Of a stretch of DNA of 48,256 nucleotides, positions 1 through 48,256 are shown in pieces. Each line of letters opens with the position of its first letter. Within the stretch, counting starts at the first letter, position 1. A program made the translations under genes and the position numbers. The DNA lies in the NCBI GenBank assembly GCA_017458265.1, contig JAFTFV010000020.1, forward strand, positions 1-48,256, in the 5' to 3' direction. The notes beneath the pieces are model-generated. The model ran no database searches and was not told where the DNA came from. It was given only the letters and a program-made list of their open reading frames with translations. This DNA is from Bacteroidales bacterium. Its GTDB lineage: Bacteria; Bacteroidota; Bacteroidia; Bacteroidales; UBA932.

Positions 1-116
1 ATTGACACTTTTTTCAGGCTTTTTAATGCCTGCCTTCCGTCGTCCCTCAGGGACAGCTTACGGCAGATGTGATTATACGTAAAGTATTGAATATTAAATA
101 TTAAACAAAAATATTG

Positions 117-602
117 TTAATTTTTAACGAAGTATTGTAAAGGAACTATAGAAGTAAAAGTTGTGTCTATTGGATCGATTGGTCCCGGCGTTGGAATGCT
201 TAGTTCTTCCAGCAAAGTGTCGAAACTTAATCTAAAAGCAGGGATGTTCTCTAGTGCATAATTGAGTGAGCCGCCAGTCATAACGCATAGAGGTGTGAGG
301 TCAGTCTGGGAAACAACAACGAAACCATTGTCATTGCTAAAGTCTACAGAGATAGCCAGCGTGTCAGTCCCAGATTGTAAATAACTAATTTCCTGCACAT
401 CATAGGAGGTCGCTTTTGTTTCAGGGAAAAACGCTCCTCTAATAGCCGTAGCAAGCTCTTCTATCTTTTGATCACTCGATGAAGATGTATATACAAAAAC
501 GGAGGCTTCGCTTTCTTTGGATAATTGTGAGCAAGAACAACACATCAATATGGAACAGATAGTCAAATGCCTGATGAAACAATCATTCATATTTGAATTC
601 AT
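117..602 (-). CDS. Spi-like small lipoprotein (C10 protease propeptide/inhibitor-like)
   Basis: A 161-residue protein. The N-terminus has a hydrophobic stretch ending in a Cys-rich segment (LMCCSCSQ, about residues 19-26) that could be a poor lipobox, so export and lipidation are likely but not certain. The central part (about 45-110) has the pattern of the Spi/propeptide domain of C10 (streptopain-like) proteases, notably GFVVVSQTDLTPLCVMTGGSL, written here as a family resemblance by eye. No protease domain follows; the protein stops after about 50 more residues. Standalone Spi-like proteins in Bacteroides act as inhibitors of C10 proteases, so an inhibitor role is an inference. An alternative start is Met5. 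The gene is clearly more AT-rich than uvrA next door, suggesting transfer. A truncated C10 protease is the other reading. Confidence 0.55.
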   Translation of the reverse strand: MNSNMNDCFIRHLTICSILMCCSCSQLSKESEASVFVYTSSSSDQKIEELATAIRGAFFPETKATSYDVQEISYLQSGTDTLAISVDFSNDNGFVVVSQTDLTPLCVMTGGSLNYALENIPAFRLSFDTLLEELSIPTPGPIDPIDTTFTSIVPLQYFVKN

Positions 603-615
603 TTATGTTTTATGG

Positions 616-646
616 CAAAAATAAGCAATCCATACAACTTTTACAA
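616..646 (-). promoter_or_regulatory. Promoter of the Spi-like gene
   Basis: On the minus strand a TATTTTTG -7 box (616-623) lies 20 nt downstream of a TTG (644-646), matching the Bacteroidetes TTTG-N19-21-TAnnTTTG promoter. The start codon at 602 is only 13 nt after the box, so the leader would be very short. Confidence 0.55.
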
Positions 647-756
647 CCGTTATTTGTGACTTGTTCGCAGGGAACAGTTCGAATATTATTATTTATTCCC
701 ATTTGCTTCAATGTATGGCAGGTAGAATTCATGATAGTACTGAAGTGGTTTTTCGT

Positions 757-788
757 TCTGCAAAAAACTAAAAAAAGCGCTAACTTTG
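757..788 (+). promoter_or_regulatory. uvrA promoter, predicted leaderless
   Basis: TCTG at 757-760 and TAACTTTG at 781-788, spacing 20 nt, match the Bacteroidetes -33/-7 promoter. The uvrA ATG at 795 starts only 6 nt after the -7 box, so transcription should begin at or within a base or two of the start codon. Confidence 0.6.
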
Positions 789-794
789 TACTCT

Positions 795-3584
795 ATGGCA
801 GAAAAGGAATACATTCAGGTAAGAGGAGCCAGGGCGAACAACCTCAAAAACATCGATGTGGATATCCCCAGAGGGGAATTTGTGGTTGTGACCGGGCTCA
901 GCGGCAGCGGAAAGAGTTCGCTCGCCTTCGACACCATATATGCAGAGGGGCAGCGGCGTTACATGGACACTCTGTCCACGTACGCCAAGCACTTCATGGG
1001 CATTTTGGAAAAGCCGGAAGTGGAGGAGATAAAGGGCCTCAGTCCCATCATTGCCATTGAACAGAAGACCACCGGCAACAACCCGCGTTCCACCGTGGGC
1101 ACCATTACGGAAATCTATGACTTCCTGCGTCTGCTGTACGCCAAAGGTTCACGTGCCATATCCCCGGAAAGCGGCAAGGAGATGGTGCGTTATACGGATG
1201 AGCAGATAGTCGACCTCATTATGACAAAGTATGCCGGCCGCAAATGCTACCTGCTTTCTCCGCTTGTCCGCGGCCGAAAGGGCCATTACAGGGAACTGTT
1301 TGACCAGCTTCGCCGCCGTGGCTATACAGAGGTGCGCATAGACGGAGAAATCCAGTCCCTGCAGGAAGTAGACGCTCTGGACCGATACAAGGTTCACTTC
1401 ATAGAACTTGTGGTAGACAGGCTCAAGCCGGAAGCGGGAGACGACAGGCGCATCAGGGACTCCGTATCCCGCGCGATACAGGTTGGAAAAGGCTCCGTGG
1501 CCGTTCTGGACCTGGAAACGGGAAAGCTGTCCCACTATTCCAAGCACCTTGTAGATCCGGAAAGCGGACTGTCGCTTGAGGAACCGCAGCCGCACAGCTT
1601 CTCATTCAATTCCCCGCAGGGATACTGCCCTCATTGCAAGGGTCTTGGTTCCATAGTGGACGTAGATATCAATACAATCATACCGGACAGGAGCAAATCC
1701 GTCGCCGACGGTGCCATAGTCCCGCTGGGAAAGGTTCGTGAAAACCGCAAATTCGATATCATACGCTCAATTGCGCGTCAGTATAACTTTTCACTTTATG
1801 ACCCTATCGCCGCCATCCCGGATGAGGCGGTAAGCCTCCTTGTATATGGCTCGGAAGACCTCTTCCGCGTGGGAGAGGGCAATCTTTCGGAAATGGAAAG
1901 CTGGGGCGGAGTAATCGAGAACATTGAAGATACGGTAGTGTGCCCGGTGTGTAACGGAACCCGCCTGAGGGCAGAAGCCCTGTACTTCCACGTGGACGGA
2001 AAGAATATCAGCGAGGTGTCGGCAATGGAAATGTCGGAACTCCGCGCCTGGCTGGACAAGATTCCCGAAGGTTTCAACGAAAGGGAGAAAAACGTCGCCA
2101 GGGATATCCTCAAGGAGCTGCGTGAGAGGGTTCAGTTCATGTTGGATGTGGGTCTCGACTACCTGTCGCTTGACAGGCCCACGGCATCGCTTTCCGGCGG
2201 TGAAAGCCAGCGAATCCGCCTCGCAACGCAGATAGGCTCCCGCCTTGTCAATGTGCTGTATATCCTGGATGAACCGTCCATCGGCCTGCACCAGAAGGAT
2301 AACAGGAAGCTGATATCTTCACTGAAGGCCCTCCGGGACGAGGGCAACTCGGTCATGGTGGTCGAACATGATGCAGAGACCATGATGAGTGCCGACTGGC
2401 TTGTCGATGTGGGGCCCGGCGCAGGAGAGAACGGCGGAGAAATCTGCCTGAGCGCTCCGCTCAAAGACCTTCTTGGCGCCAGGAAGAAGCAGACGGAGCA
2501 TACGGTTTTCGGCCCGTCCATAACCCTTGAATACCTTAAGGGGAAAAAGAGCATCCCCGTGCCCGGAAAACGCCGTAAAGGCAGCGGCAAATTCCTCACG
2601 CTTTATGGTGCCAAGGGCAACAATCTGAAGAACATTACGGCATCGTTCCCGCTTGGGTGTTTCATTGGTGTGGCTGGTCTTTCCGGAAGCGGAAAGAGCA
2701 CGCTTGTAAACGAGACTCTGATGCGTGTCCTGAGGCAGAAATTCTACCGCTCAAAGGAGCGCCCGCTGCCGTATGACAGCATCTCCGGCATCGAGAACCT
2801 CGACAAACTGATCGAGATAGACCAGTCTCCCATCGGCCGTACTCCCCGCTCCAATCCGGCAACTTTCACCGGAGTTTTCGGAGATATCAGGACGCTGTTT
2901 GAGGAAACCCAGGACGCCAAGGTGCGTGGTTTCAAGGCGGGGAAATTCTCATTCAACGTTCCCGGAGGCCGATGTGAAGAGTGCAAGGGCGCCGGCATCA
3001 AGATCATCGAGATGAACTTCCTGCCCTCTGTCCACGTCCCGTGCGAGGCCTGCGGCGGAAAGCGCTACAATGATGAAGTCCTCACGGTGAAATATAAGGG
3101 AAAGAACATAAGCGACGTCCTGGAGATGTCCATCTCTGAGGCCTACGAGTTCTTCAAGCCGGTTCCCAAGATTGCCGCAAAACTCAGGGCCCTCGTGGAT
3201 GTGGGCCTCGGTTACGTGCGTCTTGGACAGAGCGCCGTCACCCTTTCCGGCGGAGAAAGCCAGCGCATGAAGCTTGCCGCAGAGCTGTCTCGCCCTTCAA
3301 CCGGCAAGACTCTCTACATCCTTGACGAGCCCACAACCGGCCTACACTTTGAAGACATCAATGTGCTCCTTGGCGTTCTCCAGCGCCTCGTGGATGCCGG
3401 CAACACCGTCATCATCATCGAACACAACCTGGACGTCCTCAAGTCTGTCGACTATATCCTCGACATGGGCCCGGAAGGCGGCCGTCGCGGCGGTCTCATT
3501 GTAGCCAAGGGCACTCCCGAAGAGCTTGCCGATAATCCCGACTCTGTCACCGGACCTTATCTCAAAGAGGTCCTTCATCCTTAA
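795..3584 (+). CDS. uvrA: UvrABC excinuclease ATPase subunit UvrA
   Basis: DNA damage-recognition subunit of nucleotide excision repair. It has two ABC ATPase halves: Walker [10 protein letters not shown] near residue 35 and GLSGSGKST near 630, each followed by an LSGGESQR signature and an ILDEP Walker B. The C-terminal zinc module is intact (CEEC...CEAC near residues 735-760), and the middle CPVCNGTRL motif is present. The first zinc module keeps only the second pair (CPHC); the first CxxC, and the CxxHG expected after the LLYA motif, are replaced by DPESG and SPESG. Length (929 aa) is normal. The ATG at 795 is chosen over the TTG at 786 because the -7 box covers 781-788. A bidirectional terminator follows. 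Confidence 0.95.
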
Positions 3585-3596
3585 ATTCGAGCAAAA

Positions 3597-3634
3597 ACAA
3601 GGACGGGCTCCTCATAATGGAAGTCCGTCCTTGT
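3597..3634. terminator. Bidirectional terminator between uvrA and the acyl-CoA synthetase gene
   Basis: Perfect 10-bp inverted repeat ACAAGGACGG (3597-3606) and CCGTCCTTGT (3625-3634) with an 18-nt loop, placed between the two convergent stop codons. An A-run precedes it, giving a U-tract on the minus strand. Confidence 0.75.
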
Positions 3635-3650
3635 ATCAACTGCCGCTGGT

Positions 3651-5573
3651 TTAGTCCAGTGCCTTCAGGTTGCGGGGATTGCAGATGTCTTTGGCCTCTG
3701 TGGTGTAGAGGTAGTCGAGGAGGTCGGCATAGTGTTCCTCTACCTTGCCACGGACAATCTTCATGGTGGAGTTCATCATCTTGTTGGCGATGGTGAATTC
3801 CTCGTCGCAGATGCCGATTGCTGAAGGGAGCCAGCGCTCAGGGAACATGCCGGCGTGCTTTCCGCCCTTCTTGTAGGAGTTGGCATCGGCCTCGATGAGG
3901 GACAGCATGTAGCGTTTGCCTTCTTCGGTGGCGGGGTCAAGACCTTTCTTCTTGCAGGCTTCTGCGAGGGCGGTCTTGTCCGGGACCACGAGGGCAACGC
4001 AGAACGGCTTCTGGTCATTGTGGAGGACGCAGGCCGATATCCACTTGGAAGTCTCGGTGAGGTTGTCCTCGTAGCCTTCGGGTGAGTACTTCTCACCGTC
4101 AGATGAGATGAGGAGGCTCTTGAATCGGCCCACTACATAGAGGAATTCGGGGTCTTCGGGGCAGATGTAGCCCATGTCTCCGGTGTGGAGCCAGCCGTCT
4201 ACGATGGTGTCGGCAGTGGCCTTGGGGTTCTTCCAGTAGCCTGCCATGACGTTCTCTCCGCGGATGACGATTTCACCTCTGGTGCCATGGGGTACTTCCT
4301 TGCCTTCTGCATCGAGGATGACGCAGTCCATGGGCTTTACGATACGGCCCGATGAACCGAAGCGTGCATGGCCTGCGGAGTTGGCGCAGATGATAGGGGT
4401 GGCCTCGGTAAGACCGTATCCCTGGAACATGGGCATTCCAACAGCGCAGAAGAACTTCTGGAGTTCGATGTCCAGGAGGGCGCCGCCGCCTACGAAGAAC
4501 TTCATGCGGCCGCCGAAGCTTTCGCGAACTTTCTTGAAGACCAGTTTGTCGAACAGGTCTACAAGGGGCTTTCTCCAGAAGGTGCCGCCTGTACCGCGGT
4601 TGTAGTATTCCTTATTGTACTTGATTGCGTTGTTCAGGGCAAAGTAGAAGAGCTTCTCGGTGAAGCCGCCTTTCTTCTTGATGGCGCTTTCGATGTTCTT
4701 CTTGAAGTTGCGGGCCAGTGCCGGAACGGAAAGCATCACGTGAGGGCGTGTCTCTGCAATTGCGGCAGGAACGTTACGCAGCGTTGCAAGGGCATTTTTG
4801 CCGATGGGGACAAAGCCGATGGAACCGCCGTAAATCATCATCGTATACATACCTGCAACGTGTGCGAAGCAGTGGTCCAGAGGAAGGATGATGAGCATTG
4901 TAGCGCCGAAATCGACTGAGATTACGGAATTGCCCTGCTCCACGTTTGCGGTATAGTTGCGATGGGTAAGGAGGATACCCTTGGGGTCTGCGGTGGTGCC
5001 GGAAGTGTAGGAAATGTTTGCATAATCATCCGGGCCGATGCTCTTGTAACGGGCTACGAACTCATCCTTGTGGGCCTTGAGGAACTCGTCGCCCATCTTC
5101 TGGATTTCGCTCATGCGGATTTCCTTCTCCTCGAGTTTGTCATAGTCGAAGGCGGTGTCGTCGAAGACGATTACTTTCTCCACGTCGGGGCATTCGTGAA
5201 GGATGGCCCTGATCTTGGGAAGGTGGTTTCCGGATACGAGAATCCACTTGGAATCGGAGTGGTTGATACGGAAGACAAGGTCTTTGCCTTCTCCGAGGTT
5301 CACTGAAAGGGGAACGTCGGTTGCACCTGCGTACATGGCGCCAAGTTCGGCGAGAATCCACATTGCGCGGCTTTCGGAAAGGAGGGCGATCTTGTCGCCT
5401 TTCTTGAGTCCCAAGGACATGAGACCGGCGCCGATTCTATATGCCTCTTCACGGGTCTGGCCCTGTGTGAGGACTTTCCATTCACCGTTAACCTTCTCAC
5501 GGAGGTACGGTTCATTCTCATACTTGTGACTGTACTTTTCTACAAAGTCAATGATGGTTGGTCTTTCGGTCAT
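3651..5573 (-). CDS. Long-chain acyl-CoA synthetase (AMP-binding, FAA1-like)
   Basis: Adenylate-forming enzyme that should activate fatty acids with ATP and CoA. The phosphate-binding loop is YTSGTTADPKG (residues 189-199), the adenine-binding motif GYGLTEATP (385-393), WLHTGDMG is near 461, and the hinge/C-terminal subdomain GRFKSLLISSDGEKYSPE follows at about 480-500. At 640 residues it matches the eukaryote-like long-chain ligases of Bacteroidetes rather than the 560-residue FadD form. Position 4 of the loop motif is Ala (TADPKG) where Gly is usual. It starts 18 nt after the stop of the first deoxynucleoside kinase gene, with no promoter visible in the gap, so it is probably the third gene of that operon. 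The exact fatty acid substrate cannot be told from sequence. Confidence 0.88.
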   Translation of the reverse strand: MTERPTIIDFVEKYSHKYENEPYLREKVNGEWKVLTQGQTREEAYRIGAGLMSLGLKKGDKIALLSESRAMWILAELGAMYAGATDVPLSVNLGEGKDLVFRINHSDSKWILVSGNHLPKIRAILHECPDVEKVIVFDDTAFDYDKLEEKEIRMSEIQKMGDEFLKAHKDEFVARYKSIGPDDYANISYTSGTTADPKGILLTHRNYTANVEQGNSVISVDFGATMLIILPLDHCFAHVAGMYTMMIYGGSIGFVPIGKNALATLRNVPAAIAETRPHVMLSVPALARNFKKNIESAIKKKGGFTEKLFYFALNNAIKYNKEYYNRGTGGTFWRKPLVDLFDKLVFKKVRESFGGRMKFFVGGGALLDIELQKFFCAVGMPMFQGYGLTEATPIICANSAGHARFGSSGRIVKPMDCVILDAEGKEVPHGTRGEIVIRGENVMAGYWKNPKATADTIVDGWLHTGDMGYICPEDPEFLYVVGRFKSLLISSDGEKYSPEGYEDNLTETSKWISACVLHNDQKPFCVALVVPDKTALAEACKKKGLDPATEEGKRYMLSLIEADANSYKKGGKHAGMFPERWLPSAIGICDEEFTIANKMMNSTMKIVRGKVEEHYADLLDYLYTTEAKDICNPRNLKALD

Positions 5574-5591
5574 AGGTTTTTTGTAATAACG

Positions 5592-6212
5592 TTATTCTGC
5601 AGGGAATAGGCCGTAAAGCTCGGCGTCAATCTTGTCTGTAATGTACTGGAATCCTTCGGGATTGTTCTCGAACTTGACGTTGTCCACGTCGATGATGAGA
5701 AGGCGGGACTTGTAGTCCTTGATCCAGTCTTCATAACGCTGGTTAAGGCCTGTGATATAGTCTATACGTATCGATCGCTCATATTCGCGGCCCCTCTTCT
5801 GGATCTGTGCGATGAGATTGGGAATGCTTGAGCGGAGGTAGATGAGGAGGTCCGGAGGGTTCACCAGGGACATCATGAGGTCAAAGAGGTCGCTGTAGTT
5901 TTCAAAGTCCCTTGTGGACATAAGGCCCATTGCATGCAGGTTGGGTGCGAAGATGCGGGCATCCTCGTAGATGGTGCGGTCCTGGATGATGACTTCCTGG
6001 TGCTTTGAAATCTCCACCACGTCCTGGAAACGCTTGTTCAGGAAGTAAATCTGCAGATTGAATGACCAGCGCTCCATATCCTCGTAGAAATCTGCCAGGT
6101 AGGGGTTGAAGTCCACAGACTCGAACTTGGGAGTCCAGCCGTAGTGTGCGGCGAGCATTTTTGTCAGAGTGGTCTTCCCACTGCCGATATTTCCGGCGAT
6201 AGCTATATGCAT
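5592..6212 (-). CDS. Deoxynucleoside kinase, copy 1
   Basis: Salvage enzyme of the dNK family (deoxyadenosine/deoxyguanosine kinase type) that phosphorylates deoxynucleosides with NTP. P-loop GNIGSGKTT (residues 7-15), the base/sugar-site motif DRTIYED (78-84) and the LID RGREYE (about 140) are all present in a normal-length 206-residue protein. It is clearly paralogous and collinear with the next gene upstream (6261-6872): both begin MHI.IAGNIGSGKTTLT and share YGWTPKFESV. The two differ just after DRT, with Asp84 here and Gly84 in the other copy, a region that in this family lines the base pocket, so different base preference is an inference. The pair resembles the dAK/dGK pairs of Lactobacillus, which work as heterodimers. 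Confidence 0.88.
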   Translation of the reverse strand: MHIAIAGNIGSGKTTLTKMLAAHYGWTPKFESVDFNPYLADFYEDMERWSFNLQIYFLNKRFQDVVEISKHQEVIIQDRTIYEDARIFAPNLHAMGLMSTRDFENYSDLFDLMMSLVNPPDLLIYLRSSIPNLIAQIQKRGREYERSIRIDYITGLNQRYEDWIKDYKSRLLIIDVDNVKFENNPEGFQYITDKIDAELYGLFPAE

Positions 6213-6234
6213 AATATAAAATTTAAATATTCTC

Positions 6235-6262
6235 TGTCATTTCGAGCGTAGTCGAGAAATCT
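6235..6262 (+). repeat. Palindromic repeat, copy 1 (intergenic)
   Basis: A 28-bp copy that begins TGTCATTTCGAGCG and ends GTCGAGAAATCT. Its core is an imperfect palindrome (ATTTC/GAAAT and CGA/TCG). It fills most of the gap between the two kinase genes, and its last two bases form part of the stop codon of the upstream kinase. The same element occurs at 28974-29001 with one base change and, as a variant, at 15453-15479. Confidence 0.75.
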
Positions 6263-6872
6263 AAAACAATCCGTAAAGTTCCGCATCAATCCGGTCCGTA
6301 ATGGAGGCGAAGTCCTCGGGACGGTTCAGGAAGTCGAGTTCATCGGCCTCTACGACGATGAGGCGGCCGGTGTATTCCGATATCCATTTTTCGTACCTTT
6401 CGTTGAGGCCGGAAAGGTATTCGATGGAGATGGTCTGTTCGTATTCGCGGCCGCGTTTCTGTATCTGGTAGACGAGATGCTCGATTGAGCTCTTGAGGTA
6501 GATCATGAGGTCCGGTTCCTTTACCACTGACATCATGACCCGGAAGGTGTCCATATAGGTGTTGTAGTCCCTTTCGGTAAGGTTGCCCTGTGCGTAATTG
6601 TTGGCAACGAAAATGTGGACACCCTCAAGGAGGGTACGGTCCTGGATGATAACGTCTTTGGACTTTGATATGTCTAGGACGTCATGCAGGCGCTGCTGGA
6701 GGAAGTACATTTCAAGTGCGAACGACCAGCGCTTGATGTCTTTGTAATAGTCCTCCAGATAGGGATTATAGGTAACGGACTCAAACTTGGGCGTCCAGCC
6801 GTAGTGGCGGGCAAGAAGAGTTGTGAGCGTGGTTTTTCCACTGCCTATATTTCCGGCTATTCCTATGTGCAT
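6261..6872 (-). CDS. Deoxynucleoside kinase, copy 2
   Basis: Second dNK-family kinase, 203 residues, promoter-proximal in the operon. The P-loop GNIGSGKTT is at residues 7-15, DRTLLEG at 78-84 and the LID RGREYE at about 140. Catalytic Glu/Arg positions seen in copy 1 are kept, but Tyr82 and Asp84 of copy 1 are Leu and Gly here. Copy 1 follows 48 nt downstream with a palindromic repeat between them. The gene is divergent from the metallo-hydrolase gene; the 57-nt gap holds the dyad AACTTCAC/GTGAAAGTT (6873-6897), which could be an operator. Specificity (dA, dG or dC) cannot be assigned. Confidence 0.87.
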   Translation of the reverse strand: MHIGIAGNIGSGKTTLTTLLARHYGWTPKFESVTYNPYLEDYYKDIKRWSFALEMYFLQQRLHDVLDISKSKDVIIQDRTLLEGVHIFVANNYAQGNLTERDYNTYMDTFRVMMSVVKEPDLMIYLKSSIEHLVYQIQKRGREYEQTISIEYLSGLNERYEKWISEYTGRLIVVEADELDFLNRPEDFASITDRIDAELYGLF

Positions 6873-6897
6873 AACTTCACAAAGTTCGTGAAAGTTT
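6873..6897. promoter_or_regulatory. Dyad in divergent control region
   Basis: AACTTCAC and GTGAAAGTT form an imperfect inverted repeat around a 7-8 nt spacer, directly upstream of the kinase start and overlapping the -33 zone for the metallo-hydrolase gene. It could be an operator shared by both genes or a chance dyad. Confidence 0.25.
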
Positions 6898-6899
6898 AT

Positions 6900-6907
6900 T
6901 AAATTTG
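6900..6907 (+). promoter_or_regulatory. -7 box of the metallo-hydrolase/birA/oxidoreductase operon
   Basis: TAAATTTG matches TAnnTTTG and lies 22 nt before the ATG at 6930. A purine-rich GAAGGA sits in between. No clear -33 element is seen. Confidence 0.5.
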
Positions 6908-6929
6908 CAACGTCTAAAGAAGGACTTTT

Positions 6930-7628
6930 ATGCTCAGAACCAGAATATTTCAGTTCAATCCGCTGGGAACCAATTGTGTGGTCGCCTGGGATAGCGATTC
7001 TTCTGTCTGCACCATATTTGACCCGGGTATGTCCGGCGAGGAAGAAATTGATTCCCTGGCAGGGTTCTTACGCGAGCATTCACTTACGCCGGAGGCGATT
7101 CTTCTCACCCATGGGCACTTTGACCATGCATGGGGTGTATATGGTTTTTTGAAGCATTTCAATGTTCCGGTTTACATGAGCCATGAAGACCTTGAGACCC
7201 TGTCAAAAGGTGCGCAGGTCTTCAAGGGGATGGGCCCTGTCAGTTTCCGCACTCTCAGAACGGATATCAAGACCATCGACCTCCCGTCCGAAATCACTGT
7301 GGGAGGCGTCTTATGGAAGGTAATAAAGACTCCCGGCCACACCCCCGGAGGAGTATGCTATTATTCTGAGGAAAACGGGCTCCTGATAAGCGGAGACACT
7401 CTTTTTGCAGGGGCTATCGGCAGGACAGACCTCCTTGGCGGAGATTATGATATCCTGATGAAGTCATTGCTGGAAAAGGTGATGACCCTTCCGGGAGATA
7501 CCGACGTCATTCCCGGCCATGGCCAGCCAACCTCCATCGCCCGCGAGTCAACCGCCAATCCTTTCCTCCAGCCATTCAACGAGCCCGATGCCGATTGGTC
7601 TCAGGACGGTATCCCTATCCAGGTATGA
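6930..7628 (+). CDS. Metallo-beta-lactamase-fold hydrolase (glyoxalase II-like)
   Basis: A 232-residue zinc hydrolase of the glyoxalase II-like/YcbL branch. The metal-binding motif is HGHFDH (residues 61-66); later ligands are seen in TPGHTPGG (about 143), SGDTLF (about 160) and GHGQP (about 205). The substrate is unknown; glutathione or bacillithiol thioesters are possible by family. Its TGA overlaps the birA ATG (ATGA at 7625-7628), implying translational coupling. The preceding -7 box at 6900-6907 makes it the first gene of a three-gene operon. Confidence 0.85.
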   Translation: MLRTRIFQFNPLGTNCVVAWDSDSSVCTIFDPGMSGEEEIDSLAGFLREHSLTPEAILLTHGHFDHAWGVYGFLKHFNVPVYMSHEDLETLSKGAQVFKGMGPVSFRTLRTDIKTIDLPSEITVGGVLWKVIKTPGHTPGGVCYYSEENGLLISGDTLFAGAIGRTDLLGGDYDILMKSLLEKVMTLPGDTDVIPGHGQPTSIARESTANPFLQPFNEPDADWSQDGIPIQV

Positions 7629-8356
7629 GAATCATACGTTTCGACAGCATTGACTCTACCAATTCCGAGGCCCTGAGGCGTCTCCCGGAATATGAGGACA
7701 TGACTGTCCTGTGGGCAATCGAGCAGACAGCAGGCCGCGGCCAGAGGGGAAATTCATGGTTTTCCGCCCCGGGCGAAAACCTCACCTTCAGTGTGGTCCT
7801 GAAAAGGCCCTTCTTGGCTGCCGATGCCCATTTCCTCAATTACGCCATCGCTGAGGCCGTTGCCGATTATCTCAGTTCGCATGGCATACTTGCCAGCGTA
7901 AAATGGCCGAATGACGTTTATATCGGCAAGAACAAGATAAGCGGAATCCTGATAGAGAATTCCCTGGTGGGGGACCGTCTGGCTGCGTCCGTTGTGGGTG
8001 TCGGCTTCAACGTGAACCAGAAGGAGTTCCCGCAGCTCGCAAATGCCACTTCGCTCACGCGCTGTACAGGCAAGGTGCATGACCTGGAGGAGTGCCTTAA
8101 TGGCATTGTGTCGCGGTTTGAGATGAACTTGTCCTGCCTTGACAGCCCAAGGCACAGGGCGCTTCTTCTTGGCTCCTACTCCAACCACCTTTTCAGGAAA
8201 GACCAGACTTGCCGCTACCGTGACATGGCGTCCGGAGAGGAGTTCTGGGGAAAAATTGAAGGCGTGGATCCCGAAGACGGCCGTCTTCGGATAAACAATC
8301 TGAGCAGTCACAAGACTGTATTGTACCGGTTCAAGGAAGTCAGCTACATATTATGA
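7625..8356 (+). CDS. birA: Biotin--[acetyl-CoA carboxylase] ligase
   Basis: Attaches biotin to carboxyl carrier proteins. The catalytic domain is complete: STN near residue 11, GRGQRGNSW (37-45) for the biotinyl-AMP loop, KWPNDVYIGKNKISGIL (93-109). There is no N-terminal winged helix, so this is a group I enzyme that is not itself a biotin-operon repressor. A short C-terminal domain of about 45 residues follows. The start at 7625 overlaps the stop of the hydrolase gene; an upstream in-frame GTG at 7595 would add ten residues within that gene and is less likely. It also overlaps the next gene by ATGA. Confidence 0.92.
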   Translation: MRIIRFDSIDSTNSEALRRLPEYEDMTVLWAIEQTAGRGQRGNSWFSAPGENLTFSVVLKRPFLAADAHFLNYAIAEAVADYLSSHGILASVKWPNDVYIGKNKISGILIENSLVGDRLAASVVGVGFNVNQKEFPQLANATSLTRCTGKVHDLEECLNGIVSRFEMNLSCLDSPRHRALLLGSYSNHLFRKDQTCRYRDMASGEEFWGKIEGVDPEDGRLRINNLSSHKTVLYRFKEVSYIL

Positions 8357-9327
8357 AAACGTTCAATGTCGGTATTGTCGGCGCAGGCCATATAGCGGAG
8401 AAGATGGCTGCAACTCTTGCCAGGATGGAGGATGCCTCCTGCCTTGCAATCGCATCGCGCACCCTTTCAAAGGCCCGGGCTTTTGCCTCCAGGTTTGACA
8501 TTCCCCGCTCATACGGCTCTTACGATGAACTGATTGCCGATCCGGATATCGACCTTGTGTATGTGGCAACGCCCCATACACATCATTTCGACGTCACCCG
8601 CAGGGCGATACTCGCCGGGAAGCCGTGTCTGGTGGAAAAATCCTTCATGGCCGATGCGTCTGAAGCCGCAGCCATCATTGCCTTGGCGCGGGAGAAAGGC
8701 GTTTTTGTGGCTGAGGCAATCTGGCCTCGTTACATGCCCGTACGTAAAATAGCCCGCGAGGTCCTTGCCTCCGGTGAAATCGGAAAACCGGTAACGGCTT
8801 TTGCGTCCCTCGCTTATAATGTGTCTTCGAAGGAAAGAGTCCTGTCCCCTGAGCTCGGCGGCGGTGCCCTTCTGGACCTTGGCGTGTACCTTCTGAACTT
8901 CGTACGCATGTACTTTGACGAACCCATCGAACAGATAAGCTCGGCCTGCATACTTGCCGAAACAGGTGTGGATGCATCCGAAAGCATTACTCTTACGCTT
9001 TCCGGTGGAATTCTTGCCACGCTTCAAGCATCCGGATGGAGCCAGGGAGACAACCAGGGCGTTATTGCGGGTACAACCGGATATCTGGTGTTCGACGACC
9101 TTATCAATCCCACGCGGCTCAAGGTGTGCCGAAAGCGCCATGTCGTTGAACGTGAAATAGAACTTCCCGATCAGATTACCGGCTTTGAGTACCAGGTTCG
9201 TGCATGCCGCGACGCCATCGAGGCCGGCCTGGTGGAGCCGCCCCAGATGTCCCATGCCGAAATCCTCTACATCATGCACCTCATGGACCGCCTCCGCTCC
9301 GAATGGGGCGTCAATGGCTTTGAATAG
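8353..9327 (+). CDS. Gfo/Idh/MocA family NAD(P)-dependent oxidoreductase
   Basis: A 324-residue dehydrogenase. The N-terminal Rossmann fold has the dinucleotide motif GIVGAGHIAE (residues 7-16), VATPHTHH near 71-78 and the catalytic Lys in VEKSF (94-98), where EKP is more usual. The C-terminal half has the family's GGGALLDLGVYLLNF motif. Substrates in this family are sugars or inositols; no specific one is indicated. It is the last gene of the metallo-hydrolase/birA operon, with its ATG overlapping the birA TGA. Confidence 0.85.
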   Translation: MKTFNVGIVGAGHIAEKMAATLARMEDASCLAIASRTLSKARAFASRFDIPRSYGSYDELIADPDIDLVYVATPHTHHFDVTRRAILAGKPCLVEKSFMADASEAAAIIALAREKGVFVAEAIWPRYMPVRKIAREVLASGEIGKPVTAFASLAYNVSSKERVLSPELGGGALLDLGVYLLNFVRMYFDEPIEQISSACILAETGVDASESITLTLSGGILATLQASGWSQGDNQGVIAGTTGYLVFDDLINPTRLKVCRKRHVVEREIELPDQITGFEYQVRACRDAIEAGLVEPPQMSHAEILYIMHLMDRLRSEWGVNGFE

Positions 9328-9370
9328 TAGCGCAATCCTTCCAGCCGCCGGCCCCATCCATAGCCACCTG

Positions 9371-10315
9371 TTACATAGACGGCATAAGGAAAAACAGGGC
9401 TACGCCCAGCATGCTCACGGCAACGCCCACAAGTTCCCTGAGCCGTATACGCTGTTTAAACACAAATGCATAAGGGAAAAGTATAAGGACCGGTGTCAAG
9501 GCCATCAATGTGGAAGCGATTCCGGCATTGGTGTACTGCACGGCCATAAGCGACAGTGATACGCCAATCACAGGGCCGAAGATAGTCATCAGCAGAACAT
9601 ACCCCATGGCGCCGCGGTCCCTGACGGCATTCCCAAGGCGCGGAAGGTCCTTTTGAATGGCCATCAGAAGAAGAAAACCGGCCGTCCCCACAATCGCCCT
9701 TATCATAGTGGAAGCAAAAGGAAGCATTTGCGCCATGTGTGCCGGGGCATCGGCAGGAATGGCTTCGGTGTAATGCTCAATGCCGATTTTACTTAGCACC
9801 AGCCCCACACCCTGCCCAAGACCAGCGCCGATGCCGAGCAGTATGCCTTTCAGCGGCAGGGAAAGCTTAAGGCTGTGTTTTTCTCCCCTGCTCAGCACGG
9901 AGATGGCAATGCCGCACAGGGTTACGCTCATTGCAAAAATGGACTTCCAGGACAGGGATTCACCAAGAAGAGCCCATCCTGCTATGGCGGCGAAAGGAGG
10001 CGCAAGTGTCATGAGAAGCTGGCCGAAACGGGCTCCTATCGACAAATAGCAGTTAAACAGGCACCAGTCCCCGAACACATATCCCACCAGTGCCGACAGT
10101 GAAAGCCACTTCCAGGTAACGGCATCGGCATATACCGGATACGGATGGCCGATTGTAAGCCACAACAGTGCGGCAAGGAATATGACGGCGAGGGACAGGC
10201 GCAGGACATTGGCCGTCATGGAGCCGAGCCTGTGGCTGGCCTTGTCGGCAAACAGTGCCGTTACGGTCCAGGAGGCGGCAACGATGAGGGAGATTATTTC
10301 GCCGATGTAGGCCAT
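9371..10315 (-). CDS. EamA/DMT-family transporter
   Basis: A 314-residue inner-membrane protein with about ten hydrophobic segments in two homologous halves (the first begins IGEIISLIVAASWTVTALFADKAS, shown in part; the second begins near residue 150 with LPLKGILLGIGAGLGQG). This is the drug/metabolite transporter architecture. The substrate is unknown. Its start codon lies 3 nt after the shikimate kinase stop, so the two genes are cotranscribed; an aromatic metabolite would be a guess only. The 43-nt gap to the convergent oxidoreductase gene holds no clear terminator. Confidence 0.82.
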   Translation of the reverse strand: MAYIGEIISLIVAASWTVTALFADKASHRLGSMTANVLRLSLAVIFLAALLWLTIGHPYPVYADAVTWKWLSLSALVGYVFGDWCLFNCYLSIGARFGQLLMTLAPPFAAIAGWALLGESLSWKSIFAMSVTLCGIAISVLSRGEKHSLKLSLPLKGILLGIGAGLGQGVGLVLSKIGIEHYTEAIPADAPAHMAQMLPFASTMIRAIVGTAGFLLLMAIQKDLPRLGNAVRDRGAMGYVLLMTIFGPVIGVSLSLMAVQYTNAGIASTLMALTPVLILFPYAFVFKQRIRLRELVGVAVSMLGVALFFLMPSM

Positions 10316-10318
10316 GGG

Positions 10319-10810
10319 TTAAAGGCAGTCAATGATGATCTCGTCCGCTATTTCTTCGGGTGAGAGGCCGGTGGTGTCGATTGTCACATGCGCCGCTGCC
10401 GCATAAAGAGGCTCGCGTGAAACGAGGCGTGTTCGGAAGTCCTTGTCGGCAAGCGGTCTTCCGGAACCGGCGACGCGGGATTCAAGTTCATCGACAGGGG
10501 CTTGGAGCCATATACATAACGTTTTGTCCTGAAGGAGTTTGACTGCTTCCGGGATGGTGACTATCCCTCCGCCTAGTGCAATTACAGCGGTGCCGGACTG
10601 ATACTTGGCGAGCGTTGCTTTCAAGGTTTTTAATTCGATTTGGCGGAAGGCTTGCTCACCATCTTTTGCAAATATATCGGCTACGGTGCACCCGGCCGTC
10701 TTTTCGATGGCTTCGTCAAGGTCGATGAACGGGCAGCCAAGCGCATCGGCAACTATGCGTCCGACGGTGCTTTTGCCGCAGCCCATGTATCCTGTAAGTG
10801 CAAGTATCAT
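10319..10810 (-). CDS. aroK: Shikimate kinase
   Basis: Fifth step of the shikimate pathway: phosphorylates shikimate with ATP. Walker A GYMGCGKST (residues 7-15), the metal/shikimate motif DLD (30-32), Arg56, and GGG (80-82) are all present; the LID RPLADKDFRTR follows near 118. Length 163 aa is normal. The ATG at 10810 was chosen over one at 10822 because the Walker A motif then sits at the usual distance and the -7 box at 10820-10827 would overlap the longer form. Confidence 0.93.
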   Translation of the reverse strand: MILALTGYMGCGKSTVGRIVADALGCPFIDLDEAIEKTAGCTVADIFAKDGEQAFRQIELKTLKATLAKYQSGTAVIALGGGIVTIPEAVKLLQDKTLCIWLQAPVDELESRVAGSGRPLADKDFRTRLVSREPLYAAAAHVTIDTTGLSPEEIADEIIIDCL

Positions 10811-10819
10811 AATCGGCAG

Positions 10820-10848
10820 CAAATATACACAGTTTCACCAATATCAGA
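10820..10848 (-). promoter_or_regulatory. aroK promoter with very short leader
   Basis: Minus-strand TATATTTG at 10820-10827 lies 9 nt before the aroK ATG; TCTG at 10845-10848 is 17 nt upstream. The predicted leader is only a few bases. Confidence 0.55.
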
Positions 10849-10860
10849 GCCACCGGATGC

Positions 10861-10945
10861 ACAAAAACGTGCGAAAATGCGTAACAGGTGGCTGGGCATG
10901 GCCAGCAGTTACGCAAAAACGGGGCAAAATGCGTAGTTGGTGGCT
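10861..10945. repeat. REP-like direct repeats with long hairpin
   Basis: Two 33-bp direct repeats (10861-10893 and 10913-10945, 26 of 33 identical) start 52 nt apart. The region between them closes a hairpin: TGCGTAAC (10878-10885) pairs with GTTACGCA (10908-10915), with an inner GCTGG/CCAGC stem (10891-10895, 10902-10906). It lies between recJ and aroK, downstream of recJ and upstream of aroK on the minus strand; it may be a terminator for recJ or a REP element. Confidence 0.7.
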
Positions 10946-10958
10946 TATTTGAATAAAG

Positions 10959-12698
10959 CTATATCAGATCATCGCGTTCGCGGATGTCCTTGAGACGGAG
11001 CTGGACGGTTGAGGAACCGCGGTAGAAGTTTTCCACGATGGAATAGCAGATGTCTATGGGGTTTCCGGCCTTTATGTGGTCATAGTACTGGGACATGTTG
11101 AAGCCGATGGCGGCTATCTGCCTGTAGGGGAGGCTCTCCTGCATGAGGTCGAGCTTGAGGTGTACGCCACCTGCGCCCACTTTGCGGCCGTTGCCGGCAT
11201 CGTAGACATCCTCGGTCATGAAAACCGGGTTGTTGTTGCCAGGGCCGAAGGGCTGGAACTGCTTGAGGATGCGGGTGAACTTGGGAGTAATCTGCGAGAA
11301 ATTCAGCTTTGCATCCATCTCTACTACCGGAGTGAGCTCTTCGCGGGTGATGTTCACCTTTACGTACTTGTTCATTCTGCGGCAGAACTCCTCAAGGTTC
11401 TCCTCCTTCATGGTGAGACCGGCAGCGTAAACATGGCCGCCGAAGTTCTCCAGCAGGTCTGCACAGCTTTCGATTGACGCATACAGGTCAAAACCGTGTA
11501 CGCTTCGGGCGCTTCCGGTAATGAAGCCGTTGCTCTTTGTAAGGACCACCGTGGGCTTGTAGCAGGCTTCCACAAGGCGGGAAGCGACAATCCCCACAAC
11601 GCCCTTGTTCCATGTGGGGTTATATACTATGGTAACGTTCTCGGACTCCAGGGCGGTGCCGTTTGCCACCATATCCAGCGCCTGCTGGGTGATTTCCCTG
11701 TCGATTGACTTGCGCTCGTTGTTTGAGTCGTTGATTTCTTCACCTATCCGGTTTGCGGTCCTGTCATCAGTTGCAGTGAGCAGTTCAACGGCAAGGCGGC
11801 CGCTCTCCATACGCCCTGCGGCATTGATTCGCGGACCTATCTTGAAGACGATGTCGTCAATGGTCACGTGCCCGGGTTCCAGTTTGGAGAGGTTGATCAT
11901 TGCAAGAAGGCCATGACGCGGATGCTCGTTCAGGCGCTTGAGCCCATAATGTGCGAGGATGCGGTTTTCTCCGGTCATCGACACGAGGTCTGACGCTATG
12001 GATACCACCTGCAAATCCAGCAGCGGTTCAAGCAAGGCCGGGTCAAGGCCGTACTTCTGAACATATCCCTGTACCAGCTTGAATCCCACTCCGCAGCCAC
12101 ACAAATCATCAAATGGATAATTGCAGTCTTCGCGCTTGGGGTCAAGGACCGCAACGGCTGCAGGAAGTTCGTTTTCCGGGAGGTGGTGGTCGCAGATTAT
12201 GACGTCGATATCCTTGCCGCGTGCATATTCCACCTTGTCGATAGCCTTGATCCCACAGTCCAGCGTGATGACCAGGTTCACTCCGTTGTCCGAAGCCCAG
12301 TCAAGGGCTTTGTATGACAGTCCGTAACCTTCATCGTAGCGGTCCGGTATATAGAAATCCACCTTGGAAGTGAACTCTTTCAGGAATGAGTAAACCTGCG
12401 CAACCGCGGTAGTCCCGTCAACGTCATAGTCTCCGTAAACAAGGATGTGTTCCCCGCCGCGTATGGCTTTGTTCACTCTCTCTACGGCCTTGTCCATGTC
12501 TTTCATGAGGAACGGGTCGTGAAGGTCTTCAAGGCGGGGACGGAAGAAGGTACGGGCCTCTTCAAAGGTTTCGACACCCCTCTGGACAAGGAGCTCCGCC
12601 AGAACCGAGTCTATACCCAGTTCTGTCGCAAGCCTTGCAGATTTCTCGGGATCTGCAGCGGGCTTGAGGACCCATTGTCTTTCGGCTGTCGTACCCAT
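10959..12698 (-). CDS. recJ: Single-stranded-DNA-specific exonuclease RecJ
   Basis: 5'-3' ssDNA exonuclease of recombinational and mismatch repair. The DHH domain carries DYDVDGTT (residues 90-97) and CDHH (169-172); the DHHA1 domain has the GGHVYAAGLT motif near 415, and a C-terminal OB-like domain follows. Length of 579 is normal for Bacteroidetes. It lies downstream of parC on the same strand, but a TATATTTG box in the 26-nt gap gives it its own promoter. Confidence 0.95.
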   Translation of the reverse strand: MGTTAERQWVLKPAADPEKSARLATELGIDSVLAELLVQRGVETFEEARTFFRPRLEDLHDPFLMKDMDKAVERVNKAIRGGEHILVYGDYDVDGTTAVAQVYSFLKEFTSKVDFYIPDRYDEGYGLSYKALDWASDNGVNLVITLDCGIKAIDKVEYARGKDIDVIICDHHLPENELPAAVAVLDPKREDCNYPFDDLCGCGVGFKLVQGYVQKYGLDPALLEPLLDLQVVSIASDLVSMTGENRILAHYGLKRLNEHPRHGLLAMINLSKLEPGHVTIDDIVFKIGPRINAAGRMESGRLAVELLTATDDRTANRIGEEINDSNNERKSIDREITQQALDMVANGTALESENVTIVYNPTWNKGVVGIVASRLVEACYKPTVVLTKSNGFITGSARSVHGFDLYASIESCADLLENFGGHVYAAGLTMKEENLEEFCRRMNKYVKVNITREELTPVVEMDAKLNFSQITPKFTRILKQFQPFGPGNNNPVFMTEDVYDAGNGRKVGAGGVHLKLDLMQESLPYRQIAAIGFNMSQYYDHIKAGNPIDICYSIVENFYRGSSTVQLRLKDIRERDDLI

Positions 12699-12705
12699 AT
12701 CCTTA

Positions 12706-12713
12706 CAAATATA
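12706..12713 (-). promoter_or_regulatory. recJ -7 box, predicted leaderless
   Basis: Minus-strand TATATTTG ends 7 nt before the recJ ATG at 12698, in the gap after the parC stop. A possible CTG -33 (12731-12733) overlaps the parC stop region, spacing 17. Confidence 0.5.
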
Positions 12714-12724
12714 GCAATTTTTTA

Positions 12725-15439
12725 TCAGAACAGCGTGGGCTCCCAGTCAGTAAGGTCTACGGGACCTCCGTTTTCATCGGGGGCCGGCATATCCGGATAC
12801 TCGTCAACGGAGGGGAGATCTGTGAAATCCTCGTCAATCACCACGTCCATCGGCTCTTCATTTACGGGAGCCTCTGTTTCTTCCACCGGGAGAGGATCTG
12901 TGAACTCTACGCTCTTCAGATCCATAGGCGAGCACTTCTTGCCCTTGGCCGTGATGCCCTTCTTGGCGATGAACTGTTCTGCGTCAATTACTTCCGGCTC
13001 CTTGTGCTCGAACTTCTTTCCGAAGGTCAGGACCACCTGAGGGCGTACATCGGCCGATATGTCAACCAGCTTGGAGCCACGTGCGTCGGAAATGAAGAGG
13101 AGGGGAGTGTTGTTGCTTTCCGTGAAGCTGAATCTCTTGATGTAGTATGCCTTTGCGGCGTTGTCCCAGTAGAGGGCTGTGTAGACCCTTGCGGGGTCAA
13201 GTTTCTCTATGCGGATGACGTCGCCCTGATACTTGTTCACCAGGTCGTAGGAGGTGGTGTAGTATGTACCATCGGCAAATATGGCAAGGACCTTGTCCTC
13301 TCCGGCAAATTTGCCCAGATGCTGGCCGCGGCCTTCCTCGTTGAGGCGCTGGATGTCCGGATCATACCAGATGTCCTTGCCCTCCAGGGTTGTGATTCCC
13401 TTGGACTTGAGGGAGATTCTTGCAATGGCGTTTTTGGTCACGAGATTACCCCTTGAACTCCTTCCCTTGATGGCGAGGTTGGAGAAATCCCACTCCAGCT
13501 GGCTCTTCTTGAGGCCCTTCTTGGGACGCAGGCCGATACGGACGGTCTCTGCCTCTCCGTTATGGTTGACGGTGAACCAGAGGATCTTGGAGCCGTCGGC
13601 ACCGGTGGTGATGTCGTACTCCTTGTCGCGTGTGACAGAGGTTATTGCAAAGCGCTTGGCATAATGGTTGGGACCCTTGCCGTCGCGGTAGATAACGTTG
13701 TAGATGGTGCGCTCGTCGCCGCGGTTGAATACGCCGGCATAGAGGAGGTCTGTCCCGAAGAAAGCCTTGTCCGATACCTTCGTAACGCGGAATTTACCAT
13801 CCTTGCCGATTACGATGATTTCGCTCAGGTCTGAGCACTCGGAGATGAATTCGCCGCCGTCGTCCCTCTTGAGGCCGATACCGACAAAGCCCTGCTCCAG
13901 GTTCGCATAGAGCTTTGCGTTGTTGGATACGACCTTGGTCACAGAGATGTTCTCCATCGAGGAGATTTCCGTGAGCCTGGGCCACTGGTCGCCATATTTC
14001 TTCTTCAGGCTGCGGAACCAGTCTATGGTATAGCGGGTGATGTTGTCCAGGTTGTCCTTCACCTGACGGATCTCGTCCTCGATGGCGTAAATCTTTTCGT
14101 CCAGTGCCTTTGTGTCGAACTTGGAAATCTTCCTGACAGGCTTTTCCACCAGGCGCAGAATGTCATCCATGGTGATGGGCCTGTGGAGGAGGTCTTGATA
14201 CTGCATCATCTGGGAGAGGACGTCGTCAAGCTGCTCTTCCCATGTGAGCTGATTCTGCTCCAGAACCTTGTAGATGCGGTTTTCAAAGAAAATGCGCTCC
14301 AGGGAGGAGTAGTGCCAGTCTGTTTCCAGCTGTCCCAGCTTGTATTCCAGCTGAGCCTTGAGGATGTCGCGGGTATGATAGGTATCGTACTCCAGAATCT
14401 CGTCCACGGTGAGGAACACAGGCTTGTTTTCCCTGATGACGCAAGCGTTGGGGCTTATCTTGGTTTCGCAGTCAGTGAAGGCGTAGAGGGCGTCGATGGT
14501 CTTGTCCGGGGAAACGTCGGCAGGGAGATGGATGATAATCTCCACCTTGTCGGTGGTCATGTCATCTATCTTCTTGATGTTGATTTTCTTCTTGTCCTTG
14601 GCGCGGATGATGCTGTCGATTATGGCCTGGGAGGTCTTTCCGTAGGGGATTTCCGTAATCGTGATAGTGGACTTGTCAACCTTGTTGATTCGGGCCCTTA
14701 CCTTCACGATGCCGCCGCGCTTACCCTTGTTGTATTTGGAGCAGTCGGCAATGCCGCCGGTGGGGAAGTCCGGGAGAATCTCGAAGGGCTCGCCCTTCAG
14801 GATTGCTATGGAGGCGTCTATAAGCTCGTTGAAGTTGTGCGGAAGAATCTTTGAACTGAGGCCGGCGGCGATGCCTTCCGTCCCCTGGGCAAGGAGGAGA
14901 GGGAAGCGGACGGGAAGTTCCGTGGGCTCCTGATTGCGGCCGTCATAGGAAGTCATCCATGTGGTGACATTCTTGTCAAAGACCACCTCCTTGGCAAACT
15001 TGGAGAGGCGCGCCTCAATGTAACGGGGAGCTGCATTAGAGTCTCCGGTGAGGATGTTTCCCCAGTTTCCCTGGCAGTCTATGAGAAGACCTTTCTGGCC
15101 AAGTGTGACAAGTGCGCCAAGGATTGAAGCGTCACCGTGAGGGTGATACTGCATTGCCTGGCCGACTATGTTCGCCACCTTGGTGTAACGGCCGTCGTCC
15201 ATGACTCCCATGGTGTGCAGGACGCGCCTCTGGACGGGCTTGAATCCGTCTACGATATGCGGAACGGCACGGTCCAGGATGGTATAGGACGCATAGTCCA
15301 GATACCACTCCTTGAACATCCCTGAGAGTTTGTATTTCTTGCTGTCAGAACCAAGAAGCTTTTCGAACTTTCCCGATGCAACCGCATCTTCTCCAAGTTC
15401 CTCTTCCTGACCTTCAATGTCTTCCCAATCTTCTGCCAT
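12725..15439 (-). CDS. parC: DNA topoisomerase IV subunit A
   Basis: Decatenating type IIA topoisomerase A subunit, 904 residues. The catalytic Tyr140 lies in AAPRYIEARLS, and the DNA-gate motif QRR is at 70-72. The winged-helix segment reads HPHGDASILGAL (99-110): Ala104 occupies the position of the quinolone-contacting Ser of E. coli ParC/GyrA. A coiled-coil arm and a C-terminal beta-pinwheel-like region follow, with an acidic Pro-rich tail (about 845-904). No GyrA-box (QRRGGKG) is seen, which favours ParC over GyrA. parE is not adjacent. The ATG at 15439 is preferred to a TTG at 15448. It probably belongs to the era transcript, 40 nt away across a palindromic repeat. Confidence 0.88.
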   Translation of the reverse strand: MAEDWEDIEGQEEELGEDAVASGKFEKLLGSDSKKYKLSGMFKEWYLDYASYTILDRAVPHIVDGFKPVQRRVLHTMGVMDDGRYTKVANIVGQAMQYHPHGDASILGALVTLGQKGLLIDCQGNWGNILTGDSNAAPRYIEARLSKFAKEVVFDKNVTTWMTSYDGRNQEPTELPVRFPLLLAQGTEGIAAGLSSKILPHNFNELIDASIAILKGEPFEILPDFPTGGIADCSKYNKGKRGGIVKVRARINKVDKSTITITEIPYGKTSQAIIDSIIRAKDKKKINIKKIDDMTTDKVEIIIHLPADVSPDKTIDALYAFTDCETKISPNACVIRENKPVFLTVDEILEYDTYHTRDILKAQLEYKLGQLETDWHYSSLERIFFENRIYKVLEQNQLTWEEQLDDVLSQMMQYQDLLHRPITMDDILRLVEKPVRKISKFDTKALDEKIYAIEDEIRQVKDNLDNITRYTIDWFRSLKKKYGDQWPRLTEISSMENISVTKVVSNNAKLYANLEQGFVGIGLKRDDGGEFISECSDLSEIIVIGKDGKFRVTKVSDKAFFGTDLLYAGVFNRGDERTIYNVIYRDGKGPNHYAKRFAITSVTRDKEYDITTGADGSKILWFTVNHNGEAETVRIGLRPKKGLKKSQLEWDFSNLAIKGRSSRGNLVTKNAIARISLKSKGITTLEGKDIWYDPDIQRLNEEGRGQHLGKFAGEDKVLAIFADGTYYTTSYDLVNKYQGDVIRIEKLDPARVYTALYWDNAAKAYYIKRFSFTESNNTPLLFISDARGSKLVDISADVRPQVVLTFGKKFEHKEPEVIDAEQFIAKKGITAKGKKCSPMDLKSVEFTDPLPVEETEAPVNEEPMDVVIDEDFTDLPSVDEYPDMPAPDENGGPVDLTDWEPTLF

Positions 15440-15452
15440 ATAATTCAATTTT

Positions 15453-15479
15453 AGATTCTTCGCTTCGCTCAGAATGACA
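15453..15479 (-). repeat. Palindromic repeat, copy 2 (variant)
   Basis: On the minus strand this reads TGTCATTCTGAGCGAAGCGA and ends AGAATCT. It is a variant of the elements at 6235 and 28974 (shared TGTCATT and GAGCG, similar length and ending). It sits exactly between the era stop and the parC start. Confidence 0.65.
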
Positions 15480-16361
15480 TTAGTATTCGTAACCGAAACG
15501 GCGCAGTTCCTTGCGGCTTTCTCGCCAGTCGGGGTCTACTTTCACAAAAGTTGAAAGGAACACTTTCTTCTGGAAGAAGTCTTCCATTTCCAGGCGGGCT
15601 TCCGTGCCCACCTTCTTGAGAGCCGCGCCACCCTTGCCGATGATGATTCCCTTCTGGGAGTCCCTCATCACATAGATGACTGCGCTGATTTCGTATCGGT
15701 CTTCGCCTTCGTGGAAGGCTTCGATTTCCACCTGGCAGGAGTAAGGAATCTCCTCTGAATAGTTGAGGAAAATCTTTTCCCTGATGATTTCTGAAGCGAA
15801 AAAGCGGAGGTTCTTGTCAGTGAACTGGTCCTTGTCGAACCATGCCGGAGCCTCGGGAAGCCTTGAAGAAACCGCCTCCAGAATGCTTTCCAGATTGAAT
15901 TTCTCCTGGGCCGATGCCGGAATGATCTCGGCCTCCGGGAGCTGCTCCTTCCACCACTGCATGAGCTCGACAACCTTCTCCTGCGATGAGATGTCAATCT
16001 TGTTGATCACAAGTACCACAGGGCATTCTACCTTCTGCAGTTTCTGGATGTAAGCCTCGTTCTTGTCACCTTTCTCGACGGTGTCGGTCACATAGAGGAT
16101 GATGTCGGCATCGCCTATGGCGGTGTCCACGAAGTTCATCATGCTTTCCTGAAGGCGGTAGTTGGGCTTGAGGATGCCGGGCGTGTCGGAATAGACAATC
16201 TGGTAGTCCTCTCCGCTCACTATACCCATGATACGGTGGCGGGTAGTCTGGGCCTTTGCCGTCACGATGGACAGCTTTTCTCCCGCGAGGGCATTCATCA
16301 GCGTGGACTTGCCTACGTTAGGATTGCCGATGATATTTACGAAACCTGCGCGGTGTGCCAT
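15480..16361 (-). CDS. era: GTPase Era
   Basis: Ribosome-assembly GTPase that binds the 3' end of 16S rRNA. G1 GNPNVGKS (residues 12-19), G3 DTPG (59-62) and G4 NKID (120-123) are intact, and the C-terminal KH domain carries GIIIGKGG. Length 293 is typical. Its ATG overlaps the stop of the pseudouridine synthase gene by one base (TAATG), so the two are coupled; both act on rRNA. Confidence 0.96.
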   Translation of the reverse strand: MAHRAGFVNIIGNPNVGKSTLMNALAGEKLSIVTAKAQTTRHRIMGIVSGEDYQIVYSDTPGILKPNYRLQESMMNFVDTAIGDADIILYVTDTVEKGDKNEAYIQKLQKVECPVVLVINKIDISSQEKVVELMQWWKEQLPEAEIIPASAQEKFNLESILEAVSSRLPEAPAWFDKDQFTDKNLRFFASEIIREKIFLNYSEEIPYSCQVEIEAFHEGEDRYEISAVIYVMRDSQKGIIIGKGGAALKKVGTEARLEMEDFFQKKVFLSTFVKVDPDWRESRKELRRFGYEY

Positions 16362-17479
16362 TATACGAATGCTCCCATCTTGAGGATGTTCACTTCTCCC
16401 TCTGTAAGGTAACGCCAGTCACCTTTCTTGAGGCCCTTCTTTGTGAGACCTGCAAAGTACACGCGGTCAAGTGCCTTCACGTCGTAACCGAGAGATTCAA
16501 AGATGCGGCGGACGATGCGGTTCTTTCCGGAATGGATCTCGATGCCCAGCTGGCGGTGGTCGTGTGCGTCGATGTATTCGAGTTCATCGGCTGCGATGAG
16601 ACCGTCGCCCAGTTCAATGCCCTTCAGGATGGCCTGCTGGTCCTCTTCCTTGAGGGCATGGTCAAGCACCACCTGGTAAATCTTCTTCTTGTTGAAGGAG
16701 GGATGGGTGAGGCGTTCTGACATCTCACCGTCATTGGTGAACATGAGTACGCCTGTTGTGTTCTTGTCCAGACGGCCCACGGGGAAAACCCTTGTGGGGC
16801 AGCCTTTCAGCAGTTCCATCACGGTCTTTTCTGCGTGAGGGTCTGCTGCAGTAGTTACATATCCCTTGGGCTTGTTCATGAGGATGTACACCTTTGCCTC
16901 ACCTTTTAGACGCTGGCCGTTGAAGCGGACGTCGTCCGTGTAGATGTTGACCTTGGTTCCAAGTTCGGTGACCACCTCTCCGTTAACGGTGACGACACCG
17001 CCCTGGATCATTGTATCTGCCTCCCTGCGTGAGCACACGCCGGAATTGGCGATGAACTTGTTCAGGCGTACAACTTCCTGTACTTCGCTCTTTACATTGT
17101 CATTGTCTGAATACTTTCCGGTAACCTGAGGCTTGCGGCTGAGCATGGCGTTCATGCCTTCCTCTGCGCCGGAGCGTTTCTTCTCTGCGGTGCGTTTCCC
17201 GAATCCGGGTTTGCTGCTGCCGTATGCAGGCTTGCCGTAGCCGCTCTTGCGGGGGGCGCTGCCGTAACTTTTGCGTTCTCCTGAGTTTCCGGTGCGGTCG
17301 CCGTATGACTTGCGGTCGCCGTATGACTTGCGTTCACCGAATGAGGATTTGCGTTCACCGGATGCCGTGCTGCGGCCGGATGAATAGCTGCGGGAAGTGG
17401 AGTAATCCACCTTTTCTGCATGGCTTTCACCAGATTTTCTTACGATACGTTTTCTCGTACCTCTTTTGTTGTCTTCCAT
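16361..17479 (-). CDS. RluB/RsuA-family rRNA pseudouridine synthase with repetitive basic N-tail
   Basis: Isomerises uridine in rRNA. The enzyme part has an S4 RNA-binding domain (about 137-180, RLNKFIANSGVCSRREAD) and a catalytic domain with GRLDKNTTG, catalytic Asp238. RluB is the likeliest member. The first 110 residues are unusual: a Ser/Gly/Arg/Lys/Tyr-rich low-complexity tail with repeats of GERKSYGDRKSYG type, encoded by short direct repeats at about 17255-17400. Such basic tails occur on Bacteroidetes RluB-like proteins and may bind RNA. It follows the tonB-like gene by 21 nt, a gap that holds a small hairpin. Confidence 0.88.
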   Translation of the reverse strand: MEDNKRGTRKRIVRKSGESHAEKVDYSTSRSYSSGRSTASGERKSSFGERKSYGDRKSYGDRTGNSGERKSYGSAPRKSGYGKPAYGSSKPGFGKRTAEKKRSGAEEGMNAMLSRKPQVTGKYSDNDNVKSEVQEVVRLNKFIANSGVCSRREADTMIQGGVVTVNGEVVTELGTKVNIYTDDVRFNGQRLKGEAKVYILMNKPKGYVTTAADPHAEKTVMELLKGCPTRVFPVGRLDKNTTGVLMFTNDGEMSERLTHPSFNKKKIYQVVLDHALKEEDQQAILKGIELGDGLIAADELEYIDAHDHRQLGIEIHSGKNRIVRRIFESLGYDVKALDRVYFAGLTKKGLKKGDWRYLTEGEVNILKMGAFV

Positions 17480-17487
17480 AATAGTTT

Positions 17488-17501
17488 ACGACTCACGTCG
17501 T
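17488..17501. promoter_or_regulatory. Small hairpin between tonB-like and pseudouridine synthase genes
   Basis: ACGAC-TCAC-GTCGT is a perfect 5-bp stem with a 4-nt loop filling most of the 21-nt gap. It lacks a U-run, so an RNA processing or stability site is as likely as termination. Confidence 0.3.
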
Positions 17502-18292
17502 TACTTAAGTTTGAAAATGTATGTGATAGTGCCCGTTTGTATGGCAGGGGCATCTGCCTTCATGTTGAAATGTGCCTTCATCGCGGCTGTGCGGGCGGCG
17601 GTCCAGAGGTTCTTGTCGGTAACGGTGGTTCCGTCTGCACCGGGGATGGCCTCGGTTACGTTGCCGTACTGGTCTACCTTGATGGTGACAACCACCGTAC
17701 CTGCCATCTGGCTGCTGTAAGCAGGCTTGGGAAGGGTCCCCATGACGGTGCGCCCTTCAAGATGTGCATTGGCATTGCCTTCCGTCCTGCCCTGCTTGGT
17801 GTTGCCGTCGGCCTGGCCGGCCTTGAAGCCTTCGGATGCCTCGGACGCGCTGTGCGGCGTTGTGGCGCTGTTGTCCTTCCTGCCCATGCCGGGGAATGAA
17901 GCGCGGGGGTCCAGTTCCGGTTCTTCAGGCTGTGGAGGAGTGGGAACTTCCACGTCTCCGTGTGCATCCGGCTTTGTTGCGGGAGTCACGTTCGGCCTGT
18001 CGTTCACATGGGGCGATTCTGATTTCTGGACCAGTTCGACCTCCCTTTCCTTGTCTATTTCCTCTGCCTGGGGTTCTGAGCCGATTTTGGTAGGAGTAGG
18101 GACTTCTTTGACAATCTCGTCCTGGAACTCGATCATCAGAGGGGCCCTTTCCGGCGGCGGGGGATCCAGATAGGTGAAGCCGCTTGTGAGGCAGATCACA
18201 AGGGCGACGGCATGAATGAGCAGCGTCGCCAGTATACCGGTAACGCCAGCTGCCTTTTCACGCTTTTCCCTTGTACGCTCGTATGGCTGCAT
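17501..18292 (-). CDS. TonB-family energy transducer
   Basis: A 263-residue protein that should span the periplasm and pass proton-motive energy from ExbB/ExbD to outer-membrane receptors. It has a cytoplasmic basic N-terminus, one membrane helix (about residues 17-42), a Pro/Glu-rich rigid section (45-130, starting DPPPPERAP), a Gly/Asn-rich linker, and a C-terminal TonB-like domain (about 180-263, with VVVTIKVDQYGNVTEAIPG). It is the third gene of the exbB-exbD operon, starting 1-2 nt after exbD ends. Confidence 0.85.
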   Translation of the reverse strand: MQPYERTREKREKAAGVTGILATLLIHAVALVICLTSGFTYLDPPPPERAPLMIEFQDEIVKEVPTPTKIGSEPQAEEIDKEREVELVQKSESPHVNDRPNVTPATKPDAHGDVEVPTPPQPEEPELDPRASFPGMGRKDNSATTPHSASEASEGFKAGQADGNTKQGRTEGNANAHLEGRTVMGTLPKPAYSSQMAGTVVVTIKVDQYGNVTEAIPGADGTTVTDKNLWTAARTAAMKAHFNMKADAPAIQTGTITYIFKLK

Positions 18293-18293
18293 T

Positions 18294-18704
18294 CTATTCT
18301 GGTTGTGTTGCCAGGATCACTTTGTAGTGATTCCTCTTGGCGATGTTCATGATCTGTACTACTTCTCCCACCGGGACGCTCTGGTCCGAGTAGATGGAGA
18401 AGGTGGGGTCTTCCTCCGTGGAAAGGAGGGAAATGAGTTCGTCCTCCACCTCTGCGTAGGAAACGGGGTCATTGGCTCCGTTGACGTGATAGGTGTAGGT
18501 GTCGTCTCCCCAATCCTTGATGCTCACGCTCACCGTTGCCTTGGCGCTTACCTGTCCCGTACTCTTGGGGAGCAGGAGTTTGAGCGCGTTGGGATTGATG
18601 AGAGTGGAGGTGACAAGGAAGAAGATGAGGAGGAGGAACACGATGTCCGTCATGCTGGACACCGAGAACGATGCATCCACCCTTGTGTTTCTCTTCAGTG
18701 CCAT
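18294..18704 (-). CDS. exbD: ExbD/TolR-family biopolymer transporter
   Basis: A 136-residue membrane protein with one N-terminal helix (TDIVFLLLIFFLVTSTL); Asp20 corresponds to the proton-conducting Asp of ExbD. The rest is periplasmic. It overlaps exbB by one base pair group (TAATG at the junction), and is followed directly by the tonB-like gene. Confidence 0.9.
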   Translation of the reverse strand: MALKRNTRVDASFSVSSMTDIVFLLLIFFLVTSTLINPNALKLLLPKSTGQVSAKATVSVSIKDWGDDTYTYHVNGANDPVSYAEVEDELISLLSTEEDPTFSIYSDQSVPVGEVVQIMNIAKRNHYKVILATQPE

Positions 18705-19426
18705 TATTCCTCTGTTTTGTCCTGGTTGATGATGATGTCAACGAACTGGATGCTGGAGCTCTCCATTTTGTAGACAAGGTCGGAAATCTTGGAGGTGAGC
18801 CAGTTGTAGCCGAAGTATGCGATGATACCCACGATGAGGCCGCCCACCGTGGTGAGCATTGCCGTGTAGATACCGTCGCTGAGGAGTGTGATGTCAATGT
18901 TGTTGCCTGCCTTGGACATGTTGAAGAAGGCCTGGACCATACCCATTACGGTGCCGAGGAATCCGATCATAGGGGCGCCGCCGGCGATGGTTGCAAGGAG
19001 GGGGAGGCTCTTCTCGAGGCGTGCAACTTCCACGTTGCCCACATTCTCGATGGCGCCCTGGATGTCTGCGATGGGACGGTCCTTGCGAAGGATGCCGGTC
19101 TCTACCATGCGGGCTACAGGGTTGTCATACTTGGAGCAGAGGGTTAGGGCGCTCTTGGTCTTGCCTTCGCTCATGTAGTCCCTGATGTCATTGATGAAGT
19201 TGGGGTCAATCTTTGATGCGTTGTTGATAACCCACCACTTCCTGCCGATGAGGTAGATTGCAAGGATTGAAAGGGCAAGGAGGACCCACATGAGGGGACC
19301 GCCCATCTTGAACATGGAGAAGAGGCTTTCGGATACCTCCACGGGCTGCTGTGCAGCAGCGGGTGCGGCAGCGATATTCTCCACTACCTGCTCCAGGGTG
19401 TCTGCTTGTAAGAGATTGAAGATCAT
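18704..19426 (-). CDS. exbB: MotA/TolQ/ExbB-family proton channel protein
   Basis: A 240-residue inner-membrane channel subunit. Hydrophobic segments are at about 42-62 (PLMWVLLALSILAIYLIG), 140-165 (ATIAGGAPMIGFLGTVMGM) and 185-210 (GLIVGIIAYFGYNWL), the usual three-helix ExbB layout. A Gln/Ala-rich segment precedes the first helix. First gene of the exbB-exbD-tonB-pseudouridine synthase-era-parC stretch, all on one strand with gaps of 40 nt or less. Confidence 0.9.
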   Translation of the reverse strand: MIFNLLQADTLEQVVENIAAAPAAAQQPVEVSESLFSMFKMGGPLMWVLLALSILAIYLIGRKWWVINNASKIDPNFINDIRDYMSEGKTKSALTLCSKYDNPVARMVETGILRKDRPIADIQGAIENVGNVEVARLEKSLPLLATIAGGAPMIGFLGTVMGMVQAFFNMSKAGNNIDITLLSDGIYTAMLTTVGGLIVGIIAYFGYNWLTSKISDLVYKMESSSIQFVDIIINQDKTEE

Positions 19427-19489
19427 ATTGCGTAATACATTGATTAATCAAAAAAACGGTCCGATATGTGCAAAATACATATCAAACCG

Positions 19490-19497
19490 CAAATTTA
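19490..19497 (-). promoter_or_regulatory. exbB -7 box
   Basis: Minus-strand TAAATTTG matches TAnnTTTG, 63 nt before the exbB ATG, giving the longest predicted leader in the window. No convincing -33 element was found. Confidence 0.45.
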
Positions 19498-19522
19498 CGA
19501 ATAATTTTTGGTAAAACCCACC

Positions 19523-20179
19523 TCAGTTTGCCCATTGTGAGAGCATGTTCTGCGCTTCCTCTACAGTTTTTGGCATGGAGTGTCCGGATTTGAACCAGGC
19601 ATTGATCTCATCCGCCCTGGACGGGAACATTTTCCTGAGGCTTCTGCGTGTCATCGGAATCACTGTATTGCCGATATAGAGGGCGATGATCTCATCCTCC
19701 TCGTAGGGCTCTTCAGTGGAGAGTTTGTATGTTCCGCCTTCGGCCTGGATGGAGGAATACTGGCGGATGGAACTTGTCTGGTCCACTACCCCATATGCCC
19801 CGCGTTTTGCTCCCCGGAGAATCCTGATGCTGCGCTGGTATGCGACTCCCATGTTGGCGGTTACAGGATACTTCCTGAAAAAACCGTCGCTGTTATGGAG
19901 GAAGTATACCTGTCCTATCTGGACCATGACGATATTGTCGGTCGATTCGGCCTCGAGCTCCTGTCCGCTGTCGTCGATGAACCGGAGGGTGTTGTCCACG
20001 GCACAGATGTTCAACTTGCCCTGTGCCGGCGGCTGGCCCTGAAAGAACACCACTCCGTCCCCGAATTCCGGCATTAGGTAAAAGATATCATCGGGGATGC
20101 TTCCGGTTTTTGGCTGCGCCATAAGCAGCATGGAAAAACACGCCGCCGAAAAAAGTGTGATGAGATGTCTTGGCGTCAT
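19523..20179 (-). CDS. Unknown secreted protein at the end of the Bat operon
   Basis: Not recognised. A 218-residue protein with a signal peptide (MTPRHLITLFSAACFSMLLMAQ, first 20 residues or so, cleavage after Ala). The mature part is mixed alpha/beta without Cys or obvious repeats, and ends in a Trp/Gln-rich helix. An ORF extends upstream to 20215, but the ATG at 20179 puts the signal peptide at the N-terminus and avoids overlap with batD. It lies 16 nt after the batD stop on the same strand, so it is probably the last gene of the moxR-bat operon, and a role at the envelope with the Bat proteins is inferred from that alone. Confidence 0.7.
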   Translation of the reverse strand: MTPRHLITLFSAACFSMLLMAQPKTGSIPDDIFYLMPEFGDGVVFFQGQPPAQGKLNICAVDNTLRFIDDSGQELEAESTDNIVMVQIGQVYFLHNSDGFFRKYPVTANMGVAYQRSIRILRGAKRGAYGVVDQTSSIRQYSSIQAEGGTYKLSTEEPYEEDEIIALYIGNTVIPMTRRSLRKMFPSRADEINAWFKSGHSMPKTVEEAQNMLSQWAN

Positions 20180-20195
20180 ATATACCGTCGCAGTG

Positions 20196-22802
20196 TTAAA
20201 TAATTTCAATGTCACGTGAGGAAATCCATCCCTGGCGGCCGTCTGCGATTTCTATCTGGGTGAAGCCGGAGACGTTGTCAAGGACCTTTACCTTGGTGCC
20301 CTCGTGCAGGATGAACAGGGATTTTGCCGATTCTTCAGATGGCGTGCTTCCAACCTGTGAAACGGGCTTCATGACTATTGCAAGGTCCTGGCGCCGTGCC
20401 TCCCGGGACTGCCAGAGAGCGAAGTCCCAGCATACTAAGGTCACGAGGAGGGCGGCAATGCCTCCGAAGAAGCCCAGGCGCCGTTTTCCGGCTGTGGAGC
20501 CAAGAAGGAACAAAAGCCCGAGAAGCAGCGTAACTGCAAGGAAAACGAGCGACAGGGCAGCCCATACGTTTGACGGCACGCTGAAGCAGAAATTCCTTGC
20601 GGCAGTCTCCAGGAAGAACTCCGGAACGGCGTCTATCCTGTCCTGCGTGAGGCTCCTGGCATAATCCAGGTTGTATTTCACATCGGCATCTGAAGGGTTC
20701 ATCCGGAGCGCCCTTTCGTAACAGAGGACAGCCTTGCCGATTTCCCCCGTCTTCACATAGCCGCCTCCAAGGTTGTATAGCAGTTCCCTTGAGGTGAGGC
20801 CGGTGGCCTGGACATCTTCCCAGGCGCTGACCGCGGTGGCATAATCGGCAGAAGCGTATGCCTCACATCCGGCCTTGAACAGGGAATCGGGGTAGGACAG
20901 CGCCTGTGCGTTCAAGGCGGCGGGGGAGAGCATGAGAAGCAGCGCAATCATGCCTGCCGATGTATAGGAAGGGCCTTTTTTCATGTATGAGTCTATGGCT
21001 GTAATTGTGGAAACCGCCTTTTCGTAATGCGCGTTCATCGCTTCGTGCCCGGCGTCAGGGGCATATCGGGCATATTCGCACTGGTCGATGAGGCCGGTGA
21101 AATCGGCAACTACATTTTCCGGTACGCCCTTGGCGATGAGAGACTGGGAGATGTTCTCCTTGGTCTGCTGGGCCATGTCCATGGAAAGCTTGTCCCCGAC
21201 GAAGCCAAGCAGGGAACGGTGGAGTTCTTCGTAGAAGGCTGTGTAGAGGTCTTTCTGCAGGAATTCGCGTGCCTGGGAGAGCTTTTTGAGGGCCAGCTTG
21301 GTGGCCTTGCGGTTACGTGTGCCGGCAACGTCGGCCCGGCGGGCTGCAACCTTACGGAAGCCAAGCCAGAAACCAAGCGCTGCAAGTACCATCAGAACTG
21401 CGATTACGATATATGCAACCGAGTCGATGAAGAACTTCCCTGGACCTCCCAGTGCCGTTTTTGTGCGGATGTACCGGATGTCCTCGTCCAGGTTCTTTAC
21501 GCCCTTGCGCTCAACAATGAGGGCGTTTCCGCCGTCCTGTACCGTGCTTGCTCCCTGGGCCTGCGACCTCTGCACCGCAATGTGGAGCGAATCGGTCTGG
21601 GCGGTCTGGTACCGGCGGGACTTGACGTCGTAGTAGGAATACTTGACCGGTGCGATGGTGAAGTCTCCGTGGCTCCTTGGGATGAACGGGTACTCGAAGG
21701 TCTTGCTGCCTGAGGTGGCTCCGCCGCTTGTGGTGCTCTTTACGTCATACACCTCGAAATCCGGAGGAAAACTCACTTTTGGAGCCTCCAGAAGGGCGAT
21801 ATTGCCCTTTCCTGAAACGGTTACAACCAGGGAAGCTGCATCGTGCGCCTTGAGCGTATCCTTGCTCACCCTGGCTTTCACGGAGAATTCTCCCACACCG
21901 CCCCCGAAGGATGCCGGAGCGCCTTCCGGAAGGGCTGCAACATGAAGTACGGGAGAGGAAGTATATACCCTCTGTCTCATGGTGGCATAGTCGCTGCCGA
22001 AGAAGTCGTCAAAGATTGAACCGGAAGAACGGCGCCTCTGGACATTCACGAGGCAGACAATCTCGGCCGGGTCGATGGTGATGTCTCCCGCTTTCTGCGG
22101 AATGATTACCCAGCGCCTGAGAAGAGCCGAATTATACACTGTCCCGTTCACTTCCTCACGCTTGAAATCTACATTCTGAGGGGCTTCGACCTCGCTTGAC
22201 CAGAACCCCTTGAAGGCCGGGAACTTGGCGTTCTCGAAGCCCACCAGGTTGGCCCTGTGATAGATTTTGAGGGTTGCCGTCACGGGCTCTCCCACCACGA
22301 CGCTGCTGCGGGAGAGAGTGAGACGCATGAAGATATCGGCATCGGAAGTGGATGCTGCCTGGGATGACTGCCGGGACTGGCTTCCGCCGCCCTGAGTGGC
22401 CTGTGATGACTGTTTTGCACCATTGTCAACCACCTTCACTGTCACGGGGCTCGAGGTGATTTCCTTGCCTTTTACCTTGGCCGTGGCGGGATTGATGGTG
22501 AAACTTCCCGTCTTCTTTGCCTGGAGGATATAGGTGTACGATACCTGTGAACTCCTGGTTGTCTTGCCGTTCACCATGCTGATGCTGGTGGAGGAGCCTT
22601 TCTGCGGCCCCCAGACAAGGGTGAAATCGTCCCCGGGCTCCCAGTTGAAGCTTGACGGGGAGTTTTCGCCTTCTACGATGAACACAAGGTTGAAGCGCTC
22701 TGAAAGCTCCACTATGTTGTGAACCTCTGCGCGGATGCTTGTCTGCGCCATTGCGGCCACTGCCACAAAGACTCCAAGCAATATGGTGAAAAGTCTTTTC
22801 AT
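20196..22802 (-). CDS. batD: BatD-BatE fusion protein
   Basis: An 868-residue envelope protein. It has a signal peptide (first 20 residues), a BatD (oxygen tolerance) beta-sandwich region to about 440, a membrane helix (AYIVIAVLMVLAALGFWLG, about 467-485), a cytoplasmic helical segment to about 620, another hydrophobic segment, TPR repeats (about 655-730, LLYNLGGGYVKTGEIGKAVLCYERAL), two more membrane helices, and a C-terminal SH3-like domain (about 825-868, VKVLDNVSGFTQIEIADGRQGW). TPR plus SH3 is the BatE layout, so batD and batE appear fused. It starts 1 nt after batC ends. The Bat proteins are linked to aerotolerance in Bacteroides and to stress in Leptospira; the biochemistry is open. 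Confidence 0.82.
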   Translation of the reverse strand: MKRLFTILLGVFVAVAAMAQTSIRAEVHNIVELSERFNLVFIVEGENSPSSFNWEPGDDFTLVWGPQKGSSTSISMVNGKTTRSSQVSYTYILQAKKTGSFTINPATAKVKGKEITSSPVTVKVVDNGAKQSSQATQGGGSQSRQSSQAASTSDADIFMRLTLSRSSVVVGEPVTATLKIYHRANLVGFENAKFPAFKGFWSSEVEAPQNVDFKREEVNGTVYNSALLRRWVIIPQKAGDITIDPAEIVCLVNVQRRRSSGSIFDDFFGSDYATMRQRVYTSSPVLHVAALPEGAPASFGGGVGEFSVKARVSKDTLKAHDAASLVVTVSGKGNIALLEAPKVSFPPDFEVYDVKSTTSGGATSGSKTFEYPFIPRSHGDFTIAPVKYSYYDVKSRRYQTAQTDSLHIAVQRSQAQGASTVQDGGNALIVERKGVKNLDEDIRYIRTKTALGGPGKFFIDSVAYIVIAVLMVLAALGFWLGFRKVAARRADVAGTRNRKATKLALKKLSQAREFLQKDLYTAFYEELHRSLLGFVGDKLSMDMAQQTKENISQSLIAKGVPENVVADFTGLIDQCEYARYAPDAGHEAMNAHYEKAVSTITAIDSYMKKGPSYTSAGMIALLLMLSPAALNAQALSYPDSLFKAGCEAYASADYATAVSAWEDVQATGLTSRELLYNLGGGYVKTGEIGKAVLCYERALRMNPSDADVKYNLDYARSLTQDRIDAVPEFFLETAARNFCFSVPSNVWAALSLVFLAVTLLLGLLFLLGSTAGKRRLGFFGGIAALLVTLVCWDFALWQSREARRQDLAIVMKPVSQVGSTPSEESAKSLFILHEGTKVKVLDNVSGFTQIEIADGRQGWISSRDIEII

Positions 22803-22803
22803 C

Positions 22804-23523
22804 TTACCAATTCTTTTCCTTCTGACGGGACTTCAGGGCTGCGGCCTTCTTCTCGTCAACCTTCTCCTGGGTCTGGCGCTCCTTTTCCTGGATTGCCTGA
22901 AGCAACTGCTGAGCCTGCTGGGGAGAGAGTTCTACCTGCTGCGGCTGGGGCTGCTGCCCGTCCTTTCCCTTGTCTCCATTGTCATTCTGCTGATTCTGGT
23001 CCTGATCCTTATTTTGATCCTGATCTTTGTTCTGGTCCTGCTGATCCTGGTTCTGGTCCTGATTGTTGTCACCGTCGCCGTCCTGATTCTGGTTCTGCTG
23101 CTCTTCCAGTTTCTTCCGTGCGTAGGTGTAGTTTTCCTTTGCGGCCATGTCGTCAGGGGTGAGCATCAGGCATCGGATAAAGCTCTCTACGGCCTTGCCC
23201 CAGTCCTGTTTTGCAATTGCCACATCGCCCTGGTTGAAGTAATAATCGGCCGCGAAGGGGTAATTTTTAATGCTGTCGGCGGGGGTGGCGTCAAGCTGTT
23301 TCGCGGCTTCGTCAAAGTTTCCCTGACGGTAGAGGTTGTTCGCAAGGTTATAGCGGGCTCCAACGTTCGTGGAGTCCTTCAGGAGGCCCTTGCGGTAGCT
23401 GATATCGGCCTTGTCGTACTGCTCCTTGCGGAATTCGCGGTTGCCGCGGCGAAGGTCTCTCTTCTGCCCCCATGCCATGGTGCATGAGAGTATCAAAAAG
23501 CAAACGGTCACAAACTTTCTCAT
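22804..23523 (-). CDS. batC: BatC-like TPR protein
   Basis: A 239-residue secreted TPR protein. Signal peptide (about 1-19), then TPR units (about 25-140: ADISYRKGLLKDSTNVGARYN and YNLANNLYRQGNFDEAAKQL in parts). A long Gln/Asn/Asp/Lys tract follows (about 143-200) built on DQNQ/DQNK repeats, then a short basic C-terminus ending SRQKEKNW. Its start overlaps the batB stop (ATGA). Family: Bat complex scaffold in the periplasm. The repeat tract is encoded by imperfect 6-mers (about 22950-23095), which could vary in length between strains. Confidence 0.82.
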   Translation of the reverse strand: MRKFVTVCFLILSCTMAWGQKRDLRRGNREFRKEQYDKADISYRKGLLKDSTNVGARYNLANNLYRQGNFDEAAKQLDATPADSIKNYPFAADYYFNQGDVAIAKQDWGKAVESFIRCLMLTPDDMAAKENYTYARKKLEEQQNQNQDGDGDNNQDQNQDQQDQNKDQDQNKDQDQNQQNDNGDKGKDGQQPQPQQVELSPQQAQQLLQAIQEKERQTQEKVDEKKAAALKSRQKEKNW

Positions 23524-24524
23524 ACCTCAAACAGTTTACGGCGGGGCTTCCTGCCGCCAATGAGCATTTCAATCACAAGAAGGAGAAGGGCTCCGCCGAA
23601 GAAGTACATGTACTGTTCGTCATATTCTTCGAAAACGACGCTCCCGAACTCCTCGTCTTCCATCCTGCGGATGTCCTGGATAATGGGATTCAGGCCGAAT
23701 TCCTCGCCGCCGGCGTGTATGTATGCACCGCCACCGGCGCGGGCAATGTCGCGGAGCATCTGCTCGTTCAGTTTTGTCACCACAATGTTGCCGTCCCGGT
23801 CTTTCATAAGGTCTCCGTCAAGCGGAATGGGCTGGCCCTCTGCAGAGCCAACGCCGATAGTATAGACCTTTATGCCGATTTCTGCAGCCTGCTTTGCCGC
23901 CGCCACGGCATCGTCTTCATGGTTTTCACCGTCGGAAATGACGATTATCACGCGGCTCTTCTCGCTCTGAGCGCTGAAGCTCTTGATGCTCAGGCGTATG
24001 GCGTCTCCGATTGCAGTTCCCTGCACGGGAATGGAACCAGTGTCGATGGATGACAGGAACATCTTTGCGCTCACGTAGTCAGTGGTGACGGGCAGCTGCA
24101 CGAAGGATGTCCCCGCAAAGATAACAAGGCCGATGCGGTCTTCCTGAAGTTTGTCCGTGAGGCGCGAAATGGAAAGCTTCGCCCTTTCCAGGCGGTTTGG
24201 TGAGTAATCCCTTGCGAGCATGGAATTGGACACGTCCAGGGCGACGATAATCTCTGCCCCGCGGGTCTTCCTCTCGGCAAGTTTTGCCCCCGTGCGTGGC
24301 CTTGCAAGGCCGATGACAAACAGCCCGAACGCAAGGCTGAAGAGCACCGCCTTCACCCATCCCTTTGACCGGGACCATGAAGGCATGAGCGCATTCACCA
24401 GGGCGGGATCTCCGAACTTCCTCACACGCCTTTTCATGAAGTACCTTACCACTCCGTATCCGATTATGAAAACCGGAATGAGAAGCAGCAGATACAGGAA
24501 CTTGTAATCACCGAATATCAGCAT
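23520..24524 (-). CDS. batB: BatB von Willebrand A-domain membrane protein
   Basis: A 334-residue protein with two N-terminal membrane helices (about 9-28 and 58-74), a VWA domain whose MIDAS motif DVSNS is at residues 97-101 (later Thr and Asp are in LPVTTD and VISDGEN), and a C-terminal helix (about 310-328). The ATG at 24524 gives the proper BatB N-terminus, overlapping batA by 7 nt; the upstream in-frame extension to 24572 is inside batA. Paralogous to batA. Confidence 0.9.
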   Translation of the reverse strand: MLIFGDYKFLYLLLLIPVFIIGYGVVRYFMKRRVRKFGDPALVNALMPSWSRSKGWVKAVLFSLAFGLFVIGLARPRTGAKLAERKTRGAEIIVALDVSNSMLARDYSPNRLERAKLSISRLTDKLQEDRIGLVIFAGTSFVQLPVTTDYVSAKMFLSSIDTGSIPVQGTAIGDAIRLSIKSFSAQSEKSRVIIVISDGENHEDDAVAAAKQAAEIGIKVYTIGVGSAEGQPIPLDGDLMKDRDGNIVVTKLNEQMLRDIARAGGGAYIHAGGEEFGLNPIIQDIRRMEDEEFGSVVFEEYDEQYMYFFGGALLLLVIEMLIGGRKPRRKLFEV

Positions 24525-25504
24525 GGCATCCTCCTCAGCAATACACCAATCAGCACCTCCAGGAGGAGGCAAACCAGTGCCGCAATTGCATAGTTCTTGT
24601 AAAGGTCCTTATAGACGGGGAAGGAATCCACCGTGGTCCTGGTCTTTTCCATCTTGCCGATTTCCCCGTAAATCTCAGACAGCTTGGTATTGTCCGTGGC
24701 CCTGAAATATCGGCCTCCGGTGCCGTCGGCGATGGTTTTCAGGAGGGCTTCGTCAATCTCCACCGGGATACGGCGCATCTCGATTCCCCATGGCGTCTGG
24801 ACGGGATAGGGGGCTTCACCATTTGCTCCCACGCCGATGGTATAGACCCTGATTCCATAGGTCTTGGCTATTTCCGTTGCCATTTCCGGGTCGATTTCGC
24901 CCATGTTGTTCACACCGTCGGTGAGGAGTATGACAACCCGGGACTTGGCGTCCGAATCCTTCATCCTTGCGACAGCAGTTGCAAGTCCGTTGCCGATGGC
25001 TGTACCGTCTTCGATGAGGTCTGTCTGGACCTCCTTCATGAGGTTGATGAGTGTTGCCCGGTCTGTGGTAAGGGGGCACTGCGTGTAGCTCTCACCGGCG
25101 AATACCACTATTCCCATGCGGTCAGTGGGCCTCTGGGCGATGAATTCAATGGCTATGTCCTTTGCCGCGGAGAGGCGGTCGGGCGTAAAGTCCCTTGCAA
25201 GCATGGACGTGGAAACATCCATCGCAAAGACGATGTCGATGCCTTCCGTGTCGGTTTTCTCTACCTGCGTGGACGAACGCGGCCTGGAGATACATATTAT
25301 CAAAAGGCACAGGGCGGCTGTCCTGAGCACAAACGGGATATGGCGCAGGATCTCAAGGATGCTGCGTCCGCCTGCCTTCCATGCTCCGGCGCCCGAAACC
25401 CTCAGGTGCGGGGATCTGTCCTTTATTTCCACCCACAGGTACCTTGCAACCAGGAGTGCCGGTATCACAAGGAGCCAGAGAAGATATGGATACTCGAAAA
25501 ACAT
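24518..25504 (-). CDS. batA: BatA von Willebrand A-domain membrane protein
   Basis: A 328-residue protein with N-terminal helices (about 6-22 and 58-73), a VWA domain with MIDAS DVSTS (96-100), LTTD and LLTDGVN completing it, and a C-terminal helix ending LLEVLIGVLLRR. This is the standard BatA layout. Start and preceding stop share one base (TAATG at 25504). Confidence 0.9.
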   Translation of the reverse strand: MFFEYPYLLWLLVIPALLVARYLWVEIKDRSPHLRVSGAGAWKAGGRSILEILRHIPFVLRTAALCLLIICISRPRSSTQVEKTDTEGIDIVFAMDVSTSMLARDFTPDRLSAAKDIAIEFIAQRPTDRMGIVVFAGESYTQCPLTTDRATLINLMKEVQTDLIEDGTAIGNGLATAVARMKDSDAKSRVVILLTDGVNNMGEIDPEMATEIAKTYGIRVYTIGVGANGEAPYPVQTPWGIEMRRIPVEIDEALLKTIADGTGGRYFRATDNTKLSEIYGEIGKMEKTRTTVDSFPVYKDLYKNYAIAALVCLLLEVLIGVLLRRMPC

Positions 25505-26514
25505 TACTCTTCCTCCTCCCTGTAATTGACTTTGTCCTTCTTGTCTTCTTCCTCTTTCTGGAGGTCTTCAATATAGGTAGAAGACACGAACCGCACTGCG
25601 GTAGGAAGCACCGTGGCGTTGTCTTCATCGGTGGCGGTGAATTTTGCGAACTTTACGAAGTCGGCCCTTTCAAAGAGGTCCTTGGTGTCATTGTAAAGTT
25701 CCGGAGTGAGTTCAGAACCCTTAAGGGTATCGAAGATTTCGGCAGTGGTCATTTCCCTTGCCCCAAATTCAAAGCGGCTGGCGATATACTCCCTGAGGGT
25801 GTCCGTGACGCCTGAATAAAACGCCTTCTGATGCTCAGGCTTCCAGTATTTCTCGCTCCGGTACTGCTCCAGTTTCCTGAGTGCTTTCAGGTGCGCGGGC
25901 TCCTCCTTCCTTGCCTCGATGGCCTTTTTGCTGTTCCTTACCAAGAACATTATGAGTCCCGCGATGAGACCGATGGCGGCAAGTATTCCCAGAACCCAGG
26001 GTGCGACTTCCCTGAAAGTGTATGGAAACTTCACCTGCGGCTTGATGTCGTTGGGCTCGAATGTCTCCATGTCTATGGAGGGCTCTTTCACGTCCATCAT
26101 CTGGTGGATGAACACCAGCGTGTCGGCCCCTACGAGACATTCCAGCGGGAAAAGCTCATACTGTCCCGGCACTTCCGGCGCAAGAGTGAGATATGCCCTG
26201 ATGTCGTAACGGGCGACGGTATCCTTGCGGGTGCTCACTTTTACGGAGTCCATCTGCCAGTCTCCGAGTATGGCAAGATGCCCTTCGCGTGCGGTCTTGT
26301 CCCTGGTTTCTTCAGTAATTGCCGGAAGGGCGATGGGAGTGCCTTCCTCGATACCCCTGAGCTCAATTCCGTAGTGGAACTGGTCCCAGACCAGTACTGA
26401 ATCCCTTTTCTGCAGCGGCTCAAGGAACGAGGGACCGGCTTCTATGCGGCGGCCTTCCTGCGCCATCATGGCGGTGCAGGCAAACAGACACGGTATCAGA
26501 AATCCCTTTTTCAT
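25504..26514 (-). CDS. Bat-operon membrane protein (BatD-like/DUF4381-like)
   Basis: A 336-residue protein with a signal peptide (first 18 residues), an extracytoplasmic beta-rich region to about 165, one membrane helix (about 171-193, VLGILAAIGLIAGLIMFLV) and a cytoplasmic helical part ending in an acidic tail (KEEEDKKDKVNYREEEE). This protein sits between the DUF58 gene and batA in Bacteroidetes bat operons; it is related in layout to DUF4381 proteins. Function unknown. It overlaps DUF58 by 4 nt and batA by 1 nt. Confidence 0.75.
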   Translation of the reverse strand: MKKGFLIPCLFACTAMMAQEGRRIEAGPSFLEPLQKRDSVLVWDQFHYGIELRGIEEGTPIALPAITEETRDKTAREGHLAILGDWQMDSVKVSTRKDTVARYDIRAYLTLAPEVPGQYELFPLECLVGADTLVFIHQMMDVKEPSIDMETFEPNDIKPQVKFPYTFREVAPWVLGILAAIGLIAGLIMFLVRNSKKAIEARKEEPAHLKALRKLEQYRSEKYWKPEHQKAFYSGVTDTLREYIASRFEFGAREMTTAEIFDTLKGSELTPELYNDTKDLFERADFVKFAKFTATDEDNATVLPTAVRFVSSTYIEDLQKEEEDKKDKVNYREEEE

Positions 26515-27392
26515 CTTCTGTGGAATAAAGTCATGAGCGGACGCACGTAATCGTCGGCGGTGCCGATGTCTGCGCAGTCTACCCTGTAGCGCAGGAAAAG
26601 CCTGTCTGCTGCCGCGGTCCCGGTGCGGAACCAGTCCTCATAGGCACGGCGGGTCTTCCTGGAAGTGGTGTTTATCCATCGGCCTTCTCCGGTTTCTGCA
26701 TCCTTAATGTGCACAAGGCCGATGTCCGGAATGCTTTTTTCGCGCGGGTCCGTGACGCGGATGACGGAGATGTCGTGGCGGTTTACCGCAACCTTCAGGG
26801 CTTCCTCATAACGGGGGAGGCCATCGGCACCCTGGTCCATCATGTCGGAAAGGATGAAGGCGGTGCACTTTTTCTTGATGGCCCCCGTGAGGAAGCGGAG
26901 GGCTTCGGAAATGTCCGTTCCGTTATTCTCCGGTTCGTACTCCAGTATCTCCCTTATTATATGAAGGAAGTGCGTGCGTCCCTTTGCCGGGGGTATGAAC
27001 TTTTCTACCCTGTCCGTGAAGAGGACGCAGCCCACCTTGTCGTTGTTCAGGATCGCTGAAAAGGCAAGGGTTGCAGCAATTTCTGCAATCTGTTCGCGCT
27101 TGGTCCTGCCATGCGTGCCGAATAAGCCTGAACGGGAAATGTCCACGAGCAGCACCACGGTCAGTTCCCTCTCTTCCTCGAACACTTTTACGTAGGGAGC
27201 GTTCATCCTTGCCGTGACGTTCCAGTCCATGGAACGTACGTCGTCTCCGTACTGGTATTCGCGCACCTCACTGAAGGCCATTCCGCGTCCCTTGAACGCA
27301 GAATGATACTCTCCGGCAAAGATCTGATGAGAAAGCGCCTTGGTCTTTATCTCAATCTTGCGGACCTTCTTTATGAGTTCTTCCGGTGTCAT
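26511..27392 (-). CDS. DUF58 domain protein of the MoxR-Bat operon
   Basis: A 293-residue cytoplasmic protein with the DUF58 hallmark RSMDWNVTAR (about 53-62) followed by a VWA-like fold: VVLLVDISRSG (about 79-89) keeps the DxSxS MIDAS pattern. In this family the protein pairs with MoxR AAA+ ATPases, which are thought to act as chaperones for VWA proteins. Its ATG shares one base with the moxR stop. Confidence 0.88.
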   Translation of the reverse strand: MTPEELIKKVRKIEIKTKALSHQIFAGEYHSAFKGRGMAFSEVREYQYGDDVRSMDWNVTARMNAPYVKVFEEERELTVVLLVDISRSGLFGTHGRTKREQIAEIAATLAFSAILNNDKVGCVLFTDRVEKFIPPAKGRTHFLHIIREILEYEPENNGTDISEALRFLTGAIKKKCTAFILSDMMDQGADGLPRYEEALKVAVNRHDISVIRVTDPREKSIPDIGLVHIKDAETGEGRWINTTSRKTRRAYEDWFRTGTAAADRLFLRYRVDCADIGTADDYVRPLMTLFHRR

Positions 27393-28384
27393 TACGGAAC
27401 GATAACCGCGTTGATAACCTTTTCAATAATTTCGTCTGTAGTGACGTTTTCCGCCTCTGCTTCATAGGTGAGGCCGATACGGTGACGGAGCACTTCCTTG
27501 CATACGGCACGGACATCCTCAGGAATGACATAGCCGCGCCTCTTGATGAATGCGTATGCCTTTGATGCCATTGCAAGCGAGATGCTGGCACGGGGCGAAC
27601 CGCCGTAAGCGATGAGGTCTTTCAGTTCTGCAAGGGAGTAGTCCTCCGGCTTTCTGGTGGCGTTCACGATGTCAACGATATAGCGCTCTATCTTTTCGTC
27701 CATGTAGACTTCCCTCACCACCTCACGGGCACGGAGGATGTCGTCCGGCGTTACCACAGGGCTTGCCTTGGGGAACTCTCCGGCGCCGTTCATGCGGATG
27801 ATCTGGCGCTCCTCTTCCTTTGCGGGATAGGAGACGACGACCTTGAGCATGAATCGGTCTACCTGGGCCTCGGGCAGGGGATATGTGCCTTCCTGCTCGA
27901 TGGGGTTCTGCGTAGCCATCACAAGGAAAGGCTCCGGCAGGCGGAAGGTGTTCTCGCCGATAGTCACCTGGTGCTCCTGCATGGCCTCCAGAAGGGCGCT
28001 CTGGACCTTTGCGGGGCTGCGGTTGATTTCATCGGCAAGGACGAAGTTGGCGAAAACCGGGCCTTTGTGCACCTCGAAGCTTTCGTTCTTCTGGGAATAG
28101 ATCATTGTGCCGATGACGTCTGCCGGAAGGAGGTCCGGGGTGAACTGGATGCGGTTGAACTTTGCATCCACTGCCTGCGAGAGGGTATTGATTGCAAGGG
28201 TTTTGGCAAGTCCGGGGACGCCTTCAAGAAGGATGTGTCCGCCGGAGAGAAGGCCTATCAGGAGGTTGTCCACCAGGTTCTTCTGGCCGACTATTACCTT
28301 GCCCATTTCCAGGGTGAGAAGGTCAACGAAGGAACTCTCTTTCTGAATTCTTTCGTTTAACTGACGAATGTTTACTGAGTCCAT
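27392..28384 (-). CDS. MoxR-family AAA+ ATPase
   Basis: A 330-residue AAA_3 ATPase, first gene of the aerotolerance operon. Walker A GVPGLAKT (residues 55-62), Walker B LADEINRSP (about 117-125), sensor 1 ATQNP (about 158) and the C-terminal lid domain are all present. The start at 28384 (MDSVNIRQL) matches the family; an in-frame extension to 28474 lies inside truA in antisense and is not expected. It is divergent from truA with only 26 nt between start codons; no TAnnTTTG box for moxR was seen there. Confidence 0.9.
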   Translation of the reverse strand: MDSVNIRQLNERIQKESSFVDLLTLEMGKVIVGQKNLVDNLLIGLLSGGHILLEGVPGLAKTLAINTLSQAVDAKFNRIQFTPDLLPADVIGTMIYSQKNESFEVHKGPVFANFVLADEINRSPAKVQSALLEAMQEHQVTIGENTFRLPEPFLVMATQNPIEQEGTYPLPEAQVDRFMLKVVVSYPAKEEERQIIRMNGAGEFPKASPVVTPDDILRAREVVREVYMDEKIERYIVDIVNATRKPEDYSLAELKDLIAYGGSPRASISLAMASKAYAFIKRRGYVIPEDVRAVCKEVLRHRIGLTYEAEAENVTTDEIIEKVINAVIVP

Positions 28385-28406
28385 ATTGTTATTTTTCTTA
28401 CCTTTG
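28374..28406 (+). promoter_or_regulatory. truA promoter, predicted leaderless
   Basis: ACTG at 28374-28377 and TACCTTTG at 28399-28406 (spacing 21) match the Bacteroidetes promoter. The ATG is at 28411, 4 nt after the -7 box. The -33 element lies inside the first codons of divergent moxR. Confidence 0.55.
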
Positions 28407-28410
28407 CGGT

Positions 28411-29199
28411 ATGCGTTATTCACTATGTCTTTCATATGACGGGGCAGAGTTCTGCGGCTGGCAGGTCCAGCCATCGGCTCCTTCCGTCCAGGCGGCCCTG
28501 GAGAGCACGCTGTCCCGGCTGTTGAACACTCCCATACAGGTTACGGGAGCCGGCCGGACAGACACCCTTGTCAATGCTTCGGGGTATATCGCGCACTTTG
28601 ACTATCCGGGTGAATTGCCCTTCGGGCAGGAAGATTTCTGCTACAAATTAAATGCCATGCTACCCCGCAGCATGGCTGTCCATACGGTCACTCCGGTGCC
28701 GGATGATTTTCATGCCCGCTTCGGCGCCCGCAGGCGTGAATATACCTACTTCATACACAGGGTAAAAGACCCCTTCGTGCGTGCCTATTCCTGGCAGTGC
28801 GGGTATCCCGCCCTGAATTTCGACGCCATGAACGAAGCCTGTCAGTATCTGCTCGGGACGCATGACTTTTCCTGCTTCGAGAAGACCGGCACCGACGTCA
28901 AAACCTCCGTCTGCACCATCTGCGAAGCCTTCTGGAAACCCTACACCCCAGTCCTCCAAAGCATCGCCCCTTCTGTCATTTCGAGCGAAGTCGAGAAATC
29001 TCCCTACTGGTACTTCCGCGTAAGCGCAGACCGCTTCCTCAGGAACATGGTGCGCGCAATCGTGGGTTCGCTGATAGAGGTAGGCCGCGGCAAGCAGTCC
29101 CCGGAGTGGATAGCGGAACTAATCGAGCACGGCACACGCGGCGACGCCGGCGAATCCGTTCCCGGCCACGCGCTTTTCCTGTCTAAAGTCCTTTACTGA
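28411..29199 (+). CDS. truA: tRNA pseudouridine(38-40) synthase
   Basis: Modifies U38-40 of the tRNA anticodon arm. Catalytic Asp51 lies in GAGRTD; the usual AGVHA that follows is TLVNA here. FRVSADRFLRNMVRAIVG near 205 is the other family signature. Residues about 188-197 (SVISSEVEKS) are the in-frame translation of a palindromic repeat (28974-29001) that also occurs outside genes; the loop here is about 20 residues longer than I expect for TruA. The 3' end overlaps the convergent TrmH-family gene by 17 bp. Confidence 0.92.
   Translation: MRYSLCLSYDGAEFCGWQVQPSAPSVQAALESTLSRLLNTPIQVTGAGRTDTLVNASGYIAHFDYPGELPFGQEDFCYKLNAMLPRSMAVHTVTPVPDDFHARFGARRREYTYFIHRVKDPFVRAYSWQCGYPALNFDAMNEACQYLLGTHDFSCFEKTGTDVKTSVCTICEAFWKPYTPVLQSIAPSVISSEVEKSPYWYFRVSADRFLRNMVRAIVGSLIEVGRGKQSPEWIAELIEHGTRGDAGESVPGHALFLSKVLY
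28974..29001 (+). repeat. Palindromic repeat, copy 3, inside truA
   Basis: The 28-bp element TGTCATTTCGAGCG...GTCGAGAAATCT as at 6235-6262, with one change (GCGTAG to GCGAAG). It is in frame in truA and encodes SVISSEVEKS. Confidence 0.8.
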
Positions 29200-29713
29200 T
29201 TTCCCATAGAACGACGCCCACGCTTACGGAGACGTTGAGGGAGTGTTTTGTGCCTTTCTGGGGAATTTCAAGGGAGAAATCGCATTCGTCCACCACTTCC
29301 TGCTGAACGCCCTCCACTTCGTTTCCGAAGACAAGGGCGTATCGGGCTCCGTCGGCCGGTTTGAATGAGTCCAGTTTCACGGAGTTTACCGTCTGCTCCA
29401 CGGCGACGGCGGTGTAACCTTCGGCCTTGAGGCGGCGGATGAGGGATGGAACATCGGCACAGTGTTCGAAAGGAACGACTTCCTCTGCGCCGAGGGCAAC
29501 CTTGCGGAGTTCCGGAGACGGAGGGACGGGAGTGATGCCGCCAAGGTAGATGCGGTCGATGCCGAAGGCGTCGGCGGTCCTGAATGCAGAGCCGGTATTG
29601 TGGGCGCTCCTGACGTTGTCAAGGATGAGGACTATCCCGGAGCTTTTCCTGCGGCGGTATTCTTCAGGGCTTATCCTGCCCAGTTCAATATTTAAAAGTT
29701 TCCTGTCTTTCAC
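29183..29713 (-). CDS. TrmH/SpoU-family RNA 2'-O-methyltransferase
   Basis: A 176-residue SPOUT methyltransferase using S-adenosylmethionine, target RNA not determinable. Motif 1 NVRSAHNTGSAFRTADAFG (about 33-51), motif 2 ALVFGNEVEGV (about 127-137) and motif 3 IPQKGTKHSLNVSVSVG (about 149-165) form the knotted cofactor site. There is no extra N-terminal RNA-binding domain. The start is GTG at 29713, and a -7 box lies only 4 nt upstream. It overlaps truA tail to tail by 17 bp. Confidence 0.88.
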   Translation of the reverse strand: MKDRKLLNIELGRISPEEYRRRKSSGIVLILDNVRSAHNTGSAFRTADAFGIDRIYLGGITPVPPSPELRKVALGAEEVVPFEHCADVPSLIRRLKAEGYTAVAVEQTVNSVKLDSFKPADGARYALVFGNEVEGVQQEVVDECDFSLEIPQKGTKHSLNVSVSVGVVLWEISKGL

Positions 29714-29744
29714 TCTGCAAAGATAAGGAAATTGATTATATTTG
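29714..29744. promoter_or_regulatory. Interlocked divergent promoters of the TrmH-family gene and glyA
   Basis: Minus strand: TATCTTTG at 29718-29725, 4 nt before the GTG at 29713, predicting a leaderless transcript. Plus strand: TCTG at 29714-29717 and TATATTTG at 29737-29744 (spacing 19) drive glyA, whose ATG is 30 nt further. The glyA -33 overlaps the minus-strand transcription start, so the two promoters should compete for polymerase. Confidence 0.6.
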
Positions 29745-29774
29745 TGGACTGATTGAACACTAAAACAAAGAATA

Positions 29775-31118
29775 ATGAAACAGGATCTTCAGGTTTTCGA
29801 CCTCATCAAGAAAGAACAGGAACGTCAGTCCTCGGGACTCGAACTCATTGCATCTGAAAATTATGTGTCAGACCAGGTGCTTGAAGCCATGGGCTCCATC
29901 TGCACCAACAAGTATGCAGAAGGATACCCCGGAAAGCGCTATTACGGCGGCTGTGCAGTTGTGGACCAGATAGAAAATCTGGCAATCGAGCGCCTCTGCA
30001 AGCTCTTTGATGCAGAATATGCAAACGTTCAGCCCCATTCCGGCGCACAGGCAAACATGGCAGTGACCATGGCAATCCTCAAGCCCGGAGACACATTCAT
30101 GGGCCTGGACCTTTCCATGGGCGGTCACCTTACACACGGTTCACCCGTAAACGCATCAGGTATTCTGTATCACCCTGTGGCATACGGCCTCAATCCTGAA
30201 ACCGGACGCGTAGACTATGATGAGATGGAGCGCAAGGCTCTCGAATGCAAGCCCAAGCTCATCATCGGCGGAGCATCGGCATACTCCCGTGAATGGGATT
30301 ACGAGAGGATGAGGGCTATCGCAGACAAGGTCGGAGCCATCCTTTGGATCGATATGGCCCACACCGCAGGCCTCATCGCAGCAGGCCTTCTGAAGAACCC
30401 TGTGAAATATGCCCACATCGTAACGTCCACAACCCACAAGACGCTCCGCGGTCCCCGCGGCGGCATCATTCTCATGGGCAAGGACTTCGACAATCCCTGG
30501 GGCCTCACAACTCCCAAGGGGGAGATCAAGAAGATGAGCGCCATCCTGAACTCCAGCGTATTCCCCGGCATCCAGGGCGGCCCGCTCGAGCATGTAATTG
30601 CGGCAAAGGCAGTGGCTTTCTATGAGGCTCTCCAGCCCGAGTTCGTCGAATATCAGAAGCAGGTTATGGCAAATGCCGCAGCAATGTGCAAGGAATTCAT
30701 CGGCCGTGGTTACAAGGTCATCTCCGGCGGCACCGACAACCACCTCATGCTCATCGACCTTCGCACCAAATTCCCTGACCTCACCGGCCGTGTGGCAGAA
30801 AAGGAACTCGGCCTTGCCGACATCACCGTAAACAAGAACATGGTCCCGTTCGACAGCCGCAGCGCTTTCGCAACCAGCGGACTCCGCATCGGCACTCCTG
30901 CCATCACCTCCCGCGGTTTTGACGAGAAGGACATGGTGGCCATCGTGGAACTGATCGACGCCGTCCTTGCATCGTCAAATACCCATTTCGAGGCCATTAC
31001 GGCAAAGGAACCCACAGAGCAGCAGGTGGCAGAGCGCATCGCCCACAAACTCGTCCTTGACGAGGTGCGCCGCAAGGTTCACATGATGACCGCCGGCCGT
31101 CCCCTGAACAGATATTAA
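29775..31118 (+). CDS. glyA: Serine hydroxymethyltransferase
   Basis: PLP enzyme converting serine and tetrahydrofolate to glycine and methylene-tetrahydrofolate. The PLP-binding Lys222 is in [13 protein letters not shown], and the N-terminal [10 protein letters not shown] and [14 protein letters not shown] substrate motifs are intact. At 447 residues it has a C-terminal extension relative to the 417-residue E. coli enzyme. A small unknown gene follows after 21 nt. Confidence 0.97.
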
Positions 31119-31139
31119 TCAATCCCATGGAGGGAAGAT

Positions 31140-31727
31140 ATGGAGAGGGATTTGATAATAGCATGGATGCTGGGCCTGTATTCAGGCCCGGCATTTTATG
31201 AACCTGCAGCCGAGTATTCGGATTTTCTGGAGAGGTCCGAATCGGAAGAACTCATAACCTTCGTGCGCATGGCAGTGATGGAGCTCCGCCGCCGGGAGGT
31301 GGGGGAAGAACTTATCTCCGGCACCATCGCAAGGGACCTGAAGGCCCGTCGCATACGCGTTACACGCGAATTCCGTATCTTCGTTGACGGCCGTGAACTT
31401 CACGTGCGGCCGATGGCAAAAACGGTGTTCCTCCTCTTTCTGAGGCACCCGGAGGGTATCGCGCTGAAAAATATGTGGGATTACAGGGAAGAGCTCAGAT
31501 CCCTGTATTCCAGAATCTCCAGGAGTGACGACAAGGAACTCATAGAAAGGCGCATGGCAAACATCCTTGACCTGTGCAGCAATGAGCTCAACGTGAATAT
31601 ATCAAGGGTAAACTCTGCACTGGCGGCGCTTGTGGACAGCGCCCAGCTGCAGAGTTATACGATATCCGGCCGGCACGGAGCCCCCAAAGGCATCTCCATG
31701 GACCGGTCCCTTGTCGAGTGGGATTAG
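31140..31727 (+). CDS. Unknown protein downstream of glyA
   Basis: Not recognised. A 195-residue, charged, soluble-looking protein with no signal peptide or membrane segment. The middle section (about 80-130: RELHVRPMAKTVFLLFLRHPEG, in part) looks like a winged-helix or effector segment seen in Bacteroidetes hypothetical proteins, then helices with Asn/Ser-rich NVNISRVNSAL. A GGAGG sequence stands just before the start, unusual for this window. It is 21 nt downstream of glyA and likely cotranscribed. Its stop overlaps the stop of the convergent PPC gene (TTAG at 31724-31727). Confidence 0.7.
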   Translation: MERDLIIAWMLGLYSGPAFYEPAAEYSDFLERSESEELITFVRMAVMELRRREVGEELISGTIARDLKARRIRVTREFRIFVDGRELHVRPMAKTVFLLFLRHPEGIALKNMWDYREELRSLYSRISRSDDKELIERRMANILDLCSNELNVNISRVNSALAALVDSAQLQSYTISGRHGAPKGISMDRSLVEWD

Positions 31728-32152
31728 AACTTGTACAGGTTCAGCCCGGTTTCGCCGTCAAGGTATCTGCCGACGGCAGCATCGGGAAAGGCTTCTACGA
31801 GCAGTTCGCACGCGCCGTTTATGCGGGCGGTGAGAAGGTGGCCGCCAATGCAGGTGTAGTCGCTGCGGCTTGCCGTGATGTGAAGATGGAGATATGGACA
31901 GCCGTCTTTCTCGGAAATGTTGCCGGTGAGATTCGTGATTTCCATCTGCTCGCTGAAGGTCTTGTCTACATAGGCCTTTGTGGCCGGGTTCAGGAAGCGG
32001 AATGTAGCCTCTGAGATTGCTCCTATTCCGATGACACTTCCTGCAAGGATTTCTTTTTCATCACAGAAGGCCTTCAGGGCTTCGGTAATTTCAGTGTGAT
32101 TGTCCAGACTCAGGACATAAAGGTTGTCCTTTACTCTTTTGTATTGGTACAT
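31724..32152 (-). CDS. PPC-domain (DUF296) protein
   Basis: A 142-residue single PPC/DUF296 domain. The conserved ligand-type residues are in HLHITASRSDYTCIGGHL (about 97-114). In plants the domain is joined to AT-hooks; the bacterial forms stand alone, usually form trimers and have unknown function, sometimes DNA binding. It is divergent from the HD hydrolase gene, with a TAAATTTG box at 32169-32176 and a short leader. Confidence 0.82.
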   Translation of the reverse strand: MYQYKRVKDNLYVLSLDNHTEITEALKAFCDEKEILAGSVIGIGAISEATFRFLNPATKAYVDKTFSEQMEITNLTGNISEKDGCPYLHLHITASRSDYTCIGGHLLTARINGACELLVEAFPDAAVGRYLDGETGLNLYKF

Positions 32153-32168
32153 GATGTGATATTTTGTC

Positions 32169-32176
32169 CAAATTTA
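32169..32176 (-). promoter_or_regulatory. -7 box of the PPC-domain gene
   Basis: Minus-strand TAAATTTG, 16 nt before the ATG at 32152. No clear -33. Confidence 0.4.
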
Positions 32177-32221
32177 TAAAAAAAGTCGCATATCCTTTTC
32201 TTTTTTTCGCGTGGAAAGCAG

Positions 32222-32229
32222 TATATTTG
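32222..32229 (+). promoter_or_regulatory. -7 box of the HD hydrolase/partner-switch operon, predicted leaderless
   Basis: TATATTTG lies 6 nt before the ATG at 32236, the first gene of a six-gene operon. The -33 zone is T-rich without a clear TTTG. Confidence 0.5.
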
Positions 32230-32235
32230 TACATT

Positions 32236-32823
32236 ATGGCGAACAAACCTTTGGATACCGCCCTTCTTGACAGGGCAATCATCTTTGCAGTGAGGGCGCA
32301 TGCCGGAACTGAACGGCGCGGGAAGGGCTTCCCATATATCGTCCATCCCATGGAAGCCGTAGAAATAGTAGCAACGATAACCCCGGACCAGGAACTTCTG
32401 GCTGCGGCGGCTCTTCATGATACGGTCGAGGATACAGATGTGACCGTAGATGATATCCGCCGTGAGTTCGGAGACCGCATTGCCAACCTTGTTGCATCGG
32501 AAAGCGATGTTTTCGAGGAAGGAGTAAGCGAGGAAGACAGCTGGCATGCCCGCAAGCAGGCGGCGATTGACCGTCTCGCATCGGCCTCACATGACGCCAA
32601 GATAGTCGCCCTGGGAGACAAGCTCTCAAACATGAGGGCCATCGCGCGCGATTATGCCGTGAAGGGAGACGAACTCTGGAAGATATTCCACGCAAAGGAC
32701 CCGGCCGACCATGAATGGCACTACCGCGGCCTTGCCGATTCTCTCCGCGAACTGGAAGAAACATTTGCCTTTAAGGAATTCGAATCTTTGATTAATCAGG
32801 TGTTTACACATGGAAGCCATTAA
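32236..32823 (+). CDS. MESH1-like HD-domain (p)ppGpp hydrolase
   Basis: A 195-residue single HD domain of the RelA/SpoT hydrolase type. Metal site: His in YIVHPME (about residue 37), HDTVED at 61-66, and GDKLSNMR near 131. There is no synthetase, TGS or ACT domain, so it is a small alarmone hydrolase (SAH, MESH1-like) that should degrade ppGpp; other nucleotide substrates are possible. The ATG at 32236 is preferred to upstream TTG because the -7 box covers 32222-32229. It overlaps the kinase-like gene by 14 nt. Confidence 0.85.
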   Translation: MANKPLDTALLDRAIIFAVRAHAGTERRGKGFPYIVHPMEAVEIVATITPDQELLAAAALHDTVEDTDVTVDDIRREFGDRIANLVASESDVFEEGVSEEDSWHARKQAAIDRLASASHDAKIVALGDKLSNMRAIARDYAVKGDELWKIFHAKDPADHEWHYRGLADSLRELEETFAFKEFESLINQVFTHGSH

Positions 32824-33640
32824 GATTACCCTCGACGATTACGTCCTCTCCGGCGGTGGTTTCAACGGCGAGAGCTACGACCACAAGTCCGACCCTTCCA
32901 CCATGCTGAAGCTTTATTTCCCCGGAAAGATTCAGCAGCCCCTGGACGAGATGATGCTCGCCCGTAAGGTCTACGATCTGGGGATCCCTTCCCCCAAGCC
33001 GGGCGATTATGTGGTCACTGAGGATGGCAGGTACGGCATCCGCTTCCACAGAATCCTTGGCAAGAAGTCTTACTCCCGCGCCACCGGTGACGACCCCGCC
33101 AACGTCGAAAAATATGCGGTGGAGTTCGCTCAGATGTGTAAGCTCCTTCACTCTACCCACGTCGATGTGACACAGTTTGAGAACGTGAAGGACAGGTATA
33201 TGCGCCTTCTGGAGCAGAACCCGTTCTTTTCCGCATCGGAAAAAGACAAGCTGGGAAAGTTTATAGCCGATGTTTCCGATGAGGATACCGCCATCCACGG
33301 AGACCTGCAGTTCAGCAATGCCATCTTTGCCGGTGACAAGAAGTATTTCATCGACCTTGGTGACTTCTGTTACGGCAATCATATGTTTGACGTAGGCATG
33401 GTCTATCTTTGCTGTTGCCTGGACGGAGAAGATTTCATCCGAGAGACCTTCCACATGTCAAAAGCTCTTGCCGGAGAATTCTGGGAGTATTTTGCCCCAG
33501 AGTATTTCGGCAAAGACCGCCCGCTAAGGGATATAGAAGAGGAAATCAGGCCTTATGCGGGTCTCAAGACTCTGATTATCGAGCGTGACAGCAACTGTCC
33601 CATGCCAGAATTCCGTGCAGCTTTGACTTCAATCTTATGA
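32810..33640 (+). CDS. Kinase-fold phosphotransferase (Fibrobacter paralogous family TIGR02172 type)
   Basis: A 276-residue protein of the aminoglycoside phosphotransferase/protein kinase-like fold. Catalytic HGDLQFSN (residues 163-170) and metal-binding FIDLGD (180-185) match Brenner's motif and the DFG-equivalent. The N-lobe is short and starts with a Gly-rich stretch SGGGFNGESY. It resembles the TIGR02172 family of gut bacteria; the substrate is unknown. It overlaps the genes on both sides (14 nt with the HD gene, ATGA with the SpoIIE gene), which puts it in this signalling operon; phosphorylation of an operon protein is a possible but unproven role. Confidence 0.75.
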   Translation: MEAIKITLDDYVLSGGGFNGESYDHKSDPSTMLKLYFPGKIQQPLDEMMLARKVYDLGIPSPKPGDYVVTEDGRYGIRFHRILGKKSYSRATGDDPANVEKYAVEFAQMCKLLHSTHVDVTQFENVKDRYMRLLEQNPFFSASEKDKLGKFIADVSDEDTAIHGDLQFSNAIFAGDKKYFIDLGDFCYGNHMFDVGMVYLCCCLDGEDFIRETFHMSKALAGEFWEYFAPEYFGKDRPLRDIEEEIRPYAGLKTLIIERDSNCPMPEFRAALTSIL

Positions 33641-35829
33641 AACTAGAAGGTGTTGACAAAAAAGCGCTGCTGAAGCCTGCACTGGCAGGGGCTGCGCTGG
33701 TTATAGTTGCGGTACTCACTCTTGAAGGCACCGCCATCCTCCAGTATGCCTTTTCCCATAAAGGACTCAAGGAAGAAGCCTCGCTCCGTGCCGAAAGCCA
33801 GCTCGAAGCAACCAGGAACCAGATTCTTGACGTAATCGACCAGGCAGAGACTGCCGTCCGGAACAACATCTGGCTGGCGAGCTGGTGCCTGGAGGTCCCG
33901 GACAGCCTGCACCGCGTTGCAGAGCGTCTGGTGGAGGACAATCCGGTAATAGTAGGCTCTACAGTAGCTCTTGTTCCCGGTTATAGCAGGAAACTTCCTC
34001 TATATGCGCCATATGCCTTAAGGGAAGGGGACGGCGTTGTCCTCAAAAGCCTTGCCGGCGAAGATTATGACTATCCCTCCCAGGAGTGGTTCACAAAGCC
34101 GGTGGAGACCGGCCAGGGATACTGGTCCGAACCATATATAGACGAAGGCGGCGGAGAAATCCTCATGACCACATACTCTGTTCCCATAAGGGACAAGAAA
34201 GGGAATATTGCCGCCGTTCTCACCGCAGACCTTTCCCTTGACTGGCTCACTGAACTTGTAGGCAATGTGAAGGTCTATCCCAATGCATTCAGCATAATGC
34301 TCAGCCGAACCGGCCAGTTCATGGTATGTCCTGCCGAAACCCTTGTCATGCACCGGACTATAAACGAGTTCGTGGGCGGTCTTGAAGGGGACAAAAGGGA
34401 CATTGACAGCCTTGCCAAAGCCATGATGTCCGGCAAGGAAGGCAATATGCCAATCAGGTACAAAGGGGCAACAAGCTATATTTATTTTTCTCCTGTCGAG
34501 CGCACCGGATGGTCAATGTCCATCGTCATTCCTGATACTGAGATTTATGGCGGAGTACGCCGCATCGGACTTTGGGTGAAAATCCTTCAGATACTTGGCA
34601 TCCTGTTGATAATTCTCATTATCTATTCCGTGTTCAAGAACTCCCTGAAATACAGGGCCATGAATGCGAGCAGGGAAAAGATGGAGAGCGAGCTGCAGAT
34701 TGCAAGTGCCATACAGATGGCCATGATTCCAAAGATATTCCCTCCTTTCCCGGAAAGGAAAGACTTGGATATGGCGGCGGCCATAGTGCCTGCAAAGGAA
34801 GTCGGCGGAGACCTCTACGACTTCTACATCAGGGATGAGAAACTCATCTTCTGCATAGGCGACGTCAGCGGCAAGGGCGTTCCGGCCTCGCTGGTCATGG
34901 CTGTGACAAGAAGCCTGTTCAGGAGCTTCTCGGCACATGATTTCGGCCCCGCGCATATAGTCCAGACCATGAATGAGTCAATGTCTGCCGACAATGCAAA
35001 CAACATGTTCGTCACGTTCTTCTGTGGCGTTCTGGACCTCAAAAACGGCCATCTGAGATACTGCAACGCCGGTCACAACGCTCCTTTCATGCTTACCGAC
35101 AAAATCAGTGAGCTGCCTGTCCAGTCAAACATTCCGCTTGGTGTATTGCCCGGCTTCGAGTTCAGCGAGCAGGAAGTTGACATGGCCCATGACGATGCGA
35201 TCTTCCTCTATACAGACGGTCTGAATGAGGCGGAAAATATCAACCATGAGCTCTTCGGCACAGACCGCGTGAAAGCCGTTCTCCGTACCCGCAGGGGCTC
35301 CATGGAGCATCTCAATGCCGTGAATGAGGCTGTCAGGGAATTCGTCGGCGAAGCCCCCCAGAGCGACGACCTCACGATGCTCTTCATCCACTATACCTCC
35401 ACGGATGAACAGTCCCCTGAAAAGCGCAGCCTCGTTCTTGACAACGTCATCGCCGAGATTTCAAAGCTCGCTCCTTTCGTGGACTCCATTGCCGATGAAA
35501 AAGGCCTTGATCCAAGCCTTGCGATGAGCTTGAACCTTGCCCTGGAGGAGGCTGCTACCAATGTCATCATGTATGCATATCCAGAAGGGACTAACGGCCC
35601 CGTATGTCTTGATGCCGTCGTTGGCAAGGACACACTTGAGTTCATTCTTTCAGACAAGGGCATACCCTTCGACCCTACCGCAAAACCCGATGCCGACATT
35701 ACCCTTGGCGTGGAAGAGCGCGGCATAGGCGGTCTTGGCATATTTATGGTAAAGAACATTATGGATTCCGTTTCGTATGAGCGCTCAGAGGACGGAAAGA
35801 ATATACTGACAATGATAAAAAAGATATAA
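33637..35829 (+). CDS. Membrane sensor SpoIIE-type phosphatase fused to GHKL anti-sigma kinase
   Basis: A 730-residue protein. One helix at about 14-38, an extracytoplasmic Cache-like sensor domain (about 45-305, with QGYWSEPYIDEGGGEILMTT, in part), a second helix (about 310-333), a short coil, then a SpoIIE/PP2C phosphatase (about 365-580: VGGDLYDF, GDVSGKGVPASLVM, LYTDGLNEAE, QSDDLTML with the metal Asp residues), then a GHKL ATPase of RsbW type (about 595-730: NLALEEAATNVIMYAYPEG N-box, FILSDKGIPFDP, RGIGGLGIFMVKN). It thus joins both opposing activities of a partner switch, phosphatase and kinase, on one chain. The STAS substrate is encoded 3 nt downstream. Confidence 0.88.
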   Translation: MKLEGVDKKALLKPALAGAALVIVAVLTLEGTAILQYAFSHKGLKEEASLRAESQLEATRNQILDVIDQAETAVRNNIWLASWCLEVPDSLHRVAERLVEDNPVIVGSTVALVPGYSRKLPLYAPYALREGDGVVLKSLAGEDYDYPSQEWFTKPVETGQGYWSEPYIDEGGGEILMTTYSVPIRDKKGNIAAVLTADLSLDWLTELVGNVKVYPNAFSIMLSRTGQFMVCPAETLVMHRTINEFVGGLEGDKRDIDSLAKAMMSGKEGNMPIRYKGATSYIYFSPVERTGWSMSIVIPDTEIYGGVRRIGLWVKILQILGILLIILIIYSVFKNSLKYRAMNASREKMESELQIASAIQMAMIPKIFPPFPERKDLDMAAAIVPAKEVGGDLYDFYIRDEKLIFCIGDVSGKGVPASLVMAVTRSLFRSFSAHDFGPAHIVQTMNESMSADNANNMFVTFFCGVLDLKNGHLRYCNAGHNAPFMLTDKISELPVQSNIPLGVLPGFEFSEQEVDMAHDDAIFLYTDGLNEAENINHELFGTDRVKAVLRTRRGSMEHLNAVNEAVREFVGEAPQSDDLTMLFIHYTSTDEQSPEKRSLVLDNVIAEISKLAPFVDSIADEKGLDPSLAMSLNLALEEAATNVIMYAYPEGTNGPVCLDAVVGKDTLEFILSDKGIPFDPTAKPDADITLGVEERGIGGLGIFMVKNIMDSVSYERSEDGKNILTMIKKI

Positions 35830-35832
35830 GCA

Positions 35833-36138
35833 ATGGAAGTTAACATTACAGCCAAAGGCGACAGCAAGGTCGTAAAACTCGTCGGACGTCTTGATACCGT
35901 AGCATCTCCGGAAGTGACAAAGGCTCTCGAGCCCATCATTGAAGATGCCACCGGAACCATTATCCTTGACTGCAGCGAAATGACTTACATCTCCAGTTCA
36001 GGCCTGCGTATTTTCCTTACCTTGCGCAAGGCCTCCCTGGCCAAGGGCGGTAAAGTAATAGTCCGCAGCATCAACAATGACATCCGCACGGTCTTCATGA
36101 TGACAGGTTTCCTGAATCTCTTCACTATCGAAGACTGA
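35833..36138 (+). CDS. STAS-domain anti-sigma factor antagonist
   Basis: A 101-residue single STAS domain of the RsbV/SpoIIAA type. The loop DCSEMTYISSSGLRIF carries the phosphoacceptor, predicted as Ser55 by alignment with the DS(S/T)G motif. It should be phosphorylated by the GHKL domain and dephosphorylated by the SpoIIE domain of the preceding protein. No sigma factor gene lies nearby, so the final target is unknown. Confidence 0.9.
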   Translation: MEVNITAKGDSKVVKLVGRLDTVASPEVTKALEPIIEDATGTIILDCSEMTYISSSGLRIFLTLRKASLAKGGKVIVRSINNDIRTVFMMTGFLNLFTIED

Positions 36139-36149
36139 ACCCTTGGCCA

Positions 36150-36968
36150 ATGGGCAGAACGATACGGTTTGAAAGAATTGAAAACGGCCGCGAACTCGGC
36201 GGTCTTGTGATGCAGGACGGTCGGGTGGTCCGTTCCGGGACGCTTGTGCGCTGTGGCAATCTTTCCAAAGCCACGGATGGAGACATTGCAATCCTCAAGG
36301 AACGTTTTGACCTCAGTGACGTCTTCGATTTCCGTTTCGAATCCGAAGCTGCCGCCGATCCTGACAGAACAATGGAAGGCGTGCGCAATACGCGTATTTC
36401 GACGCTTCCACAGGCCTTTATTGACGGCTTCTCCTCAGGCCGTGCCGATACTGAACAGGTCAATTCGGAAGATTTTACAGAAGCTCTTGCCGGCTATGCA
36501 TTCATTCCTCAGGCCCAGGAACTTGCGAGGCAGCTGTATCCGGCAATCGTGATGGACTCCACCTCCCAGAAGCGTTATGGAGAATTCCTCCGTGGTGTTC
36601 TGAGGGCCGATGGCGGTGCCCTCTGGCACTGCTCTCAGGGTAAAGACCGCGCCGGATGGGGTACTGCGTTTGTTCTTGCAGCACTTGGCGCATCCCGTGA
36701 AACTATCGTTGAGGACTTCGCTCTTTCCAACGTGTACTTTGCCCCGTTCGTTGAGGCCCTGTCGGCAAAGGTAAAGGAGAAGGGCGGGGGAGAGAATGAA
36801 CTCGTCTTTATCCGTTCAATGGTTGGTGTAAGCGTCGAGAATTTCGAAAGAACGCTTGATTTGATTGATGCCCGTTATGGCTCTTTGGTCTGTTATTTGG
36901 ACAAGGCACTGGGGTTCACTCCTCCAGAGCAGGAAGAACTTAGGGAAAAATATTTGATACTTAAATGA
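36150..36968 (+). CDS. Tyrosine phosphatase-family protein (Y_phosphatase3)
   Basis: A 272-residue Cys-based phosphatase. The P-loop HCSQGKDRAG puts the nucleophile at Cys161 and the Arg at 167; the N-terminal NGRELGG motif matches the family of secreted and cytosolic phosphatases (phosphotyrosine or phosphoinositide). There is no signal peptide. It starts 11 nt after the STAS gene and overlaps the next gene by ATGA, so it belongs to the operon. Confidence 0.85.
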   Translation: MGRTIRFERIENGRELGGLVMQDGRVVRSGTLVRCGNLSKATDGDIAILKERFDLSDVFDFRFESEAAADPDRTMEGVRNTRISTLPQAFIDGFSSGRADTEQVNSEDFTEALAGYAFIPQAQELARQLYPAIVMDSTSQKRYGEFLRGVLRADGGALWHCSQGKDRAGWGTAFVLAALGASRETIVEDFALSNVYFAPFVEALSAKVKEKGGGENELVFIRSMVGVSVENFERTLDLIDARYGSLVCYLDKALGFTPPEQEELREKYLILK

Positions 36969-37534
36969 TTAACAAAATGAAAAGATTTGCCGTTACCATC
37001 GCGCTTGTATGCGCAACCTTAGGCGCCTTTGCGCAGAAACCAGTTTTACGTCCCAGAATGGAGCTTGTCCAGTCCGAGGAGGAAGCAATCAATGGCCTTG
37101 TCAGTACCAGTCTTGAGGTCTTCTATATGGGAGATGAAGATCCTCGTACCTACTATCTGTCGGTAGGACATCTTGGTATGGGTGGAGATATCATCCAGCT
37201 TGAGGTCAACCCTCTCTTCGAGCTCTTCATCCCTCTTGGAAATACCCTTGAGGAGGCTATTGCAAAGATGGAAGAGATCAAGGGTTTCTTCAAGCAGCCA
37301 AAGCTTTCCACCATGGAAATAGAAGGCTGCTACGCCCTTGCATATCCTACCGATGAACTTGTTACAATTACGCTCACAAGGCGTCAGCTCATTGCCGCCA
37401 AGGTCGTTGAATTCAGTATTCCGACTCCTGGAAGTGACACTGTAGTACAGGCTACTTACGTGAGCAAGAGCGAGTTCAGCGGTATTGTCAATTCACTTAA
37501 ATTCTACAAGAAGTTTCATCCGAAGGAAAAATAG
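36965..37534 (+). CDS. Unknown small secreted protein
   Basis: Not recognised. A 189-residue protein with a clear signal peptide (MINKMKRFAVTIALVCATLGAFAQ in parts, cleavage near residue 23). The mature part has no Cys except one, and no repeats. The ATG at 36965 overlaps the phosphatase stop (ATGA); a second ATG at 36977 would also give a good signal peptide. Last gene of the partner-switch operon, so it could be an envelope output or sensor ligand, by position only. Confidence 0.65.
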   Translation: MINKMKRFAVTIALVCATLGAFAQKPVLRPRMELVQSEEEAINGLVSTSLEVFYMGDEDPRTYYLSVGHLGMGGDIIQLEVNPLFELFIPLGNTLEEAIAKMEEIKGFFKQPKLSTMEIEGCYALAYPTDELVTITLTRRQLIAAKVVEFSIPTPGSDTVVQATYVSKSEFSGIVNSLKFYKKFHPKEK

Positions 37535-37540
37535 ACAAGA

Positions 37541-39190
37541 TTATTTCTTCAGAGCCTTCGCATATTCGCTTGGTGTCTTACCGGTAACGGCAAGGAATGA
37601 ACGCTGCAGGGTGCGTACTGTGTAGAATCCGCAGCGGTCGGCAAGTTCGGAAATCGGAATGTCCGGATTCTGGCCGATGAGTTCCAGGGCATGGCGTATG
37701 CGGAGGCTCTTGATATAATCCGGGAAGCTGATTCCGGGCTCAATATCATTGAGCATGCGGCTGATTTCGTTTGACGGTATTCCCAAAAGGGCCGCCGCGC
37801 TCTCCCTGTTCAGATTTTTGTCAAGGTATAGCTGCTTGCCTTCAATGAGCTTCTCAAGACTCTGCTGCGGAGCATCCTTTGGGGAGGCCCTTTCGGCAAT
37901 TACGGCAACCTGGCGCTGTATTGAGCGCAGGCTCTTCTCAAGAGATTCGGTCTCTTCGCTGTGCAGCCGTGCTCTTTTTTCATTCATGGAAAGAAGGATG
38001 CAGATTGCAAGAATCAGGACAAAAACTATGGTAACCAACAACCATTTGTTCTTTTGCAGAGCGTTATTCGTGTCTTCAAGCTGGAAGCGGTAGCGCTGGG
38101 CATTGTATCTGGCGGCATTGACCATGGTGCCCTCTGCAATTTCTTTTTCTTCTATCTGCTTGTTCAGGGAATCGTAGCGGGCTTCATACTCCCTGGCCTT
38201 GGCGGTCAAACCCGCATTCTCATAGGCATCTCTGAGCCTGGCAAGGCGCATTCTGTATGCCCTGCTTACTGTATCGGCACCGGTGTATGGGAGCTCATCG
38301 CGGTAAATGGCGAGTATTTTGTCCGGCTGCCCGGAGACGCTGTAATAGGAGACAATGAGCGTCTTTCCTCCTGTGGTTCCGGCAGCCTTGCGGCTTTTTG
38401 CCTTTTCAAAAGTATCGGCAGCCGCTTTCTGGTTCCCTAATTTGGTGTAGCAGATGGCGCGCCTGATTTCCTGATAGAATCGGCACCTGTCAATGTATGA
38501 GGCGTCGCCCTGCGGGAATTTTTTCTCCATCTTGCCGATGAGGGCATCGTAGTTGTCGCTTTCCTCAAGGGCGGCCTTGTACTGCCCGTCGCCAACCAGG
38601 CTGTTCAAGTATTCTCCATAGAAAAAGAGAAGATGCCCGAAGTCTTCTTCGCTGGAAGCTATTGCCGAGGCTTTCTTTATAGCCCCTTGTATCATTTCGA
38701 GTCCGGTGTCCTCATCCATGTCAAAGAGGCAGTCTCCGGCGAGGAAATCGAAAGAAGCCTCCAGAAAACTCTTTCCTGCCATGTGGGCAAATTTCTTTCC
38801 CTCAGTACATGCAGAGAGCAGCGCCGTGAAGTCCTTTCCACTTTTCAGGATGGTTGCCAGACGATATATGAGTTCAGAACGGGTTGCCGGATCCTGGGCT
38901 TCTTCCTGCTTAAGGGCTTTTTGCATGTATTCGGCGGCGGCGCTGTAGTCCTCTGTGTACAGATATGTGATCTGGGCACGGGTGGTATTGGCGGTAAAAG
39001 CGCTCAGCTGTCCGCTGCGAAGGCCGTCTTCTGTGAGCTGCATTGCCGCATCATAGTCTGTCCGGGCTAGCTCTTGTATTCTGGCCGTGGTATATGTTTC
39101 GTCAGATGACGGTACTGCTTTTTCAACGTGTGTGCTGCATGCCAAAACAGCCGCAAGCACGGATATAAGTAACAGGCTTCTTCTTTTCAT
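37541..39190 (-). CDS. TPR-TM-AraC membrane regulator
   Basis: A 549-residue one-component regulator. N-terminal signal/lipobox-like segment (VLAAVLAC, Cys about 18), a long TPR-like helical sensor region (about 30-375), one membrane helix (about 383-401, LVTIVFVLILAICILL), a short coil, and a C-terminal AraC-type DNA-binding domain with two HTH units (about 455-545, LADRCGFYTVRTLQRSF). Layout is periplasmic sensor to cytoplasmic DNA binding without kinase. If the lipobox is used the protein would be anchored at both ends. The ATG at 39190 fits both the signal and the -7 box. It is divergent from a TPR-TM-LuxR gene and convergent, 6 nt away, with the partner-switch operon. Confidence 0.85.
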   Translation of the reverse strand: MKRRSLLLISVLAAVLACSTHVEKAVPSSDETYTTARIQELARTDYDAAMQLTEDGLRSGQLSAFTANTTRAQITYLYTEDYSAAAEYMQKALKQEEAQDPATRSELIYRLATILKSGKDFTALLSACTEGKKFAHMAGKSFLEASFDFLAGDCLFDMDEDTGLEMIQGAIKKASAIASSEEDFGHLLFFYGEYLNSLVGDGQYKAALEESDNYDALIGKMEKKFPQGDASYIDRCRFYQEIRRAICYTKLGNQKAAADTFEKAKSRKAAGTTGGKTLIVSYYSVSGQPDKILAIYRDELPYTGADTVSRAYRMRLARLRDAYENAGLTAKAREYEARYDSLNKQIEEKEIAEGTMVNAARYNAQRYRFQLEDTNNALQKNKWLLVTIVFVLILAICILLSMNEKRARLHSEETESLEKSLRSIQRQVAVIAERASPKDAPQQSLEKLIEGKQLYLDKNLNRESAAALLGIPSNEISRMLNDIEPGISFPDYIKSLRIRHALELIGQNPDIPISELADRCGFYTVRTLQRSFLAVTGKTPSEYAKALKK

Positions 39191-39194
39191 ACTG

Positions 39195-39202
39195 CAAAGA
39201 TA
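39195..39202 (-). promoter_or_regulatory. -7 box of the TPR-TM-AraC gene, predicted leaderless
   Basis: Minus-strand TATCTTTG lies 4 nt before the ATG at 39190. The sequence TATCTTTGCAG before the start is the same as that before the TrmH-family gene. Confidence 0.5.
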
Positions 39203-39337
39203 TTTCACAAAAGCCGAACTTGTTCTATCTTAAGGCGACAAATCGACGGGCAGGCGCGACAGTTTGTAATCTTTGTTATTCTGCCGCCGACAAGTACCTT
39301 GAGAGGAATCTCCCATAGCTCAAAGATAGCAAACCAA

Positions 39338-39369
39338 TTTGCATATAACAATAATTCTTCTGACCTTTG
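39338..39369 (+). promoter_or_regulatory. Promoter of the TPR-TM-LuxR gene
   Basis: TTTG (39338-39341) and GACCTTTG (39362-39369), spacing 20; the -7 box departs from consensus at its first base. The ATG is 18 nt downstream. The whole divergent gap is 197 nt and holds no other clear element. Confidence 0.5.
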
Positions 39370-39387
39370 TTAGGACAATTCGTTCCT

Positions 39388-40767
39388 ATGAAAAAACTTT
39401 TTGCGGCCTTTGCAGCCTTTGTAACGGTTCTTTCTGCGGTTTCCTGCCGGCCAGACGGAAGGGGAGCGGACTCCTGGAGTGCACTTCTTTCGGAGAGTGA
39501 CCGCCTTGCCGCCGGACAGGACTGGGAACAGGCCACGGAATATGCCCTGAAGGCTTTGTCGGCCCCGGACCTCACGGACGGGGGAAAGTCCTTCTGCCTC
39601 AGCCGCCTTGCCGCCCTTGATATAATCACCTGGCGTGACGCGCAAGGGTGGGAACACGCCCTGGAGGCGGAGCGCCTTGCCCGGGCCGCGGGTACGGATA
39701 CCCTCATTGCGGCCGCCCTTCTCCAGAAAGCCCGCCTGCAGCTTTGCGGGGCCATCACTGAGGGCGAGGCCCAGGATAAAGAGGCTCTGGAGACACTTCA
39801 GGAGGCGCTTGGATATGCCTCCGGCAGCCCTTCCCTCAAGGCCGATATCCTCCTTCAGACAAGCCAGGCATATATCGGCCTCAACCGTTTCAGTGACCCC
39901 ATAGACAAGGAGATTTACGCCAAGGCCGGCGAGGCCATTGACGAGGCCGTGGCTTCTTCCAAGGACCCGGCATTCCCGTCCAGGGCGCTCCCTTACTGGA
40001 TGCGCTGGTACCGTCAGGGCGGCAACTGGAAGGACGGCATCGAGTGCTGCAAAAAGGTCCTGGAGGGCCTCAGCGATGAGGATTACCTTATGCAGAGCCA
40101 GTGCTGGAACAACCTTGTGATGCTCTATGCGCAGGCCGGGGATGTGGACAGTTCGGCATCGGCCCATCAGCAGTATGTCTACGCCATAGAGCATTATATG
40201 CAGAAAAAGGCCGATTCCCGCCTCCAGGAGATGGAAACCCGCTATGAGACTTCCCTCAAGGAACTGAAACTTGCCCGGATGAGCATTGTGCTGGTGGCGC
40301 TGATAATCCTTGCAGTAGCCCTAATAATAATGATGGTGATCTCCCAGGCCTATATCCGCCGCATCGTGGCATCGGACCGCGGAAAGGAGCAGCTCCTGAG
40401 GCTCATCTCAAAGGATCTCGCAAGTCCCAGGGCCGGGGAGAGGGCAGTCCCGGACAAGGAGACCATACGTGCACGCTGCAGCGAACTCCTTGGAGAGGAG
40501 GACGGCATCATGGCCGATGATATCGCTTCCTACATTAATAACCTTGCAGAGGAACGCTCCCGCCGCGTAAAGGAGCTGGGCCTCACCGCCCGTGAGATTG
40601 AAGTGATACGCCTAAGCGCGGAAGGCCTTTCCGCCGCGGGCATAGCGGACCGCCTTCACGTGAGCGTATACACCATAAAGAACCACAAACAGAACATCTA
40701 TACCAAGATGGATGTGCGCAGTAACGCTGAGATGCTCCGTATTGCAAATGAACTGGGGATAGTGTAA
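39388..40767 (+). CDS. TPR-TM-LuxR membrane regulator
   Basis: A 459-residue one-component regulator. N-terminal signal with a lipobox-like end (TVLSAVSC, Cys about 20), TPR-like repeats (about 30-280), one membrane helix (about 297-323, IVLVALIILAVALIIMMVI), a linker, and a C-terminal LuxR/GerE HTH (about 395-455, LTAREIEVIRLSAEGLSAAGIA, in part). Its architecture mirrors the divergent AraC-type regulator, with a different HTH. The following lipoprotein gene is a plausible target. The codon usage is notably GC-rich. Confidence 0.85.
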   Translation: MKKLFAAFAAFVTVLSAVSCRPDGRGADSWSALLSESDRLAAGQDWEQATEYALKALSAPDLTDGGKSFCLSRLAALDIITWRDAQGWEHALEAERLARAAGTDTLIAAALLQKARLQLCGAITEGEAQDKEALETLQEALGYASGSPSLKADILLQTSQAYIGLNRFSDPIDKEIYAKAGEAIDEAVASSKDPAFPSRALPYWMRWYRQGGNWKDGIECCKKVLEGLSDEDYLMQSQCWNNLVMLYAQAGDVDSSASAHQQYVYAIEHYMQKKADSRLQEMETRYETSLKELKLARMSIVLVALIILAVALIIMMVISQAYIRRIVASDRGKEQLLRLISKDLASPRAGERAVPDKETIRARCSELLGEEDGIMADDIASYINNLAEERSRRVKELGLTAREIEVIRLSAEGLSAAGIADRLHVSVYTIKNHKQNIYTKMDVRSNAEMLRIANELGIV

Positions 40768-40838
40768 AATAGTGCTTTCGTACTATAATAATAAAATCCT
40801 TTTTGCCCATATTCGCAGAGCGAAGGATTTAACACTAT
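40759..40838 (+). promoter_or_regulatory. Nested dyads upstream of the BIG_2 lipoprotein gene
   Basis: Outer ATAGTGT (40759-40765) with ACACTAT (40832-40838), inner AAATCCTT (40794-40801) with AAGGATTT (40823-40830). These fold the whole gap between the LuxR-type gene and the lipoprotein start into one arm. No TAnnTTTG box is seen. It may be a leader RNA structure or an operator. Confidence 0.4.
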
Positions 40839-40848
40839 AACCAACAAT

Positions 40849-42624
40849 ATGACTAAGACATTCTTTAAAGCCCTTGCGGCTATTGCGCTCCTGGCCTTAT
40901 CGGCCTGTACGCAGGATGAAATTAACCAGTTCCTGAATGATGGCAAGGAAATCCCTGCAACCTCCATCACACTTGATGTTCCCCTCGACGCCGAACTAAA
41001 GGTAGGAGAGACCTTGACCATTACCGCAAAGGTGGAACCTGAAAACACCACGGATAAGGTGGAATGGGTGTCCCTTTATCCTGAAATCGCTTCCGTTGAA
41101 AACGGCGTTGTTACCGGATTAAAGGAAGGAATCGCTTCAATTGAGGCCAAGGCCGGAAAAGTTATGGCCTCTTGCCGTATTGTTGTCCGTAAGGCCGATG
41201 ACGGCGGCGGAAACGGCGGAAGCGACAAAGCCGTGGAAAGAATTTCCGTAGACCCTGCTGTCACCAAAATTACAATTGGCGCTGATGGGATTCTCACGGC
41301 TATCATTACTCCGGAAGACGCAAAGGCCGATATCAAGTGGGTGAGTGACAATACCCAGGTCGTCACGGTGGAAAAAACTTCCGACAGGCAGGCAAAGATA
41401 ACCGGCGTTTCCGTTGGAACCACCAAGGTTCTGGCGATGGTAGGCGATATGATGGCTTTCTCCGAGGTAACCGTAGAAAGGGACGGTGGCAGCGGTGGTG
41501 GTGGCTCTTCCACCATTAACAGCGCATCTGTGGATCCTTCTTTCGTTGCCCTTGGACTGGGTCAAGAACAGGTGGTCTCATTGATTATGGACCCCGAAGA
41601 CGCAGAGGTTACCATTTACTGGGAATCTCAGGCCAGTTATGTTGCCAAGGTGCAGATGGTTTCCAAGACTCAGGCCAAGATAACCGGTGTGGGCGTGGGG
41701 CAGACGGTTGTAACCGTACACGCCGGAGACCTTACCGCAAACTGCCAGGTCTCCGTTACAGACTCTGACAATTCCGTACCGGTAGAGTCCGTTACCCTTG
41801 ACAGGCACGAACTTACGCTCAGTGTAAACCAGCAGTACCAGTTTACGGCTACGGTCCTTCCTGAAAACGCTTCCAACAAGAATGTTGTCTGGGCCAGTTC
41901 CGCCAACAGCGCAAAGTTATATATCAGTTCAACCGGCCAGCTTACTGCCCTGCAGCCCTGCGAGGCCACAATTACGGTCCGGTGCCAGGCCAATCCTATG
42001 ATATATGATACCTGCCAGGTAACTGTCACCGGAGGCTCTTCTGATCCGGGTGAAGAAGTTGTTGACCTTGGACTTCCCAGCGGGCTGAAATGGCGCGGCT
42101 GGAATGTAGGCGCCTCCAAGCCCGAGGAATATGGTAATTATTATGCCTGGGCAGAAACTTCCACCAAATCAAAGTACACTGGCGGCAATTATAAGTGGGG
42201 ACCGGTCGATTATGGTGATGGAATGAAATTGTATACCAAGTACGAGACAAAACTGGGCGGTGATAAAAAGAGTGTCCTGGAGCCTGAAGATGATGCTGCA
42301 AGTGTGAACCTTGGCAACGGTTGGCGTACGCCTACGTTCAAAGAGTTTAAGGAGTTACGTGAGTCTTGCACGTGGACCTGGACAAAACGCAATGGCGTCA
42401 ATGGAATGCAGGTGACAGGCCCTAACGGCAAGAGCATCTTCCTTCCTGCGGCCGGTGTCTTCCGGAGCAGCCTGGAGAACCAGGGCACCTACGGCAGTTA
42501 CTGGGCATCTACCCTCTCGGGAGTTGAGGGAATGGCAGACGCCGTGGACTTCATTTCCGGTGACAAGAGCATCGCTGCCATAGCCAGGGAATACGGACTT
42601 TCCGTGCGTCCCGTCAAGGATTAG
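40849..42624 (+). CDS. Surface lipoprotein with four BIG_2 domains and a FISUMP-type C-terminus
   Basis: A 591-residue lipoprotein (lipobox LLALSAC, Cys about 20). Four bacterial Ig-like 2 domains follow: about 36-115, 128-210, 222-305 and 310-397, each with a V..I.L/VDP start and a TGV..G...V end, joined by Gly-rich linkers (DDGGGNGGS, GGSGGGGSS). The C-terminus (about 405-591) is a Fibrobacter succinogenes major paralogous type domain: EVVDLGLPSGLKWRGWNVGA in part, WRTPTFKEFKEL, YGSYWAST, LSVRPV. Likely cell-surface adhesin or glycan-facing protein. It follows the LuxR-type regulator gene by 81 nt. Confidence 0.87.
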   Translation: MTKTFFKALAAIALLALSACTQDEINQFLNDGKEIPATSITLDVPLDAELKVGETLTITAKVEPENTTDKVEWVSLYPEIASVENGVVTGLKEGIASIEAKAGKVMASCRIVVRKADDGGGNGGSDKAVERISVDPAVTKITIGADGILTAIITPEDAKADIKWVSDNTQVVTVEKTSDRQAKITGVSVGTTKVLAMVGDMMAFSEVTVERDGGSGGGGSSTINSASVDPSFVALGLGQEQVVSLIMDPEDAEVTIYWESQASYVAKVQMVSKTQAKITGVGVGQTVVTVHAGDLTANCQVSVTDSDNSVPVESVTLDRHELTLSVNQQYQFTATVLPENASNKNVVWASSANSAKLYISSTGQLTALQPCEATITVRCQANPMIYDTCQVTVTGGSSDPGEEVVDLGLPSGLKWRGWNVGASKPEEYGNYYAWAETSTKSKYTGGNYKWGPVDYGDGMKLYTKYETKLGGDKKSVLEPEDDAASVNLGNGWRTPTFKEFKELRESCTWTWTKRNGVNGMQVTGPNGKSIFLPAAGVFRSSLENQGTYGSYWASTLSGVEGMADAVDFISGDKSIAAIAREYGLSVRPVKD

Positions 42625-42640
42625 CTCCTGATTACTTATA

Positions 42641-42676
42641 AAACAGCCCGCAGTTCACTCCGCGGGCTGTTTTTTG
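42641..42676 (+). terminator. Rho-independent terminator after the BIG_2 lipoprotein gene
   Basis: Perfect 10-bp stem AACAGCCCGC (42642-42651) / GCGGGCTGTT (42662-42671), loop of 10 nt, followed by a T-run. Confidence 0.9.
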
Positions 42677-42690
42677 TGCCTAACATTTTT

Positions 42691-42722
42691 TTTGCCGGGG
42701 AGCTGATTATTTGTTATATTTG
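42691..42722 (+). promoter_or_regulatory. Promoter of the AbrB-like/acyltransferase operon
   Basis: TTTG (42691-42694) and TATATTTG (42715-42722), spacing 20: the best match to consensus in the window. Leader of about 20 nt. Confidence 0.75.
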
Positions 42723-42747
42723 TGGGAAAATTCTAACTTTTACCACT

Positions 42748-42957
42748 ATGCAGGAAAATGAAGGCAAATACATCTTCGGAGTAGTGAAGGTGGGTGAAAA
42801 GGGCCAGATCGTGATTCCACGCGATGCCAGGAAGGTTTACGACATCAAGCCGGGGGACGCGCTGCTCCTCCTTGGCGACCAGAAAGGGATGGCGCTGGTA
42901 AAGACCGAAATCTTTCAGAGTGCCTTGGATCAGGTAATGGGAGACTTTGCGAAATGA
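42748..42957 (+). CDS. AbrB/SpoVT-type (MazE-like) regulator
   Basis: A 69-residue swapped-hairpin DNA-binding protein: GVVKVGEKGQIVIPRDARKVYDIKPGDALLLLG is the AbrB fold, written here in part (GEKGQIVIPRDARK). The ATG at 42748 follows a strong promoter; the ORF upstream to 42676 overlaps the terminator and is not coding. No toxin gene follows; instead the stop overlaps (ATGA) an acyltransferase gene, so it may autoregulate that operon. Confidence 0.85.
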   Translation: MQENEGKYIFGVVKVGEKGQIVIPRDARKVYDIKPGDALLLLGDQKGMALVKTEIFQSALDQVMGDFAK

Positions 42958-44048
42958 GAAAGCATTGGATAGACAACCTGCGGTGGGTAACCGTACTTCT
43001 GGTACTGTTGTACCACGTCATCTATTTCTACAACAATAAAGGCGTGTTTGGCGGAATAGGGGGCTTTGGAGAGTATCCGGATGTCCCGCAGTACCAGGAT
43101 GTTGTGATGTACATCCTGTATCCCTTCTTCATGCCGCTTCTCTTTATCCTGGCGGGAATAAGCGCCAGGTATGCCCTGGACAAGTATTCGGCAAAGGAGT
43201 GGTTCAAGGCCCGCACGCGGAAACTTCTGGTGCCGGGGACCATCGGCCTGTTTGTGTTCCAATGGATGGTAGGGTACTTCAACACGGTGGTGGCATCAAC
43301 GCAGGGCGTCTTTGACGGCGTTCCGGCAGTGGCAAAGTATATTATTATGGCAGTGAGCGGCACGGGCCCGTTGTGGTTCATTCAGGTACTGTGGCTTCTG
43401 AGCCTTGTGCTACTGATTGTGAGGGCTCTGGACAGACATGATCGGTTCTGGACTTGGTGCGGAAAGGCTGGCATTGTGTGGATAATCATGCTTGGAGTGC
43501 TCTTCTGGGCAGGGGAGCAGACACTCATCCGGAACCCCCGTCCGGAATCGGCCGATGGTCTTCTGAACCTGTACAAGCCTCTGTTCTATTTGGTTCCGTT
43601 CCTGCTGGGGTACTTTGTTTTCTCGCACGACGAGGTGCAGGAAAAGGTTGGCAAGGCCTGGATTCCGCTGATGATATCGGCCCTAATTGCTGGAGGCGTT
43701 CTCATTGGCACCACCTTCGGGCAGGACAATACCTCGCCTGAGTATCTGGGAAGCCCGCTCAACTGCATCTACGGCTGGCTGATGTGCCTTGCGATGATGG
43801 GCTGGTTCAATGCGCGCTTCGACAGCACGGCCCGTTTCGCCGGCTATATGACTCGTTCAAGCTACGGAATCTACATCGTCCATTACCTTGTGATTGCCAG
43901 CCTGGGCTACATGATGAAGACCTATACTCAGCTGCCGCCATGGTCCATGTACGTGATACTGACGGTTGCCGTGTTTACTCTCTCTCCGCTTCTCTATGAG
44001 ATTATCCGCCGCATCCCGGTAGTCCGCTGGTGCGTGCTGGGAGAATAG
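42954..44048 (+). CDS. Acyltransferase 3-family membrane protein
   Basis: A 364-residue integral membrane protein with about ten helices and the family's catalytic His in LLYHV (His21, after NLRWVTVL). It resembles the OpgC/glucan-modifying branch (acyltransferase 3, transfers acyl groups to carbohydrates of the envelope). The substrate is not clear. It is translationally coupled to the AbrB-like gene by ATGA. Confidence 0.85.
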   Translation: MRKHWIDNLRWVTVLLVLLYHVIYFYNNKGVFGGIGGFGEYPDVPQYQDVVMYILYPFFMPLLFILAGISARYALDKYSAKEWFKARTRKLLVPGTIGLFVFQWMVGYFNTVVASTQGVFDGVPAVAKYIIMAVSGTGPLWFIQVLWLLSLVLLIVRALDRHDRFWTWCGKAGIVWIIMLGVLFWAGEQTLIRNPRPESADGLLNLYKPLFYLVPFLLGYFVFSHDEVQEKVGKAWIPLMISALIAGGVLIGTTFGQDNTSPEYLGSPLNCIYGWLMCLAMMGWFNARFDSTARFAGYMTRSSYGIYIVHYLVIASLGYMMKTYTQLPPWSMYVILTVAVFTLSPLLYEIIRRIPVVRWCVLGE

Positions 44049-44358
44049 GCCACGGCCAAAACTGTGCTTTAGCGCCGGCCGTTGCCTCTCTGTGGTTCAA
44101 TGGGCGTTTTTTGCAAACGCCTGCTACTTAGTACTTTATAGAAATCCCCTGCGCAATCGAGATTGCTTTGTCATCCTTGACGAAGTGAATGAATATGCCC
44201 CGGCATTCCTTCTGGACTGTCCCAGCTAACCCGTGGGATCACATTTACAGACAGTTAGGATGGTGACCGAAAGTGACCGAAAAATCTATCAATAAATGAT
44301 GGTCAGATGATGCGCCATATAAGAATATTTCTTATCTTTGTTGCAAATACTGATAGAA
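44048..44358. other. Non-coding gap with hairpins and a possible coding remnant
   Basis: A 310-nt gap. A strong imperfect hairpin, GGCCACGGCC (44048-44057) with GGCCGTTGCC (44077-44086), 9 of 10 paired, overlaps the acyltransferase stop, and a perfect 7-bp hairpin GGCGTTT/AAACGCC follows at 44103-44121; neither has a T-run. On the minus strand about 33 codons are open (about 44140-44245), reading through IFIHFVKDDKAISIAQGISI to a stop; this looks protein-like but has no start and I cannot name it. A short direct repeat GTGACCGAAA occurs near 44262-44282. Confidence 0.45.
44333..44340 (+). promoter_or_regulatory. -7 box of the ParD/ParE operon
   Basis: TATCTTTG, 18 nt before the ATG at 44359. 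-33 not clear. Confidence 0.5.
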
Positions 44359-44607
44359 ATGAAAACAACTACTGTCGCATTAGGGTCTCATTTTGATGAA
44401 TTTATCCAGACCAGCGTTCTTGGCGGCCGTTACACGAACGCCAGCGAGGTGATTCGTGCCGGGCTAAGGAGGCTGGAAGAAGATGAGCAGAAGATAGCAG
44501 CTCTCCGTGCTGCCATAGAGGAAGGTGAAGCCAGCGGGTATGTCGAAGACTTTGACTTCGAGTCCCACTTGGAGGAGTTGAAGGCAAAACGGAGGAACAA
44601 TGGCTAA
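44359..44607 (+). CDS. parD: ParD-family antitoxin
   Basis: An 82-residue ribbon-helix-helix antitoxin: GSHFDEFIQTSVLGGRYTNASEVIRAGLRRLEEDE, in part, matches the ParD/CopG_antitoxin family DNA-binding region (about 8-40); the acidic C-terminal part should bind the toxin. The ATG at 44359 is preferred to a TTG at 44338, inside the promoter. It overlaps the toxin gene by 8 nt. Confidence 0.9.
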   Translation: MKTTTVALGSHFDEFIQTSVLGGRYTNASEVIRAGLRRLEEDEQKIAALRAAIEEGEASGYVEDFDFESHLEELKAKRRNNG

Positions 44608-44896
44608 GATCAGATTATCCAGAAAGGCAATTGCCGATTTGGATGGCATTTGGGACTATACCGCCCAAACCTGGTCGGAAGAACAGGCGGTCATTTATTA
44701 TCGGCAGATATATGGCGTTATTCAAGGATTGAATAATCTGCCTGTTCTCCTTGAAAAGAGGTATGATGTCATCAAACCGGGGCTCTTTGGTTTTAAGGTA
44801 GGGCATCACATTATTTTCTACAAAAAGGGCAACAATGGTTCCATTAGCGTAGATCGTATTCTTCACGAAAGAATGGACTATCAAAGACACCTGTAA
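44600..44896 (+). CDS. parE: ParE-family toxin
   Basis: A 98-residue toxin of the RelE/ParE superfamily (ParE toxins poison DNA gyrase). The family pattern is clear: LSRKAIADLDGIWDYTAQTWS in part, YYRQI, the R/YDVIKPGLFGFKVGHHIIFYK core and VDRILHERMD near the C-terminus. It looks intact and should be active when freed of ParD. This is a toxin of the stability type, not the topoisomerase subunit parE. Confidence 0.9.
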   Translation: MAKIRLSRKAIADLDGIWDYTAQTWSEEQAVIYYRQIYGVIQGLNNLPVLLEKRYDVIKPGLFGFKVGHHIIFYKKGNNGSISVDRILHERMDYQRHL

Positions 44897-44901
44897 TAAA
44901 A

Positions 44902-45219
44902 ATGGCAAGGGTTATTCATATTAAGAACTATAAGCTGATTAAACGAAAGTTATCTGTGCAAGAGATGCTTTCAGGATTGTCGTATCATTTTGGCACACAA
45001 GATGAGTACGGGCGAATGGCACAATTGGACGCCATCGGCAACGGCCCTGTTATAGTTTATGATGACCATCATATCGGAAGGGGCGTTCAGATTGTTGAAG
45101 CTAATAATAAGTTCGTTAAACTTGCCTTGCCAATCCCTTCCACGAGTTATGATGTAGAGGTTTTCTACAATCTGGCCAATAACATTGCCCGGCAATGGTC
45201 GGCATCACCCGCCTGGTAA
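44902..45219 (+). CDS. Unknown protein, 3'-truncated third gene of the toxin-antitoxin operon
   Basis: A 105-residue ORF starting 5 nt after the toxin stop. The first 97 residues look like a real protein (YHFGTQDEYGRMAQLDAIG, VIVYDDHHIGRGVQIVEAN, LALPIPSTSYDVEVFYNL), loosely recalling DUF4299 proteins; I cannot confirm that. The last residues (WSASPAW) are translated from the tyrosine recombinase remnant in another frame, so the native C-terminus has been lost at the junction near 45191-45195. Function unknown. Confidence 0.55.
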   Translation: MARVIHIKNYKLIKRKLSVQEMLSGLSYHFGTQDEYGRMAQLDAIGNGPVIVYDDHHIGRGVQIVEANNKFVKLALPIPSTSYDVEVFYNLANNIARQWSASPAW

Positions 45220-45451
45220 CGGAACTGGATCCTGTCACACGCAAGGAGGTCAAGCACCCGCTGAACGAAATAGCCAGCAGCCACCTTGCCCCCGCACCTT
45301 CGCGGGGAATATCTATCGGCAGGTCAAAGACCCCAACCTTGTCGCGTCCCTCACCGGCCACGCCGAAGGTTCCCGCGCCTTCAACCGCTACCGCGAAATT
45401 GACCTCGGGATGAAGTAGGATCTGGTGAGGATTCTGGAGAATAAGAAATAG
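45195..45451 (+). pseudogene. Remnant of a tyrosine recombinase/integrase C-terminus
   Basis: The stretch encodes the end of a Bacteroidetes-type tyrosine recombinase: GITRLVTELDPVTRKEVKHP, then NEIASSHLA (box II His) in one frame; RTFAGNIYRQVKDPNLVASL, TGHAEGS and the active-site-Tyr segment FNRYREIDLGMK in the next; then DLVRILENKK. The frame changes near 45290, apparently by loss of one base in an Arg codon of the HLARRTF motif, and a TAG at 45416-45418 replaces a Lys codon. The N-terminal and core-binding domains are missing. At least two disabling changes make it non-functional. Confidence 0.85.
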
Positions 45452-45465
45452 TTTCATTAAATTTG
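45433..45465 (+). promoter_or_regulatory. Promoter of the AlbA_2-type gene
   Basis: TCTG (45433-45436) and TAAATTTG (45458-45465), spacing 21, inside and just after the recombinase remnant; the ATG at 45485 is 19 nt downstream. Confidence 0.55.
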
Positions 45466-45484
45466 CAGAAATACGTTGAGGCTT

Positions 45485-47041
45485 ATGACGACGCAAGAAA
45501 TACTGAAGCTCTGTGGGAAAGGCGAACAGACACCAGTTCAGTTGAAGGAACGGGTGCTGGATAATTATGAGGTTGGTAAGGAGATGGTCTGCTATGCCAA
45601 TGAGCGTGGTGGAGGAACCATCATCGTCGGAGTGAACGACAAAACAGGAGAGATTAATGCACTTTCGCGCTTGGAGGTTCAAGAGCAGACCGGCCTGCTT
45701 TCCCAGATTGCAGAGCAGAATGTCAAGCCAGCCATTTCCATAAAGACTGAAAATGTTGATGTTCCTGGCGGACAGTTGATTGTCGCGACTATCCCTGAGG
45801 GCATCAATAAACCTTACAAGGATAACAAGGGCATTGTATGGGTAAAGAATGGAGCCAACAAGCGCCGGGTCATTGACAATGCCGAGATTGCAGAGATGAT
45901 GTCCGACAGCGGCACCTTCCGGCAGGACGAGGCATTGGTTCCGGGAGCCACTATGGCGGATTTGGACCAGGAGATCATAAAGACCTATCTGAGAACTCGC
46001 TTTGAAGCTTCGTTCAAGGCCAAAAAGATTACCTATGAGCAGATGGAAGATGCTTCTGCTGACGAGTTGGCCGGGATAGCTATATCAGGAATGACGGTCG
46101 AACACTTGTTCAAGAACTTCGGATTGATTCGTCCCAATAACGGTATTACCTATGCTGCCATGCTGCTTTTCGGGAAGCACACCCAGCGTTGGCTTCCCAC
46201 TGCAACCGTGAAATGTGTCAGTTTTATTGGCAACAGCCAGGGAGGAACAGAGTTCAGGGATAAGATGGACGATGCAGAAGCAGACGGCGGCCTGTTGGTT
46301 CAATACAACGCAATGATGTCCTTCCTCAAGCGCAATCTCCGCAACGTTCAGGTGGACCCGGATTTCAATTCATTAGGGCAGTTGGAAATACCCATCGGCG
46401 CGCTTTCGGAGATTTGCTCAAACGCGCTTCTGCATCGCTCGTATAGCAGGGAAGCGCCGGTCAGACTGTTCATTTTTGACAATCGGGTAGAGATTCATAG
46501 TCCTGGTATTCTTCCTGGAGGCTTACAAGTTGAAGATGTCCTCACTGGGACTTCCTTTCCCAGGAACAAAATGGTTTTCACTCATGGGGCATTTTTATTA
46601 CCGTACACGGGTGTCGGCAGTGGTTTTATCCGGGTGCGAGAACTGGCTGAGAAGATAGAAGTACTCAATGATGAAAAAAGGAAGGAGGTGATAGTTACTT
46701 TTTGGCGTGAAAGTAACCAAGAAAGTGTCAGAGGTTACGGAGAAAGTGTCAGACCTGGTGTCAGAGTAACGGATGAAAGTGACAGAGGTAACGGAGAAAG
46801 TGTCAGACCTGGTGACGGACCTGGTGTCAGAGCTAAAGATGCTTTAACTGGTAAAGAATTGGATATTGTTAATTATTGTACGGTTCCTCGCACAAGTAAG
46901 GAAATACTTGCAAGAGTGGGTGTGTCATACCACTCAAAGAATCTTGCCAAGTATGTCAAATCCTTGGTGAATAGGGGGCTCTTAAAAATGACTATTCCAG
47001 AGACGCCGAATGACCCCAATCAGAAGTACGTGAAGGCGTAG
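45485..47041 (+). CDS. AlbA_2/RecG-C-like DNA-binding protein with repetitive linker
   Basis: A 518-residue protein of the ATP-dependent DNA helicase-related AlbA_2 family. N-terminal AlbA_2 (Schlafen-like) domain (about 10-130): EMVCYANERGGGTIIVGV, YVWV-like WVKNGANKRRV; then the GHKL-like HATPase_c_4 region (about 300-400: LSEICSNALLHRSY, FDNRVEIHSPG); then a low-complexity linker (about 412-455) of ESVR.G.GESVRPG repeats; then a winged helix (about 460-518). These are often linked to mobile elements or defence; function here is unknown. No helicase motifs are present. The ATG at 45485 fits the promoter. Confidence 0.82.
   Translation: MTTQEILKLCGKGEQTPVQLKERVLDNYEVGKEMVCYANERGGGTIIVGVNDKTGEINALSRLEVQEQTGLLSQIAEQNVKPAISIKTENVDVPGGQLIVATIPEGINKPYKDNKGIVWVKNGANKRRVIDNAEIAEMMSDSGTFRQDEALVPGATMADLDQEIIKTYLRTRFEASFKAKKITYEQMEDASADELAGIAISGMTVEHLFKNFGLIRPNNGITYAAMLLFGKHTQRWLPTATVKCVSFIGNSQGGTEFRDKMDDAEADGGLLVQYNAMMSFLKRNLRNVQVDPDFNSLGQLEIPIGALSEICSNALLHRSYSREAPVRLFIFDNRVEIHSPGILPGGLQVEDVLTGTSFPRNKMVFTHGAFLLPYTGVGSGFIRVRELAEKIEVLNDEKRKEVIVTFWRESNQESVRGYGESVRPGVRVTDESDRGNGESVRPGDGPGVRAKDALTGKELDIVNYCTVPRTSKEILARVGVSYHSKNLAKYVKSLVNRGLLKMTIPETPNDPNQKYVKA
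46719..46834 (+). repeat. Intragenic direct repeats encoding the AlbA_2 linker
   Basis: Imperfect repeats of a unit like GAAAGTGTCAGAGGTAACGG and its variants with AGACCTGGTGTCAGAG, covering about 115 bp. The frame is kept, encoding ESVRGYGESVRPGVRV and DESDRGNGESVRPG. Unit count could vary by slippage or recombination. Confidence 0.75.
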
Positions 47042-47065
47042 CTCTCCAGATTATTTTATCTAGAC

Positions 47066-48109
47066 ATGACTAATTACGGCGGTAATGGAACTGACTATTA
47101 CTTTGCTCTACTCCCTGGTGTTACTATTCCTGGATTCACCATTAAAATATACGATAGTTCGGATAACGAACTGCAGACCTTCACTTATTCGAGCAACTTC
47201 ACAACTGTTCGCAACAAGATTACGACCATTACCAATTTCGACGGGCGTTCAACGCTGAGCAGAAAACCGCAGCTACTTAACGGCACTGATTTCAACGTGG
47301 CTGTCAAGTCTTTGGCTTCTCAGGCAAATGGTTCAGGCGTTATAGACAATGAAACATTGCCGGATGATTATGTCTCGTCTTTTACCATTTCCCTTAGCGA
47401 CGCTGGAAGCTATAGCGAAGAAGCTGGCGTTTGTACGAAAGTCAGTGCGGATGGCTCTCTGTTTGATATTTGGGCTACCTATTCTTCAGGCACCATCACC
47501 CTTCGTACTGCGGCTGCAGAGATGGCGGCAAATACCACGACAAACAGCATGTTCCGCTCGTTTAGTGAGCTCACGTCAGTAGCCTTCCTTTCCAGCGTTG
47601 ATATGACGAATACCACTACGGCTCAGTACATGTTCTTGGGATGTAATAAATTGTCAACGGTTCCGGCTCTCAATATGCCAAATGTTACATACACCGCCTA
47701 CATGTTCTACAGTTGTTCTTCTTTGACGGCTCTTAATCTTTCCGGGGTTGAAGGGAGCGTTACCGGTGTCAGCAATATGTTTTATGGTTGTACAAACCTT
47801 GGCAGTGTCATATTCTCCGATGATTTCGAGACGTTCTCTTGCACCGACTACGCGAATATATTCAAGAACTGCACTTCGCTCAGAAGTATCGTAATGAAGG
47901 GATTCCATATTGGGCAGACGGCAGTTCCATCGAATAAGTTGGAGACGAAGCTAGGTGGAGCACTGACCAATGTCACGAATTGCACTATATATTATTCAGA
48001 CCTTGAAGCCGAAGGAACATACACGTTCAGCAATTGCTGGGCGGCGTTGTCTCTGGACGACTATAGTACAGGAATAAGCAATATCACTTGGAATAATGGC
48101 AGGCCGTAA
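47066..48109 (+). CDS. DUF285/BspA-type leucine-rich surface protein, probably 5'-truncated
   Basis: A 347-residue ORF. The C-terminal 200 residues are DUF285-like repeats (FSELTSVAFLSSVDMTN, MFLGCNKLSTVP, MFYSCSSLTALNLSG, MFYGCTNLGSVIFSD, IFKNCTSLRSIVMKG), as in BspA-like and other secreted proteins. The first 60 residues (DYYFALLPGVTIPGFTIKIY, NKITTITNF) resemble the end of a fimbrillin-like adhesin domain. There is no signal peptide, although such proteins are exported, and no promoter box is seen in the 24 nt after the AlbA_2 stop. It is therefore probably a 3' piece of a larger gene. Confidence 0.65.
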   Translation: MTNYGGNGTDYYFALLPGVTIPGFTIKIYDSSDNELQTFTYSSNFTTVRNKITTITNFDGRSTLSRKPQLLNGTDFNVAVKSLASQANGSGVIDNETLPDDYVSSFTISLSDAGSYSEEAGVCTKVSADGSLFDIWATYSSGTITLRTAAAEMAANTTTNSMFRSFSELTSVAFLSSVDMTNTTTAQYMFLGCNKLSTVPALNMPNVTYTAYMFYSCSSLTALNLSGVEGSVTGVSNMFYGCTNLGSVIFSDDFETFSCTDYANIFKNCTSLRSIVMKGFHIGQTAVPSNKLETKLGGALTNVTNCTIYYSDLEAEGTYTFSNCWAALSLDDYSTGISNITWNNGRP

Positions 48110-48162
48110 AACAATTGTAAGCATTCGGTAAACCCCGTCCTTGCCGTCTGACTGATCCACGG

Positions 48163-48170
48163 TAACTTTG
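48163..48170 (+). promoter_or_regulatory. -7 box of the IS-encoded gene
   Basis: TAACTTTG, 21 nt before the ATG at 48192, with TTG at 48141-48143 (spacing 19). Between box and ATG lies a perfect 7-bp dyad CTTTGTC/GACAAAG (48166-48172, 48182-48188). Confidence 0.55.
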
Positions 48171-48191
48171 TCCGCAAAACAGACAAAGCTT

Positions 48192-48256
48192 ATGTGGACC
48201 CTCAATGACTTCAGACCGATATACCAGGAGTTCCTGGACCGTGGCACAACCGTCCG
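48192..48256 (+). CDS. IS66 OrfA-like protein, N-terminus only
   Basis: Only the first 21 codons are in the window: MWTLNDFRPIYQEFLDRGTT. The pattern (DF.PIY.EFL..G.TV) resembles the small HTH accessory protein at the start of IS66-type elements, which begin like this in Bacteroidetes. The call is tentative. Confidence 0.5.
   Translation, partial: MWTLNDFRPIYQEFLDRGTTV

Follow-up and report, generated by a model that had tools for sequence, protein, structure and literature searches.

Organization of the locus

Within the window, the whole 48,256-nt stretch of Bacteroidales DNA that was analysed, six open reading frames (ORFs) occupy positions 32,236 to 37,534 of the plus strand (Table 1), at the position and with the close packing described by an earlier reading made from the letters of the DNA (the sequence-only reading). 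The HD and APH ORFs overlap by 14 nt and the APH and SpoIIE ORFs by 4 nt; gaps of 3 nt and 11 nt separate SpoIIE from STAS and STAS from the phosphatase, respectively, and the phosphatase and secreted-protein ORFs overlap by 4 nt. A longer frame opening at TTG 32164 encloses the HD ORF. The arrangement is more than chance, as the first four genes hold their order across many genomes. The one -7 box proposed for the operon is present as TATATTTG, resembling TAnnTTTG, which we take to be the Bacteroidota -7 consensus, and because it lies only 6 nt from the HD start codon, the mRNA would be almost leaderless. By itself, however, such a box is weak evidence, since the window contains 30 copies of TANNTTTG where 17.4 would be expected.

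Table 1. Features of the six-gene operon (positions in the window)
Feature	Position	Strand	Basis
TATATTTG, possible Bacteroidota -7 box	32222..32229	+	Consensus match, 6 nt before HD ATG
HD small alarmone hydrolase ORF (predicted)	32236..32823	+	ORF list and Pfam
APH-fold kinase ORF	32810..33640	+	ORF list and Pfam
dCache-TM-SpoIIE-HATPase_c_2 single chain, 730 aa	33637..35829	+	ORF list and Pfam; TM by eye
STAS protein, anti-sigma-antagonist-like	35833..36138	+	PF01740, TIGR00377
Accessory Cys-phosphatase, Y_phosphatase3, HCSQGKDR	36150..36968	+	PF13350
Accessory secreted protein, predicted	36965..37534	+	No Pfam match (window proteins scanned)

Domain composition and conserved residues

The first gene encodes a stand-alone HD protein of 195 aa (HD_4, PF13328, 74.9 bits), whose best PDB match is 4yf1 (E 6.8e-21) and which, among solved chains, is closest to SAH/MESH1 and Rel-type proteins. 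Residues H37, H61-D62, E65-D66, D128 and N132 were invariant in 107/107 aligned copies, and the protein, a stand-alone HD domain with (p)ppGpp-hydrolase motifs, is predicted to be SAH/MESH1-like. This and the other residue counts come from alignments free of identical sequences and restricted to copies that exceeded score limits of our choosing. The APH-like kinase (PF01636, 53.4 bits) scored 214.2 bits with TIGR02172, below the curated cut-off of 228.2, and a relative at locus L039 reached 231.3 bits. Residues K34, H163-G164-D165, N170 and D182 of this kinase were invariant in all 85 copies that scored 370 bits or more, an alignment that leaves out the divergent APH halves of the HD-APH fusions found at nine places in three families.

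The third gene encodes a single chain with Pfam matches to MCP-like PDC and dCache domains, SpoIIE (168.2 bits, cut-off 25) and HATPase_c_2 (89.2 bits); the GHKL half spans about residues 595-730. By eye, R-x-W-Y, presumably the core of the amino-acid Cache motif, was not found in the Cache domain of the window protein. The PP2C aspartates D392, D409, D527 and D577/578 (D8, D25, D143 and D193/D194 of the aligned domain) and the kinase N-box residues E638 and N642 (E43 and N47) were each invariant in 93/93 copies. In the STAS protein (PF01740, 65.2 bits; TIGR00377, 68.5 bits, cut-off 53.45), Ser55 was invariant in 94/94 aligned copies; we assume it to be equivalent to SpoIIAA Ser58, and it is the likely phospho-acceptor. 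The residues expected of a partner switch, namely the SpoIIE aspartates, the HATPase_c_2 N-box Glu/Asn and the STAS serine, are thus kept in the aligned copies, as the assignment of a phosphatase half, a kinase half and a STAS target by the sequence-only reading would predict. The union of kinase and phosphatase in one chain is usual but not universal: in other lineages the kinase has a gene to itself or, at six places, is joined to a lipid-kinase-like domain.

The last two genes are accessory. The Cys-phosphatase (PF13350, 189.0 bits) was observed in 4/64 named synthetase loci within the range used, and beside the module at seven loci. The N-terminus of the secreted protein is signal-peptide-like by eye, and relatives of this protein lie directly upstream of the synthetase gene at five loci.

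Gene order in relatives and the missing synthetase

In relatives, the operon opens with a gene that the window lacks, encoding a small alarmone synthetase (SAS) with a RelA_SpoT domain. The SAS gene of the window's own genome has left the operon: it lies at positions 46034-47113 of a different contig, C24, behind an amino-acid-type ABC transporter, and its product matches PF04607 with 68.4 bits. Residues R56, K58, S62, K66, D82, R87, Y128, H132, E156, Q158, R160, H172, Y176 and K177 (L032 numbering) were invariant in 108/108 SAS copies, so that the residues of RelA_SpoT synthetases are kept. The SAS motifs align with those of solved RelP/RelQ-type enzymes, the nearest among solved structures, and the protein bears a conserved C-terminal extension of about 160 aa. 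At locus L158, an SAS 99% identical to that of the window's genome has no partner gene within 9 kb.

An SAS profile recovered 80 named loci, of which 64 with at least 4.5 kb downstream were kept and 16 dropped. Among these 64, HD was present in 62, APH in 62, PP2C in 59, HATPase in 62 and STAS in 61; all five partners accompanied SAS in 56, and strict order alone was kept in 49. In the remaining 8/64 loci, one or more of the five were missing from the range used, a shortfall that at L173 is due to the search range only. ORFs were called mechanically, and the lack of PP2C at L125, L162 and L174 refers to the ORFs as called, frameshifts aside. Of the 77 loci with both SAS and HD, 66 have a gap of 20 nt or less between the two.

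The operon occurs in gut and rumen Bacteroidales with strongly conserved order, as the sequence-only reading had required of its relatives. The close packing of the proposed six genes holds in the window, but the conserved unit is SAS-HD-APH-SpoIIE/GHKL-STAS. The suggested tie to alarmones is stronger than the sequence of the window allowed, because the operon of relatives begins with a RelA_SpoT synthetase. In other families of the order, the same genes are reshuffled yet together, with STAS adjoining SAS (eight loci). In both genomes (2/2) of family f101, SAS and HD stand alone, with a Cache-SpoIIE-GHKL and STAS pair elsewhere in the genome. SAS genes in general do not show this link, since none of 8 distant SAS loci outside the clade, two of them on contigs of 7-8 kb, matched PP2C, STAS, HATPase or APH, and a single weak HD match (15.8 bits) was observed among the eight.

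Co-occurrence across family genomes

Across 199 family genomes, SAS (threshold 395 bits, with a further copy truncated at a contig end also counted) was present in 41, the HD orthologue (threshold 250 bits, with a further split copy also counted) in 43, and both in 41 (Fisher p 1.4e-40), leaving two genomes with HD and no SAS. The orthologous SpoIIE fusion (at least 740 bits) was identified in 31 genomes, all of which have SAS and HD; three of these copies are incomplete or damaged (those of G102 and G176 are incomplete and the best G114 copy has internal stops). In each of the other 10 SAS genomes the SpoIIE domain is matched as well, giving 41/41. Matches below 740 bits included paralogues of about 40% identity in SAS-bearing genomes and a 579-bit copy in G045, which lacks SAS and carries a Cache-SpoIIE-GHKL and STAS pair (L063, 43% identical). 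Such SAS-free pairs, together with some match to the fusion protein in 39/158 genomes without SAS, mean that the switch can serve something else.

In a mirror-tree analysis, distances were compared after removal of the shared signal in the 69 loci with all six. STAS distances gave a partial r of 0.27 with the C-terminal part of SAS, 0.13 with its N-terminal part and 0.04 with HD; among the other pairs, HATPase-STAS scored 0.01, APH-STAS 0.25 and APH-PP2C 0.37. The tracking of the SAS C-terminal part by STAS is weakly suggestive of SAS as the partner. The measure is unreliable, however, and does not suffice to identify partners, since a near-zero score was obtained even for HATPase and STAS, an expected kinase and its substrate.

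Possible outputs of the switch

The gene association is strong, and from it we infer a mechanism: the partner switch may govern a dedicated alarmone synthetase/hydrolase pair in a Bacteroidales signalling operon, a reading to which we give about even chances. A classical partner switch with transcriptional output, through an ECF factor, the RpoN pathway or another regulator and with the alarmone genes merely co-transcribed, appears unlikely. In its favour, the three switch parts are canonical, and the G045 pair occurs without SAS. However, the window's genome contains one SpoIIE, one STAS and one Sigma70_r3 gene, and its only RsbW-like domain over the cut-off (one HATPase_c_2, with two more below) lies within the membrane-anchored fusion. 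When a group 3 sigma factor was considered as the final target, a search limited to Sigma70_r3 genes found no second one in this 97% complete genome, and the sole one, in a 289-aa frame, looks like the housekeeping gene. A SigB-type output is therefore unlikely. The sequence-only reading had left the output open for want of an adjacent sigma factor; none is indeed encoded among the six genes, but the output is narrowed in that a SigB-type factor is probably excluded. The presence of a SpoIIE-domain match in every SAS genome of the family, compared with at most 39/158 others, also argues against co-transcription alone.

It is improbable that the genes form a toxin-antitoxin or defence module in which SAS is toxic, HD is the antitoxin as in FaRel/aTfaRel, and the switch only releases or restrains SAS. 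The adjoining SAS and HD genes, which co-occur almost perfectly, and the patchy distribution of the SpoIIE fusion (4/19 same-genus genomes) would fit such a module, as would a partial PADLOC match of SAS to PDC-S33 (49.7 bits, residues 12-164). According to PMC11782079, one of the antitoxins of FaRel is a small alarmone hydrolase, a pairing like that of SAS and HD; the paper describes no partner switch and mentions neither SpoIIE nor STAS (0 occurrences). Against this reading, SAS is nearest to RelQ/RelP-type synthetases, the window's genome retains both SAS and HD although they are not linked, and PADLOC gave no match for the six window proteins. No record covered 80% of the query when the phage collection was searched with the SpoIIE fusion or the plasmid collection with SAS. 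With STAS as query, 15/15 plasmid records reached 80% coverage, and the five listed were 30-38% identical to it. As to a mobile element, all phage (SpoIIE) and plasmid (SAS, STAS) matches were below 60% identity. We consider equally improbable a co-inherited stress island, in which a shared nutrient-limitation regulon holds proteins that do not touch and the alarmone enzymes work alongside the switch. Sharing an operon does not by itself demonstrate that proteins touch, and the APH, phosphatase and secreted-protein genes come and go; the association nevertheless survives where, in several families, the genes have been reshuffled, fused or scattered over other contigs, and this explanation is disfavoured because such persistence exceeds what a shared promoter needs.

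Proposed mechanism and comparison with known systems

Under the alarmone reading, the membrane protein would sense an outside cue via its dCache domain, and the signal would shift the balance between the SpoIIE phosphatase and the GHKL kinase, and with it the phosphorylation state of STAS Ser55. In one of its two states, STAS would then bind and switch SAS, most likely via the conserved C-terminal extension, and the HD enzyme would remove the SAS product. The APH-like kinase, fused to the HD enzyme in some lineages, may work with it on some substrate. The phospho-switch, the binding of STAS to SAS and the identity of the alarmone are what we infer here. A more specific version, possible but somewhat less probable, is that STAS is a direct, phosphorylation-gated activator of SAS that works through the C-terminal extension. 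The extracellular cue read by the Cache domain would then set (p)ppGpp, or some other pyrophosphorylated nucleotide, with no need for the ribosome-linked Rel enzyme. The same signal would also be served by a second writer/eraser pair, made up of the APH-like kinase (fused or adjacent) and the Cys-phosphatase.

The known triggers of alarmones are mostly starved ribosomes and, sensed inside the cell, fatty-acid or phosphate stress. If the mechanism is true, an outside cue would reach an alarm nucleotide by a direct route through Cache, a phospho-switch and its own synthetase/hydrolase, with STAS Ser55 phosphorylation setting SAS activity. It would also extend the logic of SiaABCD from c-di-GMP to alarmones, in ruminant-living bacteria.

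In SiaABCD of Pseudomonas aeruginosa, as described in PMC8457831 and PMC7647112, a PP2C phosphatase, a kinase and a STAS-like protein likewise share an operon with a nucleotide second-messenger enzyme, and the STAS-like SiaC binds and activates that enzyme, SiaD. SiaD is a diguanylate cyclase, whereas its counterpart here is a RelA_SpoT synthetase with a hydrolase; in addition, kinase and phosphatase are fused here in most loci and STAS belongs to PF01740. The SiaA equivalog model gave 55.1 bits with the window protein against a cut-off of 700, and no GGDEF match was found among nine window proteins scanned. The best reading by analogy is that the module is SiaABCD-like, with an alarmone in place of c-di-GMP. 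No description of an operon of this kind was found in the available portions of open-licence PMC papers.

The key residues of the STAS serine, the HATPase_c_2 kinase and the SpoIIE phosphatase are shared with SpoIIAA/SpoIIAB/SpoIIE and RsbV/RsbW/RsbU; unlike these switches, the window's genome, with its one Sigma70_r3 gene, leaves no room for a SigB/SigF-type factor in addition to the housekeeping one. Rv1364c of Mycobacterium tuberculosis is a SpoIIE-RsbW-RsbV fusion near the RelA_SpoT-domain gene Rv1366, and no HD or APH gene is known near the two. Rv1366 is reported as inactive as a synthetase in PMC8622095. The structure of Rv1364c (3ke6) matches the phosphatase domain of the window's fusion protein.

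Operon organization in the window

The window contains the six packed genes described in the sequence-only reading as an operon joining alarmone hydrolysis to a SpoIIE/GHKL/STAS partner switch (see table). The functional link proposed there is supported by conservation of gene order among relatives, in which the operon is headed by an additional gene encoding a small alarmone synthetase (SAS), extending the link to alarmone synthesis. Judged from sequence, the module appears to be a partner switch joined to a paired synthetase and hydrolase of alarmones, a combination for which no description was found in the open literature searched.

Features of the window operon, its neighbours and related loci
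Feature	Position	Strand	Basis
Six-gene operon	32236-37534	+	
HD hydrolase, small alarmone hydrolase type	operon gene 1	+	Pfam, NCBIfam
APH-fold kinase close to TIGR02172	operon gene 2	+	Pfam, NCBIfam
dCache-TM-SpoIIE-HATPase_c_2 fusion, 730 aa	operon gene 3	+	Pfam, NCBIfam
STAS protein	operon gene 4	+	Pfam, NCBIfam
Y_phosphatase3 Cys-phosphatase	operon gene 5	+	Pfam, NCBIfam
Protein without known family, likely signal peptide	operon gene 6	+	
PCC-domain gene, upstream of operon	31724-32152	-	Pfam
AraC-type regulator (AraC-type DNA-binding end), downstream of operon	37541-39208	-	Pfam
Second regulator gene next to operon, LuxR-like	39367-40767	+	by eye
SAS of the window's genome	contig C24, 46034-47113		
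ABC solute-binding/permease fusion and ATPase with C-terminal extension, 5' of that SAS	L053, 5465-8012		
IS-type HTH gene	L053, 9186-9683		judged from sequence
ABC genes, family f101	L189, 9844-12395		
YegS/DAGK-like lipid-kinase domain fused to RsbW-like HATPase	L032, 7313-8614		
Second APH paralogue cluster of the window's genome	G000:C15 (L071, 1023-5541)		

In alignments of 85-108 sequences above chosen score limits (10 for the Cys-phosphatase), the residues needed for chemistry were invariant in every family, the Cys-phosphatase included. These comprised HD H37, H61-D62, E65-D66, D128 and N132 (107/107), the PP2C aspartates and the GHKL N-box Glu and Asn (each 93/93), STAS Ser55, followed by S, Q or T (94/94), the APH Lys, HGD, Asn and Asp (85/85), and the SAS motifs (108/108), which also align with solved enzymes. 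These catalytic assignments are well established for the families concerned.

Association of the synthetase with the partner-switch genes

A sample of 199 same-family genomes was screened for the SpoIIE fusion, HD and APH. Simple ORF picking revealed an extra gene 5' of HD in 10 of 20 fetched stretches, and profiles detected it in more. Its product of ~360 aa carries a RelA_SpoT synthetase domain, closest among solved structures to RelQ/RelP-type enzymes (e.g. YjbM, YwaC), and a conserved C-terminal extension of ~160 aa. SAS was present in 41 of the 199 genomes, each of which also had the HD orthologue, itself present in 43. All 31 genomes with an orthologue of the SpoIIE fusion carried SAS, and the remaining 10 SAS genomes held more distant SpoIIE genes, in several cases at the corresponding locus.

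Scanning GTDB genomes with a SAS profile yielded at least 558 confirmed relatives, the best 80 of which were kept as named loci; by their titles, all 80 come from MAGs of Bacteroidales or of related Bacteroidia, many of them ruminant-derived. Partners were scored with purpose-built HMMs in the 64 loci with at least 4.5 kb downstream of SAS, giving HD in 62, APH in 62, PP2C in 59, HATPase in 62, STAS in 61 and the Cys-phosphatase in 4. All five core partners accompanied SAS in 56/64, and the exact order SAS-HD-APH-PP2C-HATPase-STAS, with nothing added, was kept in 49/64. Of 77 loci with both genes, 66 have no more than 20 nt between SAS and HD. Matches to SAS above 500 bits came from 9/393 genomes of an order-wide sample, the window's own included, and from that genome only in a phylum sample of 395. 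Among the next-best SAS relatives, none of 8 loci (two on 7-8 kb contigs) gave a match to PP2C, STAS, HATPase or APH, and there was a single, weak HD match.

Synthetase locus of the window's genome

The window's genome encodes SAS on another contig (71% identity to the L049 copy), preceded by amino-acid-type ABC transporter genes for a solute-binding/permease protein and then an ATPase, 4 nt from SAS. An IS-type HTH gene follows ~70 nt downstream, cut by the contig end. In the Bacteroidales bacterium UBA4360 locus L158, SAS is 99% identical and the ABC-SAS pair is shared; there, no match to the IS gene was found and the genes 3' of SAS are unrelated. On these grounds, the separation of SAS from the operon is probably real and not an IS product. 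The ABC-SAS arrangement also occurs in family f101 (L189, L190), with HD after SAS, and L124 has ABC genes upstream of SAS at a larger distance. Amino-acid-type ABC genes, for a solute-binding/permease fusion and an ATPase extended at its C-terminus, lie upstream of SAS in separate lineages (L053, L189, L190, L124).

Alternative readings and output of the switch

Against a partner switch tied to alarmones stands the fact that SAS is unlinked to the operon in the window's own genome. Moreover, a Cache-SpoIIE-GHKL and STAS pair occurs without SAS in G045 (L063), some match to the SpoIIE fusion protein in 39/158 family genomes without SAS, and an HD orthologue without SAS in two. The SAS-HD pair could possibly be a toxin-antitoxin module, since a small alarmone hydrolase figures among the antitoxins of FaRel (PMC11782079). 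Among the HD matches listed, many family genomes, several of them with SAS (e.g. G161, G144, G014, G079), also show a long, Rel-like HD frame (~750 aa); for the window's genome, one HD match beyond that of the operon lies outside those listed. On this view, the SAS/HD pair would form an alarmone circuit alongside Rel.

Returning to the partner switch, a SigB/SigF-type output appears unlikely because this genome (97% complete) has one SpoIIE, one STAS and one Sigma70_r3 gene, the class that the sigma-factor search covered, and one RsbW-like HATPase_c_2 domain over cut-off, with two further matches below. The nearest working model is SiaABCD, in which the cyclase SiaD is activated through binding of its stalk by STAS-like SiaC (PMC8457831), and SiaC phosphorylation is set by a phosphatase/kinase pair (PMC7647112). 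By analogy, the STAS protein would act on SAS or HD. Distance correlation weakly paired STAS with the C-terminal part of SAS, at a partial r of 0.27 (0.16-0.38 as the 5-95% range from 200 subsamples); the test carries little weight because it gave 0.25 for APH-STAS and only 0.01 for the expected pair HATPase-STAS.

Variant arrangements and accessory genes

HD and APH share a single open frame in L032-L036 and, in other families, L185-L188. The STAS kinase is a separate gene in L039, L040, L054, L072 and L185-L188, and in L032 and L034-L038 it is joined to a YegS/DAGK-like domain instead of SpoIIE, with the SpoIIE gene adjacent. By eye, the kinase loop of this domain in L038 reads GGSGT; the usual lipid-kinase loop is GGDGT, which makes catalysis doubtful. 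The order STAS-SAS was seen in L184-L188, L107 and L177. In G080, module parts are scattered over several contigs, yet SAS and STAS are still neighbours (L055). In f101, the SAS-HD pair lies apart from the SpoIIE-GHKL and STAS pair, both being present in the genome.

As for the proposed six-gene unit, its first four genes recur in the same order in many relatives, and genes 5 and 6 are, from their scattered recurrence beside the module, recurrent accessories. The Cys-phosphatase adjoins the module in L039, L040, L133, L139, L161, L164 and L184, and the secreted-protein gene lies immediately 5' of SAS in L109, L130, L132, L137 and L143. The Cys-phosphatase also occurs in APH-rich clusters (L071, L142); L071, from the window's genome, has the order APH-PTP-APH-APH, and L142 holds a similar group with HD pieces. 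In L161, 3 nt separate the synthetase match from an upstream frame that is 33% like the window's LuxR-like regulator.
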